DNA of 64,000 nucleotides from positions 1-64,000 of the forward strand of contig NZ_JAUSUH010000001.1 of NCBI RefSeq assembly GCF_030813595.1, read 5' to 3'. Within the stretch, counting starts at the first letter, position 1, and each line of letters begins with the position of its first letter. Shown here in pieces: positions 1-64,000 of the stretch. The position numbers and the translations under genes are program-made. The notes beneath the pieces were generated by a model, which did no database searches, was not told where the DNA came from, and saw nothing but the letters and a program-made list of their open reading frames with translations. This stretch comes from Ancylobacter vacuolatus (GTDB lineage Bacteria; Pseudomonadota; Alphaproteobacteria; Rhizobiales; Xanthobacteraceae).

Positions 1-600
1 GCGCAGTTCGACGCGCTCGCGCTGCGCGGCGGCGCCTCCTACACCTGGCACGACATCTCGGTGTCGCGCTCGGTGGTGTTCCCGGGCTATTACGGCACGC
101 AGGACGGCGACTACACGCTGGGCACCACCCAGCTGTTCGGGGAGATCGGCTACGACCTGTCGGTGGGGGCCTATGCCTTCGAGCCCTTTGTCGGGCTCGC
201 CTATGTCCACATCTCCGGCGACAGCTTCACCGAGAGCGGCACGCTCGCCTCGGCGCTGTCGGTTGATGGGGCCTCGCAGGGCACGTTCTATTCCACGCTG
301 GGCGTTCGTGCCGCCACCAGCTTCACCGTGGCGGGCCGCACCCTGACCACGAGCGCGACGCTGGGCTGGCAGCATGCCTTTGGCGACACGACCTCCACCG
401 CCGACATGCTGTTCGCCAATGGCGGCACCAACCCGTTCACCATCCGGGGCGTGCCGATCGCCGAGGATGTGGCGCTGGTCGGGCTCGGGCTGGGCTACCA
501 ACTGTCCGACAGCGCCGCGCTGCAGCTCAACTATGCCGGCCAGCTGGCCGACCAGACCAACCAGAACACCTTCAGCGCCCAGTTCTCCTTGAAGTTCTGA
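1..600 (+). CDS. Autotransporter beta-barrel domain protein, C-terminal fragment (5' truncated by window edge)
   Basis: The frame is open from base 1 with no start, so only the last ~199 residues of a larger outer-membrane protein are present. The visible part alternates short amphipathic strands (LFGEIGYDL, FVGLAYVHISG, LGVRAATSF, LGLGYQL) and ends in FSAQFSLKF-stop. A terminal aromatic residue is the usual BamA-recognised signal of outer-membrane barrels. Family knowledge: such a C-terminal barrel is the translocator of type V autotransporters, which display or release an N-terminal passenger. The passenger lies outside the window, so substrate and function cannot be stated. A plain porin-like barrel is a less likely alternative. 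Confidence 0.8.
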   Translation, partial: AQFDALALRGGASYTWHDISVSRSVVFPGYYGTQDGDYTLGTTQLFGEIGYDLSVGAYAFEPFVGLAYVHISGDSFTESGTLASALSVDGASQGTFYSTLGVRAATSFTVAGRTLTTSATLGWQHAFGDTTSTADMLFANGGTNPFTIRGVPIAEDVALVGLGLGYQLSDSAALQLNYAGQLADQTNQNTFSAQFSLKF

Positions 601-657
601 GCGAACGGCGCGGGTTACTCTGATCTCGCCCACCCGATCCTCACCTGACCGAGTTGT

Positions 658-1224
658 ATGATGACGCATCGTTTCCTCAAACTGGCGGCGCTCCTGGCGG
701 GCCTCGGCCTGTCCTGCCTCAGCCTCGCCGGCCCCGCTTCGGCGCAGCAGCCGGCGACGCCCGCGCCGACGGCGAGTGCTTCGGCGGCCGCGCGGCCCGG
801 CCTCACCACCGCCACCTACCAGGACTGGGTGGTGCGCTGCGTGGCGGGCGACAATGGGCGGATCTGCGAGGTGGTGCAGAACATCCAGGCGCAGGGGCAG
901 GGGCTGATCGCCAGCGTGGCGGTCGGCCGGGCCGATGCCAAGGCGCCGCTGCGGCTGGTGGTGCAACTGCCCGCCGGGGTGTGGCTGCCGGCCGGGGTGA
1001 AGGTGCAGGTCAGCGAGAAGGCCAAGCCGCTGCAGCTCGCCTTCACCCGCTGCCCGCAGGGCTGCTTCGCCGAAGCCGAGCTGGACGCGGCCACGGTGCA
1101 GGCGCTGCGGGCCGCCACCGAGGGAGGCAGCTTCTCCTTCGAGGACGGCGCCCGCCGCCCGGTGATGCTGCCGCTCTCCTTCAAGGGCTTCGCCTCAGCC
1201 CTCGACGCCAGCCTCAAGCCCTAG
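658..1224 (+). CDS. Invasion-associated locus B (IalB) family periplasmic protein
   Basis: The 188-residue protein has a signal peptide (about residues 1-30, ending PASAQQ), a Pro/Ala-rich linker and an IalB-type domain. That domain starts at TYQDWVVRC and carries paired cysteines (CVAGDNGRICEV and RCPQGCF), expected to form disulfides in the periplasm. The family is named after Bartonella IalB, but homologues are widespread in non-pathogenic Hyphomicrobiales, so a role in invasion should not be assumed; the molecular function is unknown. Two adjacent ATG codons open the gene. It lies 57 bp downstream of the autotransporter fragment on the same strand, but no operon evidence is visible. Confidence 0.85.
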   Translation: MMTHRFLKLAALLAGLGLSCLSLAGPASAQQPATPAPTASASAAARPGLTTATYQDWVVRCVAGDNGRICEVVQNIQAQGQGLIASVAVGRADAKAPLRLVVQLPAGVWLPAGVKVQVSEKAKPLQLAFTRCPQGCFAEAELDAATVQALRAATEGGSFSFEDGARRPVMLPLSFKGFASALDASLKP

Positions 1225-1424
1225 GCGACGCGCCGGCCCGCCGGCAACGCACGCCGGTCGGATGACGCCTCATCTGTCTCGGAGTTCGGCCACCCGCCGG
1301 CTTCCAGCCTGTCTCTTCACGCCGATCGGACAGCGCGCCTCGAAGGTCGCCGCTGCCCGCCGGCCGCATCCCGGCGTCCCGCTGACAGGACGCCGGGCGC
1401 TCCGCTCCGCGAAAGGTCCCTGAA

Positions 1425-2267
1425 GTGACGAACCCGACCGAAACCGGCTCCGCCGCCTCTCCCGCCTCATCCTCTCCCGCCGCCGCTCTGCCGCTGTTCT
1501 ACCGCGCGCCGGGCCTGCTGCGCTTCCAGCGCCATGCCCGGCTCGGCGTCCGGCGCGGGCCGGCGTTCGGCTTCGCCGCAAGCGCGACGGCGATCCCTGT
1601 GGTGGCGGGCGAGTTCGCGCTGGCCGGGCGCGACTATCCCCTCGTCTTCGCCAGCGATGAAGCCGCCATGCCGCTGGCGGTGACGGGCATCGCCGCCGGG
1701 CAGAACCTGTTCGTGGAGGCCGACGGCCAGTGGCGGGCGGGCTGCTACATCCCCGGCTATGTCAGGCGCTATCCCTTCATCGGCATGACGGTGGCCGAGG
1801 GCGGTGCGACGCTGCTGGGCGCAGACCTTGCCAGTGACCGCCTCGCCAGTGACCGCCTCGCCAGTGACCGCTTGGCCAGCGACCGCCTCGCCACCGGGGA
1901 CGCGGAGGTCGAGCTGCTGTTCGACGCCTCGGGCGGCCCCACGCCGGCCGGCCAGGCGGCCATCGCGCTGTGCGAGGCCTATGCCGCCGACCATGAACGC
2001 ACGCGCGCCTTCGCCCAGGCGCTGCAGGCCAACAGCCTGCTGGCGGCGCGCACGGCGCAGGTCAATTATCAAGATGCCGGACGCGCCGTGGTGCAGGGCT
2101 TCCAGCTGGTCGACGAGGTCGCCTTCCGGGCGCTGCCCGGCCCGGTGCTGGCCGAGTTCCACGCCAAGGGCTGGCTCGACCTCATCGTCCTACACCTGGC
2201 CTCGCAGCAGCGCTGGCCCACCCTCGCCACCGAAGCCGCCAACAGCCGCACCCGCAACGCTAACTGA
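1425..2267 (+). CDS. SapC family protein with an internal pentapeptide repeat
   Basis: The 280-residue protein resembles the SapC family (named after a Campylobacter S-layer-associated gene; biochemical function unknown). Recognisable parts are LPLFYRAPGLL near the start, the core FFAL-type segment ending YPLVFASDEAAMPLAVTG, the CYIPGYVRRYPF motif, and a C-terminal helical part with LVDEVAFRALPG. The start is GTG, about 7 bases after a GAAAGG Shine-Dalgarno sequence. There is no signal peptide; the N terminus is Ser/Ala/Pro-rich. A run of four identical ASDRL pentapeptides sits at about residues 136-155, where family members normally have a short linker before the acidic VELLFD segment. The 200 bp upstream (1225-1424) shows no other gene. 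Confidence 0.8.
   Translation: MTNPTETGSAASPASSSPAAALPLFYRAPGLLRFQRHARLGVRRGPAFGFAASATAIPVVAGEFALAGRDYPLVFASDEAAMPLAVTGIAAGQNLFVEADGQWRAGCYIPGYVRRYPFIGMTVAEGGATLLGADLASDRLASDRLASDRLASDRLATGDAEVELLFDASGGPTPAGQAAIALCEAYAADHERTRAFAQALQANSLLAARTAQVNYQDAGRAVVQGFQLVDEVAFRALPGPVLAEFHAKGWLDLIVLHLASQQRWPTLATEAANSRTRNAN
1830..1889 (+). repeat. Four in-frame 15-bp tandem repeats in the SapC-family gene
   Basis: Four consecutive copies of a 15-bp unit (consensus GCCAGTGACCGCCTC) encode ASDRL four times. Copies 1 and 2 are identical; copy 3 differs by CTC to TTG and copy 4 by AGT to AGC, both synonymous. A 15-bp unit keeps the reading frame on expansion or contraction. A fifth, partial unit (GCCACC) follows. 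Confidence 0.95.
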
Positions 2268-2285
2268 AGGGCCTCCGGCCGGGGC

Positions 2286-2906
2286 TCAGTCGAGCACGGC
2301 GGCCTTGAGCAGGCAGACCATGGTGGCGTGGGCCGGCTCGGTGGTGAGGTTGCGGATGACGTGGCGCCGGTCGCACCGGTAGCGCAGCGTCTCGCCGGCG
2401 CGGGCGGTCTCGATTACGTCGCCGCACTCCACCTGAAGCTCGCCGGCCAGCACGGACAGGCATTCCACCGAGCCGCGCTGGTGGCCGTCGGAGATCAGCT
2501 CGCCGCCCGGCCCGGCGACGAAGTCGAACCATTGCAGCCATTCCACCGTCTTGATCCAGCCGGTGATGGTGAGGCGGCACTTGCCGTCCTCCGACAGCAG
2601 GATCGGCGTGTCGGCGCGGGTGAGGTGCTCGACAAAGGGCTCGTCATCGGTCGCCGCCATGAAGCGGTCGATCGACATGTCGAGCGCCTGCGACAGCCGC
2701 CAGACGGTGGCGAGCGTCGGATTGGTCTCGTTGCGCTCGATCTGGCTGATGATCGACTTGGCGACGCCGGACTGCTCGGACAGCTCGGACAGGGAGAGAT
2801 TGTAGGCCTTGCGCAGGCGCTGGATGGTGCGGCCGAGCTGGCCGGTAATCGCCTGCGCCCCGGCATCCATGTCGCCGCGATCGAGGCTGCGTGTCCGGCC
2901 CGACAT
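2286..2906 (-). CDS. XRE-family transcriptional regulator with C-terminal cupin domain
   Basis: The 206-residue protein has an N-terminal helix-turn-helix (about residues 26-80: LRKAYNLSLSELSEQSGVAKS, then SIISQIERNETNPTLATVWR) and a C-terminal cupin beta-barrel (about 125-200, ending EPAHATMVCL). Members of this XRE-cupin class repress or activate small-molecule catabolic genes, the cupin sensing the ligand. The start was placed at the ATG preceded by CAGGAGA with good spacing; a longer reading would run into the neighbouring gene. It is divergent from the PLP-dependent dehydratase (133 bp gap), which is its most likely target. Ligand unknown. Confidence 0.88.
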   Translation of the reverse strand: MSGRTRSLDRGDMDAGAQAITGQLGRTIQRLRKAYNLSLSELSEQSGVAKSIISQIERNETNPTLATVWRLSQALDMSIDRFMAATDDEPFVEHLTRADTPILLSEDGKCRLTITGWIKTVEWLQWFDFVAGPGGELISDGHQRGSVECLSVLAGELQVECGDVIETARAGETLRYRCDRRHVIRNLTTEPAHATMVCLLKAAVLD

Positions 2907-3039
2907 GCCGTCTCCTGTTTGGCTTATGAGGCCTGTATTTAGGTCGCCACGGCACGCCCGCGCAAGCCTGGCGAAAAAGGGTGCGGAAAGGGCGCGGAAA
3001 GCGCATGCGCGCCCCGCGCGGCCGGAATAAGCTGGCGCC

Positions 3040-4029
3040 ATGATGCAGAGCAATGCCCTTCCCACCTATGACGATATCGCCTCGGCGGCCGAGCGCCTCG
3101 CCAGCGTCGCGGTCCGCACGCCGCTCCTCTCCAGCGCCCGCCTCGACGCGATCACCGGCGGGCGCGTGTTCCTGAAGCCGGAGCCGCTCCAGCGTACCGG
3201 CTCGTTCAAGTTTCGCGGCGCCTATAACCGCATCTCGCGCATTCCCGAGGACCAGCGGGCCGGCGGCGTGGTCGCCTGCTCCTCCGGCAATCACGCCCAG
3301 GGCGTGGCGGCGGCGGCGACGCTGATGGGCATGGCCTCGGTGATCGTGATGCCGAAGGACGCGCCTGACATGAAGAAAGCACGCACCATCGCCTTCGGTG
3401 GCGAGGTGGTGGAGTATGACCGCGAGACCGACGACCGCGACGCCATTGCCGGCGAGATCGCGCGGGCGCGCGGCGCCATTTTCGTGCCGCCTTATGACGA
3501 TTTCCACATCATCGCCGGGCAGGGCACGGTGGGGCTGGAGATCGCCGAGGATCTTCTCGCGCGCGGCCTCGCCCCGGATGTGGTGGTGGCGAACGCCTCG
3601 GGCGGCGGGCTCGTCTCCGGCATCGCGCTGGCGGTGCGGCACCATTTTCCGGACGCCCGGATCCTTACCGCCGAGCCGGCGGGCTTCGACGATCACGCCC
3701 GTTCCTTCCGTTCCGGCGGGCGCGAGCGCAACAACCAGGCGACCGGCTCGATCTGCGACGCGCTGCTGGCGGCGACGCCGGGGCGGTTGACCTTCGAGAT
3801 TTCCTCCCGCCTCGTCGGCGAGGGTGTTTCGGCCACGGACGAGGAAGTGGCGCGGGCGGTGGCGTTTGCCTTCGAGGAACTGAAGCTCGTCGTCGAGCCC
3901 GGCGGGGCGGTGGCGCTTGCCGCCGTGCTGGCCGGCAAGCTCGATCTCACCGGCAAGCTCGCCGTGCTGGTGCTGTCGGGCGGCAATGTGGATGCGTCCA
4001 CCTTCGCCCGCTGCCTCGCGGTGGCGTGA
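3040..4029 (+). CDS. PLP-dependent threonine/serine dehydratase family protein
   Basis: A 329-residue fold-type II PLP enzyme. The cofactor lysine is K57 in SFKFRGAYN, the substrate loop is SSGNHAQG (81-88), and the phosphate-binding glycine loop is ASGGGLVSG. There is no C-terminal ACT domain, so this is the short catabolic/TdcB-like form rather than isoleucine-regulated IlvA. It should deaminate threonine and/or serine to the 2-oxo acid and ammonia. Serine racemase and hydroxyectoine-utilisation EutB share the same motifs and cannot be excluded. Two tandem ATGs open the gene and no strong Shine-Dalgarno is visible. Regulation by the divergent XRE-cupin gene is inferred from position. Confidence 0.85.
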   Translation: MMQSNALPTYDDIASAAERLASVAVRTPLLSSARLDAITGGRVFLKPEPLQRTGSFKFRGAYNRISRIPEDQRAGGVVACSSGNHAQGVAAAATLMGMASVIVMPKDAPDMKKARTIAFGGEVVEYDRETDDRDAIAGEIARARGAIFVPPYDDFHIIAGQGTVGLEIAEDLLARGLAPDVVVANASGGGLVSGIALAVRHHFPDARILTAEPAGFDDHARSFRSGGRERNNQATGSICDALLAATPGRLTFEISSRLVGEGVSATDEEVARAVAFAFEELKLVVEPGGAVALAAVLAGKLDLTGKLAVLVLSGGNVDASTFARCLAVA

Positions 4030-4032
4030 GGC

Positions 4033-5082
4033 TCAGCCCGCCGCCACGCTGGGGACGGCGCGGGCGTGGGCGGCCTCGATATTGTGCAGGAACTGCTCGG
4101 TGCAGGCGCGCCAGGAAAAGCGCAACGCATAGGCGCGGGCCGACGCGCGGTCGATGTCGAGCGCGCCGAGCGCCGCCTGCCGCAGATCATCCGACAGCAC
4201 GCCGACGGAGAGGTCCGCCTCGCCGATCACGTCCTTCGGCCCGGTGACGGGAAAGGCGGCGACCGGCAGGCCGCTGGCCAGCGCCTCCAGCAGCACGATG
4301 CCGAAGGTGTCGGTCAGGCTGGGAAACACGAACACATCTGCCGCCGCATAGATGCGGGCCAGTGCCTTGCCTTCCCGAAGGCCGAGGAAATGCACGTCGG
4401 GGTGGCGGGCCTGAAGCTCGGCGCGCGCCGGGCCCTCGCCGACCACCACCTTGGAGCCGGGCAAATCCAGGTCGAGGAAGGCGGAGATGTTCTTCTCCAC
4501 CGCGACCCGGCCGACCGACAGGAAGATCGGGCGGGGCAGGGCGGCCACAAAGGCGTCCATCTCGGATTCGGGGCGCGGGTGGAACAGCTCGGCATCGACG
4601 CCACGCGACCAGCGCATGATGTTGCGGAAGCCGCGCCCGCGCAGCTCCGCCTCCAGCGTCGGGGTGGAAACCATGATGCCGGCGCCGGCATTGTGGAAGC
4701 GCCGCAGCCAGGCATAGGACAGCACTTCCGGCACCGGCGCGCGGGCCGCGAGATATTCGGGAAAGCGCGTGTGGTAGCTGGTGGTGAAGCTCTGCCCCCG
4801 CGAAAGGCAGGCCCGCCGCGCCATGATGCCGATCGGCCCCTCGGTGGCGATGTGGACGTAATCGGCGCCGATCTCGTCCATCCGGCGGCGCACCCGCCCG
4901 GGCGTCGCCAGCGCCAGCCGGATTTCCGGATAGGTCGGCATCGGCACCGTGCGGAAATCGGCGGGGGTGAGGAAGTCGATCCGCGCGCCCAGCGTGGCGG
5001 CCTCGCGGGCGGTGTTCTGCAGCGAACGGACGACGCCGTTCACCTGCGGCAGCCAGGCATCGGTGGCGACGAGAATGTGCAT
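4033..5082 (-). CDS. Glycosyltransferase family 4 (group 1) protein, mannosyltransferase-like
   Basis: A 349-residue GT-B glycosyltransferase. The N-terminal acceptor domain starts MHILVATDAWLPQVNGV. The C-terminal donor domain holds FLSVGRVAVEKN, VVVGEGP, and the conserved FPSLTDTFGIVLLEALASG (the E-x7-E nucleotide-sugar motif of GT4). It is close to alpha-mannosyltransferases that glycosylate diacylglycerol or glycolipids, but donor and acceptor cannot be read from sequence. Its ATG overlaps the stop of the upstream phosphoesterase by one base (TGATG), so the two are translationally coupled. The pairing suggests a shared envelope glycolipid task. Confidence 0.85.
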   Translation of the reverse strand: MHILVATDAWLPQVNGVVRSLQNTAREAATLGARIDFLTPADFRTVPMPTYPEIRLALATPGRVRRRMDEIGADYVHIATEGPIGIMARRACLSRGQSFTTSYHTRFPEYLAARAPVPEVLSYAWLRRFHNAGAGIMVSTPTLEAELRGRGFRNIMRWSRGVDAELFHPRPESEMDAFVAALPRPIFLSVGRVAVEKNISAFLDLDLPGSKVVVGEGPARAELQARHPDVHFLGLREGKALARIYAAADVFVFPSLTDTFGIVLLEALASGLPVAAFPVTGPKDVIGEADLSVGVLSDDLRQAALGALDIDRASARAYALRFSWRACTEQFLHNIEAAHARAVPSVAAG

Positions 5083-5939
5083 CAGGCGGCGACCTTCGGT
5101 CGTTCGAGCAGCAGCGGCGCCTTGACGCGCGCCCGTGTCTGGCGTGCCCAGTCGATCAGCTCGAAGCGCCCGTCCTCATGTTCGACGATCGCCGTGCAGC
5201 TTTCGACCCAGTCGCCGCAATTAATGTACTCGACGCCGAAGCTGTCGTGAATGACCGCATGGTGGATGTGGCCGCATACCACCCCGTCCACCTTGTGGCG
5301 GCGGGCCTCGGTGGCCACCGCTTCCTCGAAGCGGCCGATGAAGTTGACCGCGTTCTTCACCTTCAGCTTGGCCCACTGGCTCAGAGACCAATAGGGAAAG
5401 CCGAATTTGCGCCTGATCCAGTTGAGATAGGTGTTGAGGCCGAGCGCGGCGGTGTAGGCGCCATCGCCGAGGAAGGCGAGCCAGCGGGCGTGGCGCACCA
5501 CGACGTCGAACACGTCGCCATGGATGACGAGGTAGCGCTTGCCGTCGGCGCCTTCGTGGATCGCAGTCTCGACCACTTCAATGCCGCCGAAATGATTGCC
5601 GTAATAGTCGCGGAGGAATTCATCGTGGTTCCCCGGCAGATAGACCATGCGGGTGCCCTTGCGGCTCTTGCGCAGCAGCTTCTGCACCACGTCATTATGC
5701 GCCTGCGGCCAGTACCAGCCCGAGCGCAGCCGCCAGCCATCGACGATGTCGCCGACGAGGTAGATGGTGTCGGCGTCGTGGTAGCGCAGGAAATCCAGCA
5801 GAAGATCGGCCTGGCAGCCCTTGGTGCCGAGATGGACATCGGACAGGAAAAGGCTGCGATAGCGGCGCGCCTCGGGTGCGTCGTTCACCTCGAAAGCCCC
5901 CTCGATCAGGCCCTCAAACGGGCTGGGCAATGTCTCCAT
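5082..5939 (-). CDS. LpxH-like metallophosphoesterase (UDP-2,3-diacylglucosamine diphosphatase family)
   Basis: The 285-residue calcineurin-like phosphoesterase carries the full metal-binding set: FLSDVHLG, LVGDIVDGW, LPGNHDEF, VIHGDVFD and CGHIHHA. Annotation pipelines usually name such proteins UDP-2,3-diacylglucosamine diphosphatase. However, many Alphaproteobacteria use LpxI for the lipid A step, and this longer LpxH-like form always seen beside a GT4 glycosyltransferase may act on another envelope lipid. The first gene of a two-gene unit with the glycosyltransferase; the start ATG lies in a short intergenic gap with no competing ORF. The family assignment is firm; the exact substrate is not. 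Confidence 0.8.
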   Translation of the reverse strand: METLPSPFEGLIEGAFEVNDAPEARRYRSLFLSDVHLGTKGCQADLLLDFLRYHDADTIYLVGDIVDGWRLRSGWYWPQAHNDVVQKLLRKSRKGTRMVYLPGNHDEFLRDYYGNHFGGIEVVETAIHEGADGKRYLVIHGDVFDVVVRHARWLAFLGDGAYTAALGLNTYLNWIRRKFGFPYWSLSQWAKLKVKNAVNFIGRFEEAVATEARRHKVDGVVCGHIHHAVIHDSFGVEYINCGDWVESCTAIVEHEDGRFELIDWARQTRARVKAPLLLERPKVAA

Positions 5940-6009
5940 GGGGAAGCATAAGCCCGAGTCGCATCACCCTTTTATGACGATGCTGCGCTGCACCGTTCAC
6001 AGGCACTTG

Positions 6010-6612
6010 TCAGAGGAACAGCATCACCACGCTCGACGCCACCAGCGCCGCCATCACGTAGTTGACGAGGCGTTGCTGGCGTGGGGTCGACAGCAGCCGG
6101 GCGAGCAGCGCGCCGAACCCCGCCCACAGGCACAGGCTGGGAAAAGCGACGCCGCCCGAAACCAGCGCGATCATCGCCACCTCGGCGAACAGATGCTCGC
6201 CGCCCACCGTGGTGAAGGCGGGGATGATCGAAAGAGCGATGGTCCACGCTTTCGGGTTCACCCATTGGAACAGCGCCGATTGCAGCAGGGTCATCGGCCG
6301 CTCCACCGCGCTGCCGTCCCCCGGGCCGCCGGCATTGGCGATCTTCCAGGCGAGATAGAGCAGATAGAGCGCGCCGACGATCTTCAGCGTCTGGTGCATG
6401 TAGGGGATGGCGAGGAACAGCGTGCCCAGCCCCATGCCGATGGCGACGAGCATCACCGCGAAGCCGACCGTGACGCCCCAGATCTGCGGCAAGGTGCGGC
6501 GGAAGCCGAAGGCGGCGCCGGAGCCGGCCGAGATCATGTTGTTCGGTCCCGGCGTCAACGCCCCGGCCAGCGCGAACAGGAACATGGGCAGGAGCTGGGA
6601 CGACAGCGGCAC
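6010..6612 (-). CDS. LysE/RhtB family amino-acid exporter
   Basis: A 200-residue inner-membrane protein with about six hydrophobic segments and the family signature near the N terminus (GALTPGPNNMISAGSG) plus FQWVNPKAWTIALS in the middle. LysE/RhtB proteins export amino acids or related metabolites by proton antiport. The substrate cannot be predicted. The start is GTG preceded by AGGA seven bases upstream. It is monocistronic by appearance: the phosphoesterase lies upstream of it in the other direction of reading only as a same-strand neighbour 70 bp away. Confidence 0.88.
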   Translation of the reverse strand: MPLSSQLLPMFLFALAGALTPGPNNMISAGSGAAFGFRRTLPQIWGVTVGFAVMLVAIGMGLGTLFLAIPYMHQTLKIVGALYLLYLAWKIANAGGPGDGSAVERPMTLLQSALFQWVNPKAWTIALSIIPAFTTVGGEHLFAEVAMIALVSGGVAFPSLCLWAGFGALLARLLSTPRQQRLVNYVMAALVASSVVMLFL

Positions 6613-6710
6613 CGTATTTTCCTAAGGCGGGCGACAGGCCGGATCGGCGCATCAGAGCTAAGTCGCGCGGCGCCTGCACGCAAGCTGGGAACGATCGCGC
6701 ATCGGACATG

Positions 6711-6743
6711 AAAAAACCGCCGGCCCCTCTCGGGAGCCGGCGG
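6711..6743 (-). terminator. Rho-independent terminator of the universal stress protein gene
   Basis: Read on the minus strand, an 8-bp perfect GC stem (CCGCCGGC / GCCGGCGG), extended by three further pairs inside it, encloses a GAGA-type loop and is followed by TTTTTT. It starts 34 bp after the stop codon of the universal stress protein gene. Confidence 0.9.
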
Positions 6744-6776
6744 CGAACAGAGCCAGTGTGGAAGCGGCCCGTCCGC

Positions 6777-7592
6777 TCAGTGCGCGACGAAAAGCGGCAC
6801 GGGCGGGTCGACCAGCAGCGAGGCGGTGACGCCACCGAGGATCATCTCGGCCAGGCGCGAGCGGCTGTAGATGCCCATGACCAGCAGGTCGGCGCCGAAT
6901 TTCTGCGCCTCCTGGGTAATGACGACACCGGCCTGGCCCTCAAGGACATGGCGGTGCGTGGCATTGACGCCGTGGGTGGAGAGGTAGGCGGCGAGCTTGG
7001 CGCCGGAGGCGGCGACATCCGACTTGCTCTCCTCGACGGTGAGCACTTCCACCTGGTCGGCCAGCGCCAGCACGGGGAGGGCGAAGCGCACGGCGTGGCC
7101 GGCCTCGCGCGAGGGCTTCCACGCCACCAGCGCCCGGCCGATCCGGGCCGGCACCGGCTTGCCGGTCGGCACCACGATCACCGGGCCGTTGCAGGCGAGG
7201 GCGAGATGCTCGGGCAGGGTGGCAGCGAGTTCGTCATCGACCGTGCCATAGCGCGTCTCGCTGACCACGGTCACGTCGGTAAAGGTGACTTCATCGCGCA
7301 GCGCGGCCGTGACCTCGCCCTCGATGGTCTGCCACACCCCGACCACGCCAGCTTCCGCGACAGCGGCCTCGAACTGGGCCTTAAGGGTGGCTTCCTTCTC
7401 CTTCGCCTCGCGCACCAGCTCGTTCACATAGATCGACAGCGCCCGCCCGACGCGCGGCACGCCGGCGGGATAAAGCGTGTAGACCGCCTTGAGTTGGGCC
7501 CCGGTCTGGCGCGCGAGGCCGGCGGCGAAGGCCAGACGGTCGCTAAAGCCCGAATCGGGCGCGGCGTGCAGCAGGACGGTACGGATGGACAT
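6777..7592 (-). CDS. Universal stress protein, tandem UspA domains
   Basis: The 271-residue protein has two UspA-like halves. The N half (MSIRTVLLHAAPDSGFSDR) is degenerate. The C half carries the ATP-binding-type motif ADLLVMGIYSRSRLAEMILGG followed by TASLLVDPPVPLFVAH, close to the usual G-x2-G-x9-G-S/T pattern. Usp proteins aid survival under starvation, oxidative or respiratory stress. The start ATG has AGGAGAG upstream and a clear terminator follows, so it is monocistronic. It is divergent from the cytochrome c' gene (223 bp gap), which contains a 6-bp inverted repeat with 9-bp spacer. Confidence 0.9.
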   Translation of the reverse strand: MSIRTVLLHAAPDSGFSDRLAFAAGLARQTGAQLKAVYTLYPAGVPRVGRALSIYVNELVREAKEKEATLKAQFEAAVAEAGVVGVWQTIEGEVTAALRDEVTFTDVTVVSETRYGTVDDELAATLPEHLALACNGPVIVVPTGKPVPARIGRALVAWKPSREAGHAVRFALPVLALADQVEVLTVEESKSDVAASGAKLAAYLSTHGVNATHRHVLEGQAGVVITQEAQKFGADLLVMGIYSRSRLAEMILGGVTASLLVDPPVPLFVAH

Positions 7593-7652
7593 GGCGTTTC
7601 TCTCTCCTGGCGGCTGTCCCTTTGACGTAAGGACATTGGAGCCTGATGGAAA

Positions 7653-7673
7653 TGCGGAAAACCACGATCCGCA
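7653..7673. promoter_or_regulatory. Inverted repeat TGCGGA-N9-TCCGCA between usp and cytochrome c' genes
   Basis: A perfect 6-bp inverted repeat with a 9-bp spacer lies 61 bp upstream of the universal stress protein start and about 140 bp upstream of the cytochrome gene. Symmetry and location suit a dimeric regulator site, but it matches no operator I can name (not an FNR/FixK box). Confidence 0.35.
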
Positions 7674-7815
7674 AGAGGCATTAGGTATTCACCATACTTG
7701 GCTTTCCGCCCCATCACGAGCGCGCGACCGCGCCGCTTGCGTCATTGCCATCGCATATGCGGTCACTACTCTCGCACCGCGCGTCGGGCCCGGCGCGTAG
7801 ATGAGGGAGCATCTC

Positions 7816-8259
7816 ATGGTTCGTCGCCTGACGGCTGCACTTGCAGCCGGCATCATCACCGCTATCGTCGCAACATCGGCCCCGGCCGGGGCCGATGTCA
7901 TCAAGGAGCGCCAGGCCCTGCTCAAGCAGTTCGGCGATGCCACCAAGCCGATCGGCGGCATGCTGCGCGGCAGCGTGCCCTTCGACCTGGCGCAGGTGCA
8001 GGCGGCGCTGGACCTCTATGTGACGGACGCCAAGGTGCTGCCGACCCTGTTCCCGGCCGGTTCGGGCACTGGCGACACCGAGGCGCTGCCGGCGATCTGG
8101 ACCAATAAGGCGGATTTCGACGCCCGCTTCGCCAAGCTCGGCACGGATGCCGCAGCGGCGCGCGCGGCGATCACCGACGAGGCCAGATTCAAGGCCAGCT
8201 TCCCCGGCGTGGTCCGCAATTGCGGCGGCTGCCACGACAATTACCGGCAGAAGAATTGA
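7816..8259 (+). CDS. Cytochrome c' / c-556 family periplasmic haem protein
   Basis: A 147-residue precursor with signal peptide (about 1-26, ending APAGA-DVIKERQ) and a predicted four-helix bundle. The haem motif CGGCH is at the extreme C terminus (residues 136-140), as in cytochromes c' and c-556. R/K-Q-x-L-K-F near the mature N terminus also fits. Such proteins bind NO/CO or carry electrons. The start was set at the second ATG, which has AGGGAG six bases upstream; the first ATG lies inside that Shine-Dalgarno. Its stop overlaps the likely TTG start of the cytochrome b gene, implying a coupled cytochrome b/c pair. Confidence 0.9.
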   Translation: MVRRLTAALAAGIITAIVATSAPAGADVIKERQALLKQFGDATKPIGGMLRGSVPFDLAQVQAALDLYVTDAKVLPTLFPAGSGTGDTEALPAIWTNKADFDARFAKLGTDAAAARAAITDEARFKASFPGVVRNCGGCHDNYRQKN

Positions 8260-8966
8260 CCGGCGCGCCCCTTTCCTCGTCCACGCCGGCGGCGATGCTG
8301 GCGTGGGACCTGCCGACGCGCCTGGCCAAATGGGGGCTGGCCGCGCTGGTCGGGCTCGCCTTCGCCAGCCGCTACTGGGGCGACGCGGCGCTGGTCTGGC
8401 ACCAGTGGAACGGCCTCGCCATTCTGGTGGTGCTCGTGTTCCGGCTGCTCTGGGGGCTGGTCGGCGGTTCGACGGCGCGCTTTGCCGGCTTTCTTGCCGG
8501 GCCGGCGGCGGTGCTGGGCTATGCCGGGCGGCTGCTCAAGGGCCGGCCGCCGCATTTCCTCGGCCATAATCCGCTTGGCGGCTGGATGGTGCTAGCGCTG
8601 CTGGCAATCGTGGCGGCGCAGGGGCTCACCGGCCTGTTCACCAGCGACGACATCATCGTCTATGGCCCGATGACGCCTGTCGTGAGCGACGAGACGATCC
8701 GCAGCGCTTCCAGCTGGCATCAGCGGCTCTACCCGTTCCTCCTGGCGCTCATCGCCCTGCATGTGCTGGCCAATCTCGCCTATTCGCTGTTCGGCCGGGA
8801 CAATCTGATCCGCGCCATGGTCACCGGCTGCAAGCCGGCGGCCACCTATACCGACCGGGCACCGGCGACGCCGGGCGGGGTGGGGCTGGCGTTCGCCTGC
8901 CTCGGTCTCTCGGTGCTTATCGTGTTCGGCGGTATCGCGTTGGCGGGAGGACATCCCTTCCCGTGA
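8256..8966 (+). CDS. Di-haem cytochrome b561-type membrane protein
   Basis: The product has about 236 residues with four to five hydrophobic helices. It matches bacterial cytochrome b proteins encoded next to cytochrome c' genes: WDLPTRLAKW, HQWNGLAILVVL, HNPLGGWMVLALL, SWHQRLYPFLLALIALHVL and DNLIRAMVTG. These shuttle quinol electrons to a partner c-type cytochrome. The most likely start is TTG at 8256, overlapping the preceding TGA; ATG 8295 is the alternative. Odd feature: helix 1 of the family normally reads RLFHW, its His being a haem ligand. Here the position is Lys (K25, RLAKW), so one haem may be lost or differently ligated. Confidence 0.82.
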   Translation: MTGAPLSSSTPAAMLAWDLPTRLAKWGLAALVGLAFASRYWGDAALVWHQWNGLAILVVLVFRLLWGLVGGSTARFAGFLAGPAAVLGYAGRLLKGRPPHFLGHNPLGGWMVLALLAIVAAQGLTGLFTSDDIIVYGPMTPVVSDETIRSASSWHQRLYPFLLALIALHVLANLAYSLFGRDNLIRAMVTGCKPAATYTDRAPATPGGVGLAFACLGLSVLIVFGGIALAGGHPFP

Positions 8967-9034
8967 AATACCACCTTCGGCCGGCTGCCGAGCCCCCTTG
9001 CCGGGGCGGGTGAACCGTGCTCCATGGCGGCCCC

Positions 9035-9961
9035 ATGAACGCGCTCAAGGGCATCGCGCTGCAGGTCGGCGCGACGTTCCTCTTCACCATCATGTCCGCC
9101 CTCGTCCGCATCGTCTCGGAACACGTTCCGACCGGCGAGATCGTCTTCTCGCGCTCGTTCTTCGCGTTGTTTCCGCTGCTGGCGCTGCTCGCCTGGCGCG
9201 GCGAGATCAGCGCGGCGGTGCGCACCGCCCATCCGCTCGGCCATATCGCGCGCGGCACCATCGGCGTGTGCGCCATGGGATTGAGCTTCGCGGCGCTGGC
9301 GCGGATTCCGCTGGCGGACGCCACCGCCATCGGCTTCGCCGCGCCGCTGCTCACCGTCATGCTGGCGGCGCTGCTTCTGCGCGAGCGGGTGCAGCTTTAT
9401 CGCTGGGCGGCGGTGGTGGTGGGGCTTGGTGGCGTGGTGGTGATGCTGTGGCCGCACATGCACGGCTCGTTCGACACGCCCGGCCACATGTTCGGCGCGC
9501 TCTACGCGCTGATGGCGGCCGCCTTCACCGCCGGGGCGATGGTGCAGGTGCGCCGTCTCACCCAGACCGAGACAACGGCGTCCATCGTGTTCTATTTCCA
9601 GGCGCTCGCCGCCCTTGCCGGCCTTGCCACCGCCGGCTGGGGCTGGGTGCTGCCGAGCGGGCGCGAGGGGCTGCTGCTATTGACGATCGGTTTTCTCGGC
9701 GGGGTCGGGCAGATCCTGCTGACCGAGAGCTATCGCTACGCGCCGGCCTCTGTCGTGGCGCCCTTCGCCTATTCCGCCATGCTGTGGTCGTTGCTGCTCG
9801 GCTTCATCCTGTTCGCCGAGATTCCGCCGCTGCTGGTGCTGCTCGGCGGCGCCATCGTTATCACCGCCGGCCTGTTCGTCATCTGGCGCGAGCGCCAGCT
9901 TGGCATCGACCGGACGCGGGAGGAGGCGGCGACCACGCCGCCCGCCGCGCCGGCCCCGTGA
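9035..9961 (+). CDS. DMT-superfamily EamA transporter
   Basis: A 308-residue protein with ten hydrophobic segments in two EamA repeats. Typical pieces are MNALKGIALQVGATFLFTIMS at the N terminus, RIPLADATAIGFAAPLLTVM in repeat 1 and YAPASVVAPFAYSAMLWSLL in repeat 2. EamA proteins export or exchange small metabolites. The substrate is unknown. The start was taken at ATG 9035; an in-frame GTG at 9017 would add six residues. It converges with the Lrp-like gene at a 4-bp gap. Confidence 0.87.
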   Translation: MNALKGIALQVGATFLFTIMSALVRIVSEHVPTGEIVFSRSFFALFPLLALLAWRGEISAAVRTAHPLGHIARGTIGVCAMGLSFAALARIPLADATAIGFAAPLLTVMLAALLLRERVQLYRWAAVVVGLGGVVVMLWPHMHGSFDTPGHMFGALYALMAAAFTAGAMVQVRRLTQTETTASIVFYFQALAALAGLATAGWGWVLPSGREGLLLLTIGFLGGVGQILLTESYRYAPASVVAPFAYSAMLWSLLLGFILFAEIPPLLVLLGGAIVITAGLFVIWRERQLGIDRTREEAATTPPAAPAP

Positions 9962-9965
9962 GGGC

Positions 9966-10202
9966 TCAGAACGCCTTGAAGGTAATGAGCGTGCGGGTGT
10001 CCTGGATGCCCGGGAACAGCTGCACCTTCTCGTTGACGAAATGGCCGATATCGGTGCCATCAGGCACGTAGAACTTCACCAGCAGGTCGAACTCGCCGGC
10101 GGTGGAATAGATTTCGGACGCGATCTCGGCGTCGGCGATGGCGTTCGCCACTTCATAGGCGCGGCCGAGCTGACATTTGATCTGCATGAAGAAGGGAACC
10201 AT
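9966..10202 (-). CDS. Stand-alone Lrp/AsnC ligand-binding (RAM) domain protein
   Basis: The 78-residue protein consists only of the alpha/beta sandwich effector domain of Lrp/AsnC regulators. It opens MVPFFMQIKCQLGRAYEVAN, has the GEFDLLVKF strand, and ends FPGIQDTRTLITFKAF. No helix-turn-helix is encoded in the 130 bp upstream. Such DNA-binding-less family members (SraA/TrpY-like) bind amino acids and form oligomers; some may modulate full-length Lrp proteins. The role here is not known. The start is ATG at 10202, overlapping no other gene. Confidence 0.85.
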   Translation of the reverse strand: MVPFFMQIKCQLGRAYEVANAIADAEIASEIYSTAGEFDLLVKFYVPDGTDIGHFVNEKVQLFPGIQDTRTLITFKAF

Positions 10203-10337
10203 CGCGGCATTCCGGCTTGGATCGGGAGGCCGATAGGAACCAGAAGGCGGCGGATGGCGCAACCCCCGCCGCCCCCCGTGGCGCGACGACGCCTTGCGCG
10301 CACGGGCGTCCTCGCCTATCTCGCGGGGACGATCACG

Positions 10338-10446
10338 TTGGGGTGCCCAAGGCGCGGTGGCGCGGCGGGCTGAGAGGTGAAGGCGCGCCGCAGGGCACGC
10401 CACCAACCCACGAACCTGATCCGGGTCATGCCGGCGGAGGGAACGG
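10338..10446 (+). promoter_or_regulatory. TPP riboswitch (THI element)
   Basis: All conserved THI-box blocks are present in order: GGGGTGCCC, GGGCTGAGA, a variable P3 arm, ACCCACGAACCTGATCCGGG, then TCATGCCGGCGGAGGGAAC. These form the P2/P4 core that binds thiamine pyrophosphate. It lies about 75 bp before the thiD start codon. The known logic is that high TPP shuts expression, usually by hiding the ribosome-binding site in GC-rich proteobacteria; no clear terminator hairpin with U-tract is seen between it and thiD. Confidence 0.95.
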
Positions 10447-10519
10447 ATCGCGCGCGCTCGGGGTGGCTCCCCCCGCAGGGCGACGCTTCCGCCTCCCGCG
10501 CGGCGAGGGGAGGCGTAGC

Positions 10520-11326
10520 ATGGCAGGCTCCACACCGATCGCGGTGACGATGGCAGGCTCGGATTCCGGCGGCGGCGCTGGCATCCAGGCCGATCTGAAG
10601 ACCTTTTCGGCGCTCGGCGTCTATGGCGCCAGCGTCATCACCGCGCTGACCGCGCAGAACACGCGCGGCGTCACCGGCATTCACGACGTGCCCGCCGCCT
10701 TCATCGCGGCACAGATCGACGCCGTGCTGTCCGATCTCGCGGTCGATGCGGTGAAGATCGGCATGCTCTCGCGCCCCGAGGCGATCGTGGAAGTGGCATC
10801 GGGCCTGAAGCGCCACGGCATGGCGACTGTCGTGCTCGATCCTGTCATGATCGCCGCCTCGGGCGACCGACTGCTGGTGCCGGAGGCGATCGAGACGCTG
10901 CGCCGCGACTTGCTCCCGCAGGCTCTGCTCATCACCCCGAATCTGCCGGAAGCCGCCGCGCTGCTCGATGCGGCGCCGGCCACGGACCTCGCCAGCGTGC
11001 GGGCGCAGGCGCAGCTTCTGCTGGCGATGGGGCCGCGCGCGGTGCTGATCAAGGGCGGGCATGGCGAAGGGCCGGACAGTATCGACGTTCTGCTGGACGA
11101 AGACGGTTTCCTCGAACTTTCCGCGCCGCGCATCGTCACCCGCAACACCCATGGCACCGGTTGCACGCTCTCTTCCGCCATCACCGCCGGGCTGGCCAAG
11201 GGCCTGCCGCTGCGCGAGGCGGTGGCGGCGGCGAAGGAGTATCTGACCAGGGCGCTGGCGCGCTCGGAAGAACTCGCCATCGGCCAGGGCCACGGGCCCG
11301 TGCACCACTTCCACGCCTGGTGGTGA
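10520..11326 (+). CDS. thiD: Bifunctional hydroxymethylpyrimidine / phosphomethylpyrimidine kinase
   Basis: The 268-residue ribokinase-fold enzyme phosphorylates HMP and then HMP-P to HMP-PP for thiamine synthesis. Diagnostic motifs are [21 protein letters not shown] (N-terminal substrate site; residues about 7-27), [36 protein letters not shown], and the anion-hole/catalytic [13 protein letters not shown] near the C terminus. The start is the ATG preceded by GAGGGGAGGCG. A TPP riboswitch upstream confirms the thiamine role. No other thiamine gene follows; the next gene is an MFS permease 10 bp on, possibly co-transcribed. Confidence 0.96.
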
Positions 11327-11336
11327 GCGCGCACTG

Positions 11337-12569
11337 ATGGCCCTCGCGCGGCGCGGCCTGCTAAGCGGGGCGGCCTTTCCTGCGAGCCGCCTCGTGCCCC
11401 TCATTGCCCCCCGCCACGCCATCGCCGCCGTCTATGCCGGGTTGTTCTTCGGCATCGGCGTGTTCATGCCGTTCTTCCCGGTCTGGCTGGAGGGGCGGGG
11501 TTTCGATGCGTCGATGATCGCGCTGGCCCTCGCTGTGCCGCAGGTGGTGCGGCTCGTCACCATGCCGCTCGGTGGCCTGCTGGCCGATCGCAGCGGGCGG
11601 CCGCGTGCCACGCTCATCGTCTATGCCGTCGCCACTGCCCTGTGCTTTGCCGGCATCGCCTTCGCCCCGAGCGCCACCTTCATCCTGATCGGGCTCGGCC
11701 TCGCCGCCGTGTTCTGGCAGCCGAGCCTGCCGGTGCTCGACGCCTATGCGGTGGCGCGAAGGCGTGAGGGGCTGATCGACTATGGCCGGGTGCGGCTGTG
11801 GGGATCGGCGGCGTTCATCGGCGGCAACCTCCTGGCGGGAGGCCTGCTCGGCGGGGTGTTCCTCGCCAACGTGCCGGCCGACACGGTGATCTGGCTCATC
11901 GCCGGGGCGAGCGTGGCGGCGGCGCTGGCGGCGGCGACGCTGCGCGAGGTGCGCCCGGTGCCGCACGAGACGGCGGTGCGGCGCCCCATGCTCACCGGTA
12001 TGGCGCCGGTGCTGCTGGTCGGGCTCGCCGCGGCGGCGCTGGTGCAGGGCTCGCACGCGGTACTCTACGCCTTCGCCTCGTTGATGTGGCAGGGCAAGGG
12101 TCTGTCCAGCACGCTCATCGGCCTGCTCTGGTCGCTCGGCGTGCTGGCCGAGGTGGTGCTGTTCCATTACGGCACGCGGGTGACGATGCGGCTGGGGCCG
12201 GAAAAACTGCTGCTGATCGGCGGGCTCGCCGGGATGCTGCGCTTCGGGGTGATGGCGCTCGACCCGCCGCTGCTGCTGCTTCTGATCTTGCAGCCGCTGC
12301 ATGCCTTCACCTTTGGCTGCACCTATCTCGGCACGGTGGAACTGGTCGCCCGCCACGCGCCGCCGGGGCGCGGGGCGAGCGTGCAGGCGCTGGCGGCCTG
12401 GGCGACGGCGATCGCCATGGCGGGGGCGACGCTGGCCGCCGGTCCGCTGTGGCAGGCCTACGGCCCCGGCGCCTTCCTCGCCTCAAGCGGGCTGGCGGGG
12501 CTCGGCACGCTCGGCGCGCTTCTCGCCGGGCGGCTGCGTCAGCCCCACAGCGCGGGCTCGGGCGGGTAG
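11337..12569 (+). CDS. MFS transporter, HcaT/MFS_1-like
   Basis: A 410-residue major-facilitator protein with about twelve hydrophobic helices, GGLLADRSGRPRA in the loop between helices 2 and 3, and the YGRVRLWGSAAFIGGN segment typical of the 3-phenylpropionate/HcaT-like subfamily. The first ~27 residues are extra and hydrophilic-to-mixed, so an internal start is possible. It follows thiD by 10 bp, so it may lie under the same TPP riboswitch. A role in thiamine-precursor uptake is then possible but is only inference. Its 3' end overlaps the convergent epimerase gene by 31 bp. Confidence 0.82.
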   Translation: MALARRGLLSGAAFPASRLVPLIAPRHAIAAVYAGLFFGIGVFMPFFPVWLEGRGFDASMIALALAVPQVVRLVTMPLGGLLADRSGRPRATLIVYAVATALCFAGIAFAPSATFILIGLGLAAVFWQPSLPVLDAYAVARRREGLIDYGRVRLWGSAAFIGGNLLAGGLLGGVFLANVPADTVIWLIAGASVAAALAAATLREVRPVPHETAVRRPMLTGMAPVLLVGLAAAALVQGSHAVLYAFASLMWQGKGLSSTLIGLLWSLGVLAEVVLFHYGTRVTMRLGPEKLLLIGGLAGMLRFGVMALDPPLLLLLILQPLHAFTFGCTYLGTVELVARHAPPGRGASVQALAAWATAIAMAGATLAAGPLWQAYGPGAFLASSGLAGLGTLGALLAGRLRQPHSAGSGG

Positions 12570-13516
12570 ACCCGGCTGCCCTCATAGCGCAGCGCCGGGT
12601 CGCGGTCGGCGGCGAGCAGAAGCGGGCCGTCGAGATCGACGAAGCGCGCCAGCGGCGCCAGCAGTAGTGCCGGCGCCATGGCCAGCGAGGTGCCGACCAT
12701 GCAGCCGACCATGATGTCGAGCCCCGCCGCCTGCGCCGCGCGGGCGAGCAGGATCGCCTCGGTCAGCCCACCGGTCTTGTCGAGCTTGATGTTGAGCGCG
12801 TCATAGCGCCCGGCCAGCGCGTCGAGGCTGTCAAGCCCGTGCGCGCTCTCATCGGCGCAGACCGGCACCGGGCGGGCGATCTGCGCGAGGGCCGCGTCAT
12901 CGGTGGCGGGCAGGGGCTGTTCCACCAGTTCGACCCCCACCTGCGCACAGGCGGTCAGGTGTGCTTCCAGATTGCCCGCCGTCCAGCCCTCATTGGCGTC
13001 GACGATGAGCCGGGCATCAGGCACCGCCGCGCGGATCGCCGTCAGGCGCGCGAGGTCGCCCTCCGTGCCGAGCTTGAGCTTGAGCAGTTCGTGCCCCGCC
13101 TCGCGGGCCGCCTGCGCCATGGCGGACGGCGTGTCGAGGCTGAGCGTGTAGGCGGTAACGACCGGCTGCGGCGCCGGCAGGCCGGCCATCTCATAGGCGC
13201 GCATCCCGGCGCGCTTGGCCTCGATGTCCCACATCGCGCAGTCGAGTGCGTTGCGCGCTGCCCCCGGCGGCAGCAGCGTCATCAGGTCCTCGCGCCGCAG
13301 GCCCTCGGCGACCAGTCTTTGCAGCGCGGCGAGCTGGTCGACCACCCCTTCGACGCTCTCGCCATAGCGGCCATAGGGCACGCATTCGCCGCGCCCGACA
13401 TGGGCGCCGTCGCGCAGCTCGACGGTAACGACGGCGGCCTCGGTCTTCGAGCCGCGGGCGATGGTGAACCGGCCACGGATTGGGAAGCGTTCGGGGGTGA
13501 TGAGGAGATCGGTCAT
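12539..13516 (-). CDS. Dipeptide epimerase (L-Ala-D/L-Glu epimerase family, enolase superfamily)
   Basis: The 325-residue protein has the N-terminal capping domain (GRGECVPYGRYGES) and TIM-barrel acid/base and metal ligands of the muconate-lactonising branch. These are the KLK acid/base motif (LLKLKLG), IVDANEGW, VELVEQPLP, VCADES and the second lysine NIKLDKTGGL. Ligand pattern D-E-D and the KxK motif match Ala-Glu epimerases that recycle murein peptides. Specificity for other dipeptides is possible. The start ATG gives a length typical of the family. It converges with the MFS gene by a 31-bp overlap of coding ends. Confidence 0.87.
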   Translation of the reverse strand: MTDLLITPERFPIRGRFTIARGSKTEAAVVTVELRDGAHVGRGECVPYGRYGESVEGVVDQLAALQRLVAEGLRREDLMTLLPPGAARNALDCAMWDIEAKRAGMRAYEMAGLPAPQPVVTAYTLSLDTPSAMAQAAREAGHELLKLKLGTEGDLARLTAIRAAVPDARLIVDANEGWTAGNLEAHLTACAQVGVELVEQPLPATDDAALAQIARPVPVCADESAHGLDSLDALAGRYDALNIKLDKTGGLTEAILLARAAQAAGLDIMVGCMVGTSLAMAPALLLAPLARFVDLDGPLLLAADRDPALRYEGSRVYPPEPALWG

Positions 13517-13729
13517 GGCCCTATCGCCGGGAGCAGGAGGAATCGCGCTCCCAGCATAAGGCCGGCCGCGCCCGGCGGGGCGTCGCATTGAAAGCACACT
13601 CGCGGCGATTACGCCGTTCTCAGGGTGTCATCGCCGTGATTCGCCGGGCGGCTCTCTCGACTGCCGCAGGTGCTACCGCTAAGTAGGGCATTGCGAATTC
13701 GTCTCGGTGTCGCGGCCGCTGGTCGTGTC

Positions 13730-14899
13730 ATGCCCGCAGGAGAGGTCATTTTGGGAGCTGCTGAAGCGCCGCTTCTGGCCACCGCCCGCAATGGCCGCGA
13801 ACTCGTGTTCGTGGGCAATGGCCGCTGGGTGGCCGGGCAGGGGCGCGCGCTGGAAGGCAGCGTGGATGCCGCGCTGGCGGAAGTCGGCACCGGCGCCAGC
13901 GAGACGGCGCGGATCGACCTTTCCGGCGTGCGCAGCTTCGACACGCTCGGCGCCGTGGTGCTCGACCGGCTGCTGCAATCCCTGGACAAGGCCAATATCC
14001 GCTTCCAGATCGTCGGGCTGGAGCGCCGCTTCCGCCCGTTGCTCGACGATATCGTCAAGGGCAGCCATCAGAATCCGCCGCGCCGGCGCTATGTGAACCC
14101 GCTGCTGGGCGCTCTCCAGCTGGTCGGCAAGACCACGGTGTCGATGGCGGAGGACGCCCTGGGGCTGCTTTCCTTTATCGGGGCGGTGGTGGCGGCCTTC
14201 CTGCGCGTGCTGGTGCGCCCGCACACCTTCCGTTTCACCTCGATGATCTATCATCTGGAGCGGGCGGGGCTGCGGGCGGTGCCGATCGTGGCGCTGATCA
14301 CCTTCCTGATCGGCTGCATCATCGCCCAGCAGGGCATCTTCCATTTCCGCAAGTTCGGCGCCACCACCTATGTCGTCGACATGGTGGGCATCCTGACCCT
14401 GCGCGAACTCGGCGTGCTGATCGTCTCGATCATGGTCGCCGGCCGCTCCGGCAGCGCCTTCACGGCGGAACTCGGCTCCATGCGGATGCGCGAGGAAGTC
14501 GACGCGCTGCGCGTGATGGGGTTCGACCCCAATGAAGTGCTGGTGCTGCCGCGCCTGGTGGCGCTGGTCATCGCCGTGCCGCTGCTCACCTTCATCGGCA
14601 ATATGAGCGCGCTGTTCGGCGGCGGGCTGGTGGCCTGGCTCTATGGCGGCATCTCGCCTGCGATCTTCATCGCCCGGCTGCAGGAGGCCATCGGCCTCAA
14701 CACCTTCGAGGTCGGCATGATCAAGGCGCCGTTCATGGCGGCGATCATCGGCCTCATCGCCTGCATGGAGGGCATGCGGGTCGGCGGCAGCGCGGAATCC
14801 CTCGGCGCCCACACCACCGCCTCGGTGGTAAAGGCGATCTTCCTGGTGATCGTGGTGGACGGGCTGTTCGCCATGTTCTTCGCCGCGATCGACATGTGA
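13730..14899 (+). CDS. mlaE: MlaE-type ABC permease with N-terminal STAS domain
   Basis: A 389-residue lipid ABC permease. Residues about 20-120 form a STAS-like domain (ARIDLSGVRSFDTLGAVVLD), then the MlaE family core follows: LITFLIGCIIAQQG, LGVLIVSIMVAGRSGSAFTAE, the cytoplasmic coupling segment MRMREEVDALRVMGFDPNE, and GMRVGGSAESLGAHTTASV. In E. coli the STAS partner MlaB is separate; here it is fused. It should work with the next two genes to move phospholipids between membranes. Start uncertain: ATG 13730 and GTG 13670 are both possible, neither with a good Shine-Dalgarno. It begins a four-gene operon. Confidence 0.92.
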   Translation: MPAGEVILGAAEAPLLATARNGRELVFVGNGRWVAGQGRALEGSVDAALAEVGTGASETARIDLSGVRSFDTLGAVVLDRLLQSLDKANIRFQIVGLERRFRPLLDDIVKGSHQNPPRRRYVNPLLGALQLVGKTTVSMAEDALGLLSFIGAVVAAFLRVLVRPHTFRFTSMIYHLERAGLRAVPIVALITFLIGCIIAQQGIFHFRKFGATTYVVDMVGILTLRELGVLIVSIMVAGRSGSAFTAELGSMRMREEVDALRVMGFDPNEVLVLPRLVALVIAVPLLTFIGNMSALFGGGLVAWLYGGISPAIFIARLQEAIGLNTFEVGMIKAPFMAAIIGLIACMEGMRVGGSAESLGAHTTASVVKAIFLVIVVDGLFAMFFAAIDM

Positions 14900-14906
14900 G
14901 GCGCGC

Positions 14907-15740
14907 GTGCACGCCGAGAGCGATACCCAGCAGAGCAGCGGCCCGGCCGTCCCCGAAGTCGCCCCCGGCGAGCCGATCATCCATGTGCGCGACCTCGTGG
15001 TGGCGTTCGGCGAGCGCACCATCCTCAACGGCCTTTCGCTCGACGTGAAGCGCGGCGAGATCCTCGGCTTCGTCGGCGCCTCGGGCGGCGGCAAGTCAGT
15101 GCTGACCCGCACCATTCTGGGGCTGGTGCCCAAGCGCGCCGGCACGGTGGCGGTGTTCGGCCAGGACCTCGACGAACTGACCTTTGCCAGCCGGCGGGCA
15201 CTGGAGCAGCGCTGGGGGGTGCTGTTCCAGCAGGGGGCGCTGTTCTCCTCGCTGAGCGTGCGGCAGAACATCCAGTTCCCGATGCGCGAATATCTCGACC
15301 TGTCGCAGGGGCTGATGGACGAACTCACCATCGCCAAGCTGGAAATGGTCGGCCTTGCCCCTGACGTCGCCGAGAAGGCGCCTTCCGAGCTTTCCGGCGG
15401 CATGATCAAGCGCGTGGCGCTGGCCCGCGCGCTGGCGCTCGATCCGGAAATCCTGTTCCTCGACGAGCCTACATCGGGCCTCGACCCGATCGGCGCCGGC
15501 GAATTCGACGAATTGATTGCAACCCTGCAGCAGACTTTGGGGTTGACTGTATTCATGGTAACTCACGATCTGGACAGCCTGCATACGGTATGCGATCGCA
15601 TCGCGGCACTCGCCGATGGCAAGGTCATAGCCGTCGGTCCGATCGAGACCATGCTGGCGTCGAAACATCCTTGGGTTTCGGCCTATTTTCACGGCAAGCG
15701 GGCGCGCGCCGCCGGCTTCGGATCTGAAGGGGCGCGCTGA
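14907..15740 (+). CDS. mlaF: MlaF-type ABC transporter ATP-binding protein
   Basis: The 277-residue ATPase has Walker A GASGGGKS, the Q-loop in VLFQQGALFSSLSVRQNI, signature LSGGMIKRVALARAL, Walker B ILFLDEPTSGLD and the switch histidine in VTHDL. The G-x-x-FSSLTV-like stretch after the Q-loop and the SGGM signature are typical of MlaF/Ttg2A lipid transporters. The start is GTG, 7 bp after the mlaE stop. The first ~20 residues (Ser/Pro-rich) precede the domain. It energises the MlaE permease. Confidence 0.94.
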   Translation: MHAESDTQQSSGPAVPEVAPGEPIIHVRDLVVAFGERTILNGLSLDVKRGEILGFVGASGGGKSVLTRTILGLVPKRAGTVAVFGQDLDELTFASRRALEQRWGVLFQQGALFSSLSVRQNIQFPMREYLDLSQGLMDELTIAKLEMVGLAPDVAEKAPSELSGGMIKRVALARALALDPEILFLDEPTSGLDPIGAGEFDELIATLQQTLGLTVFMVTHDLDSLHTVCDRIAALADGKVIAVGPIETMLASKHPWVSAYFHGKRARAAGFGSEGAR

Positions 15741-15747
15741 GGACACC

Positions 15748-16794
15748 ATGGAGACACGCGCCAATTACACGATCATCGGGCTGTTCACCCTCGCCGTCGT
15801 GGCGGCGGGCTTCGCCTTTGTCTGGTGGTTCACCGGCTCGGCCAATCGCGGGCCGCGCACTTCCTATGATGTCGTGTTCAGCGGCGTGGTGAGCGGGCTG
15901 CAGACCGGCTCCGCCGTCACCTTCAACGGCATTCCGGTTGGCGAGGTGACGGCCTTGCGGCTCGATGCGCAGGACCCGCGCAAGGTGATCGCCCGCATCG
16001 CGGTGCAGCCCGATACGCCGGTCAAGTCCGACACGCGCGCCACGCTGGATTCGCAGCTGCTCACCGGCCTTGCCTCGGTCGGGCTGGTCGGCGGGTCGAC
16101 GGCGGCCGCGCCGCTGCCGGCGCCGGCGGAAGGCCAGCTGCCGCGCATCGACGCCGACACCTCGGCGGTGCAGGACCTTATGCGGACCGCCCGCGACGTG
16201 CTGGGGCGGGTCAACGATATCGCCATTCGCGTCGACGACCTGATCAAGGCCAATGACGCCAAGATCTCCTCGGTGATCGACAATGTCGACAAGTTCACCG
16301 CTGCCCTGGGCGAGAATTCCGGCAATATAGACACTTTCCTTCGGGAAATGGGCGGCGCGGCGCGGCGCATTTCCTCGCTGGCGGACAATCTCGACAAGCT
16401 GGTGGTTTCCGTCGATCCGGAAAAGCTCGGCAATACGGTCAACGACATCAGCGCGTTCACCGCGCAGCTCGGTACCATGGCCCAGAAGGTCAACGTCATC
16501 CTCGACAATGTGAATGGCATGACGACGAGCGAGGAAGGCAAGGGGATGTTCAACGAGATTTCCAGCGCGGCTGCCGAAGTGCGCAAGCTCGCCGCCAATC
16601 TCGACACCCGCACGGCGGAACTGACGGTCAACCTCAACAAGTTCGCCGGGCCGGGCCTGCGGCAATACGAGGCGCTGGCGGTGGACGGCCGGCGCACGCT
16701 CGGCGAGATCGAGCGCGTTTTCAGGAATTTCGAGCGCAACCCACGCCAGTTCATCTTTGGCGGGTCGAACGTACCAAGCTACAATGGGCGCTAG
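15748..16794 (+). CDS. mlaD: MlaD/MCE-domain lipid-binding protein
   Basis: The 348-residue protein has one N-terminal transmembrane anchor (IIGLFTLAVVAAGFAFVWWF), an MCE domain at about residues 40-115 (DVVFSGVVSGLQTGSAVTFNG, then IPVGEVTALRL) and a long helical C-terminal region (about 140-330). MCE proteins form periplasmic hexameric rings that shuttle phospholipids from the ABC core. The long coiled tail is longer than in E. coli MlaD (183 residues) and resembles alphaproteobacterial forms. The ATG is 7 bp after mlaF, so the operon is tight. Confidence 0.92.
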   Translation: METRANYTIIGLFTLAVVAAGFAFVWWFTGSANRGPRTSYDVVFSGVVSGLQTGSAVTFNGIPVGEVTALRLDAQDPRKVIARIAVQPDTPVKSDTRATLDSQLLTGLASVGLVGGSTAAAPLPAPAEGQLPRIDADTSAVQDLMRTARDVLGRVNDIAIRVDDLIKANDAKISSVIDNVDKFTAALGENSGNIDTFLREMGGAARRISSLADNLDKLVVSVDPEKLGNTVNDISAFTAQLGTMAQKVNVILDNVNGMTTSEEGKGMFNEISSAAAEVRKLAANLDTRTAELTVNLNKFAGPGLRQYEALAVDGRRTLGEIERVFRNFERNPRQFIFGGSNVPSYNGR

Positions 16795-16797
16795 GGG

Positions 16798-17517
16798 ATG
16801 GGGCGCCATATGATGGGAAGTCGTGCAACCGACGGGGGCAGGGGCGTTCGCGTGAGTTTTGACGAGACAAGCGACCGCTCGGCCGGGCGCAGCTTTCCCG
16901 AGCGCGGCTCCCGCGCGCGCAAGGTCGCCGGCACTCTCGGCATGGCGGCGCTGGCCGTGTTGCTCGGCGGCTGCAGCACGCTGCTGTCGGGCGGTGACGC
17001 GGCCGTGCCGACCTTCGATCTCAGCGCGCCGGCCGATTTCAGCGCCCCGCGCCGGGGAACCGGCCTGCTCGTGGTGGGCCCGCCCAGCGCGCTGGCGGTG
17101 CTGGACACCGAGCGGATCGTGGTCGAGCCGCAGCCCGGGCAGATTACCTATCTCGACAAGGCGCAGTGGAGCGACCGGCTGCCGGCGCTGTTCCAAGCGC
17201 GGCTGATCGAATCGTTCGAGAATGGCAACCGCGCCCGCTCCGTCGGCCGGGCCGGCGAGGGGCTGAGTGCCGACTACACACTGCTCTCGGACCTGCGGGC
17301 CTTCGGCCTGCGCACCTATGAGGGCGGGCCGGTGGCGGTGGTCGAGGTGTCGGTCAAGATCGTCGCCGCCAATTCGGGCCGCATCGTCGCCGCGCAGGTG
17401 TTCACCGCCCGCGCCCCGGCCGCCTCCACCAGCGGGCCGGATGCCACCGCAGCCCTCGACCAGGCCTCGGACCAGGTGTTCGTGGAGCTGGTGCGCTGGG
17501 CGTCCAGCCGCTTCTGA
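16798..17517 (+). CDS. ABC-type transport auxiliary lipoprotein (PqiC/LetC-like)
   Basis: A 239-residue lipoprotein whose lipobox is LLGGC (Cys59 from the first ATG). Since signal peptides are rarely that long, the GTG at 16852 (Cys41) or ATG 16810 may be the true start. After the Cys comes an ABC_trans_aux domain: FDLSAPADF, LLVVGPPSALAVLDTERIVV, YLDKAQWSDRLPALFQARLIESFE, and a C-terminal amphipathic WASSRF. Such lipoproteins sit in the outer membrane as partners of MCE systems. It completes the Mla-type operon (3 bp after mlaD) and is followed by a bidirectional terminator. Confidence 0.87.
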   Translation: MGRHMMGSRATDGGRGVRVSFDETSDRSAGRSFPERGSRARKVAGTLGMAALAVLLGGCSTLLSGGDAAVPTFDLSAPADFSAPRRGTGLLVVGPPSALAVLDTERIVVEPQPGQITYLDKAQWSDRLPALFQARLIESFENGNRARSVGRAGEGLSADYTLLSDLRAFGLRTYEGGPVAVVEVSVKIVAANSGRIVAAQVFTARAPAASTSGPDATAALDQASDQVFVELVRWASSRF

Positions 17518-17590
17518 CGTTTAAACAGCAGGCAGGGCGCCGCCACTTCGGCGAGTGCCATCCCCACGGTTCCTATCGATCTCCAGACGC

Positions 17591-17620
17591 AAAAAAAGCC
17601 CGGCTCGCGCCGGGCTTTTT
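17591..17620. terminator. Bidirectional rho-independent terminator between the mla operon and the barrel gene
   Basis: The hairpin AGCCCGGC-TCGC-GCCGGGCT is flanked by seven A on the left and five T on the right, so it works as a terminator on both strands. It sits between the convergent mla lipoprotein gene and the outer-membrane barrel gene. Confidence 0.93.
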
Positions 17621-17640
17621 CGTTGTCGGTCAGGCGTGGA

Positions 17641-18438
17641 TCAGAACTTGTAGCTGATCGCGGCGCGGACGATATTGCTGGTCAGGTCGGCTTTGGCGCT
17701 GACGAAGCTGCCCGAGGTGCCGGCGAGGTAGCTGGTCACGTTGGACTCGCCGAGGTCGACATAGAGATATTCGCCGCGCAGGATCCAGTTGTCGGTGATC
17801 GCATATTCGAGACCGCCACCGATCGTCCAGCCGGTATTGACGTTGTCATGCGAGCCATAGGCCGCGGTGCTGATGTCCGGCGCGCCACCTTCAGTGAGAC
17901 CCATGACGGTGGTCGAGCTGCTGACCTTGCCATAGGCGAAGCCGCCGGTGCCGTACACGAGCAGGCGGTCAAAGGCGTAGCCGAGGCGGGCGCGCACGGT
18001 GCCGAACCACTCCAGCTCGGCGCTGGACTGGTAGTAGGGGCCACCCGGCGTGGCATAGAAGGCGACGCTTTCCTCGGCGCCGGTCCACTGGAAGTCAGCC
18101 TCGACGCCGACGACCACATTGTTCTCGAACTGGTAGTTGTAGCCGATCTGGCCGCCGGCGACCCAGCCGTCCATATTGCCGAAGTTCACGTCGTTGCCGG
18201 CAAAGAGGCCGCCGGGCGTGAAGACGCCGCCAGTGCTGTCGAAGAACAGCACGTCGGTGGCCTTGGATTCACCCCAAGCATAGCCGGCATTGCCGCCGAG
18301 ATAGAGGCCAGTCCAGGAGAAGGCCGGCACGAAAACCGCGACCGGTTCGGCCTTGACGGGATAGGGCATGTCGGCGGCAAGGCTGGCGGTGCCGGTGGCA
18401 AGCAGGGCGGCCGCGCCAAGAAGCAGCGAGCGGTTCAT
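17641..18438 (-). CDS. Outer-membrane beta-barrel protein (Omp25/31 porin-like family)
   Basis: The 265-residue precursor has a signal peptide (MNRSLLLGAAALLATGTASLA-ADMP), the lineage-typical post-cleavage stretch ADMPYPVKAEP, the first-strand motif WTGLYLGGNAGYAWG, GWVAGGQIGYNYQF, VLGVEADFQWTG-like strands, RARLGYAFDRLLVYGTGGFAYG, and a terminal VRAAISYKF with final Phe. This is the OmpA-like 8-stranded barrel family abundant in Hyphomicrobiales (Omp25/Omp31, RopB-like). It is probably an abundant structural porin-like protein. The start ATG has GGAGAAA upstream; an upstream in-frame extension is not protein-like. It has its own terminator and is monocistronic. Confidence 0.9.
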   Translation of the reverse strand: MNRSLLLGAAALLATGTASLAADMPYPVKAEPVAVFVPAFSWTGLYLGGNAGYAWGESKATDVLFFDSTGGVFTPGGLFAGNDVNFGNMDGWVAGGQIGYNYQFENNVVVGVEADFQWTGAEESVAFYATPGGPYYQSSAELEWFGTVRARLGYAFDRLLVYGTGGFAYGKVSSSTTVMGLTEGGAPDISTAAYGSHDNVNTGWTIGGGLEYAITDNWILRGEYLYVDLGESNVTSYLAGTSGSFVSAKADLTSNIVRAAISYKF

Positions 18439-19173
18439 GAGGTTTCTCCAGGTAAACGCACTGCCGGGATAATGACATTCCCGCGAAACAGTTCGGTTGT
18501 GGCCTGCTACCCCTGCGTTTGTTCCTGAATGTGCGGCTGAAATACAACAGATGGCGTTCTCCAATACCTTTAAGCCTATCGGCTGCTGTCATGATACCGC
18601 CAGATGGTAATTTATTACATGTCGGTGGGGTGCGCGGTGGCCGGGCGGAAGGACAGGCCTTCGCATATCGGCGTATTTCGGCGCATGTCGCCGATGGCCG
18701 GCATCGGAGGCTCCGGGTGCGGCGCGATTCTCGTGGGGCAGTGAGTCGGTCGGGCGAACGAGGGGGCTGGCGCGGTCCAGAGTGGGGGGTACTCCAGCGC
18801 AGCGTCTGGGTGACGCTGGCCCGGCCATCGCCCTTCCTGTCGAGGCCGATCTGCGTGGCTTCGAGGTCGCTCCGCTCGCGCCTCCGCATGACGGACGGGA
18901 AGGGGGCTCGACCGGCTAGCCCGCCTTGGACGCCCAACGTGCAGCCATTGCGTCGGGGCAAGAAGGCGTGGATCCCCGGGCCAAGCCGGGGATGACGTGC
19001 TCTGGAGGCGATCGCCCAACACAAGCGGCGCGGCCTCGCATGGGCGGCCTGCGGGCGCGATTTCCACCCTGTCGGGAGCGGGAGCGAGCCGCCTCCGCGA
19101 GTGTCACGTCATGGTCAGGCCTGGCCCGGCCATCCCCGCCCTTCGTTCGCCTCAGTGGCTGCACGATCGCAGC
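18439..19173. other. Gene-free stretch with short dispersed-repeat-like segments
   Basis: No ORF here shows family resemblance or a plausible start. The first ~150 bp (18439-18590) are less GC-rich and should hold the promoter of the barrel gene. The rest contains fragments such as GGCCCGGCCATCGCCCTTCC (about 18817) and a near-copy, GGCCCGGCCATCCCCGCCCTTC (about 19123), and a small hairpin at 18972-18993. These look like degenerate intergenic repeats of the kind scattered in Hyphomicrobiales genomes. Confidence 0.6.
18972..18993. repeat. Short REP-like hairpin element
   Basis: A perfect 8-bp inverted repeat ATCCCCGG / CCGGGGAT encloses a 6-base loop (GCCAAG). The wording (GTGGATCCCCGGGCCAAGCC followed by GGGGATGACG) is that of a common dispersed intergenic repeat in this bacterial order. 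A related but larger element lies at 28259-28349. Confidence 0.6.
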
Positions 19174-19202
19174 AAAAAGGGCGCAGCTTGCGCCGCGCCC
19201 TT
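19174..19202 (-). terminator. Rho-independent terminator downstream of groEL
   Basis: On the minus strand the 8-bp stem AAGGGCGC / GCGCCCTT with a 10-base loop is followed by further T residues (five T in all). It lies about 185 bp past the groEL stop, beyond the 78-bp duplicated segment. Confidence 0.8.
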
Positions 19203-19235
19203 GATGGAACCGCAGGGACGAATGGACCCCTGAGG

Positions 19236-21040
<1,805 letters not shown>

Positions 21041-21080
21041 TTACTCCGGTGATGCGTTGCGAGCAGCGTGAGCGGCTGGC

Positions 21081-21395
21081 TCAGGCGGCCTTCTTCGACG
21101 CAGAAGCGCCTTCCAGGACGCCCAGAATGTCGGACTCCTTCATGATGAGGTAGTCGACGCCGTCGAGCTTGACCTCGGTGCCCGACCACTTGCCGAACAG
21201 CACCCGGTCGCCGGCCGCCACATCGAGCGGCACCAGCTTGCCGGCCTCGTCGCGGGCGCCAGGGCCAACAGCGACGACTTCGCCCTGCGAGGGCTTTTCC
21301 TTGGCAGTGTCGGGAATGATGATGCCGCCCGCGGTCTTCTCTTCCGCATCAATGCGCTTGACCACGACCCGGTCATGCAGGGGACGGAACTTCAT
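21081..21395 (-). CDS. groES: 10-kDa co-chaperonin GroES
   Basis: A 104-residue Gro[22 protein letters not shown] at the start, the mobile loop [20 protein letters not shown] that docks on GroEL, and [21 protein letters not shown] near the end. The start is the ATG preceded by GAGAG; longer in-frame readings extend into the operator region and are not protein-like. The last residues ([10 protein letters not shown]) are slightly longer than the norm. First gene of groESL. Confidence 0.97.
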
Positions 21396-21530
21396 CGGCT
21401 CTCTCCAATCGTGAACGATCGTTTGATCCTGCACCACGCCCGCCCAACCGGATGGCCTGGGGGTATCTCGCGGTGCCGTGCGACATCTAGGCGCCGGGGA
21501 ATGGGGGCGCAAGGTGCGGGCGGCAAAAAA

Positions 21531-21557
21531 CTGGCAGTCACGATGAGAGAGTGCCAA
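21531..21557. promoter_or_regulatory. Degenerate CIRCE operator upstream of groES
   Basis: CTGGCAGTC-N9-GAGTGCCAA matches the HrcA operator consensus TTAGCACTC-N9-GAGTGCTAA with exact 9-bp spacing: 8/9 in one arm and 6/9 in the other. It lies 136 bp before the groES start. A second lone half-site TCAGCACTC (21577-21585, 8/9) lies 20 bp further upstream; its partner arm is poor. A TTGACA hexamer on the minus strand at 21626-21631 may be a -35 element, but no clear -10 is seen. Confidence 0.75.
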
Positions 21558-21695
21558 CGCGCCACCCTCCTTCCTGTCAGCACTCTGTCGTATATGCTGC
21601 TAGTGCATTGATATTGAACATTTATTGTCAATTTTAGCCTTGCCGCGTGCCGGCGGCGGCTGCACACTCCTTTCAGTCACGAAAGGAGGTTCCGC

Positions 21696-22040
21696 ATGAC
21701 CGATCATGGGGTGTCGTCGCGTGGTGGGCCGTCGCTTCAGGCGACGGGGGAGGGCGCGGGTACCGGCGGGCGCGTGTCGCCGGATTTCCGCCGGCAGTTG
21801 GAGGGCTATGGCCTCACCACGGCCCAGATCCTCTACCGGATGCCCGATCATCCGGGAATTCTGCAGACCTTTCTCTGGCAGCATTACGATCTCTGCCCGC
21901 ATTTCCCGGAGCTGAACCGCTTCCTCGCCTTCTGGAAGCGCGAGCTGGAAGGCCCGCTGCATTCGGTGCTTGTGGCGCATTCCCGGCTGATCGGCCCGGC
22001 CGAGCTGCGGCGGGTGGACGGGGAGTTCCGGCTGAACTGA
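21696..22040 (+). CDS. usg: Usg family protein
   Basis: A 114-residue small protein matching the alphaproteobacterial Usg family (first noted next to tryptophan genes; function unknown). The core FRRQLEGYGLTTAQILYRMP, DHPGILQTFLWQHYDLCPHF, PELNRFLAFWKRELEGPLHS and the C-terminal VDGEFRLN are highly conserved. The N-terminal ~28 residues (Gly/Ser-rich) are extra relative to typical members. The ATG has a strong AAAGGAGG Shine-Dalgarno. It is divergent from groESL. Confidence 0.9.
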   Translation: MTDHGVSSRGGPSLQATGEGAGTGGRVSPDFRRQLEGYGLTTAQILYRMPDHPGILQTFLWQHYDLCPHFPELNRFLAFWKRELEGPLHSVLVAHSRLIGPAELRRVDGEFRLN

Positions 22041-22162
22041 GACGCATGGTCCGCCGCTTCTTTTGAGCGACCTGCCCTCTTCTTGCCGCGCGCGACGTGC
22101 TATGAGCGCGGGAACGGGGGCCGGTCCGGCGTCCGAGGAAAGTCAGGCAGCTGGTCACGCTG

Positions 22163-22765
22163 GTGGATCATCGTTCTCCGCGCACGTCGGAATTGCTCTC
22201 GGCGATCGTCACCGCCCATTCGGCGGAACGCATCGGCGTGGGCGAAATCGTGCACGCGCTGCGCAACCGCGCCTTCGGCCTGTCCATCCTGCTGCTCGGC
22301 CTGCCGAACTGCCTGCCGATGCCGCCCGGCCTGCCGGTCATCTGCGGCATTCTGCTCTGCCTTGTCGGCGGACAGATGGTGGTGGGGCGCGATGAATTGT
22401 GGCTGCCGCGCTGGCTGGCCAACCGCACCATCTCGCGCGGGCTGCTGGAGAAGATCGTCAACGGATCGCTGAAGCTGATCTGCCGCTTCGAGGGCTATTC
22501 CCGCCCGCGGCTGCCCTATTTCTCCTCGCCCTCGGCGCGCTTCGTGCTGGGCGGGCTGGTGGTGGTGCTGGGGCTGCTGCTGCTGCTGCCGATCCCGATC
22601 TTCGGCAATCTGCCCCCCGGCATCGCGGTGGTGATTCTTGGCCTCGGCCTGGTCGAGCGCGACGGCGTGTTCATCCTCGCCGGCGTGGTGGCGACGCTGG
22701 TCAGCTTCGGCGTGATGGGCCTGCTCAGCTGGCTGCTGTTCCAAGGCGCGCTGGCGGTGTTCTGA
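22163..22765 (+). CDS. exoD: ExoD family exopolysaccharide-synthesis membrane protein
   Basis: A 200-residue inner-membrane protein of the ExoD family: GVGEIVHALRNRAFGLSILL, LGLPNCLPMPPGLPVICGIL, RLPYFSSPSARFVLGG, and IPIFGNLPPGIAVVILGLGL then VERDGVFIL. In Sinorhizobium, exoD is needed for exopolysaccharide production and alkaline tolerance; the biochemical activity is unknown. The start is GTG at 22163 and the 122-bp gap after usg has no gene. Whether the two are co-transcribed is unclear. Confidence 0.88.
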   Translation: MDHRSPRTSELLSAIVTAHSAERIGVGEIVHALRNRAFGLSILLLGLPNCLPMPPGLPVICGILLCLVGGQMVVGRDELWLPRWLANRTISRGLLEKIVNGSLKLICRFEGYSRPRLPYFSSPSARFVLGGLVVVLGLLLLLPIPIFGNLPPGIAVVILGLGLVERDGVFILAGVVATLVSFGVMGLLSWLLFQGALAVF

Positions 22766-22865
22766 AACCGCCTGAAGAACAAGGCGCTGCAAGCTCTTAG
22801 CCGATACTGGACAGACCGCGTCGCCTGCACCTATTCCTTAACGGAATGGGGTGGGGAGAGTTGCC

Positions 22866-23849
22866 ATGGCGCGAAGCGGACGGTCTTGGCTGGCCGGTAT
22901 TGGCCTTTGTGTGGCCGGCATGGGGTCAGCTCTGGCCGCCGACATTCCCTCGCTTGGGCTGCCCGACCCGCTGCTGCTGGCGACGCCCGGCGAGGAGATC
23001 CTTCTCAGGGCCGGCGTCGGCTACGCGTGGATCACCGCCAACGAATATGTCTATGAGGACGGCAACCGGATCAGCCGGCTGATCTGGGAGAGCCAGGTGC
23101 CGGTTGTCACCGCGGCGCTGAAGGCCGAGCTGTGGGAGAACGTGGTGTTCTCGGCCAATGGCAAGCTCGGCTTTTCCGGCAGCAGCCATATGCGCGACTT
23201 CGATTGGGTCGGCCCCTATTTTCGCAGCTATGCGGCCCAGGACTGGACCCACTACTCCACCCACCCCTCCACTTCGCTCGACCATTATGTCGATATCGAC
23301 GCGGCGCTGGGGCGGCGGTTCACCCTGGGCGAGGGGAGGTTGCTCACCCTGCAGGCCGGGTTCAAATACACCGACATCAAATGGACCGCGAATGACGGCC
23401 CTTATCTCTACAGCCGCAACGGCTTCCGCGACTCCGCCAAGCTAGACGCCACCGGGCTGCCGGCGATCGCCTATCAGCAGCGCTACGCCGGGCTGTTCCT
23501 CGGCGCCGAGACCGAAATGCGGCATGAGGCGTGGACGCTGACCGGGCAGGTCAAGGGCGGCCTGACCATCTCCGCCAATGACACCGACCACCACTATTTC
23601 CGCAATCTGCGCTTCGAGGACGATATCGGCGCCGTGCCCTTCCTCACAGTTGGCGCGCGCGCGGACTATGCGCTCAGTACCTCCGCCGGCTTTTATCTCG
23701 GCGTCGAGCTCGACACTTATTTCCGCGGTACGGGCGACACGTCCACATATGACAACACCACCGGCGGACGGCTCGACTATTACAAGGACGGCGCGGGGAT
23801 GGATTTTCAGTCCACGTCCGTGACCGCCGGGTTCCGGCTGGCGTTCTGA
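22866..23849 (+). CDS. Omptin-family outer-membrane aspartyl protease
   Basis: The 327-residue precursor has a signal peptide (1-24, ending GSALA) and a ten-stranded barrel ending in FRLAF. It aligns with OmpT throughout. The first catalytic pair is present in HMRDFDW (Asp111, Asp113; OmpT Asp83/Asp85 in MVDQDW) and the second in NDTDHHY (Asp241, His243; OmpT Asp210/His212 in NDEHY). Also shared are HYSTHPST, LQAGFKYTDIKW, YLYSRNGFRD, IAYQQRYAGLF and YYKDGAGMDF. Omptins cleave peptides between basic residues on the cell surface and need rough LPS. The start is the ATG after GGGGAGAG; the GTG five codons upstream is less likely. Substrate unknown. Confidence 0.88.
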   Translation: MARSGRSWLAGIGLCVAGMGSALAADIPSLGLPDPLLLATPGEEILLRAGVGYAWITANEYVYEDGNRISRLIWESQVPVVTAALKAELWENVVFSANGKLGFSGSSHMRDFDWVGPYFRSYAAQDWTHYSTHPSTSLDHYVDIDAALGRRFTLGEGRLLTLQAGFKYTDIKWTANDGPYLYSRNGFRDSAKLDATGLPAIAYQQRYAGLFLGAETEMRHEAWTLTGQVKGGLTISANDTDHHYFRNLRFEDDIGAVPFLTVGARADYALSTSAGFYLGVELDTYFRGTGDTSTYDNTTGGRLDYYKDGAGMDFQSTSVTAGFRLAF

Positions 23850-23857
23850 GCCCCTTG

Positions 23858-24604
23858 TCACCCGCGCCCGATGAACGGCGCGCTGCTGGCCATGATGGTC
23901 ATGGTGAGGATGTTGGCGTCGAGCGGCAGGCTGGCCATGTGGGCCACCGCGCGTCCGGCATGGACGGGGTCGAAGGTCGGCTCGACCATGATCTGGCCAT
24001 TGGGCTGCAGGATGCCGGTCTTCATCTTCGCCGCCATATCGGTGTCGGCATTGCCGATGTCGATCTGCCCGCAGGCGATGTTGTGGGCGCGCCCTTCCAG
24101 CGCCACCTGCTTGGTCAGGCCGGTGACGGCATGCTTGGTCGCGGTATAGGGCCCGGTCAGCGGGCGCGGCGCATGGGCCGAGATCGAGCCATTGTTGATG
24201 ATGCGCCCGCCCTTGGGGTCCTGCGCCTTCATCAGCCGCATGGCGTGCTGGATGCACAGGAACACGCCGGTGAGGTTCACATTCACCACATGCTGCCAAT
24301 CGGCCAGCGGGATGTCCTCGATCGGCGTCGCCGGCGACCAGCCGCCGGCATTGTTGAACAGCACATCGAGCCGGCCGAAGCGCTGCTGCACCGCCGCGAA
24401 CAGCGCCGCCACGGAGGCGGGGTCGGCGACATCGGCGGTGATCGCGTGGCCTTGGCCCCCCATGGCGGCGGCGACCGCTTCCAGCGGTTCGGTCCGGCGC
24501 CCGGTGAGCACCACGGTGAAGCCGGCCTCATGGAGGGCGAGCGCGGCGGCCTTGCCGATGCCGGTGCCGGCGCCGGTGACGAGGGCGATGCGGGGGGCGT
24601 TCAT
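23858..24604 (-). CDS. Short-chain dehydrogenase/reductase (SDR)
   Basis: A 248-residue classical SDR. The cofactor motif is [13 protein letters not shown] (TGxxxGxG), NNAG follows, and the catalytic set is Ser in [12 protein letters not shown], then YTATKHAV (Tyr and Lys). The arginine in TGRRTEP after beta-2 suggests NADP(H) preference. The C-terminal half ([18 protein letters not shown]) resembles alphaproteobacterial SDRs of unknown substrate. It converges with the omptin gene with only 8 bp between the stops. Confidence 0.87.
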
Positions 24605-24709
24605 GCTGTTTTCTCCCTGCGGGCGCGCCGTTGGCCGACGCTTAGGCGTGTGTGCTGATATCCCGTCGCGGACGGAGGCTTGATTGTGTCACGGTATCGG
24701 GCGCGACAA

Positions 24710-24734
24710 GGAACCCAAAAGCAATTTCGGCGTT
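24710..24734 (+). promoter_or_regulatory. EcfG (general stress sigma factor)-type promoter
   Basis: GGAAC, a 16-bp spacer, then CGTT match the alphaproteobacterial EcfG consensus GGAAC-N16/17-CGTT exactly. It lies 41 bp upstream of a 22-codon ORF with a good Shine-Dalgarno. No other gene starts between. Confidence 0.72.
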
Positions 24735-24775
24735 ATCAAGGCGAACCCCACGTCTTGCAAACCGGAGGGCAAATC

Positions 24776-24844
24776 ATGCCTATTCTTTTGTGGCTTATCG
24801 GTATCCCGATTCCGATCATTCTTCTGATCTGGCTCCTCACCTGA
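24776..24844 (+). CDS. 22-residue hydrophobic membrane peptide
   Basis: ATG is preceded by CGGAGGGCAAATC (strong Shine-Dalgarno, 7-base spacing). The ORF encodes 22 residues that are almost all hydrophobic: MPILLWLIGIPI, then a PIIxLxWLLT-type tail. This is a single transmembrane helix with two prolines. An EcfG-type promoter lies upstream and two hairpins follow, the second being a strong terminator, so the gene is a complete transcription unit. Similar tiny hydrophobic ORFs with an L-W-L-x-G-I-P-x-P-I core occur in related bacteria and are unnamed. The stress link is inferred from the promoter. Confidence 0.72.
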   Translation: MPILLWLIGIPIPIILLIWLLT

Positions 24845-24861
24845 CGGGTGAAGACGCCTCT

Positions 24862-24883
24862 AACCTGCCGTTAAACGCAGGTT
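24862..24883. other. Small hairpin before the terminator
   Basis: AACCTGC and GCAGGTT (7-bp perfect inverted repeat, 8-base loop) lie 17 bp after the stop of the 22-codon gene and just before the main terminator. It may stabilise the short mRNA 3' end. Confidence 0.5.
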
Positions 24884-24886
24884 TAC

Positions 24887-24926
24887 AAAATGGGTCGCCC
24901 GTATAAGCCTGCGGGCGGCCCATTTT
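24887..24926. terminator. Strong bidirectional terminator between the micro-gene and the Anbu locus
   Basis: AAAATGGGTCGCCCG pairs over 15 positions (one T-G wobble) with CGGGCGGCCCATTTT around a 10-base loop. The A/T ends provide a T-tract on either strand. It lies between the rightward 22-codon gene and the leftward end of the Anbu cluster. Confidence 0.92.
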
Positions 24927-24942
24927 GCTGTCGAATGCGCTC

Positions 24943-25683
24943 TCAGCGCCCATAGGGCGGGCGCGGGATCGAGGTATGGGCCGCCCGCAGCGCCGCCGAC
25001 CAGCGCTCGCGCAGATCGTGGAAATAGGGCTCGCCCGGCTCGATGCGGTAGTTCAGCTCGGCCTGTCCGCCATCGCGGCGCGCCACCAGAATGTCGATCG
25101 GCATGCCGACGCCGAGATTCGAGCGCATGGTCGAATCCATCGAGATCAGGCCGGATTTCAGCCCGTCATAGAGATCGGTGTCGAAGGTGATGGAGCGGTC
25201 CAGCACCGGCTTGCCGTATTTGTGCTCGCCGATCTGCAAAAACGGCGTGTCGCTGGTGCATTCGATGAAATTGCCGGCGGCATAGATCATGAACAGCCGC
25301 ATGCGCCCGCCATTCACCTGCCCGCCGAACAGGAAGGAGACGTCGAAGCGCAGATCGGCTTCCTTCAGCGCCGCGCCGTAGAGATCATAGACATGGCGCA
25401 CCGCCCGCCCGACCAGCTGGGTGGCGCGGAACATGCTGCTGCAGGTCGACAGCGTCTCCTTGGCGCCAGTCTCCGGGTTCTCCAGCCCCTCCTGCAGCGT
25501 GCTGATCACCGCCTGCGAGATCGACAGATTGCCGGCGGTGGACAGCGCCAGCACATGGCGGCCCGGCTCCTCGAAGACATGGAGCTTGCGGAAGGTCGAG
25601 ACGTTGTCGAGGCCGGCATTGGTCCTCGTATCGGCGATCATGACGAGGCCGTCACGCACCAGAATGCCGCAACAATAAGTCAT
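24943..25683 (-). CDS. Anbu / proteasome-type Ntn peptidase
   Basis: The 246-residue protein is a bacterial proteasome-beta homologue. It starts MTYCCGILV, leaving Thr2 as N-terminal nucleophile after Met removal, followed by LVMIADTRTNAGLDNVSTF (Asp and the conserved region around the catalytic Lys), HVLALSTAGNLSISQAV, and DTDLYDGLKSGLISMDSTMR. These are hallmarks of Anbu, a proteasome/HslV relative that assembles into open spirals. The start was chosen because the nucleophile must follow the initiator Met; longer in-frame starts would abolish it. Last gene of the locus with transglutaminase, alpha-E and ATP-grasp proteins. Peptidase activity of Anbu is still poorly established. Confidence 0.92.
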   Translation of the reverse strand: MTYCCGILVRDGLVMIADTRTNAGLDNVSTFRKLHVFEEPGRHVLALSTAGNLSISQAVISTLQEGLENPETGAKETLSTCSSMFRATQLVGRAVRHVYDLYGAALKEADLRFDVSFLFGGQVNGGRMRLFMIYAAGNFIECTSDTPFLQIGEHKYGKPVLDRSITFDTDLYDGLKSGLISMDSTMRSNLGVGMPIDILVARRDGGQAELNYRIEPGEPYFHDLRERWSAALRAAHTSIPRPPYGR

Positions 25684-25805
25684 GAAAGGCACTTCCCCCA
25701 TCCGCGCCGGCGCCAGAAGGCGCCGCCCCGCGCCCTTATACCGGGCCGCTTTCCTGCGGGGCAACCTCAGCGATGCACGTTTGGCCGCGATCTGTCCGTG
25801 GAGCC

Positions 25806-26642
25806 TCAGCCCTGAACCTGGCGGCTGGACTGGTCGACCTTGAGAGCGACGGTGAGGTTTTCATCGCCGCCGCCATAGCGATTGCCCCGCACCGGGGCCG
25901 CGCCGAGATAGTCGAGCCCGACGGCGAGCCGCACATAGGCATCGGTCGGGCACTGGCCCTGCGCGGCATCGAAGCCGATCCAGCCCAGCCCCTCGACATA
26001 GGCTTCCGACCACGCATGCCCGGCCTGATGGCCGGCGCGCTGCTCGGCCTCGGCGCCATCGCCGACGAGATAGCCGCTCACATAGCGCGCCGGCACGCCG
26101 ATGTGGCGGGCGCAGGTGGTGAAGATATGCGCAAAATCCTGGCACACGCCCCGCTTCGCCTTGAAGGCGGCGGCGGCGGTGGTGGAGACATGGGTCGGGT
26201 CGGCATCGAACTCCATCGCCGCGGTGATCGCGTCCATCAGCGCGTGCAGGCGGGCGATGCGGTCGCCCTCGCCGCCGCTGGAGGCCTGCGCGAAGGCGAT
26301 CAGCTCGGCATCGGCGGTGGTGAGGTCCGAGTTTCGCAGGAAGAAGGTCGGCGGAAAGCGCTCGTTTATGCCGCGAATGACACCGGCGGTGTCCTGCGTC
26401 TCGACCTCGCCCTCCACCAGCACGCGCAGTTCCTTGATCGGGCCATCAAGCGCGAAAGTGTGGGTCAGATTGCCGAAGGCGTCCTGGTGGGCGCGCAGCT
26501 GGCAGCCTTCCGAGACGTCGATGCGCCAGGAGACGACATACTGGCCATCATGGTTGCGCGGCGTCAGGCGCAGGGTCTGGATCGCGCCATTGGCCGGCGG
26601 ATCATAGGTGTAGATGGTCGCGTGGTTGACATGGATACGCAT
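25806..26642 (-). CDS. Transglutaminase-like cysteine peptidase/ligase of the Anbu locus
   Basis: The 278-residue protein has an N-terminal beta domain (MRIHVNHATIYTYDPPA) and a transglutaminase core with complete triad: Cys167 in RGVCQDFAHI, His209 in AGHAWSEAYV, Asp225 in GWIGFDAAQG. Members of this group occur next to alpha-E proteins and circularly permuted ATP-grasp enzymes. They were proposed (Iyer and Aravind's amidoligase work) to process or cross-link peptide-like products. The actual substrate is unknown. It lies between Anbu (122 bp downstream) and alpha-E (13 bp upstream). Confidence 0.9.
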   Translation of the reverse strand: MRIHVNHATIYTYDPPANGAIQTLRLTPRNHDGQYVVSWRIDVSEGCQLRAHQDAFGNLTHTFALDGPIKELRVLVEGEVETQDTAGVIRGINERFPPTFFLRNSDLTTADAELIAFAQASSGGEGDRIARLHALMDAITAAMEFDADPTHVSTTAAAAFKAKRGVCQDFAHIFTTCARHIGVPARYVSGYLVGDGAEAEQRAGHQAGHAWSEAYVEGLGWIGFDAAQGQCPTDAYVRLAVGLDYLGAAPVRGNRYGGGDENLTVALKVDQSSRQVQG

Positions 26643-26655
26643 GACGCAGGCCGGT

Positions 26656-27600
26656 TCAGAGCAGGTATTGCTCGTTGACGATGGAGCCGAGGCGGTTGTT
26701 CTCGGTCACGAAGGTGTCGATGTATTCGTGAAGTCCGGTCTGGAAAATGTCCTCCATGCGGCTGTTGCCGAGCCGGGTCAGGGTCGAGCGCGCCAGCCTC
26801 TGCGAGCCGCCCTGGCGGCCGTAATAGGCGGCGATGTCGTCGAGATAGCGCGTTATGTTCTGGTAGCAACTGGTGAGCGAGCGCGGCATCTGCGCGTTGA
26901 GGATGAGCAGGTCCGCCACCAGCCACGGCTTCACGCTTTCGCGGTAAACCCAGTGGAACGAGGTCAGCGCCGAGACCGAGCGCAGGATCGAGGCCCACTG
27001 GAAGTAGTCGAGCGGGCCGCCAATGTGCTCGGAATCCGGCAGCAGAACATGGTACTTCACGTCGAGGATGCGGGCGGTGTTGTCGGCGCGCTCGACATAC
27101 ATGCCCACGCGCGAGAACCAGAACGCGTCGTTGCGCAGCATGGTGCGGTAGGCGGCGCCGTCGAAGCGCAGCGAGGTTTCCTTGACGAAGGACATGAAGC
27201 GCGCCAGCTCCTCGCGCGTCATGTTCTTGGTGGAATAGCGCTTCAGCTCCAGCCAGGAGGAGTTGATCGTTTCCCACATCTCCATGGTCAGCGCGGTGCG
27301 GACCGAGCGGGCATTGGTCCGGGCGATCTCGAAGCAGTTGCGGATCGAGGACGGGTTTTCCGGCGAGAAGGCCAGAAAGGTGATGACGTTCTGCTCGCTG
27401 ATGTCGTCGCCATACACCGCCTTGAACTGCTCGGCGCAGCCGGCGGTGAGCAGGGCGGAGCGCCACTCATTGGTGGAGCCGCCATAGGCCGCCGGCAACT
27501 GGGCGAGACGCTGCGTCACATCGAGGATGCGGGCGAGGCAGTCCGCCCGCTCCATGTAGCGGGACAGCCAGTAGAGATTGTCGGCAGTACGAGAAAGCAT
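26656..27600 (-). CDS. Alpha-E domain protein (DUF403)
   Basis: A 314-residue, mostly helical cytosolic protein starting MLSRTADNLYWLSRYMERAD, the signature of the alpha-E family. Repeats of the same wording follow (FWFSRVGMYVERADNTARIL). Alpha-E proteins always travel with circularly permuted ATP-grasp and transglutaminase genes and are thought to be part of a peptide/amide-forming system; no catalytic activity is shown. It is 13 bp upstream of the transglutaminase gene and 13 bp downstream of the LysE gene, so they are co-transcribed. Confidence 0.9.
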   Translation of the reverse strand: MLSRTADNLYWLSRYMERADCLARILDVTQRLAQLPAAYGGSTNEWRSALLTAGCAEQFKAVYGDDISEQNVITFLAFSPENPSSIRNCFEIARTNARSVRTALTMEMWETINSSWLELKRYSTKNMTREELARFMSFVKETSLRFDGAAYRTMLRNDAFWFSRVGMYVERADNTARILDVKYHVLLPDSEHIGGPLDYFQWASILRSVSALTSFHWVYRESVKPWLVADLLILNAQMPRSLTSCYQNITRYLDDIAAYYGRQGGSQRLARSTLTRLGNSRMEDIFQTGLHEYIDTFVTENNRLGSIVNEQYLL

Positions 27601-27612
27601 GGGACCCGCGTT

Positions 27613-28236
27613 CTATTTGGCGTTGCGCCAGGCGAGCGTGGCGACGCCCGCCGCGATCAGCAGCGAACCGCCGACCCGGTTGATGATAGCGACCATGCGC
27701 GTGTTCTGCACCGCCCCGCGCAGGCGGCCGGCGAGCAGCGCGTAGCCGAACGCATTGGCGGCGGCGAGGACAAGGAACGTCGCCTCGAAGATCGCAAGCT
27801 GGGTGAGGAAGTCCCGGCCCGGATCGAGGAATTGCGGCAGGAACGCCACGAAGAAGGTGATGCTCTTCGGGTTCAGCGCCGTGACCACCCAGGCATGCGC
27901 GATCATGGCCCAGGCCGAGCCCGCCGGGCGGGCCTCGCCGAAGCTCGCCTGTCCACCGGCCCGCCAGAGCTTGATGCCGAGCCAGATGAGATAGGCGGCG
28001 CCGACCCATTTCAGCGCGGTGAACAGCGTCGCCGAGGTGGCGAGCAGGGCGCCGAGGCCGAGCATGGACAGCGTCATGGCGGTGAAGTCGCCCAGCGCCA
28101 CGCCGAGCGCGACCGGAAACGCCACCTTGCGCCCCTGGCCGAGCGCATAGGAGACGACGAGCAGAATGGTCGGGCCGGGGATCACCAGCAGGACCGCCGA
28201 GGCGGCGACGAAGGCCAGCCATGTTTCAATCGACAT
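27613..28236 (-). CDS. LysE family exporter inside the Anbu locus
   Basis: A 207-residue membrane protein with six hydrophobic segments and LysE signatures VLLVIPGPTILLVVSYALGQ and ALNPKSITFFVAFLPQFL. The start ATG (MSIETWLAF) was preferred over an upstream in-frame codon. It lies 13 bp upstream of the alpha-E gene in the same direction, within a locus that normally lacks a transporter. Export of an amino acid or amide product made by the ATP-grasp/transglutaminase enzymes is a reasonable guess but unproven; chance insertion of an unrelated exporter is the alternative. Confidence 0.88.
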   Translation of the reverse strand: MSIETWLAFVAASAVLLVIPGPTILLVVSYALGQGRKVAFPVALGVALGDFTAMTLSMLGLGALLATSATLFTALKWVGAAYLIWLGIKLWRAGGQASFGEARPAGSAWAMIAHAWVVTALNPKSITFFVAFLPQFLDPGRDFLTQLAIFEATFLVLAAANAFGYALLAGRLRGAVQNTRMVAIINRVGGSLLIAAGVATLAWRNAK

Positions 28237-28258
28237 CTGTCTATGCGCTCCCACCCCG

Positions 28259-28349
28259 CGTCATCCCGGCCGCAGCGAAGCGAAGAGCCGGGATCGCTCA
28301 CCAAGTCCGAAGACGATCCCGGATCGGCCTGCGGCCGTCCGGGATGACG
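28259..28349. repeat. REP-like double-hairpin element
   Basis: Outer inverted repeat CGTCATCCCGG (28259-28269) and CCGGGATGACG (28339-28349) encloses a second pair of similar arms (AGCCGGGATCG near 28286 and CGATCCCGG near 28314), giving two adjacent hairpins. The wording CGTCATCCCGGxxG is typical of dispersed palindromic intergenic repeats in Hyphomicrobiales. It separates the LysE gene from the ATP-grasp gene. Confidence 0.8.
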
Positions 28350-28366
28350 ATCCGATCGCAGGTCCC

Positions 28367-29788
28367 TCAGTTCTCCTCCAGCACCCAGGTGTCCTTGGTC
28401 CCGCCGCCCTGGCTGGAATTGACCACCAGCGAGCCAGCCTCCAGCGCCACGCGGGTCAGCCCGCCCGGCACGATGCGCACCTTGTCGGCGCCGGTCAGCA
28501 CGAAGGGGCGCAGATCGACATGGCGCGGGGCGATGCCTTCCTCGACGAAGGTCGGGCAGGTCGACAGCGCCAGCGTCGGCTGGGCGATGAAATTGTTCGG
28601 GTCCTGCTTCAGCTTGGCGCGGAACAGCTCGATCTGCGCCTTGTCGGCGCGGGGGCCGATCAGCATGCCGTAGCCGCCGGAGCCGTGCACTTCCTTCACC
28701 ACCAGCTCGTTCAGATGGTCGAGCACATATTTCAGGTGGTCCGGCTCGCGGCAGCGCCAGGTCGGCACGTTCTTCAGCAGCGGCTCCTCGCCGAGATAGA
28801 AGCGGATGATGTCAGGCATGTAGCTGTAGACCGCCTTGTCGTCGGCGACGCCGGTGCCGACCGCATTGGTCAGCGTGACGTTGCCGGCATTATAGGCGCT
28901 CATCAGCCCCGGCACGCCGAGCGCGCTGTCGGGCCGGAAGGTCAGCGGGTCGATGAAATCGTCGTCGAGCCGGCGGTAGATCACATCGACCCGGCGCGGC
29001 CCCTCGGTGGTGCGCATGTAGACAATGTCGTTGCGCACGAACAGGTCGCGGCCTTCCACCAGCTCAACGCCCAGCTTGTCGGCGAGGAAGGAGTGTTCGT
29101 AATAGGCCGAATTATAGATGCCCGGCGTCAGCACCACGACCGCCGGGTCGCTGTTGGAGGTGCCCGGCGCCAGCGATTTCAGCGTCGCCAGCAATTCGTC
29201 GGTGTAGTTCTCCACCGGGGCGACGCGGTTCTCGGCGAACAGCTCCGGGAAGAGCCGCATCATGATCTCGCGGTTCTCCAGCATATAGGAGACGCCGGAA
29301 GGGGTGCGGGCATTGTCCTCCAGCACATAGAACGTGTCGGCGTCGACGCGCACCACGTCGATGCCGGCAATGTGCACATAGAGGTCGTGCGGCACCTTCT
29401 GGCCGTTCATTTCAGGCCGGAAGGCGGGGTTCTGATAGACGAGATCCTCCGGCACAATGCCGGCCTTGAGGATCTCGCGCCGGGAATAGATGTCCTTGAG
29501 GTACAGGTTCAGCGCCTTGGTGCGCTGCTCCAGCCCCAGCGACAGCCGGCGCCATTCGGTGCCGGTAAGGATGCGCGGGATGATGTCGAAGGGGATCAGG
29601 CGCTCCTGGGCATCGCTCTCGCCATAGACGGCGAAGGTGATGCCGATGCGCCGGAATATGAACTCGGCCTCCCGCCGGCGGTAGTCCAGCACGTCGGGCG
29701 GCACATTGCTCAACCAGCGGGAGAGCGCGGCGTAAGCGGGCCGGATCGAACCGTCCGCATTGGTCATTTCGTCGAAGGCGACGCTCAT
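28367..29788 (-). CDS. Circularly permuted type 2 ATP-grasp protein (Anbu locus ligase)
   Basis: The 473-residue enzyme belongs to the DUF404/DUF407 circularly permuted ATP-grasp group: RRREAEFIFRRIGITFAVYG, then LIPFDIIPRILTGTEW, VDADTFYVLEDNARTPSGVS, VVVLTPGIYNSAYYEHSFLA, then ELVVKEVHGSGGYGMLIGP (ATP-binding lysine and Gly-rich loop) and RHVDLRPFVL with the metal-binding region. ATP-grasp enzymes join a carboxylate to an amine via acyl-phosphate. The start MSVAFDEM was chosen; ten extra residues are possible with TTG 29818. It is first in the Anbu cluster, 131 bp (with a REP-like element) before LysE. Confidence 0.9.
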   Translation of the reverse strand: MSVAFDEMTNADGSIRPAYAALSRWLSNVPPDVLDYRRREAEFIFRRIGITFAVYGESDAQERLIPFDIIPRILTGTEWRRLSLGLEQRTKALNLYLKDIYSRREILKAGIVPEDLVYQNPAFRPEMNGQKVPHDLYVHIAGIDVVRVDADTFYVLEDNARTPSGVSYMLENREIMMRLFPELFAENRVAPVENYTDELLATLKSLAPGTSNSDPAVVVLTPGIYNSAYYEHSFLADKLGVELVEGRDLFVRNDIVYMRTTEGPRRVDVIYRRLDDDFIDPLTFRPDSALGVPGLMSAYNAGNVTLTNAVGTGVADDKAVYSYMPDIIRFYLGEEPLLKNVPTWRCREPDHLKYVLDHLNELVVKEVHGSGGYGMLIGPRADKAQIELFRAKLKQDPNNFIAQPTLALSTCPTFVEEGIAPRHVDLRPFVLTGADKVRIVPGGLTRVALEAGSLVVNSSQGGGTKDTWVLEEN

Positions 29789-29990
29789 TGCTGCAAATCT
29801 ACTCCCCAACTCAGCCAAGTTAGCTACAAAGCTCGTGCCAGAGGAAGGGGAGGAACCCTTCCCGAGGCGATAATTGCGGGATTGCGCACCGATTGCCTGT
29901 TTTCAGGGCATGGTGCCCTCACCTGCGGCGACAAGTGCGGTGAATTGCGGCGGATGGCGGCGTCGTCATCCCGGTGTGGGGGAGAATCGA

Positions 29991-30737
29991 ATGGCGGATG
30001 CGGCAGTTTCGGTGACGGCGGCGGTGCTGGTCATTGGCGACGAGATACTTTCCGGCCGCACCAAGGACCGGAACATCGGCTATATCGCCGAATATCTCAC
30101 CGCCATCGGTGTCGATGTGCGCGAGGTGCGGGTGGTGCCTGATATCGAGGACGAGATCGTCGGCGCGGTGAACGCGCTGCGCGCCCGCTACACCTATGTC
30201 TTCACGACAGGCGGCATCGGCCCCACCCATGACGACATCACCGCGGATTCGGTCGCGAAGGCTTTCGGGGTCGGCATCGATATCGACCCCCGCGCCCGCG
30301 CCATGCTGCTGGAATACATCAAGCCGGAAGACCTCAACGAGGCGCGCCTGCGCATGGCCCGCATCCCGCACGGCGCCGATCTGGTGGAAAACCCGGTCTC
30401 CAAGGCGCCCGGCTTCTGGATCGGCAATGTCATTGTCATGGCCGGGGTGCCCACCATCATGCAGGCCATGCTCGACCAGGTGGCGCCGAAGCTGCAGACC
30501 GGCGTTCGCATGCTCTCGCAGACCGTGCGGGCGGATGCGCGCGAGGGCGATGTCGGCGGGCCGCTCGGCGCCATCGCGAAGGCGAACCCTGAGGTGAGCA
30601 TCGGCAGCTATCCCTTCATGGCAGAGGATGGGCGGCCGAACACCAATCTCGTGGTGCGCGGCCGCGATCCGGAAAAGCTGGCGGCGGCGGTGGCGGAGGT
30701 CGAGGCCATGGTCGCAGCGCTGGCGGCGCGGCCGTGA
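29991..30737 (+). CDS. Molybdopterin-binding (CinA N-terminal/MoaB-like) protein
   Basis: A 248-residue MoCF-biosynthesis-fold protein: VTAAVLVIGDEILSGRTKDR, then NIGYIAEYLTAIGVDVREVR, VFTTGGIGPTHDDITADSVA, and GVPTIMQAMLDQV. It lacks the C-terminal nicotinamide-nucleotide amidase domain of full CinA, so it is the short form seen in many Alphaproteobacteria. It may bind molybdopterin or act on nucleotides (COG1058); the molecular role is unknown. The start is the ATG with GGGGGAGAATCGA upstream. Molybdoenzyme genes occur 8 kb away, but nothing links them directly. Confidence 0.87.
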   Translation: MADAAVSVTAAVLVIGDEILSGRTKDRNIGYIAEYLTAIGVDVREVRVVPDIEDEIVGAVNALRARYTYVFTTGGIGPTHDDITADSVAKAFGVGIDIDPRARAMLLEYIKPEDLNEARLRMARIPHGADLVENPVSKAPGFWIGNVIVMAGVPTIMQAMLDQVAPKLQTGVRMLSQTVRADAREGDVGGPLGAIAKANPEVSIGSYPFMAEDGRPNTNLVVRGRDPEKLAAAVAEVEAMVAALAARP

Positions 30738-30861
30738 ACCTGGCGGTCCGATTTTCCCGTGCGAAGCCGGGAATTTCCGGCCGGCAGCACTGGAGAAGGC
30801 GCGGCGCTGCCGCTAATGATCGCCGCTGACGTTTCCGCCAGCCCTGCCGGGATTTCGCCTG

Positions 30862-31368
30862 ATGTCCGATGACCGCCAGAACAAGGCCTTTCCGGTCTCC
30901 TGGGATCAGTTCCACCGCGACGCGCGCGCCCTGGCGTGGCGTCTGGCCGGTGCCGGCCCGTTCGAGGGCATCGTCTGCATCACGCGAGGCGGGCTGGTGC
31001 CGGCGGCGATCGTGGCGCGCGAGCTGGGCCTGCGCATGATCGAGACGGTGTGCATCGCCAGCTATCACGACTACACCAAGCAGGGCGAGATGCAGGTGCT
31101 CAAGCCCATCGCCGAGGTGGTGACGTCGGTGGCGGGTGAGGGCGGACGTGGGCTGCTGGTGATCGACGATCTGGTCGATACCGGCAAGACGGCGCGGCTG
31201 GTGCGCGATATGCTGCCCTCGGCGCATTTCGCCACCGTCTACGCCAAGCCGCTCGGCCGGCCGCTGATCGACACCTTCATCACCGAGGTGAGCCAGGATA
31301 CGTGGATTTATTTCCCGTGGGACATGGGGCTGAGCTTCCAGCCGCCAATCCGCGACGGGGTAGCGTGA
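30862..31368 (+). CDS. gpt: Xanthine-guanine phosphoribosyltransferase
   Basis: A 168-residue purine-salvage enzyme. It starts [20 protein letters not shown], has [19 protein letters not shown], and the PRPP-binding loop [14 protein letters not shown]. The C-terminal [11 protein letters not shown] is characteristic of Gpt rather than Hpt. It converts xanthine, guanine or hypoxanthine plus PRPP to the nucleotide. Followed 9 bp later by a small acidic protein gene, probably in the same transcript. Confidence 0.95.
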
Positions 31369-31377
31369 GGACAGGAC

Positions 31378-31812
31378 ATGCCCGGCAGCAGCACTGAAAA
31401 TCCGGAAGACGAGAACGACGAAGGCTATGATGCCGCCTTCGACCAGCACCGCGCGGCGCTCTACGACATGCTCATGGAATATGCCGACGATCACGATCTG
31501 AGCGACGGCTTCATGGCTGTTCTGGCCTCGGATATCGGCCTGTCCCTGCGCATGGTCGCCTATGCGGCCGAAACCGAGAAGCCCTCGGTCGGCGGGCTGC
31601 GGCTCGATCTCGACCGCTACGCCCGCGAGCTCGGCGACAGCGTGCGCGACGCCAAGAAATACGCCGCCGAGTTCATCGCCGAAGCCAAGGCCGCGCAGGA
31701 AGCGGACGATGCCGAGGACGAAGAGGACGAGGACGAGGACGATACCGGGCCGGAAGAGGATGGCTCGGACCGGACGGATCCGGACGGCGATCCGAAAAGC
31801 CGGCCGTCCTGA
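31378..31812 (+). CDS. Small acidic-tailed protein of unknown function
   Basis: A 144-residue protein that I do not recognise. The N-terminal part is mixed (about 20-90) and predicted helical: YDMLMEYADDHDLSDGFMAV and LDLDRYARELGDSVRDAKKY. The last ~35 residues are almost entirely Asp/Glu followed by a Ser/Pro/Lys end (DDAEDEEDEDEDD), so it should be disordered. There is no signal peptide or membrane segment. The ATG has GAGGACAGG upstream and lies 9 bp after gpt, so co-expression with gpt is likely. Acidic tails often mediate contacts with basic partners; no function is claimed. Confidence 0.75.
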   Translation: MPGSSTENPEDENDEGYDAAFDQHRAALYDMLMEYADDHDLSDGFMAVLASDIGLSLRMVAYAAETEKPSVGGLRLDLDRYARELGDSVRDAKKYAAEFIAEAKAAQEADDAEDEEDEDEDDTGPEEDGSDRTDPDGDPKSRPS

Positions 31813-31902
31813 GGCGAGGGGGCCGGCGGGCGTCTCGCCTTTCGGCTTCCCCTGCGCTATGCCCGAGCTGCGGCAAATCGCGCCGCTTAGGGAACCTTAC
31901 CG

Positions 31903-32313
31903 ATGACCCCCGCGATCATTTCCGGCATTCTTCTCTCGCCGATCACGGCCTTCGTCGCGCGTCTCCTGCTTGTGTTCATGTTCCTCGGCAGCGCCATAGC
32001 CAAGATCACCGACTTCGCCGGCGCTGAGGCCGAGATGGCCCATTTCGGCCTCAACCCGCCATGGCTTTTCGCGGTGGCGACCATCCTTGCCCAACTTGTC
32101 GGCGGGCTGCTGATCCTGCTGAACCGGGTCACCTGGCTCGGTGCCGGCGTGCTCGGCATCTTCACGGTGCTGACCATCCCGATCGCGCACCATTTCTGGA
32201 CCATGGAAGGTCCGATGGCGCAGATCGAATTCTATTTCGCAGTCGAGCATCTCGCGGTGCTCGGCGGCATGCTGCTGGTCGCCATACTGGCCGAGCGCAC
32301 GCGCGCGGCCTGA
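31903..32313 (+). CDS. DoxX family inner-membrane protein
   Basis: A 136-residue membrane protein with four hydrophobic segments and the DoxX start region [24 protein letters not shown]-like pattern (positions 17-40), [20 protein letters not shown] in the middle and [14 protein letters not shown] at the end. DoxX family members are small quinone-associated or redox-linked membrane proteins; the function here is not known. The ATG is preceded by AGGGAA. 26 bp upstream of the formate-tetrahydrofolate ligase gene. Confidence 0.85.
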
Positions 32314-32339
32314 CGGCGGAAAGTGTAACGGGAGCCTTC

Positions 32340-34034
32340 ATGAAGACCGCGCTGCGCACGATCGATCCCACCAGCGACGCGGCCATTGCCGCTTCCGTGA
32401 CGCCGCGTCCCATTGAGGAGATCGGCGACCGGCTCGGCGTGCCGGCCGCCGCGCTCTACCGCTACGGCCCCGACAAGGCGAAGATCGCGCTCGACTTCGC
32501 CCGAGGCGCCGAGGCGCGGGCGGATGGCAAGCTCATCCTCGTCACCGCCATCAACCCGACCCCGGCGGGCGAGGGCAAGACCACCACCACCATCGGCCTT
32601 GGCGACGCGCTGGCCCGCGCCGGCAAGCGCGTCGCCATCGCGCTGCGCGAGCCGAGCCTCGGCCCGGTCTTCGGCTCCAAGGGCGGGGCGACCGGCGGCG
32701 GCCATGCGCAGATCGTGCCGATGCAGGACATCAACCTGCATTTCACCGGCGATTTCCACGCCATAAGCGCCGCGCATAATCTGCTGGCAGCGGCCATCGA
32801 CAACCACATTTACTGGGGCAATGCCCTCGACATCGACACCCGCCGCATCAACTGGCGGCGCGTGGTCGACCTCAACGACCGCGCGCTGCGCAGCGTCGTG
32901 GTCGGCCTCGGCGGGCCGGGCAACGGGTTTTCCCGCGAAGACGGGTTCGACATCACGGTCGCCAGCGAGGTGATGGCGATCTTCTGCCTCGCCCGCTCGC
33001 TGGAGGATCTGGAGGAACGGCTCGGCCGCATGGTGGTGGCGCAGAACCGCGCCCGCCAGCCGATCACCGCCGGCCAGCTCAAGGTGACGGGGGCGATGAC
33101 CGCGCTGCTGCGCGATGCCTTCCAGCCGAACCTCGTGCAGACGCTGGAAGCGACCCCGGCGGTTGTGCATGGCGGCCCCTTCGCCAACATCGCCCATGGC
33201 TGCAATTCGGTGATGGCGACGCGCACCGCGCTCGGCCTCGCCGATTATGTCGTCACCGAAGCCGGCTTCGGCGCCGATCTCGGGGCGGAGAAGTTCCTCG
33301 ACATCAAGTGCCGGCAGGCGGGCCTCACCCCCTCCGTCGTCGTCATCGTCGCCACGGTGCGGGCGCTGAAGATGCATGGCGGCGTGGCGCAGAAGGACCT
33401 CGGGCCGGAGAATGTCGCTGCCGTTTCCGCCGGCACCTCCAATCTCGTGCGCCACATCGAGAACATGAAGGCGTTCGGCCTGCCCGCCGTGGTGGCGATC
33501 AACCGCTTCACCAGCGACACGCCGGCCGAGATCGAGGCGATCAAGGCCGCCTGCGCGGCGGTGGGCGCCAGCGTGCATCTGTGCTCGCACTGGGCCGAGG
33601 GGTCGGCCGGGGCGATCGGCCTCGCCGAGGAAGTGGTGACGCTCGCCGCCGGCCCGTCGAGCTTCCACCCGCTGTATGAGAGTGCCCTGCCGCTGGTGCA
33701 GAAGATCGAGGCCATTGCCACCCGCATCTACCGCGCCGGCTCGGTGGCGATCGAGCCGGGGGCGCTGAAGAAGCTCGCCGAGTTCGAGGCGCAGGGCTAT
33801 GGCGATCTTCCCATCTGCATGGCCAAGACGCAGTACAGCTTCTCCGCCGACCCCACCCGGCGCGGCGCGCCGGAAGGCTTCGTGCTGCCGGTGCGCGATG
33901 TGCGCCTCTCCGCCGGCGCCGGCTTCGTGGTGGCGCTGTGCGGCGATGTGATGACCATGCCGGGCCTGCCCTCGCGCCCGGCGGCGGAAGACATCTTCGT
34001 CGACGCCACCGGCTTCATCGGCGGGGTGTTCTAA
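32340..34034 (+). CDS. fhs: Formate-tetrahydrofolate ligase
   Basis: A 564-residue enzyme making 10-formyl-THF from formate, THF and ATP. Motifs: the P-loop [49 protein letters not shown] and [11 protein letters not shown] in the core. Length matches the usual 555-560 residues. The start is the ATG after CGGGAGCCTTC. It may feed purine and C1 pathways or aid formate assimilation in methylotrophic relatives. It follows DoxX by 26 bp and precedes tRNA-Leu. Confidence 0.96.
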
Positions 34035-34076
34035 GATCGCCCCCGAACGCGGCGGATCGCCACCGCTGAAAGCCTT

Positions 34077-34162
34077 GCGGGCGTGGCGAAACTGGTAGAC
34101 GCAACGGACTTAAAATCCGTTTCTCTCTGAGAGTGCCGGTTCGAGCCCGGCCGCCCGCACCA
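34077..34162 (+). tRNA. tRNA-Leu (anticodon UAA)
   Basis: The 7-bp acceptor stem GCGGGCG / CGCCCGC is complete and is followed by A and an encoded CCA. The D-arm reads GCGAAACTGGTAGACGC, and the anticodon arm ACGGACTTAAAATCCGT places TAA in the loop. The long variable arm (TTCTCTCTGAGAGTG) is typical of class II leucine tRNAs, and the T-arm is CCGGTTCGAGCCCGG. Total 86 bases. Confidence 0.97.
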
Positions 34163-34215
34163 TCGTCTTGCTCCCGCGCCCCGACGGCCGGGACGCACGC
34201 GCCGTCCCGTTCCCC

Positions 34216-34243
34216 GGTGGCCGTCCGGCGCCGGACGGCCACC
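34216..34243. terminator. 28-bp perfect palindrome downstream of tRNA-Leu
   Basis: GGTGGCCGTCCGGC is followed directly by its exact reverse complement GCCGGACGGCCACC. Allowing a 4-base loop, this makes a 12-bp GC-rich hairpin. It lies 54 bp after tRNA-Leu and 21 bp before the end of the convergent gene. A T-tract is lacking (CTTCGTC follows), so it is a likely but untypical terminator for both. Confidence 0.65.
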
Positions 34244-34264
34244 CTTCGTCCGGCTCCCGCCGGT

Positions 34265-34744
34265 TCAGTCGACCAGTTCGATCTTGTGCTCGTAATGGCC
34301 GGCATCGCGGCGCGTGGTGGTCATCTGCCCGCGCTTGCCGATGAAGCGGCCGGTGCCGCCGACGATGGCGCGCACCTGCGGGGCATCGACGACCATCTCG
34401 CCGGCGCCCACGGCGTAGACCGAGCGTCCGGCAATCACCAGCGTATCGGTGCCGCCGAAATCCAGCACGATGTCGGCGAGGCGGTCGAAGAACTTGTCCT
34501 TGTCACCGTCGGGCACGTCCACCGTGGTGATGAGGCCGCTCATCGTGCCCTTCTTGCCGTCCGGGGTGGTGAAGCCGGCCTCGAAGGCCAGCATGTCGCC
34601 ATGCGAGGCGCCCGCCTTGCCGAGGTCGATATGGACCAGTTCCGGCTTGTCCTGGATGACGGCGAAGGTCTCGCCGGCCTGTGCGGCGGCGGTGGTGAGC
34701 AGCAGGGCGGAGAGAAGGCCCGCCAGCGGAGAGAGACTGTTCAT
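34265..34744 (-). CDS. Secreted allene-oxide-cyclase/dirigent-like barrel protein, function unknown
   Basis: The 159-residue precursor has a signal peptide (about 1-23, TTAAAQAGE). The mature part has the pattern of the allene oxide cyclase-like (AOC) barrel: ASHGDMLAFEAGFTTPDGKK, GTMSGLITTVDVP, VVDAPQVRAIVGGTGRFIGK and RGQMTTTRRDAGHYEHKIEL. In bacteria, AOC-barrel proteins are mostly uncharacterised; plant relatives direct radical coupling (dirigent) or cyclise oxylipins. It lies divergent (234 bp gap) from the quinoprotein gene. Function unknown; the fold assignment is by motif resemblance. Confidence 0.65.
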   Translation of the reverse strand: MNSLSPLAGLLSALLLTTAAAQAGETFAVIQDKPELVHIDLGKAGASHGDMLAFEAGFTTPDGKKGTMSGLITTVDVPDGDKDKFFDRLADIVLDFGGTDTLVIAGRSVYAVGAGEMVVDAPQVRAIVGGTGRFIGKRGQMTTTRRDAGHYEHKIELVD

Positions 34745-34977
34745 ATGGCGCGTCCTTAGGGGCGCAGGTGCCCGTCCGGGAGCACGATAGCTCCGCCACT
34801 CGCGCTACCAATCGCGCGGGGAGGCCGCAAAGTCTATTTTTGACCGCATTTCCCCGGCGGGTACACTGGCCTGGCGGCGGCGTGTTTTTCGTGTTGAACC
34901 GGGACGGAACTTTAGGGCAAGCTAACTGCAACCTTGACGGCCCCCTTGGTGGGCAAATGCAATTTAAGGGTGTTATT

Positions 34978-36978
34978 ATGCGTCGTCGCGACTTTCTGGC
35001 CGGGGCCGGCGTCATCGGGCTCGGCCTTCCGCTCATCGCCCGTGCCGCCTTCGCGCAGACTCCCGCCTCCGCGGCCGCGCCCGCCGACCAGAAGGTGGCG
35101 CGGCTGGCGATCTATCCCCCGCTCGGCATCTGCCGCGTCGGCAGCAGCGCGGAATTCTTCTACGCGCCAGAGGTTCCCGGCCTGCCGGCCCTGGCCGATG
35201 GCGCCTACAAGGACGGGCGCGACAAGCTGAAGAAGCAGGCGCAGCGCTTCCGCGTCTATGCCTTCAACGCCGCCGGCGAGGTGCTGCGGGAAGTAACCGC
35301 CCATGAGGCGACCATCGAATGGTCGGTGCATGTGGCCAACACCAAGGGCGCCTGGTACGGCTTCAACAACCCGCTCGACAATGGCGAGCTGGCGCCGGGC
35401 TTGCCGGGAGGGCCGCGCAACCAGGCGATCACCGATTGGGCGCAGCGCGCGAAGATGCTGGTCATCGACCCCGGCCCGCAGGCCATTTCCGGTCGCGGCC
35501 TGAATCTCGCCGGCGACGACCCGGCCCATGCGATGGTGGGCGAGTTCTGGGGCCGCGAGCGGGTGCGGCTCGCCTCGCTCGGCACTGATACGCAGGGCCG
35601 ACTGGTGGTGTTCCCCGGCGACGGGGTGGCGAAATCGGCCATTCCGAACAACCCGATCACCAATTTCTCCGACAATGATGGCTGGTGCGACGATTGGTGC
35701 GACGGCCCGGTGGAGGCGCGCGTCACCTTCGCCGATGGCCGCATGCTGGAGGCAGAAAACGCCTGGGTCGCCAGCTGCGGCCCGGATTTCGCGCCGGAAA
35801 TCCCGCCCTTCGTCTCGCTCTATGACGTGATGCGCGATGTCGCGTTCGATGCCGGCTGGCTGCCGGAGACGACGGCACCCTATTCCTTCCGGCGCGACAT
35901 CTACCCCTTCTTCCGCGCGCTGGCGCTGATGCAGTGGGTCGCCGCCGCCGGGGCGATGGCCGGGCAATATGTCGAGGTCGGCGATTTCAGCGATCCCGCC
36001 TATATGCGCCGCCTCGCCGATCCCTCGCCGGAACAGGCGGCGCTGCGCGCCTCGGTATTCGCTGCCTTCCGCGACCCGGAAAAAGACGTGTCGGTCGAGC
36101 CGGAACAGCAGTTCAAGCTGCCCTACATGCTTGGCGACGGGGTCAACTATGCCGGCTCGCCGCTGCGCTGGTTCCGCATTCCCGCGCGCCAATATGCCCT
36201 GCTCAAGGCGTGGGCGGAGGGCAATTTTGTTGCCGATCTCGACCCGGACGCGCCTGAGCCGGTGATCGGCTTCGAGCAGATTCCGCTGGCGCAGCAGCCC
36301 GAGGCGCTCACCCGCGCCGCGCTCGCCCCGTGCTCGGGCGGCGCCTTCCATCCCGGGGTGGAACTGACATGGGTGCTGCGGCACAAGGAGCTGTTTCGCG
36401 GGCCGTTCCGCATCGCCCGGTCGGACAAGCGCGATCCCCGCCTGATCCAGAATCTCGGCCTGCTGCTGACGCCGGAAAAGGCCTTTGCCGGCTATGGCGA
36501 TACCCCGCCCGCCGTGGCACCGCAAATGCCGGGCGATCTCACCCGCTGGATGGGCCTGCCCTGGCAGTGCGACGCCTTCAGCTGCCAGCAGGTGCAGTTC
36601 TCGCATGATTTCGTCAACGCCACCTGGTGGCCGGCGCTGCTGCCGATCGACGTGCTGCCGGAGATCAATTATCGCGGCGTGCTCAACAAGAACCTGCCGG
36701 CCGAGGAGCGGATCAAGATGTTCGGCGCCCGCGTGGCGTGGGCGCGCGGCGCCGCGGGCATCGGCTACCACGCCAATGCCAGCTACACCGACGGGCTCAA
36801 CCGGATGATCTATTTGTGGGAGCGCATGGGCGTGGTGGTCAGCCGGCCCGGTCCCACCGATGAAGGGCGGCCAAAGGGCATACCCGAAACGCTTTTCGTC
36901 GAGATCGACCGTGGCTCGATGGACCTTATGCTGAACGGCGCGCCCGCTCCGGGCCCGTTCGCCCCCGACGATCTCTGA
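34978..36978 (+). CDS. LodA/GoxA-family CTQ-dependent amino-acid oxidase, Tat-exported
   Basis: The 666-residue protein belongs to the L-lysine epsilon-oxidase/glycine oxidase family. The cysteine-tryptophylquinone precursors appear to be present: Cys452 in APCSGGAFHPGVELTW (family Cys of C-S-G-G-x-F-x-P-G) and Trp529 in GLPWQCDAFSC. Other family regions include the N-terminal DQKVARLAIYPPLGICRVGS and SDNDGWCDDWCDGPV. It begins MRRRDFLAGAGVIGL, a Tat signal with RRxF; the cleavage is probably after AAFAQ. Members oxidise amines or amino acids with O2, making H2O2 and ammonia. Its flavoprotein partner follows 7 bp later. Substrate unknown. Confidence 0.85.
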   Translation: MRRRDFLAGAGVIGLGLPLIARAAFAQTPASAAAPADQKVARLAIYPPLGICRVGSSAEFFYAPEVPGLPALADGAYKDGRDKLKKQAQRFRVYAFNAAGEVLREVTAHEATIEWSVHVANTKGAWYGFNNPLDNGELAPGLPGGPRNQAITDWAQRAKMLVIDPGPQAISGRGLNLAGDDPAHAMVGEFWGRERVRLASLGTDTQGRLVVFPGDGVAKSAIPNNPITNFSDNDGWCDDWCDGPVEARVTFADGRMLEAENAWVASCGPDFAPEIPPFVSLYDVMRDVAFDAGWLPETTAPYSFRRDIYPFFRALALMQWVAAAGAMAGQYVEVGDFSDPAYMRRLADPSPEQAALRASVFAAFRDPEKDVSVEPEQQFKLPYMLGDGVNYAGSPLRWFRIPARQYALLKAWAEGNFVADLDPDAPEPVIGFEQIPLAQQPEALTRAALAPCSGGAFHPGVELTWVLRHKELFRGPFRIARSDKRDPRLIQNLGLLLTPEKAFAGYGDTPPAVAPQMPGDLTRWMGLPWQCDAFSCQQVQFSHDFVNATWWPALLPIDVLPEINYRGVLNKNLPAEERIKMFGARVAWARGAAGIGYHANASYTDGLNRMIYLWERMGVVVSRPGPTDEGRPKGIPETLFVEIDRGSMDLMLNGAPAPGPFAPDDL

Positions 36979-36985
36979 CCGGGCG

Positions 36986-38074
36986 GTGGCGCGGGCAGGG
37001 CTGGTCATCGCCGGCACCGGCCTCGCCGGCATGGCGGCAGCGATAACGGCGGCGCAGGCGGGCGTGGAGGTGCGGCTTCTGGGTCCGCCGCCGGCGGCCG
37101 GAGATCGCGTCGGCGACACGCTGTCGGCCGCGGGGTCGGCGGCACTCGCGGCGCTCGGCATGGAGGATCTTCTCGTCGAGGGACCGCACCGCCCTCATCT
37201 CGTCACCCATGCCGCCTGGGGCCTGCCGGTGCTGGCCCAGCGCCACGCCGCCGCCCAGCCGGAAGGCGGTGGCCATATTCTCCAGCGCGCGGCGTTCGAG
37301 GCCGCGCTGTTCTGGCGCGTTCGGGCGCTGGGCGTCGCCGTCCAGCCCGCGCGAGCGGTGGCGATGGCGCGCGAGGGCGCACGCTGGCGGGTGGCGCTCG
37401 ACACCGGTGGCGAGATGGAGGCGGACGGCGTCATCGACGCCACCGGCCGCGCCGCCGCGCTGGCCCGCGGCCATTCGCGGCATTTCCGCGCCGACCGGCT
37501 GGTGGCCGCCTGGCAGTTCATCGCCCGCAGCGACCATGAGGTCGAGCCCTCCCGTGCCAGCCTGATCGAGGCGGTGGAGGGCGGCTGGTGGTATGGCTGC
37601 CTGCTGCCGGACGAGCGCCTGAGCCTCGCCTTCTTCTCCGACCCCGACCTGTTGCCGCGCGGCCTGTCGCGCGATCTGGCGCGCTGGCGCGCGCTGACGG
37701 ACGAGACGGTTTTCATTCGCCGCTGGCTTGAGAGCGCAAGCTTCGACCTTGTCGCGCCGCCCCGGCTCGCCTCCGCCGCGACGACGTGGCTGGCGCCGGC
37801 CGCCGGGCCGGGCTGGGCCGCCGCCGGGGATGCCGCCTGCGCCTTCGATCCCCTGTCCTCACATGGCATGGCGACGGCGCTGTGGACCGGGCGCCGCGCC
37901 GCGCTGGCGCTGATCGCCGCCGGCAATGGGGAGAAGCAGGCGCTCGCCGCCTATGCCGGCGAGATGGCCGGGGCGGTGACGGATTTCCTCCTCCAGCGCG
38001 AGCGGGTCTATGGCGCCGAGCGGCGCTGGCGCGAGGCGCCGTTCTGGAAGCGGCGGCGCGGCGCGGCGGATTGA
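36986..38074 (+). CDS. LodB-like FAD-dependent oxidoreductase (quinone-cofactor maturation partner)
   Basis: A 362-residue flavoprotein: FAD-binding GTGLAGMAAAITAAQAGVEV at the N terminus, DGVIDATGRAAA, and GDAACAFDPLSSHGMATALW near the C terminus, all typical of tryptophan-halogenase-like FAD monooxygenases. In Marinomonas, LodB is needed to generate the CTQ cofactor of LodA. Position directly after the LodA-like gene (7 bp) supports the same role. The start is GTG (36986). It carries no export signal, so cofactor formation would occur before Tat export. The stop is 7 bp from the convergent cytochrome gene. Confidence 0.85.
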   Translation: MARAGLVIAGTGLAGMAAAITAAQAGVEVRLLGPPPAAGDRVGDTLSAAGSAALAALGMEDLLVEGPHRPHLVTHAAWGLPVLAQRHAAAQPEGGGHILQRAAFEAALFWRVRALGVAVQPARAVAMAREGARWRVALDTGGEMEADGVIDATGRAAALARGHSRHFRADRLVAAWQFIARSDHEVEPSRASLIEAVEGGWWYGCLLPDERLSLAFFSDPDLLPRGLSRDLARWRALTDETVFIRRWLESASFDLVAPPRLASAATTWLAPAAGPGWAAAGDAACAFDPLSSHGMATALWTGRRAALALIAAGNGEKQALAAYAGEMAGAVTDFLLQRERVYGAERRWREAPFWKRRRGAAD

Positions 38075-38081
38075 AAGGGCG

Positions 38082-38738
38082 TCAGTCCGCGGGGCAGGCG
38101 GCGCCGGTGTCGACCCAGGCCTGGGCCAGCGCCTTGGCCTCCTTCTGCGTGCCCGGCGCCGGCGTGCGCCCGGGCCCCGGCGCCCAGCCCCAGCCGACGA
38201 GGCTGTCATCGCCGATATGGTGGACGAGATCGGCCAGCGAGCGGCCGCCATTGGTCGCCGGGTTCTTGATCTGGGCGCAGAGCTGGGCGACCGTGCGGCC
38301 CTCGAACGCCATTTCGCGCGGGGCGAGGAACCACGGGTCATGCCCCGGCATGCGCGCGGGATCGTAATTGGTTGCCTGGTGGCAGGTGGAGCAGCGCAGC
38401 GCCGCCAGCCCCTTGCCATCCGCGCCGCGATAGACCGGCGGCTGGTGCAGGCGCTGGCTGTCGCCCTGCAGCGGTCGGTCGGCGACGGGGTGGCAATTGA
38501 CGCAGCGCGGGCTGGTGAGCACCCGGCCGAGCTCGGTGAACAGCGCCGCCGAACGGGTGGCCGGGTCCTTGATGCTGTCGAAGCTGGCGGGCGGCGCCAG
38601 CCCCTCGGAGGCGGCGCCGGAAACCGGGGCGGGGGCCATTAGCGCCATCAGCAGCCCGGCGGCAAGGCCGGCCGCGCCTGTCGAGGCGATGAGGCTGGGC
38701 AGGCGCAGAAGGAACATCATCGCCGGTCGCCCCGTCAC
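38082..38738 (-). CDS. Di-haem c-type cytochrome subunit of the Mo hydroxylase
   Basis: A 218-residue protein with an N-terminal signal/anchor ([20 protein letters not shown]), and two haem motifs CVNCH (79-83) and CSTCH (116-120). In aldehyde/nicotinate-type periplasmic Mo hydroxylases, a cytochrome subunit takes electrons from the 2Fe-2S subunit to the respiratory chain. The start is GTG at 38738, which overlaps the upstream TGA (GTGA); ATG 38720/38717 is the alternative. Third gene of the oxidase operon. The region after the second haem holds many Pro/Gly but no third CxxCH. Confidence 0.85.
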
Positions 38739-39250
38739 AGCAGATAGCGGGAGGGTTCGGCGAGCACGACGTCGCGAACCGCCTCATGATAGCGGACATA
38801 GCCCGAGCACCGGCACAGATGCCCGTCCAGCGCGTCGAGGATGGCCTGTTCGAGGCCCGCGCGGGGAATTGGCGCCGCCTCCAGCCGCTCCAGCAGCACC
38901 TGCGCCTCGTTGAGGAAGCCGGCGGTGCAATAGCCGCACTGGAAGGCGTAATGGGCGACGAACGCCCTTTGCAGCGCGGTGAGCTGGCCGGCCTTGGCGT
39001 GGCCTTCCACCGTGCGGATATGGGTGCCGTTGAAGCTCACCGCCGGCGCGACGCAGGTCGGTTGCGTGGTGCGGGTGCCGGCGGGGTCGTCGACAATGAC
39101 CACGCAGCTCAGGCACTGGGCGGCGCCGCAGCCGAACTTGGTGCCGGTCATGCCCAGCACCTCGCGCAGGAAATCGTTCATCGACAGATCGTCGCGAACC
39201 TCGATCGGCCCGTGCGGCGTGCCGTTGATGGTGAGCGAAAGCGCGGTCAT
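38735..39250 (-). CDS. 2Fe-2S subunit of a xanthine-dehydrogenase-family Mo hydroxylase
   Basis: The 171-residue protein has the plant-type ferredoxin half with Cys41, Cys46, Cys49 (CGAAQCLSC) and Cys66, and the C-terminal helical 2Fe-2S half with Cys105, Cys108 (QCGYCTAG), Cys146 and Cys148 (CRCSGY). This is the small subunit found in carbon-monoxide-dehydrogenase/isoquinoline-oxidoreductase-type enzymes. ATG overlaps the Mo subunit stop by four bases (ATGA) and the cytochrome gene start overlaps its own stop, so the three genes are translationally coupled. No FAD-subunit gene is present, consistent with the cytochrome as acceptor. Confidence 0.94.
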
Positions 39251-42018
39251 GCGATCACCTTGCGCAGCATGGCCGGCGTCACCGGCAGCGACTGGAAGCG
39301 GTGGCCGGTGGCGTCATAAATGGCGTTGAGCAGCGCCGGCACCACAGGGATCATCACCACCTCCGCCATGCCCTTGGGCGGCTCCTTTGGCGAGACCGGC
39401 GGCAGCACCTCGATCTGGAGATGGTGCAGCGGCAGATCGGAGGCGCGGGCGATCACATAGTCGCCGAGATTCCACTGGCCGTTGCCGGGGCCGTCCTCGA
39501 AAGGCGGCAGGTTCTCCAGCAGCGCGTAGCCGACCCCCATGGCGAAGCCGCCCTGCGCCTGGCCTTCCACCAGCTCCGGCACCAGAACCTCGCCGCACTC
39601 GAACACGCTATAGGCCTGGGCGATGCGGATCTCGCCACCCGGCACGCTGATCTCGACCCGCACCGCTGTGCCGCAGGAGGAGGTGAAGGCGGTGCCGATG
39701 CGGTTGTAGTCGGTGGGCGGGAAGAACACGAAGCTGCGGTCGATCACCTCGAACGGCCCGTCACCCTGGCGCACCGCCAGCGCGTCGATATCGGCCGCCC
39801 AGTCCAGGCCGCCCAGCTTGAACGCCGCCTGCGCCCACGCCCAGCGCGAGAAGGCGTGCGCCATCGCTCCGGTAATGCCCTTGAGCGCATGGGCCCGCGC
39901 GGCGATCGCGGTCTGCGCCAGTGGCGGCAGGCCGGACATGATGAGGAACCCGTCCTGCCAGAACGCTTCCTCCGCCAGGAATTCACGGGGATCGCCGGCC
40001 TTGATGCCCCAGAGGTCGAGCGCGGCGGGCCAGAGGCCGAAGCGGAAGATGATCCGCGCCGCCTCTGCCGGTGCCTGGGTGCTGACATGGGCGCCGATCG
40101 AGGCGCTGGTGGCCGAGCTGATCGCCGGCACCCAGCGCGGGTTCTTCGCCGCTGCATCCTGCTCGGCCTGCGTCATCGCATAGGGATCGCCCGAGGTGAC
40201 GAGGCCGAGCGCGTCATACATGTCGATGCGGGCGACCGTCACCGCGTCGGCGCTCTGGCCGAGAATGGCCGCCACGCGCCGCGCGGTGGCGGTGCCGATG
40301 CCATTGCCCATCTCCACCGCATCTGACTGCAGGGTGACGCGGCCATCCGGCCCGATCTCGACCCGCCCGAGCGAGCAGTCCGCCCCGGTGCCGTAATCCT
40401 TGGTGCAGCAGGCGACCCCGGTGCCGACGCGCACGCCGGGAGCGGCGGCCGCCTTCTTCGCCGCGCGGTCGCGCCAGATCGGGTGGGCTTCCAGCTTGTC
40501 GAGGATCTCCGGCGTGCGGACCGACACCGTCCAGGGATTGCCGGTCATGGTGCGCCCGCCGGCGGTGAGCAGATTGCGCCGGCGCAGGTCGATCGGGTCG
40601 ATCTTCAGCGTGGTCGCCGCCTCGTCGATCAGCGTCTCGATCGCGGTCATGGTTTGCAGCGTGCCATAGCCGCGCATCGAGCCGGCTGGGACGCCGCGCG
40701 TGTGCTCGGCCACCGTGGTCACGTCGACCTTGGGAATGTCGTAGATGCCGGCGGCGGCGGTGGCGCCGACCACGGCGACGCTGGGCGAATAATTGGCGAG
40801 GCCGCCGCCATCGAGCACATGGTCGGCGGCAAAGGCAGTGATGCGGCCGGTGGCGCGGTCAACGCCGATCTGCGAGCGCATCTGGAAGGCGTGGCGCTTC
40901 ACCCCGCCCTGGAACTGCTGGAAGCGATCCTGCGTCAGCCGGATCGGCTTGCCCGGCAGGAACAGCGCGGCGAGGCCGGCATAGAGCGGGAAGGGCGTGT
41001 GGTCGCGCCCACCAAAGCCGCCGCCGAGCGAGGCGAAGTCGAGGTCCAGCCGCGTCGGCCGCAGCGTGGCGGGGGCCTGCGCCAGCATGTAGTCGAGCGC
41101 TTCCGCCGCCTCGAAGGGCGATTGCACGCCGAGCACGAGGTGCAGCGCGCCGGCGGCTTCTTCGTACCAGCCGAGTCCGGCTTCCGGCTCCAGGAACATC
41201 GGGTCGACCGACTGGGTGTTGAAGGCGCGGTCGAGCACCAGCAGGTCGGGATTGTCCGCGGCCAGCAAAGCGCGGATCTCCTCGCCATAGGTCGCGCCCT
41301 TGGCGTACTCGCCGCCCTGTGCGGTGGGCAGCGGCTTCCAGATCGGCCGGCCGCCGCCCTCGGTGAAGCCCGGGCTGATCCAGCCTTCCTGCAGCGGCGA
41401 GTAGATGTCGGGCGCGTCCGGCGTCGGGCCGGCGATGCGGGTGAAGCGCAGTGCGGCATAGTTCGGCCCGGTGCGCGGGCCGGTCTCGGCGCCGAAGCGC
41501 ACCAGCGCGCTGTTCTCGCGAAAGGCGATCCGCGCCCGGTCATAGGCGTCGAAGCCCTCGAACAGCAGCAGCGCCACCGGCTGGCCGAGATAAAGCGGCG
41601 TCTGGCCGATGGGACAGAACAGGTCGCCGGCATAGAAGGGAGGCGTGCGCAGCGCACTCGCCGCGACATCGGCGGCGCCCACCACCTTGGTCGGCTGCGC
41701 CTGCGGCGGGAGAGCGTCGAGGTTCAGCCCTTGATAGACATGGCTGGCATCGCGCGCCCGCACCAGCAGCGCATGGGCTGTTGTGGCCGGCCAGCCCTCC
41801 ATGTCGGCGGCGCGGAAATCCGAGGCGTAGAGCTTGGCGCCTGTGACCTTGGCGATGCCGTCGATGCGGGCGCGGCCGGTCAGCCCCGCATTGGCGCGGC
41901 CTGGCAGGGTCTGCGTCGCCTCGAAGGGCAGGGCGGCGGCCGGCGAAAGCCGGCTGAGGCCGAGGGTGATGCCGCTCGCGGCCACCCAGCGGAAGAGCTC
42001 ACGGCGTGTTGGCTGCAT
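39247..42018 (-). CDS. Molybdopterin-binding large subunit of a periplasmic Mo hydroxylase
   Basis: The 923-residue catalytic subunit starts with a Tat signal (TRRELFRWVAASGITLG). It holds the molybdopterin-binding regions of the xanthine dehydrogenase/aldehyde oxidase family: SLGGGFGGRDHTPFPL, VKRHAFQMRSQIGVD, GSMRGYGTLQTMTAIE, VEMGNGIGTATARRVAAILG and EGQAQGGFAMGVGYAL. The Tat signal and cytochrome partner match the isoquinoline 1-oxidoreductase/nicotinate dehydrogenase group, which hydroxylate heterocycles or oxidise aldehydes. Substrate not predictable. It is the first gene of the operon, 237 bp from the divergent multicopper oxidase gene. No XdhC-like maturase is encoded here, so it must be elsewhere. 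Confidence 0.92.
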   Translation of the reverse strand: MQPTRRELFRWVAASGITLGLSRLSPAAALPFEATQTLPGRANAGLTGRARIDGIAKVTGAKLYASDFRAADMEGWPATTAHALLVRARDASHVYQGLNLDALPPQAQPTKVVGAADVAASALRTPPFYAGDLFCPIGQTPLYLGQPVALLLFEGFDAYDRARIAFRENSALVRFGAETGPRTGPNYAALRFTRIAGPTPDAPDIYSPLQEGWISPGFTEGGGRPIWKPLPTAQGGEYAKGATYGEEIRALLAADNPDLLVLDRAFNTQSVDPMFLEPEAGLGWYEEAAGALHLVLGVQSPFEAAEALDYMLAQAPATLRPTRLDLDFASLGGGFGGRDHTPFPLYAGLAALFLPGKPIRLTQDRFQQFQGGVKRHAFQMRSQIGVDRATGRITAFAADHVLDGGGLANYSPSVAVVGATAAAGIYDIPKVDVTTVAEHTRGVPAGSMRGYGTLQTMTAIETLIDEAATTLKIDPIDLRRRNLLTAGGRTMTGNPWTVSVRTPEILDKLEAHPIWRDRAAKKAAAAPGVRVGTGVACCTKDYGTGADCSLGRVEIGPDGRVTLQSDAVEMGNGIGTATARRVAAILGQSADAVTVARIDMYDALGLVTSGDPYAMTQAEQDAAAKNPRWVPAISSATSASIGAHVSTQAPAEAARIIFRFGLWPAALDLWGIKAGDPREFLAEEAFWQDGFLIMSGLPPLAQTAIAARAHALKGITGAMAHAFSRWAWAQAAFKLGGLDWAADIDALAVRQGDGPFEVIDRSFVFFPPTDYNRIGTAFTSSCGTAVRVEISVPGGEIRIAQAYSVFECGEVLVPELVEGQAQGGFAMGVGYALLENLPPFEDGPGNGQWNLGDYVIARASDLPLHHLQIEVLPPVSPKEPPKGMAEVVMIPVVPALLNAIYDATGHRFQSLPVTPAMLRKVIA

Positions 42019-42255
42019 GGCTTGTCGCTGGGTCCCCGCCGCGTAGACTTGCGAAACCTTAGAACACTTCCGAACGAACAGCCAGAAAACTCGCCGGCAA
42101 ATGACCGTGTTAAAGGCAGGCCAGCCGCCGCCAGGCCTTTCGCCCCATCTCCATACCTCTCTGTAAAGGCTCGAAAAAATAGTGTCGGGCGCGTCCCGGC
42201 GCGAAAGGGCCGCGTGCTACTGTGCCGGTGCGGAAGAGCAGGGTGGGGTGGTCAC

Positions 42256-45200
42256 GTGAAGCGTATTGTTCGTTGGGCCGCGTCGGCGGCCATCGTCGCC
42301 TTGCTTGTGCCGTCGTTCGGCGCGGGGCCGGTCCTCGCCCAGACCTACCAGCCGCCCGAGTTTCGCGAGCCGGTGGTGCTCTCCAGCGTCGATGGCGTGC
42401 TGGAAGTCACGCTCACCGCCCATCAGGGCGAAGCCACGCTCGACACCTCGCCCGTGCCTGTCAAGAACACGCTGCTCTATGGCTATGCGCTGGTGCGCGG
42501 CAAGGCCTCCAACGGCGTGAACGCCAACCGCGACAATTATCCGGCGCCGACGCTGCAGGTGTTTCCCGGCGAGAAGCTGATCATCCACTACGAGAACGGC
42601 CTCGCCGGGCTCGACATTCGCGACTTCTACGATCCGCGCTACACCGCCGTGGGCGGGGAGGTGCCGGTCTATCCCCCGCAGCTCACCGTCTCGCCGGTGA
42701 ACCTGCACACGCATGGCCTGCATGTCAGCCCGAAGTCGAATTCCGACAATGTGCTGCTGCACATGCCGCCGGGCACGGTGAACACCTATGTCTATGACGT
42801 GCCGCGAAACATGCCGCACGGCATCTACTGGTATCATCCGCATCTGCACACGCTCACCTCAGCCCATGTCTATCTCGGCCTTGCCGGCATGCTCGCGATC
42901 GGGCGGACGGACGGCAACCTGCCTGTCGTGACGCAGAAATCGATTCCCGTGCGCAACATGGCGCTGCAGTATAATTTCGTGTTCGACCGCACCGGGCCGG
43001 AGCCGAGCTTCAACAATGCCAGCTGGCCGCAATTCATCAGCACGCTGACATCGCCCCTTGAGGGCGAGCTGGCCGCCGGCACCTATCGCCCCATTCTGGC
43101 ACCGGTGAACTTTGCCGGCTCGGCAAAAGGCACGCGCTTCGCCACCGTCTGGTATTCCGGCCCGCTGTCGATCCATAATATGCGCGGGCGCACCCAGTTC
43201 ATCCCGAACAATCTGCAAAGCTTCACCGCCGCCTCGGGACCCGAGGGCAACGTGCCGGCCGACCCGGCGCTGCCGGACCATCTGCGCGATATCCAGTTCA
43301 CGGTGAACGGCCAGTTCCAGCCGGTGCTGCGCGGCAGGCCGGGCCAGACCGAGATCTGGGTTCTCGCGAACATCAGCGACATGGCCTATATGAGCGTGCG
43401 CCTGACCGAGACGGCGACCGGGCGCCACCCGAAGATCGCCATTGTCGGCCAGGACGGCAATCCGAGCCCCTCCGTCCGCTATCCCGTCGAGGAAAGCGGC
43501 ACCCGCCTCGTCATCCCCCCGGCCTCGCGCTTCGCCATTGCGGTGACGCTGCCGCTGGAGGGCGAATTGGTGCTCGACATGCCCGCGCGCGGCGGCGGCG
43601 CCCGCACCGAGAACGCCCCGGGCATCCTCTACACCAGCAACGGCACGCAGAACCCGCCCGCCGTGCTCGGCACGCTCAGCGTCGCGCCTTCGGCGGTGAG
43701 CTATTATGACGGCTTCTTCCTGTTCCCCACCCAGAAGCTGATGAGCGCGGTGGTGGAAGGCGAAAAGGGCGAGAGCACGCCCTTTGTCGAAGGCCAGCCC
43801 GTCGGCGCCTTCTCCTCCTTCGACGACCTGTCCAAGGTGACGCCTGACGTCACCCGCAACATCCTCATCAATGGCGGCTTCCTCAACGACCTCGCCAGCA
43901 AGGCCGACCCGAAATCCTTCATCTACGCCTTTGACAGCGGCGCCTTCCCAAATGTGCCGCTGATGCAGCCCCGGCTGGATTCGGTCGAGGAATGGGTGTT
44001 CCGAAACGAAAACAATGACGAGCACCCCATCCATGTGCACGTCAACGACTTCCAGATCATCTCCGTCTCCGATCCCACCATCGGCCAGAAGGTGGGCGTG
44101 GTGCAGCAGGGCGTCGACAACGCCAATGTGCCGGCGCCCAATCTCGGCCCCGAGGAATCGGTAATCGAGCCGGGCACCCTCACCATCCGCACCCGCTTCG
44201 AGGATTATGCCGGCCTGTTCGTCATGCATTGCCACCGGCTGAACCACGAGGACAATGGCCTGATGGCGCTGGTCAATGTCATCCCGGCGATCTCTTCCTA
44301 TGCCGTCGCCGTGCCCGGCGCGCCGGGCCGTGCCGCCACGGTGCGGGTGATGGATGGGGACAAGCTGCTGGCCACCGTGACTCCTTTCCCCGGCTATGAG
44401 GGCACGCCCAGCGTCGCCATCGGCGATGTCGATGATGATGGCATCTATGATCTCGTGGTCGGCGCCGGCCCCGGCCATGCGCCTGAGGTGGCTGTCTTTT
44501 CCGGGGCGGTCCGGCAGGGCGGCGGCCCCTTCGCCACCGAGCTGGCGCGCTTTCTCGCCTTCGACGCCGCCGCCACCGGCGGGGTGAGCGTCGCCTCGGC
44601 GCAGATCGACGGCATCACGACCGGCGACAACATCGTCGTCGGTTCCGGTCCCGGTGTGTCCAGCGAAATCCGGGTGTTCGGCTCGAAGCTGCCGGCGGTG
44701 GGCACGGCGCCGGAGCTGTTTTCGACCTTCAACCCCTTCTTTGGCGAGCGTAACGGCGTCACCCTCGCCACCGGCTTCGTCGATTTCACCACCGGCCGGC
44801 AGAGCCTCATCGCCGCGCCCGGTGCTGGCTCGCCCGCATTGGTGAAGGTGTTCGTCTTCCCGCTGCTGAAGGCGATGGAGGGCGAGATCGGCAGCCACGC
44901 GCACCGCAGCAAGGGCCCGCCGCGCCCGGTGCTGTCCACGTCCTTCACGCCGTTCGGTCCGGATTATCGCGGCGGGGTGTCGCTCGCCACCGGCTGGCTG
45001 GCCGGCGTGCTCGGCGGCGCCGAGCGCATCGTCATCGGCCAGCGGGATGGGGCTGAGGTGGCGGTGTTCTCCGCCGGCTCGGCGCTCGATGGCGGGCCGG
45101 CCATGTATCTGCACAGCGCGAGCGCCCACCAGAAGGCCGACTTCACCGAGATGGCGCGCTTCACCCCCTTCGGGGCGGACGCACGCGGGGTGAGCGTCGC

Positions 45201-45381
45201 CACGACGAGCACCACCTCGGGTGCCGATCTGCTGGTCGCCACCGCGCCCGCCGGGAGTGGGGCGAGCGTGCGCCGCTTCGCGATGGAGCGGGCCGGCGAG
45301 GGGGCGAAGACGCTGGCCGCCACGCCGCTCGGTGAGGCGAAGGTTTCGAGCGCCGGCGCCGTGGTCCTCGGCGGCGACTGA
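42256..45381 (+). CDS. Multicopper oxidase fused to a C-terminal FG-GAP-like repeat domain
   Basis: The 1041-residue precursor has a signal peptide (1-29, GPVLAQ). The N-terminal ~690 residues form a multicopper oxidase: NLHTHGLH (His151, His153), YWYHPHLH (His194, His196), EHPIHVHV (His590, 593, 595) and MHCHRLNHEDNGLM (His658, Cys659, His660, His664; axial position Leu669 followed by Met670). All four copper-binding motifs are complete. The last ~350 residues contain FG-GAP/integrin-like repeats (IGDVDDDGIYDLVVGAGPGH), a Ca-binding beta-propeller type fold. Start GTG. Probably oxidises phenols, amines or metals in the periplasm or outside. Convergent with the SDR gene by 3 bp. Confidence 0.88.
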   Translation: MKRIVRWAASAAIVALLVPSFGAGPVLAQTYQPPEFREPVVLSSVDGVLEVTLTAHQGEATLDTSPVPVKNTLLYGYALVRGKASNGVNANRDNYPAPTLQVFPGEKLIIHYENGLAGLDIRDFYDPRYTAVGGEVPVYPPQLTVSPVNLHTHGLHVSPKSNSDNVLLHMPPGTVNTYVYDVPRNMPHGIYWYHPHLHTLTSAHVYLGLAGMLAIGRTDGNLPVVTQKSIPVRNMALQYNFVFDRTGPEPSFNNASWPQFISTLTSPLEGELAAGTYRPILAPVNFAGSAKGTRFATVWYSGPLSIHNMRGRTQFIPNNLQSFTAASGPEGNVPADPALPDHLRDIQFTVNGQFQPVLRGRPGQTEIWVLANISDMAYMSVRLTETATGRHPKIAIVGQDGNPSPSVRYPVEESGTRLVIPPASRFAIAVTLPLEGELVLDMPARGGGARTENAPGILYTSNGTQNPPAVLGTLSVAPSAVSYYDGFFLFPTQKLMSAVVEGEKGESTPFVEGQPVGAFSSFDDLSKVTPDVTRNILINGGFLNDLASKADPKSFIYAFDSGAFPNVPLMQPRLDSVEEWVFRNENNDEHPIHVHVNDFQIISVSDPTIGQKVGVVQQGVDNANVPAPNLGPEESVIEPGTLTIRTRFEDYAGLFVMHCHRLNHEDNGLMALVNVIPAISSYAVAVPGAPGRAATVRVMDGDKLLATVTPFPGYEGTPSVAIGDVDDDGIYDLVVGAGPGHAPEVAVFSGAVRQGGGPFATELARFLAFDAAATGGVSVASAQIDGITTGDNIVVGSGPGVSSEIRVFGSKLPAVGTAPELFSTFNPFFGERNGVTLATGFVDFTTGRQSLIAAPGAGSPALVKVFVFPLLKAMEGEIGSHAHRSKGPPRPVLSTSFTPFGPDYRGGVSLATGWLAGVLGGAERIVIGQRDGAEVAVFSAGSALDGGPAMYLHSASAHQKADFTEMARFTPFGADARGVSVATTSTTSGADLLVATAPAGSGASVRRFAMERAGEGAKTLAATPLGEAKVSSAGAVVLGGD

Positions 45382-45384
45382 GCC

Positions 45385-46146
45385 TCAGGCGATGCTCTCG
45401 CCGCCATCCACCACCAGCGCCTGGCCGGTCATGAAGGAGGAGCGGTCGGAGACGAGGAACAGGATCGCTTCGGCGATTTCCTCGGCGCTCGCCCAGCGCC
45501 CCATCGGGATCTTCTCGCGCACATAGGCCTCGATGGCGGCGCGTCCGCCCATCTGGGCGATGAAGGGTTCGTTGAACGGGGTGTCGACCCAGCCCGGGCA
45601 CAGCGCGTTCACCCGCACATTATGGCGGGCATAGTCGATCGCCATCTGCCGCGCCATGGCGATGACGGCGTGCTTGGAGGTGGTGTAGGCGATCATCTCG
45701 CGGTCGTAGAACACGCCGGAATTGGAGGCGGTGATGAGGATCACGCCGCCGCCCTGCGCCATCATCGCCGGCATGGCGAGGCGCGCCGCGAGATAGGAAG
45801 CCCGCACATTGATCCGCCAGGAGCGGTCCATGCCATCAGGCGCCACCTCGGTGAGCGGCCCGCCGACCTGGATGCCCGCATGGCTGTGCAAGATGTCGAG
45901 GCGTCCGTGACGCTCCAGCGTGCCGCCCACCAGCGCCTCGATGTCGGCATCGACATCGACATCCGTCCGCACCGCCTCGCCGCGTCCGCCGGCGGCATGG
46001 ATCGCCGCCACGGTGGCCTCGCCCGCCTTCCCGTCGCGATCAGCGACGATGACGAACGCGCCCTCGCGCGCCATGGCGAGCGCCCCGGCGCGGCCGATCC
46101 CCGAGCCGGCGCCGGTGACGATGGCGATCTTGTCCTTGAGAATCAT
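45385..46146 (-). CDS. Short-chain dehydrogenase/reductase at the end of the ABC operon
   Basis: A 253-residue classical SDR: TGAGSGIGRAGALAMAREGA, VIVADRD (Asp at the end of beta-2 suggests NAD preference), catalytic Ser in TASNSGVFYD, and YTTSKHAV with Tyr/Lys, then NALCPGWVDTPF and FMTGQALVVDGG. It lies 7 bp after the permease gene on the same strand, so it is probably the last gene of the polyamine-type transporter operon and may act on the imported compound or its product. Exact substrate unknown. Confidence 0.87.
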   Translation of the reverse strand: MILKDKIAIVTGAGSGIGRAGALAMAREGAFVIVADRDGKAGEATVAAIHAAGGRGEAVRTDVDVDADIEALVGGTLERHGRLDILHSHAGIQVGGPLTEVAPDGMDRSWRINVRASYLAARLAMPAMMAQGGGVILITASNSGVFYDREMIAYTTSKHAVIAMARQMAIDYARHNVRVNALCPGWVDTPFNEPFIAQMGGRAAIEAYVREKIPMGRWASAEEIAEAILFLVSDRSSFMTGQALVVDGGESIA

Positions 46147-46153
46147 GATGCAC

Positions 46154-46972
46154 CTATGCGGAGGCCGGGCGGCGCCGGCGGAGCAGCAGCTGCGCCGCGA
46201 TGACGAGGATGATGGACGCCACCAGCACCAGCGCGCCGATGGCGTTGATCTCCGGCGTGACGCCGCGCCTTATCGAGGCGAAGACATACATGGGCAGCGT
46301 GGTCTGCGACCCCGCGACGAAGAAGGCGACGATGAAGTCGTCGAAGGAGAAGGTGAAGGCCAGCAGGAAGCCGGCAAGGATGGCCGGCAGGATCTGCGGC
46401 AGCACGATCGAGCGGAAGGTGGTGAAGGGGCTGGCATAGAGATCGCTGGAGGCTTCCACCATGTCGCGACCGAGCGCGCCGAGCCGGGCCCGCACGATCA
46501 TCGTCACCAGCGCGGTCGAGAACAGCCCATGCGCGGCGATGATCGAGCCATAGCCCAGCGACAGGCGCGGCGGCGCGTCGCCCGGCCACAGCGCCGCGAG
46601 CGCCGGATTGACGATGCCGAACAGCTGCACCAGCGCCACCAGCGTGGCGATGCCGATCACTACGCCCGGCACCACGATGGCGGCGCCGAACAGCGCGTCG
46701 AACACGGCGCGGGTGCGCGGCCCGGCGCGGCCGAGCCCGAGGGCGGCCGCCGTGCCGCACAGCGAGGCCAGCGCGGCGCTGGTCGTCGCCACGATCAGGC
46801 TGTTGGTCAGCGCCTCCATCAGGAAGGTGTTGGAGAGCGCCCGCCCGTACCACTGCACGGAAAAGCCAGTGAAGTCGCTCGCATGCCGCCCGGCATTGAA
46901 CGAGAACAGCACCACCAGCCCGATCGGCAGGTAGAGGAAGCCGTAAACGGCGATGACGAAGGCGCGCATCAT
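46154..46972 (-). CDS. ABC transporter permease, PotC-like
   Basis: A 272-residue permease with six hydrophobic segments and the binding-protein-dependent transport motif EASSDLYASPFTTFRSIVLP (EAA loop). Starts MMRAFVIAVYGFLYLPIGLV and has FSFDDFIVAFFVAG, typical of PotC/PotI. Its two ATGs overlap the upstream TGA (ATGATGA), so it is coupled to the first permease. It forms the inner-membrane channel with its partner for a polyamine-like substrate. Confidence 0.92.
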   Translation of the reverse strand: MMRAFVIAVYGFLYLPIGLVVLFSFNAGRHASDFTGFSVQWYGRALSNTFLMEALTNSLIVATTSAALASLCGTAAALGLGRAGPRTRAVFDALFGAAIVVPGVVIGIATLVALVQLFGIVNPALAALWPGDAPPRLSLGYGSIIAAHGLFSTALVTMIVRARLGALGRDMVEASSDLYASPFTTFRSIVLPQILPAILAGFLLAFTFSFDDFIVAFFVAGSQTTLPMYVFASIRRGVTPEINAIGALVLVASIILVIAAQLLLRRRRPASA

Positions 46973-47841
46973 AGGAGGTCGACCTGTCGGGCGCCGGAGA
47001 GCCGGGCGGTGATGCGGTTGGCGGCCAGCAGCAGCACGACGGCGATGCCCACCAGCGCCACCGCGATGGCCGAGCCGAACGGCCAGTTGCGCGATTGCAG
47101 GAACAGGTCGACCAGCGCATTGCCGATGAAGAACACCTTGCCGCCGCCGAGCAGGGTCGGGATCAGGTATTCGCCCAGCAGCAGGATCAGCACCAGCGAG
47201 AAGCCGGTCATCATGCCGGGCAGGGAGAGCCGCAGGGTGACGCTGAAAAAGGTGGAGAACGGCGTGGCGCCGAGGTCGGCCGAAGCTTCCAGCAGCCGGC
47301 GGTCCAGCCGCTCCAGGCTGATATAGATCGGCAGGATCATCAGCGGCAGATAGCCATAGACGATGCCGAGCAGCACCGCGCCAGGCGTGTTGATGAGGCG
47401 CACATCCGGCAGGCCGACCAGCTCCAGAAAGGCGGGAATGCCGCGCCCGCCGAGAATGTACATCCAGGCATAGGTGCGGATCAGCAGGCTGGTCCAGAAC
47501 GGGATGATGATCAGCGCCACCAGCAGCAGCCGGCGCTGCGGCAGCACCTTGATCGCCAGATAATAGGCGACGGGATAGGCGATGAGCAGGCAGGCCAGCG
47601 CCCCGGCCGGCGCCAGCACCAGCGTGTTCCAGAACGCCGCCGCCCGCGCCGGCAGATTGGCATATTGGGCGAGGGTGAGCGCCGGCTGGTAGCCGCCCGC
47701 CGGCGCCCGCTCGCCCAGGCTGAACACCACGATGGCGATGAAGGGCAGCACCAGGAACAGGAACAGCCACACCGCCGCCGGGGCGAGCAGCAGGGCCGTG
47801 ACCAGTCGCTTGCGGGCGGCGCTCGACATTGCGGGGTCCAT
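46969..47841 (-). CDS. ABC transporter permease, PotB-like
   Basis: A 290-residue permease with six hydrophobic segments. Motifs include IPFWTSLLIRTYAWMYILG, YGYLPLMILPIYISLERLD, the EAA loop LEASADLGATPFSTFFSVTL and GEYLIPTLLGGGKVFFIGN, typical of PotB/PotH. Together with the PotC-like permease it makes the channel heterodimer. It lies 85 bp after the binding-protein gene, with an intervening hairpin. Confidence 0.92.
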   Translation of the reverse strand: MDPAMSSAARKRLVTALLLAPAAVWLFLFLVLPFIAIVVFSLGERAPAGGYQPALTLAQYANLPARAAAFWNTLVLAPAGALACLLIAYPVAYYLAIKVLPQRRLLLVALIIIPFWTSLLIRTYAWMYILGGRGIPAFLELVGLPDVRLINTPGAVLLGIVYGYLPLMILPIYISLERLDRRLLEASADLGATPFSTFFSVTLRLSLPGMMTGFSLVLILLLGEYLIPTLLGGGKVFFIGNALVDLFLQSRNWPFGSAIAVALVGIAVVLLLAANRITARLSGARQVDLL

Positions 47842-47887
47842 CGTGACGGCGCTGGGGAGCGCGGCATGCGCTGCCCGGACAAGGTGA

Positions 47888-47911
47888 GGGGAGCGCGCCA
47901 GCGCACTCCCC
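47888..47911 (-). other. Intra-operon hairpin between binding-protein and permease genes
   Basis: GGGGAGCGCGC and GCGCACTCCCC form an 11-pair stem (one wobble) with almost no loop. It sits just after the solute-binding-protein stop. Hairpins at this place in ABC operons commonly protect the upstream mRNA, raising binding-protein levels over the permeases. No T-tract follows, so it is not a full terminator. Confidence 0.6.
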
Positions 47912-47926
47912 CAGATGCGGCGTGGA

Positions 47927-49090
47927 TCAGGCCGACTTGAAGCGGGCCATCAGCTCGGCGCGGGCCGGGTCGGTCAGCGTCGCCGCCGCGCCGAATTCAA
48001 GCGGGGCGAGCAGATCGGCGGCGGGGTAGAGGATCGGGTTGTCGAGCAGGTCCTTCGGCAGCAGGGCGTTGACGCGCGCATCGGTGGAGGGCGCGCCATT
48101 GGCGATGTGCTCCTTCACCGCCACCTTGGGGTCCATCAGATAGTTCAGCAGCGCATAGGCCGCCGCCTTGTTCGGCGCGTCCTTCGGAATGGCGTAGAAA
48201 TCGGTCCAGATCTCGCCGCCCTCCTTGCCGAGCACATAGTCGATCGCGGGAATGTCGCGGTGCAGCTGGGCGCCGTCATTGGTCCAGCACATGGTCAGCC
48301 AAGCGTCGCCGCTGCGCATGGCGGGCTGGTAGTCGCTGGAAATGGCGAACAGATGCGGCTTCACCTTGAGCAGCAGCTCCTCCGCCTTGGCCAGTTCGTC
48401 CGGCTTCAGCGAATTGAAGGAATAGCCGTAATATTTCAGCGCGTTGCCAATGGTGGTCAGCTGATAGTCATGCACCATGGAGCGGCCGCTGCCGGTAGTC
48501 ATGGCGGTGTCGAAGAAGTCCTTCCAGCTGGTCATCGGCTTGGTCAGCTTAGCCGTGTTCACCGCGAAGCCGGTGGTGCCCCAGTTCTTCGGCACCGCGC
48601 ACAGCACGCCGTTCACTTCGCCCTCGGCGGTGAAGCGCTTGTTCTGCGCGGCGGCGTCGTAATTGGGCAGCTTCGACACGTCGAGCGCATCGATCAGGTC
48701 GAGCTGGCGATAGGTCGAAATGGTGTAGTTGGTCGGCACGAACAGCGACCAGCCGGAGGCGCCGGCCTGCAGCTTGGCCAGCATCTCCTCATTGGAGCCG
48801 AACACGTTCACTTCGACCGCGACGCCGGTATTGGTGGTGAAATCAATGAAGGTCTGCGGGTCGTGATAGTTCGGCCAGGTGGCGATCGACAGGCGGTCGC
48901 CGAGCTCGCCCGCCGCATAGGCCGGCATCGGCCGCAGGCCGAGTTCGCTCGCCAGCACCGCCGTGGCGACGCCGAGGCCGGTCACGCCGAGAAAGTGGCG
49001 GCGGCTGATCGAGCCGCGGCGGAAGCGCAGCAGCTGGTCGATGAATTCCCGCGCCGAAAGGGGCAGGCCGTCACGATACGATTTGGACAT
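47927..49090 (-). CDS. Periplasmic polyamine-type solute-binding protein (PotD/PotF-like)
   Basis: The 387-residue precursor has a Tat signal (SRRHFLGVTGLG, residues 29-40; Ala-rich cleavage region PAYAAGE). The mature protein follows the PotD/PotF pattern: LSIATWPNYHDPQTFIDFTT, VEVNVFGSNEEMLAKLQAG, DLFVPTNYT-like (WSLFVPTNYTIS), and VPKNWGTTGFAVN. Spermidine/putrescine binding is likely, but related members bind other cations or amines. The twin-arginine signal is unusual compared with the Sec signal of E. coli PotD but common in Hyphomicrobiales. Its 5' end overlaps the ATPase gene by 20 bp. Confidence 0.9.
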   Translation of the reverse strand: MSKSYRDGLPLSAREFIDQLLRFRRGSISRRHFLGVTGLGVATAVLASELGLRPMPAYAAGELGDRLSIATWPNYHDPQTFIDFTTNTGVAVEVNVFGSNEEMLAKLQAGASGWSLFVPTNYTISTYRQLDLIDALDVSKLPNYDAAAQNKRFTAEGEVNGVLCAVPKNWGTTGFAVNTAKLTKPMTSWKDFFDTAMTTGSGRSMVHDYQLTTIGNALKYYGYSFNSLKPDELAKAEELLLKVKPHLFAISSDYQPAMRSGDAWLTMCWTNDGAQLHRDIPAIDYVLGKEGGEIWTDFYAIPKDAPNKAAAYALLNYLMDPKVAVKEHIANGAPSTDARVNALLPKDLLDNPILYPAADLLAPLEFGAAATLTDPARAELMARFKSA

Positions 49091-50213
49091 GGCTGGATTC
49101 CCTCTGTCTGGTCTTGTTGTCCGACGCCGGAAACGCCAGCGGCGCGCCGGGGTTGAAGCTGATGGCGACGGGGTCGCCCGGTCTCAACAGATCGCTCTGC
49201 GCCGCGCTGTGATCGGCGGTCGCGAGCAGCGTGCCGAGCAGCGGCACTTCAATGGCGTATTCGGCGGTGGAGCCGAGAAAGATGCGGTTGCGGATGATGC
49301 CGGACAGGCCGGTTCCGCCTGCGGGCGCGCCGAGGCGCAGCGCCTCCGGCCGCAGGCTCACCGCCACATCAGCGCCGGCGGAAACATCGCCGCTCACGCG
49401 GGCGCTGACCTCCATGCCGTTGGAGAGGCGCAGGCGGGCGGCCCCATTGGCGTTTGCCAGCACGGTGCCGTCGAGGAAATTGGTCTTGCCGACAAAGGCG
49501 GCGACGAAACGGTCGGCCGGGCGGTCGTAGATTTCGTCAGGCGCGCCGAGCTGGACGATCCGCCCGCCATTCATCACGCACACCACGTCGCTCATCGAGA
49601 GCGCCTCTTCCTGGTCGTGGGTGACGAGCACGAAGGTGATTCCGAGTTCGCGCTGCAAATTCTGCAGCTCGATCTGCATGTCGGTGCGCAGCTTCTTGTC
49701 GAGCGCGGCCAGCGGCTCGTCGAGCAGCAGCACCGAGGGGCGGTTCACCAGCGCGCGGGCGAGGGCCACGCGCTGCTGCTGGCCGCCGGAGAGTTCGTGC
49801 ACCTTGCGGGCCCCGAAGCCGGCGAGCTGCACCATCGCCAGCGCGTCCGCCGTGCGCCGGGCGATCTCGGACGAGGTCAGCCGCGGGCGGACCTGGCGCA
49901 GGCCATAGGCGACATTGGCGCTGACATCGAAATGCGGGAACAGCGCATAATGCTGGAACACCATGTTGACCGGACGCCGATAGGGCGGCACATCCGCCAT
50001 GTCCGCGCCGCCGATCAGCACCTGTCCGCTGCTCGGCTGCTCGAAGCCGCCGATCATGCGCAGACAGGTGGTCTTGCCGCAGCCGGAAGGGCCAAGCAGG
50101 GCGATGAACGCGCCTTTCGGCACGGCGAAATCGGTGGGATGGACGGCGGTGACGTCGCCATAGCGCTTGCTGACGCCGCGAAACTCGATGTCGAGGGTCT
50201 GCTGGCCTGCCAC
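49071..50213 (-). CDS. ABC transporter ATP-binding protein, PotA-like
   Basis: The 380-residue ATPase has Walker A GPSGCGKTT, Q-loop VFQHYALFPHFDV, signature LSGGQQQRVALARAL, Walker B LLLDEPLAALD, switch His in VTHDQEEAL, and a C-terminal TOBE domain (about 270-365). This is the PotA/CUT1-type ATPase. The start is GTG, six bases after GGAGAG. First gene of the operon ATPase - binding protein - permease - permease - SDR, driven from the region shared with the LuxR gene. Confidence 0.93.
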   Translation of the reverse strand: MAGQQTLDIEFRGVSKRYGDVTAVHPTDFAVPKGAFIALLGPSGCGKTTCLRMIGGFEQPSSGQVLIGGADMADVPPYRRPVNMVFQHYALFPHFDVSANVAYGLRQVRPRLTSSEIARRTADALAMVQLAGFGARKVHELSGGQQQRVALARALVNRPSVLLLDEPLAALDKKLRTDMQIELQNLQRELGITFVLVTHDQEEALSMSDVVCVMNGGRIVQLGAPDEIYDRPADRFVAAFVGKTNFLDGTVLANANGAARLRLSNGMEVSARVSGDVSAGADVAVSLRPEALRLGAPAGGTGLSGIIRNRIFLGSTAEYAIEVPLLGTLLATADHSAAQSDLLRPGDPVAISFNPGAPLAFPASDNKTRQRESSHVQIVS

Positions 50214-50298
50214 CGGGCGCTCTCCGCAGCTTTCCGGCCGCCATCAGCGGCGCGGCCGGGTCATCGTCACATAAAAAGCTAATACCGGCGCGTTTGAG

Positions 50299-50308
50299 GG
50301 TATATACC
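50299..50308. promoter_or_regulatory. Palindrome GGTATATACC in the ABC operon / luxR-type intergenic region
   Basis: A perfect 10-bp palindrome, extended by a further G/T-rich flank (GGGTATATACCTTT), sits in an AT-rich stretch 85 bp upstream of the ATPase start and 46 bp before the regulator start. It is a good candidate operator or -10 overlap for the divergent LuxR-type regulator. Confidence 0.4.
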
Positions 50309-50354
50309 TTTGCAGTGGTAGAAAGAGCCTATATATTCGTCACGAGGGGTATAG

Positions 50355-51251
50355 ATGGTGGGCATTGGCAAGGCCGAAATCGGCCGAGACGGGCAGGAAG
50401 ACATCACGCGGGACGGGGGCGAGCGCCCGTCGGCGGCGCGGCTGCTGGCGCAGGCCATTTCGGCGGCGCATGAGCGCAGCGCCGATGTCCGCACCGGGCC
50501 GGGCGACGATCCGTTCGGCCACGCCCTCATCGCCTGGCTGCGCGCCCATGTGCCGTTCGACCATTGCGTGACCTTCGGCTATCGCGGCACGGCGCGCCCG
50601 CCCGTGCTGTTCGAGACCTTCAACCCGGAAGAGAGTCACGTCTATGTGACGCTCTACCAGGTCGGCCCCTATCTGCTCGACCCGTTCTACCACGCCGCGA
50701 TCGAGCGCGTTGAGGGCTTCCGCCGCATGCGCGAGCTGGCGCCGGACCGCTTCTATGCCAGCGAATATTACCGCTCCTATTACAGCCAGACCGTGCTGGC
50801 CGAGGAGGTCGGCTTCTTCGTGCCGCTGGCCAATGGCGCCAGCGTGGTGGTGTCGCTGATGCGCAAGGCCCCCTCCGGCGCGTTCGGCGCGGCGCAGGTC
50901 CGCCAGTTGCGCGAGCTGGCGCCGATCGTGCTGGCGCTATGCCGCCTGCGCTGGGGCGGCGAGGTCATTGGCGAGGAGGCGCGCGGCCGCCCGGGGCGCG
51001 AGGGCGAGGGGAAAGCCGCGCGGGGGGTGGATCGCGGCACCATCTGGCGCGACCTGGCGCTGACCGCCCGCGAGGGCGAGGTGGTCGACCTCATCCTGCA
51101 GGGCCATTCCGCCGATTCCATCGCCCGGCTGCTGTCGATCTCCGCCGGCACGGCGAAGGTTCACCGCCGCAACATCTACCGCAAGCTCAACATCAATTCG
51201 CAGGCCGGCCTGTTCGCCCATTTCGTCGCGATCATGCAGCGCAAGCCGTAG
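50355..51251 (+). CDS. LuxR-family transcriptional regulator
   Basis: A 298-residue regulator. The C-terminal HTH (about 237-290) is LTAREGEVVDLILQGHSADS followed by IARLLSISAGTAKVHRRNIY, a standard LuxR/FixJ helix-turn-helix. The N-terminal ~200 residues (VPFDHCVTFGYRG, LYQVGPYLLDPFYHAA, YYSQTVLAEEVGFFVPLANG) are a GAF-like sensor of an unnamed class found next to amine transporters, not an acyl-homoserine-lactone domain. It is divergent from the polyamine-type ABC operon (142 bp gap) and probably controls it in response to an imported amine. Confidence 0.87.
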   Translation: MVGIGKAEIGRDGQEDITRDGGERPSAARLLAQAISAAHERSADVRTGPGDDPFGHALIAWLRAHVPFDHCVTFGYRGTARPPVLFETFNPEESHVYVTLYQVGPYLLDPFYHAAIERVEGFRRMRELAPDRFYASEYYRSYYSQTVLAEEVGFFVPLANGASVVVSLMRKAPSGAFGAAQVRQLRELAPIVLALCRLRWGGEVIGEEARGRPGREGEGKAARGVDRGTIWRDLALTAREGEVVDLILQGHSADSIARLLSISAGTAKVHRRNIYRKLNINSQAGLFAHFVAIMQRKP

Positions 51252-51256
51252 AACGC

Positions 51257-52120
51257 TCAGCCCTTCGCCGCCGCCGCGCTCTCGCGCATCATCAGCGCGG
51301 CACCGAGAAAGAAGCCGAGCGCGCCGAGGCCGAGCAGGCTATTGGCGAGGTCGGCAATCCACCACGCTTCGCCCCCGCGCGGCACATAGGCCAGCGTCGA
51401 GGCGGCCATGAAGGCGAGGCAGCCCAACAGGTTGACGAACACGATCTGCCAGTCGAGCTGGCGTGGCCGCCAGCTCCAGTAGCGATGCGCGGTCTCGACA
51501 AAGGCGAGATAGCCCGAGGCCAGAAACAGCACCGAGCCGATCATCCCCGGCAGCCACACCGCGAGGTCCTGCGTCTGCCAGCCGGCGCCGACCACCAGCG
51601 GGTCGAAGGTGTTGAAATTGAACGCCACCGTGCCGACGAACTGGCAGAAGGTGCTCAGCCATCCCGCGCTGTGCGGGTGCCAGCCGATCAGCGAGATCCG
51701 GCGCGGCGCGGCGGCATCCTTCGGGTCGATCGTGAAGGCGCTCTGATTGGCGGCCTGGAAATGCTGGAGATAGCCCGCCAGCGTGAACGGGATCGACCCC
51801 AGGAAGAACACGATGTTGATCGGCGTCGCGGCCAGCCCCGCCTCCGCCGGCAGCAGGCTGAGCAGGCTGCCGGCAAGGAACAGCAGCGAGCCGAGCGCGA
51901 ACAGCGCGCCCGTCCACCAATTGTAGCCCTGCGTCTGCCAGAACGGGACCGGCGCATTCTCCAGCGCCCGCGCCGCGCGGGCCAATCCCTTGCGGTGCTG
52001 GCGCGCCTGCCAGACGATCCGCCGCCCGGCGAGCAGGTAGCTGCGCCGCGTGATGAACGGCCACGGCCCGGCCACATGGATGCGCAGGCCGGAGGGGTGG
52101 AGATGCACGCCCTTCATCAT
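51257..52120 (-). CDS. Multi-pass membrane protein of unknown function
   Basis: A 287-residue protein with about seven hydrophobic segments in two similar halves: WWTGALFALGSLLFLAGSLL, PINIVFFLGSIPFTLAGYLQ and LPGMIGSVLFLASGYLAF, IVFVNLLGCLAFMAASTLAY. The repeated LF-LGS-LFL-GS wording resembles YrhK-type membrane domains, but I cannot place it firmly. It starts MMKGVHLHPSG with two ATG codons. It converges with the LuxR gene (5 bp between stops) and lies 37 bp downstream of the amidase gene, so it may share its transcript. Confidence 0.7.
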   Translation of the reverse strand: MMKGVHLHPSGLRIHVAGPWPFITRRSYLLAGRRIVWQARQHRKGLARAARALENAPVPFWQTQGYNWWTGALFALGSLLFLAGSLLSLLPAEAGLAATPINIVFFLGSIPFTLAGYLQHFQAANQSAFTIDPKDAAAPRRISLIGWHPHSAGWLSTFCQFVGTVAFNFNTFDPLVVGAGWQTQDLAVWLPGMIGSVLFLASGYLAFVETAHRYWSWRPRQLDWQIVFVNLLGCLAFMAASTLAYVPRGGEAWWIADLANSLLGLGALGFFLGAALMMRESAAAAKG

Positions 52121-52157
52121 GCCTCTCCGCCGGGGCCTGCGGCGCGCGGGAAACGGC

Positions 52158-53273
52158 TCACGCCGCGCTCGCCGCCTTCAGCGCCGCAGTGGCCTCGCCC
52201 GTCTCAAGGGGGAGACGGTCAAGCGGCAGCACCTTCGGCGCGGTTTCGCCGGCCAGCGCGGCGAGGTCGAAGCGGCTGAAATTGAGGCTGCGGTAGTCAC
52301 GCAGGAAGAACAGCTTGCGGTCGAGGTCGGAGAGGCTGGTCCAGCAGGTATATTCGGTGGCGCAGCCTTCGCCCGCCGGCTGGTCGAGGCCCGCCACCTC
52401 CATATGGCCGCCGCCCCCGCCGGGGGGATCGATGCTCACCCCGCGCGGCCGGTCGAAATTGTTGAGGATATGCGCCAGCGTCTGCACGGCGCGGTCCGGC
52501 GTTGCCGCCTTCTCGGTGAACTCGGCGTAATAGGCGGCGCGAATGAAACGCCCGACCGAGGTGTTGGAGGCCGGCAGGCCGGCGGTGGCGATGCCGGAAT
52601 CGGGCTGCACCGCCCTATAGCCGCCAAAGCGCGCCGATGACTTATCGACATTGGAGAGGAAGGTGTAGTTGTTGAGATTGGTGAGGTGCCAGCCGAAATC
52701 CGGCCCGTTGGTCATCACCCCCACCGGGTTGTCATAGACCTTCATCGTGCCGTGATCGAACTCGATCACCAGCGCCGCCCCGGTGGCGTCGTGCACCACA
52801 TAGTGGAACGGCGATTCCACCCCGCCCAATATGGCGAGCGGAACCAGCAGGACCGGCTGGGCCTCCAGCGCCGCCTTCACCTCACCCACCGTGGCGAACT
52901 GGCCGAGGCACCAGCTGCCGAGATCGGAGGCCGACAGCACGGCCTGGGTCATCTCCACCGAGCGCTGCGTGCCGCCGGCGGCGGGGTAGGAGAGCAGGCT
53001 GAAGGTCAGGCCCTGGTCGTTCAGCCCTTCCAGCACCTTGAGATCGTCAAGTCCGGCGGGGGCCTGCGGCGTCGGAACCCGGCACGGCATGGTGACGGCA
53101 AGCAGGGCGTAGCGCGCCGCATACTCGGTCGCCTTGTGCCCTTCGACCTGCGAGCGGGTGCGGAAACCGACGGGAAAGAAGGCCATCTGGTAGGGCAGAT
53201 CGATCGTTAGTTCGAGTGTGCGGCCGAAATAGGCATTGCCGCTTGCGTCGCGATAGCCGAGCGATGTGCACAT
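52158..53273 (-). CDS. Choloylglycine hydrolase / penicillin V acylase family amidase
   Basis: A 371-residue Ntn hydrolase starting MCTSLGYRDASGNAYFGRTLELTID. After Met removal, Cys2 is the nucleophile; Arg18 (FGRT) and the Asn of GVMTNGPDFGWHL match the PVA/BSH active site, as does NNYTFLS. There is no signal peptide. Members hydrolyse amide bonds of bile salts, penicillin V or N-acyl-homoserine lactones; soil proteobacterial ones often act on the last. Substrate here unknown. It is followed by the membrane-protein gene in the same direction. The start is well supported by the required MC. Confidence 0.87.
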   Translation of the reverse strand: MCTSLGYRDASGNAYFGRTLELTIDLPYQMAFFPVGFRTRSQVEGHKATEYAARYALLAVTMPCRVPTPQAPAGLDDLKVLEGLNDQGLTFSLLSYPAAGGTQRSVEMTQAVLSASDLGSWCLGQFATVGEVKAALEAQPVLLVPLAILGGVESPFHYVVHDATGAALVIEFDHGTMKVYDNPVGVMTNGPDFGWHLTNLNNYTFLSNVDKSSARFGGYRAVQPDSGIATAGLPASNTSVGRFIRAAYYAEFTEKAATPDRAVQTLAHILNNFDRPRGVSIDPPGGGGGHMEVAGLDQPAGEGCATEYTCWTSLSDLDRKLFFLRDYRSLNFSRFDLAALAGETAPKVLPLDRLPLETGEATAALKAASAA

Positions 53274-53649
53274 CCCGTCCGTCCTTCCCGTTCGGGCGAG
53301 GGTCTGCGCCTCGCCACCGCGTCTCTCCAGTCGCCCCGCGTCGCCCAGTGGCGGGCGGTCGGTCGCTGGTGTTTGGTGGCATGATTCAGCGAGGCGGGAA
53401 AGGCCAAGGCGCCGTCGGCGCGGCGCGCAGCTTCGGAGCGGCTAGCTTCGCCATAATGAAGCCCCCCGTTCCCCCGGGCGGGCGCCGGCGGCGGCGCGCG
53501 AGCGGCCCTGGCTGCCGGGAATTTGCTCTCGCTGGAAGGCCTTGCTACCCCTTTCATCAACGTTTCCGACTCGGAGACCCTGCCGGAGAGCGACGTTGAC
53601 CTGCGTGTGTCCCGTCTCAGTGCGATCGGTCCGGCGGCGGCCGCCAAGC
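53274..53649. other. Intergenic region between the amidase and the efflux operon
   Basis: 376 bp between divergent genes. Nothing recognisable as a gene, RNA or strong hairpin. The GC is high and shadow frames have no family likeness. It should hold both promoters, but no convincing -35/-10 pair was found. Confidence 0.5.
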
Positions 53650-53952
53650 GTGCCGCTGCGAGTTGCCGCGCGGCTGCGAGTCGCCGCGTCACTGCGCGCT
53701 GTCGCGGCGAGCCTCGCCGCGCTGCCGCTCGCCGGCTGCATGCCGGCGGGTGCGCCGGCTATACCTTTATTCGGGGCCTATTTTCCCTCCTGGCTGCTCT
53801 GCGCGCTCATCGGCATTCTCGGCGCGGTGCTGGTCCGGCTGTTCTTCATAAGGGCGGGCATCGACGATGCACTGCCGCTGCGGCTGCCGGTCTATGTCTG
53901 CATCGCCGCGGCCATCGGCTTTGCCGCTGCCCTTCTCGGCTTCGGGCGCTAG
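53650..53952 (+). CDS. YtcA family lipoprotein
   Basis: A ~100-residue lipoprotein. After the lipobox LPLAGC (Cys30 with this start) comes the YtcA core: IPLFGAYFPSWLLCALIGIL, LVRLFFIRAGIDDALPL, LPVYVCIAAAIGFAAALLGF, with two hydrophobic segments. In E. coli, ytcA lies directly upstream of mdtN (yjcR)-mdtO-mdtP. The same order holds here, 3 bp before the fusion-protein gene. Start uncertain: GTG 53650 gives a normal signal length; GTG 53605 and TTG 53542 (with a GGAAGG site) are alternatives. The signal region is Arg/Ala-rich with an internal RVAAxLRVAAS duplication. Confidence 0.75.
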   Translation: MPLRVAARLRVAASLRAVAASLAALPLAGCMPAGAPAIPLFGAYFPSWLLCALIGILGAVLVRLFFIRAGIDDALPLRLPVYVCIAAAIGFAAALLGFGR

Positions 53953-53955
53953 CGG

Positions 53956-55005
53956 ATGGCGGAAGACGCGCCTCACGCCTCCCGCCGCCCGCTCGGCCTG
54001 CTGGTGAGCCTGCTCGCCGTGGCCGCGGCGGTGTGGCTCGGCTGGCACTATCTCAGCGATGCCGCGCGCAACCCGCTCTCGCAGGATGCCGAGCTGTCGG
54101 CTGACGTGACCGCTATCTCCGCCTCGGTGCCGGGCCGGATCGTCAGCATCGGGGTGCGGGAGAACCAGGCGGTCGCCAAGGGCGCGCTGCTGTTCGCCCT
54201 CGATCCCACGACCTATCGGCTGCAGGTCGAGCAGGCCCGGGCCGATCTCAAGCTCGCCGAGGCGGCGCTGGCCGACAAGCAGCGCACCGTCACCGCCGAG
54301 CGGGCCAATGCCGTGATCGCCCAGGACCAGGTGACGCGGGCGCGGCAGAATCTCGCTCTGGCGACGCAGACGCTCGCCCGGCTGGAGGCACTGCGCCCCA
54401 AGGGCTATGTCAGCGCCCAGCAGGTGGACGACGCCGCCACCGCCAAGCGCGACGCCGAGGTGAGCCTCAGGCAGGCAATCCAGCAGGAGGCGGCCGCCCT
54501 GGTGCTGGTCAGCGACACGGCGGCAGCGGTGGCGCTGGTGGAAGCGCGGCGCGCGGCGCTGGCGATCGCCGAGCGGGCGCTGGCCGACACGCAGGTGATG
54601 GCCCCCTTCGAGGGCCGCGTGGTGGGGCTGGAGACGGCGGTGGGTGAATATGTGCTGCCCGGCCAGTCGATCTTCGTGCTGATCGACACCGGCGCCTGGT
54701 TCGCCTCCGCCGCCTTCGTCGAGACCGAGCTGGCCGGCATCCGCGTCGGCAATTGCGCCACCGTCTACACGCTGGCCAATCGCGAGGCGAAGATACGCGG
54801 CCGGGTGGAGGGCATCGGCTGGGGCGTGCAGTCGACCGAGCAGATCACTTTGCCGCGCAAGATGCCGATCGTGCCCAAGAGCCTCGACTGGGTGCGGGTG
54901 GCGCAGCGATTCCCGGTCCGCATCCGGCTCATCGATCCCCCCGCCGATCTGATGCGGATCGGCGCCTCGGCCACCGCGACCGTGCATCATGACACGGATT
55001 GCTGA
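53956..55005 (+). CDS. HlyD-type membrane fusion protein, MdtN-like
   Basis: The 349-residue periplasmic adaptor has one N-terminal anchor (PLGLLVSLLAVAAAVWLGWH), a split lipoyl domain (SADVTAISASVPGRIVSIGV, then VMAPFEGRVVGLETAVGEYV), a helical hairpin (about 90-220) and a beta-barrel end. It matches the MdtN/AaeA subfamily. It links the FUSC pump to the outer-membrane factor. It is 3 bp after ytcA and overlaps the FUSC gene by 17 bp, so this is a compact operon. Substrate may be aromatic acids or dyes by analogy only. Confidence 0.9.
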   Translation: MAEDAPHASRRPLGLLVSLLAVAAAVWLGWHYLSDAARNPLSQDAELSADVTAISASVPGRIVSIGVRENQAVAKGALLFALDPTTYRLQVEQARADLKLAEAALADKQRTVTAERANAVIAQDQVTRARQNLALATQTLARLEALRPKGYVSAQQVDDAATAKRDAEVSLRQAIQQEAAALVLVSDTAAAVALVEARRAALAIAERALADTQVMAPFEGRVVGLETAVGEYVLPGQSIFVLIDTGAWFASAAFVETELAGIRVGNCATVYTLANREAKIRGRVEGIGWGVQSTEQITLPRKMPIVPKSLDWVRVAQRFPVRIRLIDPPADLMRIGASATATVHHDTDC

Positions 55006-56857
55006 GCAGCCCTGGGGCGGCATGCTGCGCGAGGCGTGGGCCGACCTCCAGCCCGCGCCCGGCCGCTTCGCCATGACCTGGCGGGTGGCGCTGCTGTGCG
55101 CGCTGGTTTGCGGTACGGCAATGCTCTACAAAGTACCGGAATCGGCGATCAGCTGCTATCTCATCATTTTCCTGATGCGCCCGAACGGGGCGGAGAATGT
55201 CGGGCAGGCGCTTGGTCTGATTGTTCTCGTCACCCTGATCGTCCTCCTCATTGCACCGATCATCCAGTGGACGGCGGAGCTGCCGCTGCTGCGCATCGCG
55301 GTGATCGCGGCGACCTCTTTCGCCTTTCTGTACCTGAGTTCGGCCTCCCAACTGGGCGAGATCGGCGCCATCATCGCCCTCGTCATCGCCTTCGTGCTGA
55401 CCCTGGTCGACCAGGTGCCAGCCGGTGAAATTGTCACCCGCGGCCTGCTCTATGCCTGGCAGATGGCGTCCATGCCGATGGCGCTGATGGCGGTTTTCTC
55501 AATGATGTTAGGGACTTCGCCGCATCGACTGCTGCGCGGTACCCTTGCCCGGCAGCTCGACGCCGCGGCCCTCGCGCTGTCGGGCAAAGGGCGGCACGGC
55601 CTGCACGCGGCGCTGGAGGAGGGGCTGGAGGCGAGCGGCAAGCAGGCCCTTCTGGCGCGCCTGTTCCACACCGCGCCGACCCGCGAGATCACCTGGCTTT
55701 ACGGCGCAGCGGCAACGGCTTATCGCCTGATGCTGGCGGTGGCGGCTCTGCCCGCCGGCCTCACCGACACCGCGCTGGCGCAACGCTGCCGGGCGATGGC
55801 CGCAACGCTTCGCGGCGGCGGTCGGCCCGCCCCGGAAAACGGCAGTGCCAGCACCGGCGAGGGCGCGCTCAGCGCCGCCCGCCAGGCTGTGGCGGATCTC
55901 GAAAAATCTAACGGCGGCAGTGCGTTGCGCGCCGAAAAGCCGCCCTTCCTCGCCGCCGACGCCTTCACCAATCCCGACCACCAGCGCTACGCGCTGAAGA
56001 CCACGGCGGCGGCGATTTCCTGCTATCTCATCTATTCGCTGATCGATTGGCAGGGCATCCATACGGCGATGGTGACCTGCTACGTCGCCGCGCTCGGCAC
56101 GACGGGCGAGACGGTGCACAAGCTGGCGCTGCGCATCACCGGCTGCCTGATCGGGGCGGTGCTGGGATTGGGCTCGATCCTGTTCGTCATCCCGCATCTG
56201 CAATCGGTCGGCGGCCTTATGGCGCTTGTGTTTGCGGGGGTTCTGGTGGCAGCTTGGGTGTCGTCGGGCAGCGAGCGAATCTCCTATGGAGGTGTTCAGA
56301 TCGGCCTCGCCTTTCTCCTCACCATCCTCGACGGCTTCGGCCCCAGCACCGACATGGACTCGGCGCGCGACCGCGTGGTGGGTATCCTGCTCGGCAATCT
56401 CGTCGTCTATGTCGTCTTCACCCAGATCTGGCCGAAGAGCGCCGCCGCCGATGTGCGCGAGAGGCTGGCGAAGGCATTGGCCGCACTGGCGCGTCTGGCC
56501 ACGCTGGATCACGCAACGCGCGCGCAAGCGGTCAACGAGGCGGCTTTGGTGGAGACCGAGCTCGCAAAGGCGCGCGAGGCGTTGGCACTGCTGGCTTTCG
56601 AGCCGCGCCGCCAGCGCCCGCCGGAGAGCCATGTCCGGCGCCTGCGCCGGCTGGCGGAGGAAGCCGGCGCGGTGCTGCCGCCGCTGATGTTCGCCGAGGA
56701 TGTGACAGCCGAGACCACGCGGCGCTTGGCCGAGGCGGCGGAACAGGTCGGCCGGCACGGGGCCGGGCGGGGGGAGCCGATGGCGATGCCCGGCGACGAG
56801 GTCCCTGACGCGCTCGCCCGCCGGGCCGAGCGCATCGCGTTGCTGGCGGCGGGGTAG
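54989..56857 (+). CDS. FUSC family inner-membrane efflux protein, MdtO-like
   Basis: A 622-residue protein with two blocks of about five to six hydrophobic helices (about 30-185 and 335-480) and cytosolic segments after each. Family markers: VPESAISCYLIIFLMRPNGAEN-type region in block 1, and ISCYLIYSLIDWQGIHTAMVTCY in block 2 (listed in short forms). FUSC/ArAE proteins (AaeB, MdtO, YccS) export aromatic compounds. Together with the fusion protein and outer-membrane factor it makes a tripartite pump. It overlaps the upstream gene by 17 bp and is 3 bp from the downstream one. Confidence 0.87.
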   Translation: MTRIAEQPWGGMLREAWADLQPAPGRFAMTWRVALLCALVCGTAMLYKVPESAISCYLIIFLMRPNGAENVGQALGLIVLVTLIVLLIAPIIQWTAELPLLRIAVIAATSFAFLYLSSASQLGEIGAIIALVIAFVLTLVDQVPAGEIVTRGLLYAWQMASMPMALMAVFSMMLGTSPHRLLRGTLARQLDAAALALSGKGRHGLHAALEEGLEASGKQALLARLFHTAPTREITWLYGAAATAYRLMLAVAALPAGLTDTALAQRCRAMAATLRGGGRPAPENGSASTGEGALSAARQAVADLEKSNGGSALRAEKPPFLAADAFTNPDHQRYALKTTAAAISCYLIYSLIDWQGIHTAMVTCYVAALGTTGETVHKLALRITGCLIGAVLGLGSILFVIPHLQSVGGLMALVFAGVLVAAWVSSGSERISYGGVQIGLAFLLTILDGFGPSTDMDSARDRVVGILLGNLVVYVVFTQIWPKSAAADVRERLAKALAALARLATLDHATRAQAVNEAALVETELAKAREALALLAFEPRRQRPPESHVRRLRRLAEEAGAVLPPLMFAEDVTAETTRRLAEAAEQVGRHGAGRGEPMAMPGDEVPDALARRAERIALLAAG

Positions 56858-56860
56858 GCC

Positions 56861-58414
56861 ATGCACGTGTTTCGCCGGTCGGCCCGTTCCCGAATCGTCC
56901 CGCTCGGACTGCTGCTGGCGGGCCTGCTGCTTTCCGGCTGCGCGACCAGCGCCCTGAAGACGGCGCCGCAGGACCCGTCACAGCCCTGGGCGCCGGTTGA
57001 AGCGGCCTCTTCAGCATCGACGGAGGGCGAGCCGATGGCGGCTGTGGCTTCTTCAGCGAAGCAGTTCAGCGTGCCGGCCGACCCGGAAGTGGCGCAGATG
57101 CAGCAGGTGCCGGGCATCGACCCCCGCCGCGCCTATGGCCTGCCCGAGCTCATCGACATCGCCCAGACGCAGAACCCGCTGACCCGCATTGCCTGGCAGC
57201 AGGCCCGGCAGGCGGCGCTGGCGACCGGCATGGTGGAGGCGACCTATCTGCCCTTCATTTCCGCCAATGTGATTGGCGGCTGGCAGGATGTCTCGGCCTC
57301 GCTGCCCGTGGCGGTCGGCAGCACCAGCCAGGTGTCGAACAGGATCGAGGGCGTGTCGCCGCAGGTGGCGTTGCAATGGCTGCTGTTCGATTTCGGCCAG
57401 CGCGACGCGCTGCATAAGACGGCCCGTCACAACGCTACTGCCGCCAACATCCTGTTTAACGGCGCGCATCAGAAAATCATCTACGACGTGACGCGCAGCT
57501 ATTTCCTCTACAGCGCCGCGCGCAGCCGAGTGCGGATCGCCGAGCGCAATGCCGCCAATGCGCGCCGGATCGACGCGGCGGCGCAGGCGCGCAATAATGA
57601 GGGCAGGGGCACCACGGTGGAGGTGGCGCAGGCGCGGCAGTTAGTGGCGCAGGCGCAGTTCGGGCTGGTGCAGGCACAGGGCGCCGAGCGCGACGCCTAT
57701 CAGATGCTGCTGGGGGCCATGGGCGTGTCCCCGATGACCAAGATCACCATCCGAGAGGCCGGCCGGCGCGCGCTGCCCGAGAGCGTCGGCGCGCCGACCG
57801 AAGAGATGATCAAGGCCGCGCTTGCCCGTCGGCCGGACGTGCTCGCCACCTTCTCCGCCCTGAAGGCGAGCCGCTCGGCCATTGGCGCGGCGCAGGCCGA
57901 TTTCATGCCTAAGGTTTTCCTCGGCGCGGTGGCCGCCGGCGGGGACGCCAGCTTCAGCGCCACCGGCCTGCCGACCATCGGCCAGCAGGCGTCCGCCACC
58001 GGCGTGCTGCTGGGCGTGACCATGCCGCTCTATGATGGCGGGCTGCGCGCCGCGCAGCTGAAGAATGCAGAGTCGCTGGCCGCCGCGACTGAAGCCACCT
58101 TCGAGAAGACGCGCGACGCTGCCGCCCGGGAGATCGTCATTAGCGCCGATACGCTGCGCTCGGCGCTGGCCTCCCACCGCGCCGCCACCGCCCTCGCCAG
58201 CGCCGCCGCTGTCACCTATGACGCGGCGCTCGACGCCTACACCAGCGGCGTTGGCGACATCACCGCCGCCACGGCCGCCGATAGCGGCTTGCTCACCGCC
58301 CGGCAGGCGCAGTCCGACGCCCACGCCGCCGCGCTGGTGGCCGCCGCCAACCTCGCCTTCGTGCTCGGCGCGATGACTTCCGCCGATGTGCCCGCCGGGC
58401 TGACCGGGCGGTGA
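56861..58414 (+). CDS. Outer-membrane efflux lipoprotein (TolC family), MdtP-like
   Basis: The 517-residue protein has a lipobox LLLSGC (Cys27) and two OEP repeats: YGLPELIDIAQTQNPLTRIA, then the first helical hairpin; RPDVLATFSALKASRSAIGA and VTMPLYDGGLRAAQLKNAES in repeat 2. Such proteins form the trimeric outer-membrane exit duct. The last gene of the ytcA-mdtN-mdtO-mdtP-like operon. An Ala-rich C-terminal end is typical of the high-GC host. The 226 bp following show no gene. Confidence 0.9.
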   Translation: MHVFRRSARSRIVPLGLLLAGLLLSGCATSALKTAPQDPSQPWAPVEAASSASTEGEPMAAVASSAKQFSVPADPEVAQMQQVPGIDPRRAYGLPELIDIAQTQNPLTRIAWQQARQAALATGMVEATYLPFISANVIGGWQDVSASLPVAVGSTSQVSNRIEGVSPQVALQWLLFDFGQRDALHKTARHNATAANILFNGAHQKIIYDVTRSYFLYSAARSRVRIAERNAANARRIDAAAQARNNEGRGTTVEVAQARQLVAQAQFGLVQAQGAERDAYQMLLGAMGVSPMTKITIREAGRRALPESVGAPTEEMIKAALARRPDVLATFSALKASRSAIGAAQADFMPKVFLGAVAAGGDASFSATGLPTIGQQASATGVLLGVTMPLYDGGLRAAQLKNAESLAAATEATFEKTRDAAAREIVISADTLRSALASHRAATALASAAAVTYDAALDAYTSGVGDITAATAADSGLLTARQAQSDAHAAALVAAANLAFVLGAMTSADVPAGLTGR

Positions 58415-58640
58415 GAGGCTATGGGTCGGTATCGGGCCCCGCAGCCTGCCTGAACGGCAGCTTGCTTGATCTGGCGGCGCCGATGTCGCTACCTTTGCCC
58501 CATGGGCAGCCGCCGCGACCATCCCCTTTCCCCGTCAATGGTGCGCCCCATGGCGGGCCGCCAGAAGCGCAAGAGCCATCACCCGCCGGCGCTGCCGCTT
58601 CCCACTCTCTTTACCTCTCTCTCGTGAAAGGACGCCCGTC

Positions 58641-60059
58641 TTGACGTCAGAACCGTCCAGCCCCGATCTCCGCCCTGACCTGCGCAGCGACCTCCTCGAC
58701 GATCTCTACGGCTCGCCAGACTTGATGGGGATGCTGCCCAAATCCGCGTTTCCGCGAGCGGAGAGGGAGCCGCGCCATGTGTTTGCGGCGGTGCGCGACG
58801 AGCTGATGCTGGACGGCAATTCGCGTCAGAACCTCGCCACCTTCTGCCAGACCTGGGTCGACGACGAGATCCGCGACCTGATGGAGCTGTCGATCGACAA
58901 GAACATGATCGACAAGGACGAATACCCCCAGACGGCGGAAATCGAGGCACGCTGCGTGCGGATGCTCGCCGATCTATGGAACGCGCCGGATGCGACCAGC
59001 ACGCTCGGCTGCTCCACGGTCGGCTCTTCCGAAGCGGCGATGCTGGGTGGGCTCGCGCTCAAATGGCAATGGCGTAAGCGCCGCGCCAAGGACGGCAAGC
59101 CGGCCGACAAGCCGAACCTGATCTGCGGGCCGGTGCAGATCTGCTGGCACAAATTCGCCCGTTATTTCGATGTCGAACTGCGCGAAATCCCGCTTGAGGG
59201 CGACCGGCTGATCATGACGCCGGAGGAGGTGCTCGCGCGCGTCGACGAGAACACGATCGGTGTCGTGCCGACGCTTGGCGTCACCTTCACCTGTCAGTAT
59301 GAGCCGGTGAAGGCGGTGAACGACGCGCTGGACCGGCTGCAGGCCGAGACCGGGCTCGACATCCCCATTCATGTCGACGGCGCCTCGGGCGGCTTCCTCG
59401 CCCCCTTCTGCGCGCCTGACGTCGAATGGGATTTCCGCCTGCCGCGGGTGAAGTCGATCAATGCCTCCGGCCACAAGTTCGGCCTCGCGCCGCTGGGTGT
59501 GGGCTGGGTGATCTGGCGCGAGGCGGGCGACCTGCCGCCGGAACTCGTCTTCGATGTGAACTATCTCGGCGGCGACATGCCGACCTTCGCGCTCAACTTT
59601 TCCCGTCCGGGCGGGCAGATCATTGCGCAGTACTATAATTTCGTCCGGCTCGGGCGGGAGGGCTACGCCAAGATCCAGAACGCCTGCTACGACACGGCCG
59701 AATATCTCGCCCGAGAGATCGCCGCGCTCGGGCCGTTCGAGATGCTCTATGACGGCAACCGGCAGGAGGGCATTCCGGCCCTGTGCTGGAAGCTCAAGGA
59801 CGACAAGGGATTCGGCGGCTACACGCTCTACGATCTTGCCGACCGGCTGCGCTCGCGCGGCTGGCAGGTGCCGGCCTATTCCATGCCGGCGAACCGACAG
59901 GACATGGTGATCCAGCGCATTCTGGTGCGTCATGGGGTAAGCCGCGACCTTGCCAGCCTGCTGCTCGACGACCTCCGCCGCGCGCTCGACTTTTTCGCCA
60001 AGCACCCCGTCACCCACCCGATGACCGATGACGAGGCTGCTGGGTTTAACCATAACTGA
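58641..60059 (+). CDS. gadB: Glutamate decarboxylase
   Basis: The 472-residue PLP enzyme converts glutamate to GABA and CO2, consuming a proton. It aligns with E. coli Gad[81 protein letters not shown], and the cofactor lysine Lys279 in [13 protein letters not shown]. The C terminus GFNHN keeps a penultimate histidine like the pH-sensing His465 of GadB. Start is TTG at 58641 with GAAAGG upstream; no earlier Met fits, and the next Met (about residue 29) would remove conserved N-terminal residues. A GadC antiporter is not present nearby. Confidence 0.95.
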
Positions 60060-60108
60060 AGCCGGGAGGGCCGGGCGCTGCGGAGCGCCCGGCCCTCTTG
60101 TCGGCTTC
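60058..60108. terminator. Bidirectional hairpin between gadB and putA
   Basis: The inner stem GAGGGCCGGGCGCT-GCGG-AGCGCCCGGCCCTC is 14 bp and perfect (60066-60097). The flanking GAAGCCG and CGGCTTC (60058-60064 and 60102-60108) extend it. It overlaps the ends of both convergent genes. There is no T-tract, but the stem is very stable. Confidence 0.8.
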
Positions 60109-63100
60109 AGCCGAGCGTCATCAGGCTGGCATTGCCACCGGCGGCGGCTGTGTTGGTGCTGGTGGAACGCTCCAGCATCAGAAGATCGAGCGGGTAGACC
60201 TCGCCCCGCGCAATGTCGTCCGGCGCCAGGCCGTGCACCAGCACGATCGGCCCCTCGCGCGCGGCGATAGTCTCGTTGAGCTGGCGCAGCGCATCGCCGT
60301 CGCCTTCGAACAGCACGGCGTCGAACGCCGCCTCGGTCAGGCTGTCGGTCAGGCTGATCCATTCCTCCAGCCCGTGCGGAAGCGCCGGCAGGAGCGAGCC
60401 CTCCAGCAGCACCTTATTGCCGGTGGCGAGCGCCGAGGCGATCTGCACGGCGAGGCCCTTCTCGGTTGCGGCCAGACACAGGATGGCGCCGCGCGGAGAG
60501 AGCGCATACAGGTTGCGCTCGCCCACCGGTCCGGGCAGCTCTGCCTGGTGTCCGAAGGGGGAGGCGTCGAGAACCCCGCCGCACAGTGTGCGCGTGCCGG
60601 TGTCGGACTGGAAGTCCACCCAGAGCCGGGCCGGGGCGGGCGCCTCGCGCGCCGACAGCAGGGTGGCGGGGCGGCGCGCAAGCAGGCGGCCGAGATAGAG
60701 CGGTCCGCCAGCCTTCGGGCCGGTGCCAGAAAGCCCGTGGCCGCCAAAGGGCTGCACGCCGACCACCGCGCCGATGAGGTTGCGGTTCACATAGACGTTG
60801 CCGACCTCGATGCGGGAGCCGACACGCGCAATGGTCTCGTCGATGCGGGTGTGCAGGCCGAAGGTCAGGCCGTAGCCGGTGGCGTTGATGGCGGCAATCA
60901 GTTCGTCGAGTTCGTCCCGGCGGTAGCGCACCACATGCAGCACCGGGCCGAACACCTCGCGGGTAAGCGCGGCGATGCCGTCGATCTCGATCAGCGTGGG
61001 AGGAACGAAGGTGCCGTGGCGGGCGTCCTCGCCAAGCACGACCTGCTCGACGGCGCACCCTGCCTGCCGTAGGCGTTCGACATGGGCGTCGATACCGGCC
61101 TTCGCCTCGGCCGAGATGACCGGGCCAATATCGGTGGACAGATGAACCGGATTGCCGAGCTGGAGCTCCTTCAGCGCGCCGCGCAGCATGTCCAATATGC
61201 GTTCGGCCACATCCTCCTGCAGGCACAGGATACGCAGCGCCGAACAGCGCTGGCCGGCGGAATCGAAGGCAGATGCAAGCACATCCGCCACCACCTGCTC
61301 GGCCAAGGCCGAGGAATCGACGATCAGCGCGTTCTGCCCGCCAGTTTCGGCGATCAACGGGATGACGCTGCCATCGGGATTCAAGCGGGTGGCCAGCTGG
61401 CGCTGGATGAGCCGGGCCACCTCGGTCGAGCCGGTGAACATGACGCCGCGCGTTCGGGTGTCACCCACCAGCGCAGCCCCCACCTCGCCGGCACCGGGAA
61501 GGAGTTGCACCGCGCCGGGCGGCACTCCGGCCTCGCGCAAGATTTCAACCGCAGTGAATGCGATCAAGGGTGTCTCTTCGGCCGGCTTGGCCAGCACCAC
61601 ATTTCCGGCGGCGAGTGCGGCGCCGACCTGGCCGGCGAAGATGGCGAGCGGGAAGTTCCACGGGCTGATGCAGACGACCGGACCCAGAGGGCGGTGGGTG
61701 TCGCCGGAGAAACCGTCGCGTACCTGCGCGCCGTAATAGCGCAGGAAGTCCACCGCCTCGCGCACCTCGCCGATGGCGTTGGGATAGGACTTGCCGGCCT
61801 CGCGCACGATAATGCCGATCAGCGTCGGCATGCGCGCCTCCATGAGCTCCGCGGCGCGGAACAGGCAGGCGGCGCGCTCGGCGGGCGGCGTGGACTGCCA
61901 GATCGGCGCGGCCGCGTGAGCGAACTCCATGGCGCGCGTGACGATCTCGGGCGTCGCTTCCACCACTGTGCCAACCGGGTCACGATGGTCCGCCGGGTTG
62001 AGGACAGGCCGAGCTGTTCCTTCCCGGTCGAGAGGTTCAGCCAGCAATGGGCGGGCGGCCAGCGGGACGGTGCTACCTGCAAGCAGCGCTGCGGCCAGCG
62101 AGGCGAGGCGCTGCTCGTTGGAAAGGTCCAGTCCGGCCGAATTGCGTCGCTCCGTGCCGAAAAGCTCCGCCGGGGCGGCGATGCCGCGATGCGGCGCGCC
62201 CAGCGGCTCGATGCGCTGGGCGGCGTCGACGGGGCTCTCGGTCAGTTCGTCCAGCGGGACGTTCGGATCGGCGATGCGGTTGACGAAGGAGGTGTTGGCG
62301 CCGTTCTCCAGCAGGCGCCGGACGAGATAGGCCAGGAGCGTCTCATGGGTGCCGACGGGTGCGTAAATGCGGCAGGGCCGGCCGAGCTTCTCGCGGCCGA
62401 CCACTTCCTCATAGAGCGGCTCGCCCATGCCGTGCAGGCACTGGAATTCATATTGTCCGGCATAGTAGTTGGCGCCGGCCATTTCCATGACGGTGGAAAG
62501 CGTCTGGGCGTTGTGGGTGGCGAATTGCGGGAACACGGCGTCCGGGGCCGCGAGCAGCTTGCGGGCGCAGGCGAGATAGGCGACGTCGGTGTGGACCTTG
62601 CGCGTATAGACGGGGAAGCCCTCCAACCCATCCACCTGGGCGCGCTTGATCTCGCTGTCCCAATAGGCGCCCTTCACCAGCCGCACCATCAGCCGGTGAC
62701 CGGAGCGGCGGGCGAGGTCGATCAGGAAATCGGCCACGTAGGGGCAGCGCTTCTGATAGGCCTGAATGACGAAACCGATGCCATTCCAGCCATTTAGCGC
62801 CTCATCAAAACAAAGAGATTCAAGCAGGTCGAGCGAGATTTCCAGCCGATCGGCCTCCTCAGCGTCGATGTTGAGGCCGATGTCATAATGCCGAGCCAGC
62901 TTTGCCAGTGCGGTAACGCGCGGCAGCAACTCATTGATAACGCGGGAATATTGCGCGCGGCTGTAACGAGGGTGCAGCGCCGATAGCTTGATCGAGATGC
63001 CCGGGCCTTCATAGATGCCGCGCCCGGCCGAGGCCTTGCCGATGGCGTGGATGGCCTGCTCGTAATCGGCGAAATAGCGCTGCGCGTCGGCCTCGGTGGT

Positions 63101-63946
63101 CGCGGCTTCGCCAAGCATATCAAAGGAATAACGGAACCCCTTCGCCTCCATGCGGCGGGAATTGGCCAGCGCCTCGGAGATGGTCTGGCCGGTGACGAAC
63201 TGCTCGCCCATCATCCGCATGGCGACATCGACGCCGCGTCGGATCAACGGCTCGCCGCCGCGACCGATGAGTCTAGTGAGAGCGCCAGTGAGTCCAGTCT
63301 CGCTTGATGTGGAGGTCAATTTGCCGGTGAGCACCAGCCCCCAGGTAGCGGCGTTGACGAACAGCGAGGGGCTGTGGCCGACATGGGCCTGCCAGTCGCC
63401 ATGGCCGATCTTGTCGCGGATCAGCGCGTCGCGGGTGGCACGGTCGGGAATGCGCAGCAGGGCCTCGGCGAGGCACATCAACGCCACGCCTTCCTGGCTG
63501 GAGAGCGAATATTCGTGGATGAGGCCTTCGACCGGCCCCTTCTGTCCCTTTTCGCGCAATGCCTCCACCAGCGCACGGGCGCGGGCCCGGGCGGCCTCCG
63601 CCTTTGCCTCGGGCAGGGTGGCGGAGCCCATGAGGACCGGCACCGCCTCGGTCTCCGGCACCCGATAGGCCGAGGTGATGCGGGCCCGCAGCACGCTCTG
63701 GGGCTGGATGCCGCGGGCGAAGGGCAGGAACGGGCTGTCGGCATGCAGGCCGCCTTCGCCGGGGGCGGGCGTCGCCGCCGCCACCGGTGGCGACAGGGCG
63801 GCAAGCCCGCGCTCGGTGCGCTCAATGGCGGCGGTGAGCGCGCCCTTGACCAGGGCGTGCGCGGTGCAACCCTCGCGCTCGGCGGCGGCCTTAAGACGGG
63901 AGCGCAACTCGTCGTCGATCTTCACGCCGATGGTCGTCTGCGACAT
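60107..63946 (-). CDS. putA: Trifunctional PutA: DNA-binding, proline dehydrogenase, P5C dehydrogenase
   Basis: A 1279-residue protein. Residues about 4-45 form a ribbon-helix-helix DNA-binding domain (TTIGVKIDDELRSRLKAAAE, as in autorepressing PutA). The PRODH barrel (about 200-570) has GPGISIKLSALHPRYSRAQ, RLVKGAYWDSEIKRAQ and FATHNAQTL with flavin and proline sites. The P5C dehydrogenase part (about 640-1110) has SPWNFPLAIFAGQVGAALAA, ETGGQNALIVDSSA and the nucleophile Cys901 in GQRCSALR. A C-terminal domain follows (to 1279), as in type B/C PutA. It oxidises proline to glutamate, linked to the quinone pool and NAD. With the RHH domain it can also repress put genes. Upstream control region lies at 63947-64000 and beyond. 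Confidence 0.96.
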   Translation of the reverse strand: MSQTTIGVKIDDELRSRLKAAAEREGCTAHALVKGALTAAIERTERGLAALSPPVAAATPAPGEGGLHADSPFLPFARGIQPQSVLRARITSAYRVPETEAVPVLMGSATLPEAKAEAARARARALVEALREKGQKGPVEGLIHEYSLSSQEGVALMCLAEALLRIPDRATRDALIRDKIGHGDWQAHVGHSPSLFVNAATWGLVLTGKLTSTSSETGLTGALTRLIGRGGEPLIRRGVDVAMRMMGEQFVTGQTISEALANSRRMEAKGFRYSFDMLGEAATTEADAQRYFADYEQAIHAIGKASAGRGIYEGPGISIKLSALHPRYSRAQYSRVINELLPRVTALAKLARHYDIGLNIDAEEADRLEISLDLLESLCFDEALNGWNGIGFVIQAYQKRCPYVADFLIDLARRSGHRLMVRLVKGAYWDSEIKRAQVDGLEGFPVYTRKVHTDVAYLACARKLLAAPDAVFPQFATHNAQTLSTVMEMAGANYYAGQYEFQCLHGMGEPLYEEVVGREKLGRPCRIYAPVGTHETLLAYLVRRLLENGANTSFVNRIADPNVPLDELTESPVDAAQRIEPLGAPHRGIAAPAELFGTERRNSAGLDLSNEQRLASLAAALLAGSTVPLAARPLLAEPLDREGTARPVLNPADHRDPVGTVVEATPEIVTRAMEFAHAAAPIWQSTPPAERAACLFRAAELMEARMPTLIGIIVREAGKSYPNAIGEVREAVDFLRYYGAQVRDGFSGDTHRPLGPVVCISPWNFPLAIFAGQVGAALAAGNVVLAKPAEETPLIAFTAVEILREAGVPPGAVQLLPGAGEVGAALVGDTRTRGVMFTGSTEVARLIQRQLATRLNPDGSVIPLIAETGGQNALIVDSSALAEQVVADVLASAFDSAGQRCSALRILCLQEDVAERILDMLRGALKELQLGNPVHLSTDIGPVISAEAKAGIDAHVERLRQAGCAVEQVVLGEDARHGTFVPPTLIEIDGIAALTREVFGPVLHVVRYRRDELDELIAAINATGYGLTFGLHTRIDETIARVGSRIEVGNVYVNRNLIGAVVGVQPFGGHGLSGTGPKAGGPLYLGRLLARRPATLLSAREAPAPARLWVDFQSDTGTRTLCGGVLDASPFGHQAELPGPVGERNLYALSPRGAILCLAATEKGLAVQIASALATGNKVLLEGSLLPALPHGLEEWISLTDSLTEAAFDAVLFEGDGDALRQLNETIAAREGPIVLVHGLAPDDIARGEVYPLDLLMLERSTSTNTAAAGGNASLMTLG

Positions 63947-64000
63947 GATGCGATCCCTCTTTGCCTCGGTCGAAGTGGCCCCAAGGCGCGCTTCTATGAT
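63947..64000 (-). promoter_or_regulatory. putA upstream region, cut by the window edge
   Basis: 54 bp upstream of the putA start. AGAGGGATCGCATC just before the ATG supplies a GAGGG Shine-Dalgarno. No promoter or PutA operator can be defined in so short a piece; any divergent regulator lies outside the window. Confidence 0.4.

Follow-up and report, generated by a model that had tools for sequence, protein, structure and literature searches.

Does this locus encode an unusually exported member of the LodA family, and which of its residues would form the CTQ cofactor? The first-pass annotation of the window, the whole stretch of 64,000 nucleotides analysed here, had described a LodA/GoxA-type quinoprotein followed by a LodB-like flavoprotein. 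It took Cys452 and Trp529 for the cofactor residues and regarded the twin-arginine signal of the quinoprotein as an uncommon layout for such an enzyme. The features considered below are compiled in Table 1.

Identification of a goxAB gene pair

The two open reading frames are intact and arranged in tandem with a gap of 7 bp, and the family assignment of both proteins was borne out. GoxA, which starts with MRRRDFLAGAGVIGLGLPLIARAAFAQ, matched the Pfam domains LodA_N (5.8e-67) and LodA_C (9.6e-34) and scored 1101.7 bits with the NCBIfam model NF038173 (cutoff 750 bits). Because residues 2-659 aligned with positions 1-665 of the 668 of this profile, i.e. from residue 2 on, the signal peptide belongs to the model. 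GoxB scored 453.5 bits with NF038174, the model of the glycine oxidase maturase GoxB (cutoff 400 bits), so that a lodB-like gene adjoins goxA as it does in group II of the LodA family. Pfam flavoprotein matches of GoxB were weak and one was barely over its cutoff. The top PDB sequence matches of GoxA were the chains of PlGoxA (2e-70), followed by LodA (2e-39). An AlphaFold model of GoxA computed from a 19-sequence alignment had a mean pLDDT of 71.3 and was weakest at residues 533-556 (pLDDT <50), the region of Cys536 and Trp551. A fold search with this model returned PlGoxA at the top (6ubr_D, E 3.6e-36, query TM 0.68); the best LodA chain was 3wev_B (E 3.5e-31, TM 0.58).

The gene order is that of GoxA/GoxB from Marinomonas mediterranea (Marme_1655/1654; PMC3948610), where the LodA-family oxidase is likewise directly followed by the LodB-like flavoprotein. 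The likeness to this GoxA is drawn from its published description; the query shares 51% identity with a relative from an uncultured Marinomonas (L084). LodA/LodB of M. mediterranea (PDB 2ymw, 3weu) belong to the same family and share the CTQ residues and the maturase partner. Yet LodA is a lysine epsilon-oxidase with Cys448 in place of His458 of the window GoxA, and the window pair stayed far below the cutoffs of the LodA equivalog (NF038172; 203.2 bits, cutoff 600) and the LodB equivalog (168.2 bits, cutoff 400). We consider it very probable that the locus is a goxAB operon for a Tat-exported, CTQ-dependent glycine oxidase GoxA and its flavoprotein maturase GoxB.

Table 1. Features of the goxAB locus and its surroundings in window coordinates
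Feature	Position	Strand	Remarks
159-aa exported-looking protein (by eye)	34265-34744	-	no Pfam or NCBIfam match
goxA, CTQ-dependent glycine oxidase	34978..36978	+	ATG, 666 aa; NF038173, Pfam, PlGoxA match
Predicted twin-arginine signal peptide, residues 1-26 (MRRRDFL...AAFA)	34978..35055	+	end placed by eye
Cys452 codon, not cofactor residue	36331..36333	+	aligns with LodA Cys442, PlGoxA Leu577
Trp529 codon, conserved, not quinone Trp	36562..36564	+	aligns with PlGoxA Trp675, not W697
Cys536 codon, predicted CTQ cysteine	36583..36585	+	corresponds to LodA Cys516, PlGoxA Cys682
Trp551 codon, predicted CTQ tryptophan	36628..36630	+	corresponds to LodA Trp581, PlGoxA Trp697
goxB, GoxA flavoprotein maturase	36986..38074	+	GTG, 362 aa; NF038174
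Cytochrome-like protein, iron-sulphur subunit and molybdenum-binding subunit, aldehyde/xanthine-dehydrogenase type	38082-42018	-	
1041-aa multicopper oxidase, long C-terminal extension	42256-45378	+	weak PhsA and CueO model matches only

Predicted residues of the CTQ cofactor

The CTQ pair of LodA is Cys516/Trp581 (PMC4417212), and in an alignment with PDB row numbering these residues correspond to Cys536 and Trp551 of the window GoxA. Cys516 of LodA is found in the motif PWQADFFNC and Trp581 in YWWP, these motifs contain C682 and W697 in PlGoxA, and the window GoxA reads PWQCDAFSC536 and ATWW551P. The equivalence of the WWP motifs of LodA and the window GoxA is based on a MAFFT alignment; the LodA row with W581 came from a second HMMER piece that was not significant (score -1.3) and served the LodA numbering only. 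Both columns were invariant in an alignment of the query and relatives from the same bacterial family (30/30 sequences including the query, drawn from 45 listed match places). We further inspected the best 79 of 547 confirmed loci, a sample that thus favours close relatives. Here the columns of Cys536 and Trp551 held Cys and Trp, respectively, in 77/79 loci each, the other two being gaps in truncated copies. Within these 79 loci a GoxA group of 49 (L069-L116 and L119) was separated by identity, which was at least 47.6% in the group and at most 40.5% in the other 30.

Cys452 and Trp529 are indeed present where the first-pass annotation had placed them, and both are often conserved. Cys452 is Cys in 25/30 and Trp529 is Trp in 30/30 sequences of the family alignment. 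In the best 79 of 547 loci the Cys452 column contains 69 Cys, 7 Leu, 1 Val and 2 gaps, all seven Leu belonging to loci of the GoxA group, and the Trp529 column contains 77 Trp and 2 gaps. However, in PlGoxA, which uses CTQ and whose structures have been solved, the position of Cys452 is taken by Leu577, and the cofactor residues of LodA align with Cys536 and Trp551. Thus the role assigned to the pair Cys452/Trp529 was wrong. As Tat-type signals are moreover the norm in the GoxA group (see below), we give almost no credence to the earlier reading of CTQ formed from these two residues in an unusual Tat-exported family member.

Two other candidates for the CTQ tryptophan, Trp588 and Trp614, were rejected because W581 of LodA sits in YWWP and equals Trp551; Trp588 is conserved in just 26/30 and Trp614 in 29/30 sequences. 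Trp614 had been favoured by a Cys-Trp spacing of 65 in L005, which equals that of LodA (516-581). The Trp614 column is occupied by Phe in a distant LodA-family protein (L003 of genome G240) and by Trp in the other 29/30; this protein keeps the CTQ residues. According to PMC7876137, GoxA mutated at Asp678 still has CTQ, so that conservation of this aspartate is no proof of cofactor formation. From the alignments we predict CTQ formed by Cys536 and Trp551 as the cofactor of the window GoxA.

Active site and likely substrate

GoxA converts glycine to glyoxylate and ammonia with release of H2O2. PlGoxA of Pseudoalteromonas luteoviolacea (PDB 6byw and mutants) shares with the window GoxA the fold, the CTQ positions and the five mutated active-site residues, which we took from the PDB mutant titles of the solved structures. 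F316, H583, D678, Y766 and H767 of PlGoxA are F230, H458, D532, Y597 and H598 of the window GoxA, all of them identical. In the best 79 of 547 loci the H598 column was His in 47/49 rows of the GoxA group, the other two being gaps where contigs are truncated; among the rows of other LodA-family proteins it was His in 0/30. Y597 was looser, as some loci of the GoxA group in the same sample have Leu or His instead.

Because all five residues are present, glycine is the likely substrate of the window GoxA. As the identity to PlGoxA amounts to only ~25% in the fold alignment, glycine as the substrate rests on homology. The modest identity and the differing substrates of enzymes within the LodA family (PMC4417212) would also fit a CTQ oxidase with the same export and maturation whose substrate has shifted to another amine or amino acid. 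A score far over the cutoff of the GoxA equivalog (1101.7 vs 750 bits) and an active site with all five PlGoxA residues argue against such a shift, which we regard as distinctly unlikely.

Twin-arginine signal and predicted export

The segment MRRRDFLAGAGVIGLGLPLIARAAFA of GoxA matches a twin-arginine signal as judged by eye, and the signal MRRRDFL that the first-pass annotation had recognised was confirmed, the N-terminus being conserved in orthologues. Loci were counted by a strict test that asked for an RRxFL-like motif and a nearly uncharged stretch; a looser filter for RR plus a hydrophobic stretch had yielded false positives within long fusion proteins. The strict test was passed by 49/49 loci of the GoxA group and by 4/30 non-GoxA loci of the LodA family (best 79 of 547 loci). 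Three loci over the GoxA cutoff in a class-wide search (L052-L054) all had the Tat motif. In the 30-sequence alignment the RR columns showed RR in 24 proteins and a gap in 6; since six of the 24 lie outside the GoxA group, GoxA is not alone in having Tat-like signals. Five more distant proteins outside the group (L007, L008, L010, L011 and L030) start with a twin-arginine-like N-terminus, MDRRDLL or LSRRAFV, which indicates that Tat-type signals occur in other subgroups of the LodA family, too.

The Tat signal of the GoxA group is already in print, in 2013 and 2015. The prototype GoxA of Marinomonas carries a typical twin-arginine signal like that of the window GoxA and was found in the culture supernatant (PMC3948610). 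In group II of the LodA family the 2015 survey found a twin-arginine motif in all proteins bar three (PMC4417212), and MRRRDFL of the window GoxA is an N-terminal motif of this kind. Considering the published signals and the motif in 49/49 GoxA-group loci (best 79 of 547), the export layout is not unusual, and this part of the first-pass annotation had to be abandoned. In the 816-aa PDB chain of PlGoxA, residue 6 matches residue 43 of the query and no Tat signal was seen in the chain. TatC is encoded in the window organism's own genome, and the window GoxA is predicted to be exported via the Tat system.

GoxB and the proposed order of maturation and export

GoxB starts directly with the FAD-binding motif VARAGLVIAGTGLAG, and inspection by eye revealed no signal peptide on the window GoxB, in agreement with the earlier description of a maturase lacking an export signal. 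In 47/49 GoxA-group loci (best 79 of 547 loci) goxA is followed by a GoxB-like tblastn match, which in one of them (L108) covers a short piece only; in the remaining 2/49 the contig ends inside goxA. According to PMC7876137, LodB and GoxB are flavoproteins required for CTQ. The same paper reports that QHNDH, another CTQ enzyme, is modified in the cytoplasm before export and that modification of methylamine dehydrogenase follows translocation. Thus both orders exist among tryptophylquinone enzymes. QHNDH with its flavoprotein QhpG has the CTQ cofactor in common with the window pair, but differs by a small gamma subunit, radical-SAM cross-links and an ABC exporter (PMC7876137). The window GoxB scored 146.9 with the QhpG model, below the cutoff of 240.

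That CTQ is completed in the cytosol and the folded GoxA exported thereafter is a reasonable inference, consistent with a GoxB that shows no signal by eye. In the proposed sequence of events Cys536 would be cross-linked to Trp551 and the tryptophan oxidised to give CTQ, a modification that GoxB, having no visible export signal, would complete in the cytosol. The folded, cofactor-loaded GoxA would then leave via the Tat system, and the exported enzyme would oxidise glycine to glyoxylate and ammonia, thereby releasing H2O2. GoxB might in addition act as a Tat proofreading factor that holds the GoxA precursor until CTQ is finished, which would make export conditional on maturation. The regular succession of a GoxA gene with signal and a GoxB-like gene in 47/49 loci (best 79 of 547; the other two are truncated) is compatible with this idea, and so is a window GoxB on which no signal is visible; on balance we rate such proofreading as rather unlikely.

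Neighbouring genes

The cytochrome-like neighbour has two CxxCH motifs, and none of the genes at 38082-42018 reached a specific NCBIfam cutoff. Of the 29 further genomes compared from the genus, 12 have matches to the molybdenum-binding large subunit, at 69-98% identity. On the other side of goxAB, residues 25-159 of the 159-aa protein are 94-99% identical in three same-genus genomes.

A rival reading would have GoxA work in one pathway with the molybdenum/iron-sulphur oxidoreductase, the cytochrome and the multicopper oxidase. In its favour, the cytochrome gene is convergent with goxB and lies 7 bp from its stop codon, and the large subunit of the oxidoreductase likewise has a twin-arginine-like N-terminus (TRRELF; by eye). 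However, in 20 compared regions of 11-19 kb all of the neighbours were shared only by L032 from the same genus, and L050 contributed one 47-aa piece of the multicopper oxidase and no more. Furthermore, the neighbour genes stand together without an intact goxAB in G258 and G103, again of the same genus, so that a link to GoxA is not supported. With full sharing in 1/20 regions and this independence of goxAB, the view of goxAB and its neighbours as one unit was dropped, and a common pathway appears very improbable.

Distribution and apparent loss of goxAB

The LodA_C domain (PF18417) was found in 39/296 sampled genomes of the same bacterial family, in 38 of them over the cutoff. On the reading that the 30 same-genus genomes compared all lie within this set, as their handle numbers suggest, 2/30 have the gene (G000 and G186). 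Among the matches listed, Xanthobacteraceae bacterium 501b (L071) is a 94% relative of the query. A tree of 78 sequences, from which the fragments L114 and L119 were left out, joined the two with a support of 1.0 inside the GoxA group. The GoxA group itself has a support of 0.957; values within it are uneven, with 0.402 at the node where four near relatives meet the query pair. Thalassobaculum, Alcaligenes and Marinomonas, for which group II members are described in PMC4417212, are also represented in this group of the tree, by other species. A plasmid search gave 36 records, none of more than 60% identity; 2 annotated goxA were among the 20 listed.

In the close same-genus genome G258 (L160; G258:C7:592001-611000) ~181 bp are kept, at about 2152-2332, which match window 35075-35255, and the match resumes at 38029. 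Hence goxAB appears to have been deleted in G258 while the flanks stayed.

Implications

The locus is an ordinary goxAB pair of known type. Its role is probably the production of peroxide, which may serve antimicrobial or biofilm-related functions such as have been reported in relatives. The value of the present analysis is mainly corrective: for GoxA the layout of a Tat-exported glycine oxidase is standard in the literature, and Cys536 and Trp551 are the predicted CTQ residues. Beyond that, the many Tat-bearing GoxA/GoxB pairs make a fair test bed for the question whether cofactor maturation gates Tat export.
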